24,366 bases of DNA from a virus, in the IMG/VR virus record IMGVR_UViG_3300032288_004454, positions 1 through 24,366 of that record; one strand, 5' to 3'. Positions 1 through 24,366 of the stretch are shown here, one piece after another (the stretch's first letter is position 1; every line of letters begins with the position of its first letter). A model generated the notes under the pieces. That model was not told the DNA's origin and did not search any database. It saw only the letters and a list, made by a program, of their open reading frames with translations. A program made the translations under genes and the position numbers.

Positions 1-348
1 AAAGGTGGTGAAGCAATTTGGTTAAACTCAAGTATCGTATTCTTATTTGGAAATCAAAAAGGTGCAGGAACAACAAAAATCTCTATCACAAAAGATAAGA
101 GAAAAGTTAAAATTGCAACAAGAACAAAAATCTCAATTATGAAAAACCACATCAATGGTTTAGGATATGAGGATGGACGTATCTTGGTTACATCACACGG
201 ATTTATGCCGGGTAGAGAAGATTCTGAAGAGAAGAAATCTATCGAGGATTATAAAAAAGAAAGTGGTGATTACATCAGTAAGATGTTAGGCGTTAATGTT
301 ACAGACGCGACAGATTTAGAAGTTGTAACAGAAGACTCGGACCTATAA
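1..348 (+). CDS. Probable RecA/UvsX-like recombinase, C-terminal fragment
   Basis: The reading frame is open from base 1 to the TAA at 346-348, so this is the last ~115 residues of a gene that starts outside the window. The first methionine (base 139) is probably internal, because the upstream frame reads as ordinary protein. The fragment begins with GGEAIWLNSSIVFLFG, then a basic stretch with many Lys/Arg, then DGRILVTSHGFM and an acidic tail ending EDSDL. That layout resembles the end of the UvsX/RecA core: a GG-containing loop, a hydrophobic strand, a basic strand pair, a Gly-Trp/Phe turn and an acidic tail. In T4, uvsX lies next to the helicase genes 40 and 41, and here the next genes are a FEN nuclease and a DnaB-type helicase. 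Expected role: strand exchange in recombination-dependent replication. The Walker motifs lie outside the window, so the family call rests on weak similarity and context. Confidence 0.5.
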   Translation, partial: KGGEAIWLNSSIVFLFGNQKGAGTTKISITKDKRKVKIATRTKISIMKNHINGLGYEDGRILVTSHGFMPGREDSEEKKSIEDYKKESGDYISKMLGVNVTDATDLEVVTEDSDL

Positions 349-357
349 AAAAATTAA

Positions 358-1383
358 ATGTCGGTTTTATTAGTTGATGGTGATAATCTGCTCACAATAG
401 GATTTTACGGAGTTAAGAATTATTTCTATAAAGGAGAACATATCGGTGGTATATATCATTTTCTTAACACATTACGTAAGTCTTTTGAATACTATCATTT
501 AAATAAAATCGTTGTTTTTTGGGATGGTCAAGACGGCTCACACGAAAGACGAAAGCTATACGTCCATTACAAAGAAAATAGACGTGAAAGGGTTCGTTCA
601 GAAGAGGAGTTGAGTTCATACTTATATCAAAGAAATCGTATTAAGCAATACTTGGAGGAAGTCTATGTTAGACAAGGCGAATTCGAGTATTGCGAAACCG
701 ATGATTGCATAGCATATTATACACAGAATTCAGAAGAGGAAATTATTATTTATTCATCAGATGGGGACTTAACTCAATTGGTTAAGAAAAACGTAAAAAT
801 ATATAACCCATCACATCAAAAGTTATATCAAGAAAAAGACACATTTGTTTACAATCATGAAGAAATTTTAATCGAAAATGTAAAATTGGTTAAAATGTTT
901 TGTGGTGATAGTTCGGATAACATTGCTGGGATTAAAGGCATGGGAATAAAAAGATTCCTGTCCTTTTTTCCTGAAGCAAAAACCAACAAACTATCTATTG
1001 GCGAAATCAGAACTAAGACAAATGACTTATTTGAGCATGATAAACATAATAAAACGCTAGCCAATTTATTAACAGGGGTAACAAAGTACGGGGTGTTTGG
1101 TGACGAGTTCTATGATATAAACGAAAGAATTGTAAGTCTAGAAACACCTTTTTTAACCGATGAAGCAAAAGAATGTGTAAACCATCTTATAAATGAAAAT
1201 TTAGACCCTGAGGGTAGGTCTTATAAAAATGCTATGAGGATGATGAGGGATGATGGAATCTTCAATGTATTACCAAAATCAGATGACGGGTTCGTTAATT
1301 TTTTAAATCCGTTCCTTAGATTAACAAGAAAAGAAAAAAATATAATAAAAACAAAAACAATAAAAGTAAAAAACAATGAGTAA
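358..1383 (+). CDS. 5'-3' exonuclease / flap endonuclease (PIN-FEN family, T4 RNase H or PolA-N like)
   Basis: The 341-aa protein carries the acidic metal-binding residues of the FEN family in order: LLVDGDN (D7, D9) at the N-terminus, VFWDG near residue 55, an RRKLYVHYKENR helix supplying basic residues, ETDD at 113-116, SSDGDL at 134-138 (D135, D137), and FCGDSSDN at 181-188 (D184, D187) followed by the helix-three-turn-helix signature GIKGMG. Family role: removal of RNA primers and 5' flaps from lagging-strand fragments. The length fits a stand-alone phage nuclease such as T4 RNase H (about 305 aa) with extra C-terminal sequence that is basic and Lys-rich. The start is the ATG at 358, nine bases after the previous stop, with an A-rich leader and no Shine-Dalgarno. 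Its last 8 bases overlap the next gene. All catalytic residues I can place are present. Confidence 0.9.
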   Translation: MSVLLVDGDNLLTIGFYGVKNYFYKGEHIGGIYHFLNTLRKSFEYYHLNKIVVFWDGQDGSHERRKLYVHYKENRRERVRSEEELSSYLYQRNRIKQYLEEVYVRQGEFEYCETDDCIAYYTQNSEEEIIIYSSDGDLTQLVKKNVKIYNPSHQKLYQEKDTFVYNHEEILIENVKLVKMFCGDSSDNIAGIKGMGIKRFLSFFPEAKTNKLSIGEIRTKTNDLFEHDKHNKTLANLLTGVTKYGVFGDEFYDINERIVSLETPFLTDEAKECVNHLINENLDPEGRSYKNAMRMMRDDGIFNVLPKSDDGFVNFLNPFLRLTRKEKNIIKTKTIKVKNNE

Positions 1384-1825
1384 CAATCAAGACAACATTA
1401 CTAAATTTGAATTTCTTTTGACACTAGAAAACAATATTGTGTGCCAAAGATATTTCAATGTGAGAAACCACGTTGCACAATCTAGACGTTCTTTAGACCT
1501 GCACTACTATGTGAAAAATATTTCTGAGGAAATTCAGGAAGATTTGAAAATAAAAAGTTCCAATTACATGTGTGAAAATCAGAATTTTATCCTCAATTCA
1601 GAGGTTGTGGAAGACACGGCAAATCAAGAAAAAGAACATTTTTTATTGGAAATTAAGCTAGGTGAGGATGTATTTATTTCTAGAATATTTCCAGCGTACT
1701 ACTACCATCCAAAAGCTAGGTACACAGTTGATATTCGACCTAAGCTTAAGAGATTTTTGGCAGACTTAACTGACATTTTATCATCTTATGAGTTGGAAAC
1801 AACCTACTTACAATACGAACTATAA
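1376..1825 (+). CDS. Unrecognised 149-aa protein between nuclease and helicase
   Basis: I do not recognise a family. The protein starts at the ATG at 1376, overlapping the nuclease gene by 8 bases (ATGAGTAA), and ends 27 bases before the helicase gene. It has no signal peptide, no membrane segment and no zinc motif. Its middle is acidic, with a polar loop around residues 78-86, and the C-terminal half alternates hydrophobic and charged residues (FLLEIKLGEDVFISRIFP, then YYYHPKARYTVDIRPKLKRFL), which suggests a compact alpha/beta fold. Its place in the replication block suggests an accessory replication protein. Phages with a gp41-type helicase often encode a loader or other partner nearby (T4 gp59 and gp40 are examples), but I see no sequence match to either. 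That it is a real gene is well supported by length, overlap and codon pattern; its function is unknown. Confidence 0.8.
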   Translation: MSNNQDNITKFEFLLTLENNIVCQRYFNVRNHVAQSRRSLDLHYYVKNISEEIQEDLKIKSSNYMCENQNFILNSEVVEDTANQEKEHFLLEIKLGEDVFISRIFPAYYYHPKARYTVDIRPKLKRFLADLTDILSSYELETTYLQYEL

Positions 1826-1852
1826 TTTAAAAACTGACTATTAATTTTTACT

Positions 1853-3238
1853 ATGGAAGAAAGGAATTTTGGGAATTTAGGATTTTCGTTTCAGCAATCA
1901 CTTATAAAAGCGATAATTGAAGATAGAAAATTCGGAGAGACGATTATCGATGTAATCGAGAGCAAATATTTTGATAATGTATCATTTAAATACATTATGG
2001 AAAATCTAAAGGAGTTGTGGAAGACCTACGATAAAATTCCCGATTATCATACAATGGCGCAGAAAATCATGGCAGAGAATGGTGCAAACTCAAACTCTAA
2101 AATGCATGTTGACACTCTAGAAGCCATAAAAAATAATGAGCAACAGAATGACTTAGTTAAGGATACAGCTTTAAACTTTTGTAAGCAACAAAACCTTAAA
2201 AAAGAATTAAAGAACGTAAATAACATTATTGATAACGGCGATTTTGAATCATATAATAAAATTGAGGAAATCATAAAAAAAGCGTTACAAGTTGGATTAC
2301 AAGATGATGAGGCTGATGATGTTTTCGCTAATATTGATGATGCGTTAGAAAAGGACTTTAGACAGCCATTACCGACCGGAATTGTTGGTGTTGATAACGT
2401 GTTAAAGGGTGGTTTAGGTATCGGAGAATTAGGTGTTGTATTAGCACCAACAGGCACAGGTAAAACAACTTTGTTAACCAAATTTGCTAACACAGCATAT
2501 AACATGGGTCATCATGTTGTACAGATATTTTTTGAAGATAATCCGGGTAATATTAAGAGAAAACACTATACTATTTGGTCAAACATTACACCTGACGAAC
2601 AACCTGAATATAAAGAGCAGGTTAAGTTAGCGGTAGATGAAGCACAAGCACGTTCTAAAGGTTCTTTAAGACTTTTAAAACTAGCTAGTGATAATGTGAC
2701 GATTTCAGAAATTAAAAATAAGATTAGAAAAATTAACTCTGAAAGTCCAAATAAAATTGATATGTTAATCATAGATTATGTGGATTGTATTTCACCTGAA
2801 AGAGCGGTAAATGGAGATGAATGGAAAGGTGAAGGTTCAATTATGAGAAGCTTAGAATCTATGACAGGTGAATTTGGAATGGCAATTTGGACAGCAACAC
2901 AGGGTAATCGTGAATCAATTTCATCTGAAGTTGTAACAGGAGACCAAATGGGAGGCTCGATTAAGAAAGCACAAATTGCACACGTAATATTATCTATTGG
3001 TAAAACATTAGAACAAAAAGAACATAATTTAGCAACTTTAACATTACTTAAATCACGTATTGGTAAAGATGGAATTATTTGGCAAAATTGTAAATTTAAC
3101 AACGAATTTTTAGTTATTGATACCGAAACACAAAATACACTTCTAGGACACGAAGAACAGAAGACACAAGACAGAGCTGCTCGCACTGCTGATATATACA
3201 GAAAGGCGCAACAGAAAAAAGGTACCGTAACACAATAA
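1853..3238 (+). CDS. Replicative DNA helicase, DnaB / T4 gp41 family
   Basis: A 461-aa hexameric-helicase-type protein, close in length to T4 gp41 (475 aa) and bacterial DnaB. Residues 1-130 form an alpha-helical N-terminal domain typical of DnaB. The RecA-like motor follows: Walker A APTGTGKTT at 198-206 (K204), Walker B MLIIDY at 304-309 (D308), a TATQGN motif at 347-352 (Q350), and a C-terminal AHVILSIGK...LLKSRIGKDG stretch matching the DnaB H4 region. Role: 5'-3' unwinding at the replication fork, ATP-driven, normally with a primase and a loader. No primase is fused to it and none is visible in the window. The start ATG at 1853 follows a 27-base AT-rich gap without a Shine-Dalgarno. The C-terminal ~30 residues are polar and charged, probably a flexible tail. 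Confidence 0.93.
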   Translation: MEERNFGNLGFSFQQSLIKAIIEDRKFGETIIDVIESKYFDNVSFKYIMENLKELWKTYDKIPDYHTMAQKIMAENGANSNSKMHVDTLEAIKNNEQQNDLVKDTALNFCKQQNLKKELKNVNNIIDNGDFESYNKIEEIIKKALQVGLQDDEADDVFANIDDALEKDFRQPLPTGIVGVDNVLKGGLGIGELGVVLAPTGTGKTTLLTKFANTAYNMGHHVVQIFFEDNPGNIKRKHYTIWSNITPDEQPEYKEQVKLAVDEAQARSKGSLRLLKLASDNVTISEIKNKIRKINSESPNKIDMLIIDYVDCISPERAVNGDEWKGEGSIMRSLESMTGEFGMAIWTATQGNRESISSEVVTGDQMGGSIKKAQIAHVILSIGKTLEQKEHNLATLTLLKSRIGKDGIIWQNCKFNNEFLVIDTETQNTLLGHEEQKTQDRAARTADIYRKAQQKKGTVTQ

Positions 3239-3267
3239 AACATAAAACATAAAAGGAAAAAAAAACA

Positions 3268-5529
3268 ATGCAGAAAGGTAAAAAGTTTCTGAGTGATCTT
3301 AAATTGCACTCAGATTATTTTAAATGGAAAGAAGAAGAACAAAGGTATGAAACATGGGAAGATGCCTGCGAAAACATAATTGATGGTCATAGAAAAAAAT
3401 ATGCGACTATTGGAGCTGCAGTAGAACCATATTTTGAAAGCGCGCTTGAAAGTATGAAGGAACAAGCTGTATTAGCATCACAAAGAAATTTGCAATACAG
3501 ACACGACCAAATTATGAAACATAATACGAGAATGTTTAACTGTACTTCAGGTCACATTGCGCGTAATAGAGTTTTCCAAGAAATTTTTTATTTAGCGTTA
3601 TCCGGTTGCGGATTTGGTGGTGGATTATTAATTCCTTTTGTAAACAACTTAAGCAAATTACAAAAAAGAACATTAGGTACTAAAACATTCTACATAGAAG
3701 ATTCTATTGAAGGATGGTCAAATGCCTTAGGGGTTCTAATGTCATCTTATTTTGTTGACGAGCAACCTTTCCCTGAATATGCTGGTTATGAAATTAAATT
3801 TGATTATTCATTTATCAGAGAAAAAGGCGCATTTATCAGTGGTGGTTTTAAAGCTCCTGGACCTGAAGGATTAAAACAATCATTAGAAAAAATTGAAACA
3901 CTCATTGAGAAGTGGATTACAAATGAAGGAGAAAAAATCAGACCAATTTTAGCGTTTGATATTATTTGTCACTCAGCAGATGCAGTATTATCAGGAGGCG
4001 TAAGACGTTCGGCATTGAACATGATTGTTGACCCTAATGACTCTGAAATGATTCATGCTAAGACAGGCAACTGGAGAATGGAAAACCCACAAAGAGGTCG
4101 TAGTAATAACTCAGTTTTATTATTAAGAAGTGAAGTTAATAAAGAACAATTTAATTACTTAGTACAATTAAATGACGGAGCAAATGATATTGGTTTTGTT
4201 TTTGCAAACAGTTGGTTTGACATGTTCAACCCATGTTTTGAGATTTTAAAAATACCAGTATTAGATACTATTGATTTTGGTAAAATTAAGTATGACGAGG
4301 TAGAACAATATGTTAAAGATAACAAATATAAGTTTGGTATACAAGGTTGTAACCTATCAGAAATCAATGCTGAAAAAGCAACAACAAAAGAGAAGTTTCT
4401 TAAAGCTTGTAGAGATGCATCTATTTTAGGTACATTACAAGCAGGTTACACAGACTTCCCTTATTTAGGTGAAACAAGTAAAGCTATTTTCGAAAGAGAA
4501 GCGTTATTAGGTGTTAGTATTACAGGTTGGATGAATAATCCTAAATTATTTAATGCTGAATTATTAGAAGAAGGTGCTAAAGTTGTTAAGGACGTGAACA
4601 AAGAGGTTGCTGCTGTAATAGGTATTAACCAAGCGGCAAGAACAACATGTGTTAAACCATCAGGTAACGCATCTGTTGTATTAGGAACTGCATCAGGTAT
4701 TCACCCGGAGCATTCTGAAAAGTATTTCCGTATTATGCAATTAAATAAAGAAAGTAATACAGCAAAATGGTTAGAAGAAAATATGGCATTCTTATTAGAA
4801 GAAAGCGTATGGTCATCAACTAAGAGTGATTATGTCGTATTCGTACCAGTTGAAAATCCAAAAGTTGGTTTATTCAAAAAAGACATGAAGGGTATTAAAC
4901 ACTTAGAATTAATTAAGTTAGTTCAACAACATTGGGTAAACGCGGGTACAAATCCTGAGTTGTGTGCTTACATGCCTGTTAACCATAACACGTCTTGTAC
5001 GGTTATTATTGATGACAAAGACGCGATTGTTGAATACATTTGGGAACAAAGAGACTTCTTTACTGCAGTTAGCTTTATGTCAGATTATGGTGATAAAGAC
5101 TTTAACCAAGCTCCATTCACTTCAGTACTAAATCTTGATGAATTAGTTGAAACATATGGTAAAGGTTCGGTATTAGCTTCAGGATTGATTATTGATGGTT
5201 TACATTATTTTAATCAAAACCTATGGTTAGCAACAGAACATTTACTTGACGACACAATTCCGGTTACAGGAACAAGAGAGCAAGTTTTATTGAAGAAATA
5301 CTGGATTTCAAGAGCGAAGAAATTTGCAAAGAATTACTTTAAAGGTGATTTGAAGAAAATGGTATACTGCTTAAAAGATGTTCATTTGTTCTATAAGTGG
5401 GAAACAATTACTCGTCAATTTAAAGAAGTTAACTTCGGCGAAATTTTAGATAAACCACAATATAAGAACATCTCAGATTTTGCAGCTCAAGCTTGTAGTG
5501 GTGCTTCTTGCGACGTAACAAGTATATAA
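3268..5529 (+). CDS. Class II (adenosylcobalamin-dependent) ribonucleoside-triphosphate reductase, monomeric type
   Basis: A 753-aa protein matching the monomeric B12-dependent RTPR type of Lactobacillus leichmannii (about 740 aa). Visible landmarks: FNCTSGH with C92, one of the two reducing cysteines; GCGFGGGLL; SGGVRRSAL; the universal RNR motif NPCFE at 321-325, where C323 would carry the thiyl radical and N321/E325 assist; GCNLSEIN with C361, the second reducing cysteine; and a C-terminal C-x4-C pair (C743, C748) that in this family shuttles electrons from thioredoxin to the active site. It makes dNTPs for phage replication and needs cobalamin but no oxygen and no second subunit. C323 and C361 are 38 residues apart, against 11 between the corresponding cysteines (408 and 419) of the Lactobacillus enzyme, so there is an insertion here. 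The leader at 3236-3267 is A-rich, with a CATAAAA repeat and no strong ribosome site. The stop overlaps the next start. Confidence 0.93.
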   Translation: MQKGKKFLSDLKLHSDYFKWKEEEQRYETWEDACENIIDGHRKKYATIGAAVEPYFESALESMKEQAVLASQRNLQYRHDQIMKHNTRMFNCTSGHIARNRVFQEIFYLALSGCGFGGGLLIPFVNNLSKLQKRTLGTKTFYIEDSIEGWSNALGVLMSSYFVDEQPFPEYAGYEIKFDYSFIREKGAFISGGFKAPGPEGLKQSLEKIETLIEKWITNEGEKIRPILAFDIICHSADAVLSGGVRRSALNMIVDPNDSEMIHAKTGNWRMENPQRGRSNNSVLLLRSEVNKEQFNYLVQLNDGANDIGFVFANSWFDMFNPCFEILKIPVLDTIDFGKIKYDEVEQYVKDNKYKFGIQGCNLSEINAEKATTKEKFLKACRDASILGTLQAGYTDFPYLGETSKAIFEREALLGVSITGWMNNPKLFNAELLEEGAKVVKDVNKEVAAVIGINQAARTTCVKPSGNASVVLGTASGIHPEHSEKYFRIMQLNKESNTAKWLEENMAFLLEESVWSSTKSDYVVFVPVENPKVGLFKKDMKGIKHLELIKLVQQHWVNAGTNPELCAYMPVNHNTSCTVIIDDKDAIVEYIWEQRDFFTAVSFMSDYGDKDFNQAPFTSVLNLDELVETYGKGSVLASGLIIDGLHYFNQNLWLATEHLLDDTIPVTGTREQVLLKKYWISRAKKFAKNYFKGDLKKMVYCLKDVHLFYKWETITRQFKEVNFGEILDKPQYKNISDFAAQACSGASCDVTSI

Positions 5530-5693
5530 TGACAGAAGGGGTTGATTACATTATAGAGGAGGGGTCAGGACTAATGGTTCTGACTTCTCTTTTTTTATTA
5601 AAAAGAGGGTATTGCTGCGGTAATAAATGTCAAAATTGTCCCTATGAACCAATTCACATAAAGGGAAATATAAAACCAAAAGAAGATACATAA
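5529..5693 (+). CDS. DUF5522-like small cysteine-rich protein (54 aa)
   Basis: I place the start at the ATG at 5529, inside the TAATG formed with the reductase stop, rather than at an upstream TTG at 5508. The 54 residues fit the DUF5522 pattern known from Bacteroidota and other bacteria: an acidic N-terminus, a GLMVLT strand, then KRGYCCGNKCQNCPY with four cysteines (C29, C30, C34, C37). The family usually reads close to VFTEKYHL-RGYCCG-GCRHCPY. The biochemical role of the family is not established; the cysteine spacing suggests binding of a metal or an iron-sulfur cluster, or a redox function. The tight overlap with the class II reductase, which needs thiol reductants, makes a redox or cofactor link plausible but unproven. 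A GAGGAGGGG run upstream of the ATG at 5574 encodes Glu-Glu-Gly inside the conserved region and probably is not a ribosome site. Confidence 0.82.
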   Translation: MTEGVDYIIEEGSGLMVLTSLFLLKRGYCCGNKCQNCPYEPIHIKGNIKPKEDT

Positions 5694-5710
5694 CCATTTT
5701 ATGAATTATT

Positions 5711-5719
5711 ATATTTATA
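5711..5719 (+). promoter_or_regulatory. Late-promoter-like element ATATTTATA before the gp25-like gene
   Basis: The exact 9-mer ATATTTATA ends three bases before the ATG at 5723 and marks the switch from replication genes to structural genes. The same 9-mer occurs in four other gaps of the window. If it acts as a -10 element for rightward transcription, the start would fall at or next to the ATG, giving a leaderless message. Promoter activity is inferred. Confidence 0.55.
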
Positions 5720-5722
5720 GAT

Positions 5723-6172
5723 ATGGCTACATATGGTATCGATTTCCCATTCAGGGATTCATTAAAGGGTGATTATCTAGGAATGACAGAAACTCCTGAG
5801 AGAGAAGTAAGAGCGAATCTAATTCACTTACTACTTACTAGAAGGGGAAGTAGATATTATTTACCAGACTTTGGTACTAGATTATATGAATTTATATTTG
5901 ACCAAAATGATATAATTACATTCAATTTGATTGAAGATGAAATTAGAACATCGGTTAAAACATACATACCAAATCTAGATATAAACACAATACAAGTAAT
6001 GTCAGCTGAAGATGACCCATCGGAAGTTAAAACCTTTAACCAAGATGAAGATGAACGTTTATTCAGAGTTTCAGACGCATCAAATAAACCATACACAGCA
6101 AAAGTTAAAATTGACTATACAGTTAATAACGGAGCATTTTCAACTTCTGATTTTATAATAATTAATATATAA
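5723..6172 (+). CDS. Baseplate wedge protein, gp25 family
   Basis: A 149-aa protein of the GPW/gp25 family, close to T4 gp25 in size (132 aa). It has the typical N-terminal GIDFPF start, an EREVRANLIHLLLT helix at about 26-39, and the signature RRGSRYYLPDFGTRLYEFIF at 40-59, where the family usually reads RGER-x4-P-x-FG. Known role: part of the baseplate wedge that contacts the tail tube and sheath initiator in contractile tails and related injection machines. It is the first gene of the structural block, directly preceded by the ATATTTATA element. Its TAA overlaps the ATG of the gp6-like gene by one base, matching the 25-6 order of T4. Because the FPF segment near the N-terminus is conserved, the ATG at 5723 is the right start, even though this leaves only three bases after the promoter-like motif. 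Confidence 0.93.
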   Translation: MATYGIDFPFRDSLKGDYLGMTETPEREVRANLIHLLLTRRGSRYYLPDFGTRLYEFIFDQNDIITFNLIEDEIRTSVKTYIPNLDINTIQVMSAEDDPSEVKTFNQDEDERLFRVSDASNKPYTAKVKIDYTVNNGAFSTSDFIIINI

Positions 6173-8004
6173 TGGCTAAAAAAATAACATACGGAGTAAG
6201 AGATTTCGCTAGTTTAAGAAATGAATTGGTTAGTTTTACTAAACAATATTACCCAGACCTAGTTCAAAATTTTAATGACGCTTCAATTTATTCGGTTTTA
6301 CTGGATATAAATGCTGCTGTTGCAGATAACTTACACTTTCATATTGATAGAGTATGGCAGGAAACAATGCTAGATTTTGCACAGCAAAAACAATCATTAT
6401 TTCATATTGCAAAAACTTATGGTATTAAAATACCAGGTGTTAGACCATCAGTAGCATTATGTGATTTTTCAATTGATGTACCAGTAAAAGGTGATAAAGA
6501 AGATGAAAGTTATTTAGGTGTGTTAAGATCAGGTGCACAGATTTCTGGTGGAGGACAAATTTTTGAAACCATTGATGATATTGATTTTGCTAATCCATTT
6601 AATAGTAAGGGGGAGCCAAACAGAATTAAAATCCCAAATTTTGATGCAAATAACAAATTAACAAAATATACAATTACAAAAAGAGAAGCTGTTGTTAATG
6701 GTGTTACAAAAATATTTAGAAGAGTAATTACAGACGTAGACCAAAAACCATTTTTGAAAATTTATTTACCAGAACAGAATGTTTTAGGTGTTACTTCAAT
6801 TATACATAAGGACGGAACAACATTTTTCTCTAATCCAACTTATTCTGAATTTGCGGACGACACAAATAAATGGTACGAAGTAAAATCATTGATTGAAGAT
6901 AAAGTATTTGTTACAAATCCAACAGCAGTTTCAGATACTGCAAATTTTAAAGCTGGTACATATAAATCGATAACTAAAAAATTTGTAACAGAATACACCC
7001 CTGAAAATTATTTTTCAGTGACATTTGGTTCAGGTAATGTAAATCCAATGGATAACTTGGATAACTACATAACCGGTGACATGAAAGTTAGTTTAGCTTC
7101 ATATCTTAATAACATGTCTTTAGGTGAAATACCTAGAGGTGGTACTACTTTATTTATAAAATACAGAGTTGGTGGCGGAAAGGAAACGAATCTAGGTATT
7201 AACGTTATCAATAGCGTAGATTCATTAGAATTTATTGTTAATGGTAAAAACACAACAACAAACACACAAGTAATAAACTCACTTCGAGTTACAAATATAA
7301 CACCAGCAGTTGGTGGTGCAGACCAACCTACAATCGAAGAAATTCGTAATATGGTGGCATATAATTTTGCGGCACAAAATAGAGCGGTAACATTAAATGA
7401 TTATAAATCATTAATTGAAAACATGCCATCAACATATGGTGCACCGGCTAAAGTAAATGTGATGGAAGAAGACAATAAGGTAAAAATAAAATTATTATCT
7501 TATGATGAAAACGGAAATCTAACTAACTTAGTATCTAACACATTGAAAAACAATATTCTAGATTTTCTTTCTGAACACAAAATGATAAATGATTTTATTG
7601 ACATTGCAAGCGGTGAAGTAATTGACATGAGTCTAGAAATTGATTTAGCGGTAAACAAAAATGAAAATCAAACAGACATTATTCAATCAGTAATTGAAAA
7701 TGTTACAAGATATTTTGATTATGGTAGGAGAAAAATGGGAGACCCACTTTTAGTTGGTGGATTAAATAATATCATTGGTAATGTTAGCGGAGTTGAAAAT
7801 GTAATCGAGATTCGTGTTTATAACCTTATCGGTGGTCAATATTCATCAGCACAAGTGGCTCAACGATATAAGGACGTTCAAACTAAAGAAATTCAACAAT
7901 TGGATAATACGATATATATGAAGTCAAATCAGATATTTCAAATTAGATTTCCAAACAAAGATATTAAAGTAAGGGTTAAGACTTTAGGAACCACTACATT
8001 TTAA
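6172..8004 (+). CDS. Baseplate wedge protein, gp6 / baseplate-J family
   Basis: A 610-aa protein similar in size to T4 gp6 (660 aa). The N-terminus (YGVRDFASLRNELVSF, then YPD and a DASIYSVLLDINAAVADNL stretch at about 37-55) matches the start of gp6/baseplate-J proteins, which open with an ELR segment followed by a helix containing conserved Asp and Asn. Near residues 404-415 it carries RAVTLNDYKSLI, a hallmark of the J family. Known role: gp6 dimers link neighbouring wedges and form the inner ring of the baseplate that drives sheath contraction. It starts within the TAATG overlap with the gp25-like gene, so the two are probably translated together, as their products act together. No domain appears to be missing. 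The gene ends 54 bases before the next one. Confidence 0.9.
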   Translation: MAKKITYGVRDFASLRNELVSFTKQYYPDLVQNFNDASIYSVLLDINAAVADNLHFHIDRVWQETMLDFAQQKQSLFHIAKTYGIKIPGVRPSVALCDFSIDVPVKGDKEDESYLGVLRSGAQISGGGQIFETIDDIDFANPFNSKGEPNRIKIPNFDANNKLTKYTITKREAVVNGVTKIFRRVITDVDQKPFLKIYLPEQNVLGVTSIIHKDGTTFFSNPTYSEFADDTNKWYEVKSLIEDKVFVTNPTAVSDTANFKAGTYKSITKKFVTEYTPENYFSVTFGSGNVNPMDNLDNYITGDMKVSLASYLNNMSLGEIPRGGTTLFIKYRVGGGKETNLGINVINSVDSLEFIVNGKNTTTNTQVINSLRVTNITPAVGGADQPTIEEIRNMVAYNFAAQNRAVTLNDYKSLIENMPSTYGAPAKVNVMEEDNKVKIKLLSYDENGNLTNLVSNTLKNNILDFLSEHKMINDFIDIASGEVIDMSLEIDLAVNKNENQTDIIQSVIENVTRYFDYGRRKMGDPLLVGGLNNIIGNVSGVENVIEIRVYNLIGGQYSSAQVAQRYKDVQTKEIQQLDNTIYMKSNQIFQIRFPNKDIKVRVKTLGTTTF

Positions 8005-8044
8005 TTGAATTTTTAGTTATAATAGTAGAAAATCATATAGTTTC

Positions 8045-8055
8045 TATTTATTATA
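8045..8055 (+). promoter_or_regulatory. Weaker promoter-like element (TATTTATTATA) before the 1270-aa gene
   Basis: This is a one-base variant of the TATTTATA core found exactly in other gaps, placed 6 bases after its core from the ATG at 8059. The 54-base gap (8005-8058) also holds a short AT-rich inverted repeat, TAGAAA/TTTCTA (about 8029-8049), and a TATAAT at about 8019-8024. Support is modest because the region is very AT-rich. Confidence 0.3.
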
Positions 8056-8058
8056 AGA

Positions 8059-11000
8059 ATGCAAAAACACAGGATTTCAACAAATTTAGGGAAAGACCAA
8101 AAGGTAACCGTCGAATTGAAACAAGATTTCGATGTCCTTGAGATTTTATCATTAAAATTTTCACAAGAACAAGTTTACACTTCAGGATGTGCTGATTATG
8201 GCGTTATTTGCGGAAGGGTAACAGCGAATAATGGTTTTGGTATTGGTAATGCCAAAGTGTCTATTTTTGTGCCGTTGGACGACGCTGACGCTGATGACCC
8301 GGTTATATCTACATTATATCCATATAAAGAATATAATGACAAAAACGCTGATGGTTATCGCTATAACCTATTACCAGCTAGACAACAACATGGTGGACAC
8401 ACAGCAACAGGAACATTTTTCGACCAATCAGATATATTAGAAAAAGAAGCAGTTTTAGAAGTGTATGAAAAATATTACAACTACACTGTAAAAACAAATG
8501 ATGCTGGTGACTTTATGATTTGGGGGGTACCAACCGGAAACCATCAATTACATGTTGACATTGACTTATCTGATATTGGTTGTTTTTCATTAAGACCACA
8601 AGATTTAATTAGATTAGGAAGAAGTGTTGATAACTTTAAAAATAATTACACATTTAAATCTTCCGATGATTTAGATTCACTACCACAAGTCGTTTCTTTT
8701 GATAGAAATATTGAAGTATATCCTTTTTGGGGTAATGAAAGTTTATGCGAAATTGCAATTACAAGAGCAGATTTTGACACATCAGAATTGGGTATTAGAA
8801 TACAACCAAACGCATATGTGATTGGAGGAATCTATACTGATACCGGTAAAAACGCAATTAATAAGAATTGCAGCCCAAGAGCAAAAATGGGTAGAAAATG
8901 TGACCTAACTTCAAAGTCAGGTAAAATTGAGGTAATTAGATTTACAACACATAGGGATGAACAAAGTAGACCATATCTACAATACCTTCCACTTGATGAA
9001 GATATTCAAGATGATGGTGGATTTGTTTTACCACTACCAATGAACATGGATTATGTTGTGACTAATGAATTTGGTGAAAATGAAATAACTAATGACCCAA
9101 ACAAAGGTGTACCAACATCAGGATGTTATCGTTTTAGAATTAATTTAAACGATAATGAATTGTCAAGAGCAAGATTAAATGCTGATTACTTAATACCCAA
9201 TATTCGAGAATATCAAAATGATATTGATAGTTCATATTATTTTGGTACAGAATGGAGTGGTTATCCACAAAATGCTGTGAGCACTAATTCTGATTATGGT
9301 ATTTTATATAATCAGAATGGTGAATATTACCCTAGAGATTATTTTTATAGATTTACATATAATAAAGTTTATACCGTATCATCATTACAATCTTCATATG
9401 TTAATAACGGAGTGTTCGGTAAAAATAAGTACATAGGCTTAAAAGAATTAGTGCCAAGCGAAGAAGAGGATTGTACTGAAAACTTAACACCACCAGTTAA
9501 CTTTGGAACTAGAAATTATACATTCACATTATTAATTGCAGATTTTTTATTGGCCTTAGATTTTATTATAAAATGGATTGTGTTACAAGCATTAAATTTT
9601 TTAGTAAAAGACGTTTTAGGACCTTTAGGTGAGTTGTTAATTGATTATGGTGCAAAAAGTGCAGGTAGAGGTTTGAGAAGGTCCACAAGTTTATTACAAG
9701 TTAACAATACCTCAAAGTTATCGTTAATAAATTATCCCGAATGTGAAGAATGTTCAACTGAGGATATTGTTGTCGGCGGAGGTGGTGACACTACACCATT
9801 GGTTAATTGTAAAGTGGCGGAAATTAGATTAACTGGTATCACAACTAATTCTTTTGATAGAATCATAACGTTAGGTAATAGTATTACTAATATAACAGGG
9901 TCAACAGGTAACACATATTGTTTAAGTCAAGGCGCAACTGCGGTTAACGATTTTTCAGAATTGACAGCAGATCAAACTCTATATGCACTTCAATTTGGAG
10001 ATAGGGTAATGCTCCTTGATCCATCATCGGGTGGTTCATATATCTATGAAGACGCTGGTGTTTTCAAATTGAATGATAGAGATTTTCTTTTTAATCAAAA
10101 TATTGGGTATACTGTTAGCGTAAGAAAAATTGGTGTGTTTGAAACAGACCCAGTATCTAATACGTTACTAGAAGACGCGTGTAAACTTTATGATACGTTA
10201 TATAACGAATCTTTAGCTACAGGTTATTTTGTTACGTCTGGTACATCAAGAATATATAAAGCAACTCTTTCTGCAGGCGATAATGTAGAAGCCACATTAC
10301 TAGCTGGAAACGTAAGTGGTGTTACAGGAACAGCACCATATGGCCCTCCGATAAATGGTTTAGCACAATGTAGAGATATGGAAAGTGAGGTTTTTTATCT
10401 TCATACGGCAACACCTAGTAAAAGAAGTGAATTTGCAAATGGAGTATTTTATATTGTACCAGGTACACAATCATCAGCAAGGTTAACAAATGTTCTATAC
10501 GAATATTACAGAAGAAAAAGAGTCGGAAAATTATTTTGTGGTGGAATTGTTAACTATAGTTTTATTGATAACTGGTTATCAGGCTCATTATACTTCTTTC
10601 AATTTAAAGCAAAAAATGTTACTAGTGGAGTTGAAACAGCTATAAAGTATTGCAGGAATGTTGTGAGATACGTTGCAGACCAAAATAGATTTTATTATCG
10701 TTCAGCATTTTCTAATAGTAATGGAACAACATTTACAAGACAAAACAATACAATTGGTTATCCAACAACTTTTGTTGATTTAGGTCCAAGAGATGAATTT
10801 ATAAAAGAAATTTGTGTTGATAAAAATTTAGACCCAAACTGTTCTGTTTCACGTTCAATTGGTGCAACATCATTTAAAAGTTTTGGTGAGTTAATGGGTC
10901 TAGCAATTAACTACAGATTGGATGTTAGTAATAATACATTTGGTGTCGATAACTTTTTTGATAACAGGGGGTTTCCACAATTTACGGGTGTAACATTTAG

Positions 11001-11871
11001 TAACGTTTTTAACGGAGATTTATTACAATTAATTTCAATTAATAATGAGGCCGGAATTGAAGAGTTTGATTTACAAAATCCGAAATATATTGGGTATTCA
11101 TATCAATTTTTAGACCCCGATTTATACCCACAAGTTTTTTATAAGAATTATGTGAATTCAGATAATAAAGGATATCCAGGTCCTTTACCGGTTACTTTAG
11201 AATTAGACGAGGATGGGTTCAGAATTAGAACTTGTTTAAATGAACCGGGTAGGTTAACTGAGTCATCACAAAAAGTACCATTTTATTTATGGGATAAAAA
11301 AGGAACTGGATTTGGTGGTACAGACGAAGATACATCTGATAACCAATCATGGGATTACACATCAGTTCAAATACAACCATTACAAGGTATGACATATGGT
11401 TACACATTAAGCGGTAGCCCAAATAATGAGACAGACCAATACATCTTACTACCAATAACAAACACATTTACCGGATTAACACTAAGCGGGATGAATTTAA
11501 CTAATATTATTGAATTTGATAGGGTAATATCATCAGGTTCAACACACACTGAATTTAATGAAGAATATCCTGGGTTTACTGTTTTAAAAAGCTCATCAGA
11601 TGAAGTAGATAACCCAACTAGTGGTACGTTATATATTCGTTATGGTGCAGCAGGAACTTGGCAAAAAAACCCAATTACATTGGAGGATGGTATACCATGG
11701 AACACTGGTGTTGATTTTATATTACCACAAAGAGAGGATTATTATAATGGTACAAAGCAAATACTTTCTACACCATTTCAATTTTATTTTGGACTGAAAG
11801 CCGGCAAAACAGGGCTTGATAAATTTATGGACCAATTTGGACCAAAAGGAGCATTCCCACCAGTTAATTAA
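8059..11871 (+). CDS. Large structural protein, probable baseplate wedge component (gp7 position), with carboxypeptidase-regulatory-like domain
   Basis: A 1270-aa protein in the place where T4 has gp7 (1032 aa), after gp25 and gp6. I see no direct sequence match to gp7, so the role is inferred from order and size. Around residues 49-72 it reads VICGRVTANNGFGIGNAKVSI and around 138-170 TVKTNDAGDFMIWGVPTG then HQLHVD. These look like the two halves of a CarboxypepD_reg/Ig-like beta sandwich, separated by a polar insertion. Residues 489-530 are strikingly hydrophobic (LLIADFLLALDFIIKWIVLQ and onward), enough for one or two membrane helices, which is unusual in a baseplate protein. Two cysteine pairs follow near 556-563. 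The C-terminus ends FQFYFGLKAGKTGLDKF and a short Gly/Pro tail. It has its own promoter-like element and its TAA overlaps the next ATG. Confidence 0.75.
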   Translation: MQKHRISTNLGKDQKVTVELKQDFDVLEILSLKFSQEQVYTSGCADYGVICGRVTANNGFGIGNAKVSIFVPLDDADADDPVISTLYPYKEYNDKNADGYRYNLLPARQQHGGHTATGTFFDQSDILEKEAVLEVYEKYYNYTVKTNDAGDFMIWGVPTGNHQLHVDIDLSDIGCFSLRPQDLIRLGRSVDNFKNNYTFKSSDDLDSLPQVVSFDRNIEVYPFWGNESLCEIAITRADFDTSELGIRIQPNAYVIGGIYTDTGKNAINKNCSPRAKMGRKCDLTSKSGKIEVIRFTTHRDEQSRPYLQYLPLDEDIQDDGGFVLPLPMNMDYVVTNEFGENEITNDPNKGVPTSGCYRFRINLNDNELSRARLNADYLIPNIREYQNDIDSSYYFGTEWSGYPQNAVSTNSDYGILYNQNGEYYPRDYFYRFTYNKVYTVSSLQSSYVNNGVFGKNKYIGLKELVPSEEEDCTENLTPPVNFGTRNYTFTLLIADFLLALDFIIKWIVLQALNFLVKDVLGPLGELLIDYGAKSAGRGLRRSTSLLQVNNTSKLSLINYPECEECSTEDIVVGGGGDTTPLVNCKVAEIRLTGITTNSFDRIITLGNSITNITGSTGNTYCLSQGATAVNDFSELTADQTLYALQFGDRVMLLDPSSGGSYIYEDAGVFKLNDRDFLFNQNIGYTVSVRKIGVFETDPVSNTLLEDACKLYDTLYNESLATGYFVTSGTSRIYKATLSAGDNVEATLLAGNVSGVTGTAPYGPPINGLAQCRDMESEVFYLHTATPSKRSEFANGVFYIVPGTQSSARLTNVLYEYYRRKRVGKLFCGGIVNYSFIDNWLSGSLYFFQFKAKNVTSGVETAIKYCRNVVRYVADQNRFYYRSAFSNSNGTTFTRQNNTIGYPTTFVDLGPRDEFIKEICVDKNLDPNCSVSRSIGATSFKSFGELMGLAINYRLDVSNNTFGVDNFFDNRGFPQFTGVTFSNVFNGDLLQLISINNEAGIEEFDLQNPKYIGYSYQFLDPDLYPQVFYKNYVNSDNKGYPGPLPVTLELDEDGFRIRTCLNEPGRLTESSQKVPFYLWDKKGTGFGGTDEDTSDNQSWDYTSVQIQPLQGMTYGYTLSGSPNNETDQYILLPITNTFTGLTLSGMNLTNIIEFDRVISSGSTHTEFNEEYPGFTVLKSSSDEVDNPTSGTLYIRYGAAGTWQKNPITLEDGIPWNTGVDFILPQREDYYNGTKQILSTPFQFYFGLKAGKTGLDKFMDQFGPKGAFPPVN

Positions 11872-13667
11872 TGGAACAGAAAAAAATTATATTACCAAGT
11901 AAAAGATACTTCAAAGCGCCAGAAGAAGATATTAATTTAAATTTAAATTTAGATAATAACAACACATTACTTCGAGAAGGTGATATGGATGTGGTATTAA
12001 ATTTAAATGAGTTATTTGATAAAGAAAGAAATAAATCTAATCAATATAAAATTTACGGAAAAATAAAAATGTTATTTCGTAATTTATATTCTGGTTCAAC
12101 AACATATGACCCATTAAAAAAGAATCTTTACTTAGTCGAAGATGGCTCACTTCTTATTAATTCGGGTTACGTTCCATATAACGAATTTGCATTAATGAGA
12201 AATGATGTTATAAGAGAAGTTAATGTACCAACTAGCGGTACTTCAATTACAACATATCAAACTAACGTACAAACAACCGGTTACACTGGACATACAGCTA
12301 TTACATCAATTGATGCACCATATCATAATTGGAATTTATATTTAAGTTATGTTTATTCTGGTGACACAGAATACCCAATGGTTTATAGTTTAAGTGGTGG
12401 AACTTCGTATCCGTTTAATGCAAAAGACGGGATACCATTTAGGGTTGAAGACATGGACCCATATTATGTATTAACTTCACCAGTAGAACATGGTATGAAT
12501 CAAGGTGAATTTATTATAATAAGTGGCGGAACATTAAATGGCTCCTCAATAGAAAAAAACACAATTTATATTGATAGCGTTGGAAACGAAATATACGATT
12601 CTGAAAAATATGTTATTAATTTATTAAAAAGTGAGTTTACATCAGGGTTTACATTAAGTGGTGTAACATTTGTTACTGGTAAAAGATGTTTAAATATTAA
12701 AAATATTACAGGTACCACATCACAATATTATGTACATAAACATAAAACAATTACCACACAAGAAGATTACATCCTAGATAAAATTGGATTTGAAACTTCA
12801 TTATGGAGAGATGAAAAGAAAATATTATATCAAAATCTTTTAAGGGAAGAAGATGTTCTTGTTGAAAGAAATAGAATGGAATCAGTTTTATTTGATTTTA
12901 AAAAATCATTCACACTCACGGGTATAACAAACAATCTAGGTTACACACCAACAGAAGTATACGCCACCATATTATTAAGAAATGGTAATGGGTTTTTTAC
13001 CTATCCACCGAAAGTAGGATTCAAATATAATTTTCATAATAGTTGGATAGATGATATATTTATCGGTTCAACTGAAACATCAATTTCAGGAACAACAACT
13101 TTTAATGGTAAGGGTATTTATAGTGGGCTCACATTTTCTGGAGGTACAACAATACCAAGCGGTACAACATTAACAGGAGCATTTGTTGAATATAATTTTA
13201 ATGATTTTAACGAAAGAATAATTAGTGAAGCGTTTCATAAATTTTCACATAGAAAAAAAGCAAGCGACGGAACAACAACATTATTTGATTACGGACAAGA
13301 TGGTAACGTGGTTGGATTTTCAGGTGCAACAACAGGAAACACAATAGGTTATTATTACCAACCACATCATAGAATCAAATTAAGACAGCTATCACCATAT
13401 ATTGAGGTATCCAATACTAAAGATATTTTATTCTTACCAGATAACACGAAATACGATTCAGTTAATAAAGTATGGAAATGGAGAGATTTATATGACCATG
13501 GCTTTGTTGATACTGATGGTAATGGTACAAACTTTCCATTCATAAACAACACACATCATGTAATGTCAGATATAAACTTTTATTTAAGAAACGAACAAAC
13601 ATATACTAATAAACAAGATTTACCTAAAACAGGATTTACATTCTATAATAGTAAAAACAATTGTTAA
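11871..13667 (+). CDS. Structural (baseplate-region) protein, 598 aa, family not recognised
   Basis: This gene starts in a TAATG overlap with the previous one and ends in another with the next, so it is embedded in the baseplate operon. The protein starts with a Lys-rich and then Asn/Leu-rich leader (INLNLNLDNNN at 22-32). Most of the rest is rich in Gly, Thr, Ser and aromatic residues in short alternating stretches, typical of beta-rich phage tail parts. Several short segments recur in style (SGGTSYPF, SGGTLNGSS, SGGTTIPSGTT). The C-terminal part, with QPHHRIKLRQLSPYIE, WKWRDLYDHGF and a DTDGNGTNFPF loop, looks like a folded domain. There is no signal peptide or membrane helix. Its context suggests a wedge or fibre-attachment protein. 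That it is a real gene is nearly certain; the function is inferred only from position. Confidence 0.7.
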   Translation: MEQKKIILPSKRYFKAPEEDINLNLNLDNNNTLLREGDMDVVLNLNELFDKERNKSNQYKIYGKIKMLFRNLYSGSTTYDPLKKNLYLVEDGSLLINSGYVPYNEFALMRNDVIREVNVPTSGTSITTYQTNVQTTGYTGHTAITSIDAPYHNWNLYLSYVYSGDTEYPMVYSLSGGTSYPFNAKDGIPFRVEDMDPYYVLTSPVEHGMNQGEFIIISGGTLNGSSIEKNTIYIDSVGNEIYDSEKYVINLLKSEFTSGFTLSGVTFVTGKRCLNIKNITGTTSQYYVHKHKTITTQEDYILDKIGFETSLWRDEKKILYQNLLREEDVLVERNRMESVLFDFKKSFTLTGITNNLGYTPTEVYATILLRNGNGFFTYPPKVGFKYNFHNSWIDDIFIGSTETSISGTTTFNGKGIYSGLTFSGGTTIPSGTTLTGAFVEYNFNDFNERIISEAFHKFSHRKKASDGTTTLFDYGQDGNVVGFSGATTGNTIGYYYQPHHRIKLRQLSPYIEVSNTKDILFLPDNTKYDSVNKVWKWRDLYDHGFVDTDGNGTNFPFINNTHHVMSDINFYLRNEQTYTNKQDLPKTGFTFYNSKNNC

Positions 13668-14671
13668 TGAAAATTATAAGAAACAATAATACAAAAAATA
13701 TCGTTTTAAATACCGAACAAAATTTTAAACTTGATTTAGGTTGGCAAGAAAATCTTGCTGATTTTAAAGATGAGGTTTTAGATAGTATTATTAATCCTGT
13801 TCTCAATTATGAAACAGTAAGATATATACATGAATCATATACAGGATCTGCTGGTTCACAAACAGATATTTGGTATTCTTTTTTCTTTGATAATGGTAGT
13901 GGGTCATATGTACAGAATTATGCGGCACCATCATCAGATATTACATTAAGAGAAAATGAAATGATGTTGGCACAAGCAACTCGTAGTTTTTTTAGATTAG
14001 AATTTTATAAAACACCATCAAAAGATTGGGACCCTAGAGTTACATATAGTCTAGATGAAATTGTTTATTACATAGATTCAACAAATATCGGTAACATATA
14101 TAAATCATTATCTTCTGGTAACATAAATAATAATCCACAAACTGGTAGTGGATGGACTTTAACTCAAGCAAATAACATTTGTTTCGAGGCACCATATCGC
14201 CAAAATAGAAAATTAGTATTTGCAAAAAATCTATCATTACCACTAGGAGAAAAATATTTGTATTCTGATAACGGAATTAAATTTCATATTCATGTGCCAG
14301 TTTTTCAAGGTACCAATTATAGAAATAAAGAAAATATGTATTTGTTTTGGTTTGAAGATGAAAGCGTTCTAGACGACACATTTTATTTTGGTAATAAAAT
14401 TGGCAACACATTTTTTATGTCAGCAAAATTTTTTAATGCTAAAACATCAGATATAATTGATTTTACTAATAGCGGTTTCACATCAGGACATAGTGTTAAT
14501 GATACAAGTGACATGTACTACCAAGTAGATTTTAATCACGCCAATAGAACGTATTGTGTTTACCCATACACAGGTGGTACTGCAATATTTAAAACAGGAA
14601 GCACGATGAATCAAAGGGTTGGTTGGAATACAGGACAAACTTTTAATCCAATTAAATTTTATGAAAAATGA
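13667..14671 (+). CDS. Structural protein, 334 aa, with CBM5/12-like motif
   Basis: I start it at the ATG at 13667 inside the TAATG overlap, not at the in-frame TTG at 13661, because every neighbouring junction uses this overlap. Residues 120-165 read DWDPRVTYSLDEIVYY, then NIYKSLSSGN and NNNP and a closing W. This is the pattern of CBM5/12-like (chitin-binding type) modules: W, then Y-x-x-x-D-x-V, then Y-x-a/s, n-n-n-P and W. In phages such modules are found in fibre and baseplate proteins and may bind glycans or only serve as small beta folds. The rest is aromatic-rich and beta-like (YLFWFEDESVLDDTFYFG, MYYQVDFNHANRTYCVYPY). The length equals that of T4 gp8 (334 aa), which also lies downstream of gp6 and gp7, but I cannot see a real alignment. 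It overlaps the next gene by ATGA. Confidence 0.68.
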   Translation: MKIIRNNNTKNIVLNTEQNFKLDLGWQENLADFKDEVLDSIINPVLNYETVRYIHESYTGSAGSQTDIWYSFFFDNGSGSYVQNYAAPSSDITLRENEMMLAQATRSFFRLEFYKTPSKDWDPRVTYSLDEIVYYIDSTNIGNIYKSLSSGNINNNPQTGSGWTLTQANNICFEAPYRQNRKLVFAKNLSLPLGEKYLYSDNGIKFHIHVPVFQGTNYRNKENMYLFWFEDESVLDDTFYFGNKIGNTFFMSAKFFNAKTSDIIDFTNSGFTSGHSVNDTSDMYYQVDFNHANRTYCVYPYTGGTAIFKTGSTMNQRVGWNTGQTFNPIKFYEK

Positions 14672-15873
14672 GTAAACTAGAATATACCATATTAAAACCT
14701 AACATTCAAACTGTTAAAATCGTAGGACAAACTAGCCAAAGCTGGTACGATTATGATGATAATATTATACCATGGATTGGAACTGACGAGAATGGTAATG
14801 CGTACAATTTATCACCATTGACAGGGTTAACATATTATATCGTATCTAGTTCATTATCTGATGGATATTACAAATGGGATGGTAGTTCTTGGTATTCAGT
14901 ACCATCTGGACAGACTCAAAATGATTACAATTTACCAATATTTTTAGATGCTGATGCAGATGAAATGGGTGTTATGGTAAGTTTTGCTGATGAAAATGGT
15001 TCAGGTTCGATAGAGCAAATAGACCAATTAGTAAATTTTCTTTATTCGCAAAGCGGTAAAACAATACAAGTGTATAGTTCTGTTAATCCAGACAAATTAA
15101 GAACTATTATAGAACAAAACTATACAATTAATTGGGGTGACGGAACATCCGGTTCGTTTCCAATTAACTCTGGTTCTGTTGGAACATCGTTCCCATCTGT
15201 AACACATACATATACAGGGTCAACAAATTATAATGTTACTATCTTTTTGCAAAGCCCATGGACAACACAAAGTGTTACGAAAGTAATTAATACATCAAAT
15301 CCATTTACAGGTTACACTGGATTAGACATGATGGGGACGTATACGTACACAGAAAATTCTTTATTATATCGAAATTCAACTACGGAATATTATTTATCAT
15401 CTAGTAGAAAACAAAATTATTTAAGTGATTTAGATTACACAAATAATGTATCACACGTTGGTACCGGTAGCACAAAATTCAATGTGGCACTAATGGGTGG
15501 AAGTAGAATTGGTGAATTGAAAAAATATGGTGAACGAACTGTTGTCGGTGCAAATAGTAGTAGTTTAGATGACAATGGTTACCGAATAACTGGATATACC
15601 ATAGACAATCTGTATTATATGGATTATATTGATGGTACAACTATTATTACAGGCTCAGTTACTGGTTACACCAGAGAAGAGGTCTTTAACCAAATGATTA
15701 CAAGAAACGAACATTTCCTAGGTTTTATTGATGACCCTACCGTATATTCTGACATTTTCGTTGAAAGGGGAAAATCAGGTGTGGCGGAATTTAATCTTAG
15801 ATTAAGCGAAATTGATAACATGGATGAGATGGAAATATACGGAAATGGATATTTTACAGTTAAAAAAACATAA
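14668..15873 (+). CDS. Structural protein, 401 aa, with PKD-like domain
   Basis: The ATG at 14668 overlaps the previous TGA (ATGA). Around residues 152-200 the sequence reads INWGDGTSG (N155-G159), then HTYTGSTNYNVTIFL, the classic PKD-domain signature of W-G-D-G-T followed by H-x-Y and alternating beta residues. PKD domains are Ig-like folds used as spacers or protein/glycan contacts on surface proteins. The N-terminal half contains YYIVSSSLSDGYYKWDGSSW, a short repeat-like fold. The C-terminal ~60 residues (NEHFLGFIDDPTVYSDIFVE, RGKSGVAEFNLRLSEI, EIYGNGYF) look like a conserved attachment domain. The protein is probably a baseplate or fibre-connecting part; no T4 counterpart is evident. A 24-base gap with the ATATTTATA element follows its stop. 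Confidence 0.7.
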   Translation: MSKLEYTILKPNIQTVKIVGQTSQSWYDYDDNIIPWIGTDENGNAYNLSPLTGLTYYIVSSSLSDGYYKWDGSSWYSVPSGQTQNDYNLPIFLDADADEMGVMVSFADENGSGSIEQIDQLVNFLYSQSGKTIQVYSSVNPDKLRTIIEQNYTINWGDGTSGSFPINSGSVGTSFPSVTHTYTGSTNYNVTIFLQSPWTTQSVTKVINTSNPFTGYTGLDMMGTYTYTENSLLYRNSTTEYYLSSSRKQNYLSDLDYTNNVSHVGTGSTKFNVALMGGSRIGELKKYGERTVVGANSSSLDDNGYRITGYTIDNLYYMDYIDGTTIITGSVTGYTREEVFNQMITRNEHFLGFIDDPTVYSDIFVERGKSGVAEFNLRLSEIDNMDEMEIYGNGYFTVKKT

Positions 15874-15878
15874 AAATT

Positions 15879-15887
15879 ATATTTATA
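15879..15887 (+). promoter_or_regulatory. Late-promoter-like element ATATTTATA before the 307-aa gene
   Basis: The exact 9-mer lies 10 bases before the ATG at 15898. It sits inside a perfect 7-2-7 inverted repeat (AATTATA-TT-TATAATT, 15875-15890), so it could also be a symmetric operator or melt easily. This is the only motif-bearing gap in the middle of the baseplate block, which suggests a separate transcript for the 307-aa and 1776-aa genes. Confidence 0.5.
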
Positions 15888-15897
15888 ATTAAAAGCT

Positions 15898-16821
15898 ATG
15901 GCAGTAGGAAGTTATGGGATTGTTAGACCGGCGGATGTGTCACCAGATGATGTTGAGATATTATATCATTTTGTAGGTAACAGGTTAGCCTCAACAACAC
16001 CAACATTAAAAAAATTATCACCAAAAACCATTTTAACACCAATATTTCACAATTCGCAGACTATCACTGGTGATACTGCAGCACAAGGTGTTGAAATTTT
16101 AGGAGGTATGTATAACCTTAAACTACCTGCTAATGACTTTAGTGATTTAGGTATATACACCTTACATTTAAGACCAAAGCAAATTCGTACAAGAATTACA
16201 GATTGTGGAGTTCTAGCATCACTACCATCTGTTAGAGGATTGATAATAGATTTAAGTAACATTCCAAGTGAGGATAGAGCAAAGTTTACACCTCAAGGTT
16301 TAGTTGGTTATAGAATTGAATACATAAGCGCAACAACGAATCAAAAATTACCAAATTTTTATAAGGTTGTAACATCATGTTTTTATTGTACCGCAGTTAC
16401 AGCAAATTTATCTAATACGGCTGCAAAATCTGTTAGATATCAATATAGTGAGGGTACAACCAACTTAATGTTCTTAACAATTACACCATCTTCAGCTCCG
16501 TCAAATAAACCAAACAGCGTACCATTTATTGGTAGTCCAGGTCAAAAAGTAATCTTATCAAATACTTTCTTCAATCCAACAACAATTGAAATTGAAATGA
16601 TAGAACATGACGCTAGCACATTAGCTAACGCGCTTTATGGTAATCAAACGAAAGCAGTTACACCGGGAATTTACACTATCTACGATAAAGATAATCAAAT
16701 CTATAAACAATATAACCTATTTGAAATCAAAGACGACTTTAATGATACATTATACGAAGTTCGCGAACAAAGAACCAGTATTGATGAAACACTAAACTTT
16801 GATACAATTACTGACGTTTAA
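15898..16821 (+). CDS. Structural protein, 307 aa, upstream partner of the giant tail protein
   Basis: I do not recognise the family. The protein starts [20 protein letters not shown] and its first ~90 residues contain alternating hydrophobic and polar stretches. A segment with [10 protein letters not shown] and [14 protein letters not shown] is followed by beta-rich sequence, for example [20 protein letters not shown] and [14 protein letters not shown]. Two close cysteines occur at SCFYC (about residues 160-163). The last 60 residues are acidic and charged ([20 protein letters not shown]), possibly a helical tail for contact with another protein. It has its own promoter-like element, and its TAA overlaps the ATG of the 1776-aa gene by one base, so the two are probably made together in a fixed ratio. 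A chaperone, adaptor or attachment role for the giant protein is possible but unsupported beyond position. Confidence 0.65.
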
Positions 16822-19800
16822 TGGCAAAAAGAAAAGTTCCTATTCAGGCTGCAAGTGGTGCAGAAACATTTAATGACAATCTCGTAGGGGTACAAATCAC
16901 TACGGGTACCGCTCAGTTGGCCAATACGAACTTTGGGTTAGATAGTGGTATCGTCCAAAAGGATGATAAAAATTTCACAACTAATCCATTTTCAACCTTT
17001 TTAACGTTAGAAGACTTAACAGGTAAAACTAACAATTCTGTGGTTCAAGAATATATTGAATCACAAAAATCAAAAGATTTAAAATTTAAAGACAATTTAA
17101 ATGATGCTGGTAAATCTTTATTTGGTTCATTAAAGAAAAGAATATCTGTTGCGGTACAAGATATTATTAAACATTTTCCTGCTGCAATTTTAGTTGACAA
17201 AAGTAGCCCTACAACATTAAGTGGATTTACTGCTTATAATGTAAGCTACGACCAGTCAACTAATACAACATCAATGAAAATTGAAACAGCAATGTTTTAT
17301 AATCCATTTGGTATTGTTTATAAAAAACCAAAAAGCAACACTTTAGTAACTTCAAATAACCCAATTAGAGATTTTTATTCATCATATACAAATTATGTTA
17401 TTGAAGTCAACACAAATAAGTTTAACATTATTCAATACGTTGAACCGAATACAGATGGTGTAATCACTTTAAAAGTGAGTGGTAAAGCATTTACTGGTAC
17501 AACAACAAATACAAATATATTAATCAAACCTAACGACATTATAGTCGAAGAGTTTTTTAATAATTTAGATGATTTAAAAGAGAGTTTATTAAGAAGAGAT
17601 ACTACACCAATATATAGCGCAACATTTTATGTACCAAGAGATAGAAACGATGGTACAAGTACAGATTTATCACCTTTAACATATACATGGCCAGCAGCTA
17701 AAGACAATTGGAATATCCAAATTGTCGGTATAGAATTTGATAATTACCTATCTGATTTAAGTGATGTGGCAACAGAGATTGATAACTATAAATCAAATTT
17801 ATTTGTTAGATTCTTATCGTCCCCACAATTATACGAATTTGATACACCAGATCAAAAGACAGAGGCGGTATTTCAAATATATGGACAGAGCTTCGATAAG
17901 GTAAAAAAATATATCGACAACATTGCTCACATGAGAAATGTAAGTTATGATGGTGTAAATAATTTACCTGATATATTATTAAAAAATTTAGCAACAACTC
18001 TTGGTTTAGATAGTATTAATTTGAGTGACGAAAAATCACTTAATGAATTATTGTATTCAAAATCAACATCGCAATACGCTGGTGTTTCTGGTGATATGTC
18101 ACCAATTGAAGCAGAATATGAATTTTACAGAAGATTACTAGTTAATCTTTCTTACATATATAAATCAAAAGGAACTCGAAAGTCTTTAGAATTTTTCTTA
18201 ATGTTTTTGGGGGCACCAGAACCATTAATTAAAATAAACCAATATGTCTATGAAATAAAATCATTTCCTAATTCACCAACATTAGAATCTGATATTAAAG
18301 ATGTTTTGGCTGGATTAGATTATAAAAACGTAGTAACCGGATACACGTTTAATTCAACAGGGTACACATACTTAACAGGTCAAACTAGTAGTTCATTTAA
18401 TTATAATAGGTCAGGTTATCCAGTAAAACAAAATAGTTTATTTCCACAAGCGATATCTGGAACAACCGGTGAAATATTTTTTCAAAAAGGTTCTGGTTGG
18501 TATGAGACCACATTAGACCACAGATCACCATTAGTTGTTGATTTTGATAAATCTGTATTAACAGGAAAAACAAAATTAACATATACTAAAAACGCGCAAT
18601 ACACATATGGTGAAGATTACTTTAATGTGTATAGAAATTTACCGGGCTTGAATACTGGTTACGAAATTGAAAGTACAATTGATAATGTTAAAACAGAACT
18701 TTTAAACACAAATAATTCTTTAATTTTTAATAGAAAAAATATTAGTGTCTACTTGTCATCAGCACAAGCTTTAGATTATGATATTTGGAGAAAATCGAGA
18801 GAGCTTGAATTATCATTTGGTACTGCAACATTATTACCACAAACCGGTATTACTTTTGCAGAATTCTTACAAAATACTGTAACAACACAAATCACAAATT
18901 CAAATATAATAAAATATAAAAAGAATTATATTAGATTAGAAGATGTTATAAGTGATTACCTATCGAAAACAGCATTTAGACCATTTAACATTGGTAATGT
19001 TAATGAATTTATAGAAAAAATGAGTCCTAATTGGACAAGTGTTTTAGATCAATTAATACCAGCTACAACATTATGGACAGGTGGCAATTTAATTGACAAT
19101 AGTATTTTTAATAGACCCAAGTATCAATACAAATTTGGTTGTCAACCATCAATAATAAATGAATATTTAACACCAATTTTACCTATTGAAGTCACGGGTA
19201 TAACAGATTATTGGGAATACAGAATTAGTGAAGCTAACTATCAAAAACGCTTTTCTTCTGGTGTTACTTGGAATGGTATATCATTTTCAGGTGAAACAAA
19301 TGCCTTAGGTGAATACAAGTATGACGGGTATCTTCAAATAGTACCAGTTATTGATGTAAATGGTATAACATATTCTGGTAACACAAATGATACTAAATAC
19401 CATGTAAGGGTATCTGGTTATCTATCAAATACAACTGGAACAACAACAAATGCAAGGTTATACAAGACACCAACAGGAACATCTATTGGTGATTTATATG
19501 ATTTAGTTGGTGACACAACAAACCAAATTGACCCTGATTATAATGCAATTAGATTATTATGGAAAAAAGCAGTTGAAAATATAATTAATGATTTTATAAA
19601 TAAATCACAAACCATAAATGACTATGGCGTAATTAGCACGTATAATCCATATACAAACGCTTCAGGCAGTACATCAACATTAAGATTTAAAAAAATAGTA
19701 TCTTATGAATATTTTATAGATGATAATAATGTTGAAAGATTAAAATTAACTTCATTTAAATATGGACCAAACGATTGTACAGATATAATTGATTTTTATC

Positions 19801-22151
19801 TTGATAATGAAGTTTTTGGTAATAATGATTCATTTACTTGTATATTAACTAATGGTTCCGCAGAATATCAATCAATACCACCTACCCCAACTCCAACCCC
19901 AACAATTACACCGACACCTACGGTTACGCCTACATTAACTTCAACACCTACGGTTACTCCTACGGCAACGCCAACAAGTACACCAACTATTACACCTACA
20001 TTAACTTCAACACCTACGGTTACACCAACGGTAACACCAACACTTACTATAACAAGTACACCAACTGTAACACCAACACCTACACCAATAGATTGCACTT
20101 TCGATATTGTTCTTAACGTACTTACACCAACTCCAACCCCAACACCAACATCTACACCAAATACACCAACATTTACACCAACCCCAACTCCAACAAGTAC
20201 ACCTACACCAACACCAGTAGATTGTGCTTTTGATATAGTTCTTAACGTACTTACACCAACTCCAACTCCGACGCCAACATCAACACCAAATAGCCCAACA
20301 TATACCCCAACCCCAACACCTACAGGCACACCTACACCAACACCGGTAGATTGTGAATTCGATATTGTTCTTAACGTACTTACACCAACTCCAACCCCAA
20401 CTCCAACAGTAACATCTACACCAACACCAACGGTTACATCTACACCAACTGTAACACCAACAGCCACACCTACAGTAACACCTACACCAACACCAACGGT
20501 TACATCTACACCAACTGTAACACCAACAGCCACACCTACAGTAACACCTACACCAACACCAGTAGATTGTGCTTTCGATATTGTTCTTAACGTACTTACA
20601 CCAACAATTACACCGACACCTACGGTTACCCCAACAGGAACACCTACGGTTACACCAACAGGAACACCAACAGTTACCCCAACAGGAACACCTACGGTTA
20701 CACCAACAGGAACACCAACAGTTACACCAACTATCACTCCAACACCAACGGTAACACCGACAGGAACACCAACGGTAACACCGACAGGAACACCTACGGT
20801 TACACCAACAGCTACACCAGAACCAACACCAACAGCAACACCAACGGTTACGCCTACACCAGTTAGATATTACTACCAAGGTATAATTTGTGAATCTGGA
20901 ATATTTGGTCAATTCTATACGGAAACAAATTTAGGCGAATCGCCAAGTGTTATTGTTAAAGCATATTCATCTTTAGGGGGAGAACAAAATCAATGTTTTG
21001 ATAGTATTACTCAAATTACAACACCAAATAATAACCCAATAATTGATACGTTTGATGATTGTTGGACTTGTAACGGCACTACCCCAACACCTACACCGAC
21101 AGCAACATTAACACCAACACCAACTCCAACCTCAACAATAACACCGACACCAACCGTTACACCAACTAGAACAGCTACACCAACACCTACACCAACACCT
21201 ACACCAGTACCTGTTAATTTTACATTAACTATGAGTGCATGTGGAGCGGGAGGTAACGACCCAGGTAAAGTAACAGCAACTTATTCTAATTTTAGTGGTG
21301 GTAATGGTACATATTATGCACATAATTCAACTTGGTTTGCATCGGCCGCTGAGGCGATTGCTGGTTATTTTGACCCATTACCAATTAGTAATCCAACGAC
21401 GCTAGGTATATTACAGGTACCTTTAGGTACATGGTACTTTGCTATGAGAGATTGGTTAAACCCATCTAACGTGACTGTTAAATCAATTACAAATAATTGC
21501 GCAACACCAACACCAACACCAACACCAACATCAACACCAACTGTAACACCAACACCAACAGCAACACCATTACCGTCAGTATATAATATTGAATCTTTTG
21601 GTTATTCAACATTTAATGAGGCTTGCAATAGTCTTAACCCAACGAGTGAAGTTTACGCACTTCCAGGCACAACAGGTATGATGTATGGCTATGTGTTCTA
21701 CACTAACAGTGGTCTAAATAATAGATTTAACGGAAATGGTAATTGGTATAGAATGACTAAAGATGGTGTAACATACGCTGTTCAAATTAACACAATTGGT
21801 GAAGTACTTGACTATAGAGATTGTAGTTTATTACCAACTGAAACACCTACACCGACACCAGAACCAACATTTACCCCGACACCAACACCTACGACGACAT
21901 TTATATGTAGAGAATATAGAATTGAAAACAACGGTGAAACAACAATTGGAATAAGTTATTATGATTGTAGCGGTGTTTATCAATCAGATTCAAATTTATT
22001 AGCGGGTAATCAAATAACATTCTGTGCAAATCAATCTTATGGATTAATTGATGCGGGAGGAGGAAGTTTATTTACTTTATCCCCTTGTCTGGAACCAACT
22101 CCAACGCCAACTCCAACAGAAGGTGGTGGTGGGGAAACTCCTGCGCCTTAA
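16821..22151 (+). CDS. Giant modular tail protein: gpI-like baseplate part fused to Thr-Pro-linked cysteine modules (1776 aa)
   Basis: Residues 1-1019 form a conventional tail protein. Around 437-475 it has [20 protein letters not shown] then [15 protein letters not shown], the signature of P2 gpI/Mu gp48-type tail proteins (K-G-T, then a helix ending L-G), which bind the baseplate and hold fibres. From residue 1020 to the end it is built from Thr-Pro repeats broken by small modules. Four copies of a DC[12 protein letters not shown] micro-module have cysteines at 1092, 1135, 1178 and 1250. Four larger Cys-containing modules follow at about 1349-1420, 1463-1556, 1583-1672 and 1693-1759. The protein ends in [11 protein letters not shown]. 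Thr-Pro linkers are stiff, extended spacers, so this end probably projects from the virion and contacts the host; that is inference. No signal peptide or membrane helix is visible. The start is in a TAATG overlap with the 307-aa gene. No frameshift is seen in the repeat region. Confidence 0.75.
20091..20606 (+). repeat. Four copies of the DC[11 protein letters not shown] micro-module
   Basis: Copies begin at 20091, 20220, 20349 and 20565. The first three are spaced exactly 129 bases (43 residues) apart. The fourth is 216 bases after the third, partly because of the 66-base duplication. Each encodes Asp-Cys-x-Phe followed by a hydrophobic strand, then Thr-Pro linker. The DNA copies differ at only a few bases, mostly in the variable residue after Cys. 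Confidence 0.95.
20416..20561 (+). repeat. 66-bp tandem repeat, 2.2 copies
   Basis: Bases 20416-20481 and 20482-20547 are identical, and 14 bases of a third copy follow before the sequence diverges. The unit is 22 codons, so gain or loss keeps the reading frame. Identity of the copies points to a recent duplication by slippage or recombination. Confidence 0.9.
20634..20807 (+). repeat. 24-bp repeat encoding TGTPTVTP, 4 + 2 units
   Basis: Four consecutive units run 20634-20729; after a 30-base break two more run 20760-20807. Units differ only by synonymous changes (CCT/CCA, ACG/ACA, GTT/GTA). The unit is a multiple of three, so unit number can change without breaking the frame. Confidence 0.9.
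21081..21209 (+). repeat. Thr-Pro linker between modules A and B of the 1776-aa protein
   Basis: About 43 codons of Thr-Pro repeat join the module ending CWTCNGT to the one starting [12 protein letters not shown]. Shorter linkers of the same kind in this gene lie at about 21498-21570, 21834-21899 and 22095-22127. Confidence 0.9.
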
Positions 22152-22170
22152 TAAAATAAAATAAAATAAA
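22152..22170 (+). repeat. TAAAA pentamer repeat in the gap before the 228-aa gene
   Basis: Immediately after the stop codon the sequence is TAAAA three times plus TAAA, followed closely by the ATATTTATA element. It may act as an A-tract upstream promoter element or be slippage-generated filler. Confidence 0.85.
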
Positions 22171-22173
22171 CAA

Positions 22174-22182
22174 ATATTTATA
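22174..22182 (+). promoter_or_regulatory. Late-promoter-like element ATATTTATA before the 228-aa gene
   Basis: The exact 9-mer lies 10 bases before the ATG at 22193, the same spacing as at 15879-15887. It is preceded by the TAAAA repeat. It would separate expression of the small downstream genes from that of the giant tail gene. Confidence 0.55.
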
Positions 22183-22192
22183 AAAACAAATC

Positions 22193-22879
22193 ATGGCAAG
22201 CGTAACATTAACATACTCAGGAAATAGTCAAAATACAGGAAATTTTGACATAGAAGTTCAAAGCGTAACATCAACTTTATTTTCAAAAGTTAGCGGAGGA
22301 GGTTCCGTAGGGGGATCACCATCAATAGGTTCTACAGGTAGTACAATGAGTATTTTATTTTCAGAAAGTTCCTCAGGGCCACTTGTGGCAAATTTAGGAC
22401 TTTATAATAACGCAGGTACAAATAGATTTTATGCAACAGGTGTAACTAGAAATCAACTAACAGGAGGAACTTATACAGTATCAGGAATCACTTGTGGTGA
22501 TGATGCAATTATAGTAACAAGTAAAGGTGATGTTAATGCACAATGCACCGGAAATGTTGTTAAATCATTATCAGGTATAACTGAAACCTTACCAACATTT
22601 ACCATAACAGCAACATCAGCATTAATTAGCGGCATTTATACTGATGACATTGTAACAACTCAGGTTAATTATTCTGGTTTAACGGGTGAAGCAGCAACAC
22701 AACATTCAACACTTCAAACTTTATCGGTGGTAACCACAACATCAAATAGAATTGTAACATCACCAGCACAAACGTTGTATCATGGAACATATAAATTTGA
22801 ATTAATTCATTCCTGTCCACAAGGTAGCGCACGATCAGATGGTAAAAGTAGTGGTCTTGTCTTAACTCAATGTCCTTAA
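22193..22879 (+). CDS. Small beta-rich structural protein, 228 aa, no Thr-Pro linker
   Basis: I recognise no family. The protein is rich in Ser, Thr, Gly and Val, with short beta-type stretches (ASVTLTYSGNSQNTGNFDIE, then VQSVTSTLF), and includes a glycine/serine loop GGGSVGGSPSIGSTGSTMS near residues 35-53. Cysteines occur at about 100, 117, 214 and 227 (CGDD, QCTGN, SCPQG, QCP at the very end), enough for two disulfides. It looks like two consecutive Ig-like or fibronectin-like halves: residues 1-110, then 120-228 beginning SLSGITETLPTFTITATSA. No signal peptide or membrane helix. It is flanked by its own promoter-like element upstream and an intrinsic terminator 10 bases downstream, so it is probably a single-gene transcript, suited to a product needed in a different amount from its neighbours. 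A virion decoration or fibre part is the likely role, inferred from position. Confidence 0.65.
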   Translation: MASVTLTYSGNSQNTGNFDIEVQSVTSTLFSKVSGGGSVGGSPSIGSTGSTMSILFSESSSGPLVANLGLYNNAGTNRFYATGVTRNQLTGGTYTVSGITCGDDAIIVTSKGDVNAQCTGNVVKSLSGITETLPTFTITATSALISGIYTDDIVTTQVNYSGLTGEAATQHSTLQTLSVVTTTSNRIVTSPAQTLYHGTYKFELIHSCPQGSARSDGKSSGLVLTQCP

Positions 22880-22888
22880 TTAAAATAT

Positions 22889-22917
22889 TAAACCCCCTTT
22901 ATTATAAGGGGTTTTTT
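22889..22917 (+). terminator. Intrinsic terminator after the 228-aa gene
   Basis: AAACCCCCTT, a six-base TATTAT loop and AAGGGGTTT form a GC-cored hairpin with one unpaired C, followed by a run of six Ts. It starts 10 bases after the stop and ends before the next ATATTTATA element. The T-run is on the right side, so it terminates rightward transcription. Confidence 0.88.
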
Positions 22918-22926
22918 ATTTAATTT

Positions 22927-22935
22927 ATATTTATA
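22927..22935 (+). promoter_or_regulatory. Late-promoter-like element ATATTTATA before the 257-aa gene
   Basis: The exact 9-mer lies just after the terminator and four bases before the ATG at 22940. The terminator-element-ATG order is the clearest evidence in the window that the 9-mer is a promoter part, because a terminator here would otherwise silence the genes behind it. Confidence 0.62.
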
Positions 22936-22939
22936 GGAT

Positions 22940-23713
22940 ATGCCAGAATATTTTGCAGCAAATGTCAATATAGGGAAAAAGGGTAACTCGGTTAAAACGA
23001 TTAGTTTATACGCATGTTCTGGTTCAACTGAATCAACATGTGAAACAACTCCAATTAGCGGTTATACTGATATAAATTGGGTAACTTTTAACTATAACTC
23101 TACTGGTGTAACAATTGATGAAAATAGTTCATCAATATCAGGAATGACAATATATGTAAGTGGTTTAACATTATATAAACATACACACATTAAAGCTGTT
23201 TCCACGTCATCGTATTTTAATACATGTTCTACATCACAAATTATTCCAATTTTAAATATACCAACACCAACACCGACCCCTACCGCAACACCGATTCCAT
23301 GTTCATTTAACGCAACAATAGTTTACGGGTTACCAACAACACCGACACCTACTCCAACAGCAACACCGACATGTAGTTTTAATGCAACAATTGTTTACGG
23401 CTTACCAATAACACCAACACCTACTCCAACAGCAACACCGACCGTTACGCCAACCGTTACACCAACTGCGACATCTCTACCAAAATATAATGTTTATGAA
23501 TTATGTGGTTGGACAGATTCGAATTTACGATATAAATATATATTATATAATGTGACATACGGAACCAAAGGTTTTATTGATACAACAACTTGTGCATCAC
23601 AAGTTTCAATTTCCGGTGGTATACTATTATCAGAAGTAAATTCAACGTATCCATTAGCAATGCCAGCGGGGTCATTTGAAACCGACCCAATTTCATGTGC
23701 ATTATGTAGTTAA
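22940..23713 (+). CDS. Thr-Pro-linked modular surface protein, 257 aa
   Basis: The N-terminal ~106 residues form a head module ([15 protein letters not shown], then [16 protein letters not shown] and [13 protein letters not shown]) that resembles the head of the next gene's product. From about residue 108 come three Thr-Pro linkers separated by two copies of the micro-module [12 protein letters not shown] (Cys at 121 and 145, a 24-residue period). The C-terminal ~75 residues form a different Cys-rich module ([13 protein letters not shown] to DPISCALCS). The [12 protein letters not shown] copies mirror the DC-x-FDIVLNVL copies in the 1776-aa protein: Cys, small residue, Phe, acidic or Asn, hydrophobic strand, then TPTPTPT. 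This is a smaller version of the same architecture, so a host-contact or fibre role is inferred. The C-terminal module probably is the exposed tip. Confidence 0.72.
23261..23480 (+). repeat. Thr-Pro linkers and duplicated [12 protein letters not shown] unit of the 257-aa gene
   Basis: Thr-Pro tracts at about 23261-23298, 23336-23370 and 23408-23475 surround two 12-residue units starting at 23300 and 23372. The two units encode identical amino acids but differ at five codons, including TCA versus AGT for Ser, so they are not a recent copy of one another. Confidence 0.9.
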
Positions 23714-23737
23714 TAAAAAAATAAAAAAATAAAAAAA
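23714..23737 (+). repeat. Octamer TAAAAAAA x3 forming the whole gap before the 195-aa gene
   Basis: Right after the TAA stop, T plus seven As is repeated three times and runs straight into the ATG at 23738. There is no ATATTTATA element and no Shine-Dalgarno here. The A-rich leader may support translation, as in Bacteroidota, and the gene is probably co-transcribed with the 257-aa gene. Confidence 0.9.
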
Positions 23738-24325
23738 ATGTCAGTACCAGTAACAATAACATTAAATTCACCAGTAGGGTCACCAGGACCTTTTAGTTTG
23801 TATTCATGTATTGAATCAACTTGCTCTGGTTCATTAACACCATTTGTAACAGGTGTAACGTTAATTGACTTACAAACTGGTAGTTTTATTCCTAATATTA
23901 GTGGAAGCAATCCTACTTACGTTAAAATTAAATCTACTGGCGCAGGATGTGACTATGAAATTATTAAACCAATTACTGGAATTCCAACACCAACACCAAC
24001 ACCAACGGCTACCTCAACACCAACTGTTACACCTACACCAACAGCAACTTCAGTATTTACACCAACACCAACACCAACCGTTACACCAACACCAACACCA
24101 ACATCAACTCCGATAAGTATTTGGTATCAATTAACCAATTGCTCTGATAGTTCTATAGTATATTCAGAAGAATATCCTGAAGGCCAATTTGCAATTAATG
24201 AAAAAGTTACAACACCTGGTAATGTATGGGTAATTACTAATGTTAATACAACAACTAATCCAGGTGGCACTTTATACGCAATAACTTCAACAGGATTTAT
24301 GGGTTGCGGAGGAGTTCCAAGCTAA
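23738..24325 (+). CDS. Thr-Pro-linked modular surface protein, 195 aa
   Basis: Paralogue of the 257-aa neighbour in its head: PFSLYSCIESTCSG, TPFVTGVT, YVKIKSTGAGCDYEI and then [11 protein letters not shown], against [15 protein letters not shown] and [12 protein letters not shown] next door. The head spans residues ~1-80, with cysteines near 24, 29 and 69. One Thr-Pro linker (about 82-126) follows. The C-terminal ~68 residues form a third kind of module (WYQLTNCSDSSIVYSEEYP to STGFMGCGGVPS) with two cysteines and alternating beta stretches. It has no C-x-F micro-module. The gap upstream is only the TAAAAAAA octamer repeat, so it probably shares a transcript with the 257-aa gene. The pattern of common head, rigid linker and unlike tip suggests a set of interchangeable receptor-binding or decoration proteins; function is inferred. 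Confidence 0.72.
   Translation: MSVPVTITLNSPVGSPGPFSLYSCIESTCSGSLTPFVTGVTLIDLQTGSFIPNISGSNPTYVKIKSTGAGCDYEIIKPITGIPTPTPTPTATSTPTVTPTPTATSVFTPTPTPTVTPTPTPTSTPISIWYQLTNCSDSSIVYSEEYPEGQFAINEKVTTPGNVWVITNVNTTTNPGGTLYAITSTGFMGCGGVPS
23983..24116 (+). repeat. Thr-Pro linker of the 195-aa gene
   Basis: About 44 codons of Thr-Pro repeat with Val, Ala, Ser and one Phe join the head and tip modules. Sequence style and codon choice match the linkers in the two other genes. Confidence 0.9.
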
Positions 24326-24356
24326 ATTAGAACAAGTAGTGTAAAATAAAAAAAAG

Positions 24357-24365
24357 ATATTTATA
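24357..24365 (+). promoter_or_regulatory. Late-promoter-like element ATATTTATA at the right edge
   Basis: The exact 9-mer ends one base before the end of the window, 32 bases after the last stop and after an A-rich run. By analogy with the other four copies it predicts a further rightward gene starting within about 3-10 bases beyond the window. Confidence 0.5.
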
Positions 24366-24366
24366 A

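Follow-up and report, generated by a model that had tools for sequence, protein, structure and literature searches.

An ordered array of head-rod-tip genes with exchangeable tips, probably coding for virion adhesins, in uncultured lake phages

The right end of a linear virus record of 24,366 bases, the whole of which we call the window, carries genes that probably belong to a slot-ordered array of virion adhesins or receptor-binding proteins, built on a head-rod-tip plan and with exchangeable tips. In the arrangement we propose, the small N-terminal head, which is kept by array position, would dock the protein at a specific site of the tail or baseplate, and the Thr-Pro rod, variable in length, would probably form an extended polyproline-like stalk that holds out at least one C-terminal module touching the host surface. 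Evolution retains the heads and replaces the tips. The location in the virion, the docking by the head and the binding of a surface by the tip are what we infer for these proteins; the modular plan itself can be followed directly in the window and in its relatives.

Two genes at the right end had been singled out in an earlier note on this DNA, and both are present where it placed them, coding on the + strand for proteins of 257 and 195 aa (Table 1). Both proteins contain the SLYxC motif, the further head Cys and the 10-residue junction motif that the note had described, and the Thr-Pro rods proved to be 73 residues long in the 257-aa protein and 43 residues long in the 195-aa protein. The tips are indeed unrelated, as the 257-aa protein is absent among the matches of a profile of the 195-aa protein's tip (tip 195). 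Their description as Cys-rich suits the tip of the 257-aa protein (tip 257; four Cys in 79 residues) but not tip 195 (two in 70), so it is best taken as a loose label.

The array is bordered on the left by a gene that we refer to as BIG, whose product has a conserved N-terminal part (about aa 1-1018) followed by a long Thr-Pro rod with 116 TP, which includes repeated C-x-F-D-I-V-L-N-V-L motifs and several globular modules. This rod is much longer than those of the 257-aa and 195-aa neighbors and has modules of its own. The N-terminal part is 49-62% identical in 16 relatives, while BIG gave no match in a Pfam scan and no sequence relative in the PDB. Immediately after BIG, the 228-aa gene occupies the first slot. 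It has no Thr-Pro rod, matches the head families of the 195-aa and 257-aa proteins weakly (A7, E 7e-4, and A9, E 3e-3, respectively; nine proteins compared), and its slot position agrees with that in L013, L017, L020, and L031. Both this gene and the longer rod of BIG had been overlooked in the earlier note. We also observed that the rods of BIG in the window, of the 257-aa gene, and of BIG in the relatives are broken by a strand-like motif with one Cys, in 10-residue, 22-residue and other versions, which is near-uniform inside a gene and different between phages, as if homogenised. Further upstream (14668-15873), a 401-aa protein of the structural region contains, by eye, a PKD-like stretch (TINWGDGTSGSFP...VTHTYTG).

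Table 1. Features of the array and its borders; positions refer to the window unless a related locus is named.
Feature	Position	Strand	Remark
BIG, 1776 aa	16821..22151	+	Left border of the array
ATATTTATA upstream of the 228-aa gene	22174..22182	+	Late-promoter-like
228-aa gene	22193..22879	+	First slot after BIG
Intrinsic-terminator-like hairpin (AACCCCC...GGGG + T run)	22891..22917	+	228-aa/257-aa intergenic; by eye from the sequence
ATATTTATA upstream of the 257-aa gene	22927..22935	+	4 bp upstream of the gene
257-aa head-rod-tip gene	22940..23713	+	Open reading frame
257-aa protein, head	22940..23254	+	aa 1-105
257-aa protein, Thr-Pro rod	23255..23473	+	aa 106-178
257-aa rod, knob motif, copy 1	23300..23332	+	11 residues
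257-aa rod, knob motif, copy 2	23372..23404	+	11 residues
257-aa protein, tip	23474..23710	+	aa 179-257
195-aa head-rod-tip gene	23738..24325	+	Open reading frame
195-aa protein, head	23738..23983	+	aa 1-82; family aligned in A7
195-aa protein, Thr-Pro rod	23984..24112	+	aa 83-125
195-aa protein, tip	24113..24322	+	aa 126-195
ATATTTATA of the following 740-aa gene	24357..24365	+	Gene start at 24370, just outside the window
Cadherin/SprB-tipped head-rod genes	L018 1497, L019 2705, L076 2027, L077 3680, L081 2153		1268-1659 aa

We fetched relatives from IMG/VR with a profile of the 740-aa protein, whose gene follows the window directly, and obtained 80 loci, 57 after removal of duplicates, all of them metagenomic contigs. 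With these relatives as intermediates, profile-profile comparison established the claimed relationship between the two heads, which direct BLASTP of the 257-aa against the 195-aa protein did not align. Comparison of the 257-type heads (alignment A9) with the 195-type heads (A7) using hhalign gave a probability of 91% (E 1.1e-6), and an alignment of six head sequences joins both types. The first-slot heads matched the 195-type heads more strongly (97.6%, E 3.5e-12), and heads 50% identical to that of the 257-aa protein occur in L015 and L079. The idea that all heads form one family was rejected, as no homology links head cluster H1 to heads of the 195 type. Since some head families are non-homologous, the common plan is broader than one domain family.

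Mosaic exchange of tips among relatives had been set beforehand as a test, and we found it. When the DNA of the same slot is compared between related phages, identity follows a sawtooth: it is high in the head, at chance level in the tip, and high again in the next gene. Particularly, in consecutive genes of L081 and L089 the heads are about 85-100%, the tips about 45-55%, and the next gene 93-100% identical in DNA. The repetitive rod and the short intergenic DNA would be plausible crossover points, as identity is lost where head meets rod and recovers with the following gene. For related phages, 35 slot-matched pairs gave a median DNA identity of 73% in the head, 46% in the last 180 nt (45.7% for random tip pairs) and 81% downstream, and over 397 slot-matched pairs head identity tracked that of the 740-aa protein (rho 0.34) and the last tip did so weakly (rho 0.15), although neither set of pairs is independent, since the same loci enter many of them. 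Even where the 740-aa proteins are 80-95% identical, just a third of the last tips are still homologous.

The same independence is apparent in individual modules. After removing rod-like pieces we kept 148 globular tip modules, among which 28 pairs are at least 70% identical, nine of them on heads without detectable similarity. Among 22 pairs of heads at least 75% identical and with comparable tips, eight show no tip homology and six a weak one. The tips of L079 and L091 share 86% DNA identity over 826 nt and those of L015 and L087 93% over 184 nt, in each case on unrelated heads and in phages whose 740-aa proteins are 50-51% identical. Tip 195 is found 84-90% identical on another head in L061, L011, and L013 (87% DNA identity with L061, the heads being different), and the head of the 195-aa protein is 82% identical in protein and 85% in DNA to one in L015, where the tips are other. 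Tip 257 had no relative among the loci examined except in its near-identical contig. Some junctions could be assembly artefacts, but the head-tip combination involving tip 195 recurs in independent samples. The N-terminal part is thus independent of the C-terminal part, as in modular phage receptor-binding proteins, and comparison of sequences demonstrates that tips have been exchanged from slot to slot and from phage to phage. The earlier picture of a single attachment part and spacer combined with many tips stands insofar as tips do not co-vary with heads; the rightward direction in which the set was predicted to extend does not. In L015 (7751-8989) we also noted that two short frames of 106 and 74 aa, tip-like in sequence, come after the homologue of the 257-aa protein; the gene may be broken, or the assembly may contain a frameshift.

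Profile scans assigned head and tip to no Pfam or PHROG family and gave no match to gp36, gp37, or gp38, and no sequence or fold relative of known function was found for head, tip, or the 740-aa gene. We modelled the head and the tip of the 195-aa protein separately: the tip is predicted to be antiparallel beta (pLDDT 80), confidence in the head model is modest (pLDDT 69), and fold searches with both returned nothing at E < 0.001. INPHARED phages searched with BIG, the 740-aa protein, a head, and a tip gave no match. In genome contigs searched with the 740-aa profile no relative was confirmed, so this search provided no host link. In one slot the tip consists of cadherin and SprB repeats in series, both adhesion-type domains recognized by Pfam, behind head and rod (Table 1). 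SprB repeats take their name from a gliding adhesin of flavobacteria, and the presence of these repeats would favor a role in surface adhesion.

That no tip matches a known receptor-binding fold counts toward a different function, namely that these proteins are decoration fibers of the capsid or tail, glue-like or binding mucus or particles, instead of binders of a host receptor; their tips would then vary by binding diverse environmental glycans or by evading grazers or other phages. Ig-like and adhesion domains do occur as decorations on phage capsids, and each phage carries several different tips, beyond the need for one host receptor. Nevertheless, we regard this explanation as unlikely, as baseplate wedge genes precede the array, which adjoins BIG and runs in one transcriptional direction, and its tips turn over at a rate typical of host-recognition modules, for example those of Klebsiella phage receptor-binding proteins (PMC8262889). 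The position near the baseplate and the rapid turnover of tips fit receptor-binding proteins, and receptor binding by the tips is plausible.

The relatives are uncultured and come from many lake metagenomes. Wherever the contig is long enough, a BIG-type rod protein lies upstream of the 740-aa gene, and the interval between them holds from zero (L085 and L086) to seven genes, often of the head-rod-tip type. The head families keep their order, with GPFNISGTT-type heads in the first slot, a slot for MGLNVRLYNI-type heads, and a final slot whose members resemble the genes of the window. The plan has exceptions in the array, as some genes have no rod; head/tip boundaries were drawn with a simple composition rule, by which some array genes were missed. 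Directly before the last slot, a conserved rodless protein of ~214 aa (MGTFNRxANLNDSIFFQRGVV...) is encoded in L091 (8188-8832), L018 (8174-8818), and L090 (8539-9180). A 167-aa gene inside the array region of L091 (3635-4138) contains, by eye, a Hint/intein-type-like domain (CLVQGTLISMADGTSK...).

The homology of the 257-aa and 195-aa heads and the low complexity of the rod would also be expected of a simple tandem duplication pair joined to a Thr-Pro linker of no special significance. We consider this very improbable: the head types hold their order across distant phages, which indicates that the slots are old and individually conserved, and the rods end in structured, individually inherited modules. 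Hardly credible at all is that no exchange takes place and tips merely evolve so much faster than heads that orthologous similarity is lost, as the tips of close relatives, often without detectable similarity, might suggest, given that unrelated heads of distantly related phages carry near-identical tips, that the boundaries in the DNA profiles are sharp with no graded loss, and that gradual divergence cannot raise similarity to a tip on a foreign head. An ordered set of adhesins with exchangeable tips is the reading we retain.

The right limit of the set could be determined in L009 (IMGVR 3300033571_018728), which matches the window proteins at ~100% and extends past the window. The earlier note expected the series to continue rightward and proposed inspecting the genes there for the same head; we found none in L009, and the set extends upstream instead. 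As the next gene in L009 is that of the headless 740-aa protein, the series stops at the window edge; other genes without head or rod follow it. The promoter-like element at the right edge, which had been taken as a sign of continuation, is real (ATATTTATA), but it marks the 740-aa gene and not further heads. The motif stands just 5′ of many structural genes, including the 740-aa gene, and has five copies on the window's + strand (5711, 15879, 22174, 22927, and 24357), each of them just before a gene. Moreover, TATTTAT is located within 40 bases upstream of 70 of the 116 head-rod-tip genes in relatives, mostly at position −12 or −13, whereas a control stretch gave 1 of 116. Judging from its placement, the element looks like a candidate late-gene promoter very near the start codon, which would give a very short leader or none. 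A gap of 24 bp separates the 257-aa gene from the 195-aa gene, which has no ATATTTATA of its own, and cotranscription of the two is therefore probable. Elsewhere in L009 (11509-12333), a gene resembling a nucleotide-sugar dehydrogenase lies between RuvC-like and primase-like genes (names given by reading the sequence); it is absent at that place in L010, L011, and L012.

Regarding the phages that carry the array, the window genes upstream of it include T4-type baseplate wedge subunits (gp25-like and gp6-like), and gp23 was present in all three jumbo records searched (G001-G003), so that the T4-like assignment draws gp23 from these records and the wedge from the window. The relatives are records of 200-336 kb, and bS21 was found in six of the eight searched. 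In G001-G003, bS21 and gp23 are encoded on opposite strands a few kb apart, an arrangement seen in relatives only, as the 24-kb window does not cover the region. Lake jumbo phages with bS21 near gp23 on the opposite strand, with Bacteroidetes as predicted hosts, are described in PMC9723584. The array carriers are best explained as jumbo phages that are T4-like and encode bS21; for their published relatives, Bacteroidetes are the predicted hosts.

Modules of the array also occur outside this group. Many other phage contigs encode the 195-type head, often with poly-Thr as the linker instead of Thr-Pro, and tip 195 is ~72% identical in L110 and L108, on poly-Thr linkers. In L110 (114 kb), where a search for gp23 gave no match, this tip stands behind a different N-terminal part. 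Tip cassettes may form a mobile repertoire, previously undescribed, that circulates between ordered anchor slots of T4-like jumbo phages and also into phages with poly-Thr linkers, one virion showing several independently exchangeable adhesins, a proposal for which we see about equal chances of being right or wrong. If it is right, surface specificity could be changed one slot at a time.

The anchor-slot array represents a readable genome site that probably encodes the specificity for hosts or surfaces, and it offers a natural collection of small putative binding domains, many of them without Pfam, PHROGs, or PDB relatives. It also makes two ideas testable: that large phages vary their adsorption by replacing one adhesin out of a parallel set as opposed to mutating a single fiber, and that tips pass between unrelated phages with common hosts. 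We found no description of such an array in the literature searched, most subscription journals lying outside its scope, and a keyword search of PMC9723584 showed none of a head-rod-tip array among the passages listed.

Several known systems resemble the array in part. T-even phages have tail-fiber adhesins with a variable distal tip, and these share with the array the T4-type baseplate genes, a fiber-like element, and the variable distal tip; unlike them, the array has anchor, stalk, and tip all in one short chain per gene. The SprB/cadherin-repeat adhesins of gliding Bacteroidetes contain the same Pfam repeats as the tips in L018, L019, L076, L077, and L081, but here the repeats belong to phage proteins, in which a short head and rod precede them. 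The bS21 jumbo phages of lake Bacteroidetes (PMC9723584) are matched by our 200-336 kb relatives with gp23 and, near it on the opposite strand, bS21. Far-T4 phages are aquatic, gp23-encoding relatives of T4, some of them predicted on Bacteroidetes (PMC4360716, PMC7198788); our relatives are likened to them by gene content, in being aquatic and encoding gp23, and differ in the 740-aa protein, which has no match in the phage record collection. The closest parallel in design is that of Klebsiella phage receptor-binding proteins, in which a C-terminal specificity module is exchanged horizontally behind an N-terminal anchor (PMC8262889, PMC6872550). Both have a conserved N-terminal and an exchangeable C-terminal part, exchange across lineages, and often more than one such protein per phage. 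Nevertheless, the Klebsiella phage proteins are depolymerases with a dome-like anchor and a helix, whereas the array has small uncatalogued heads and tips, a Thr-Pro rod as spacer, and up to several ordered slots side by side. That phages exchange C-terminal specificity modules while keeping an N-terminal anchor is already known, for example from Klebsiella phages (PMC8262889); what is new is the ordered multi-slot array, its rods of Thr-Pro, head and tip domains that are uncatalogued, and the sharing of tips across head families and phage types.
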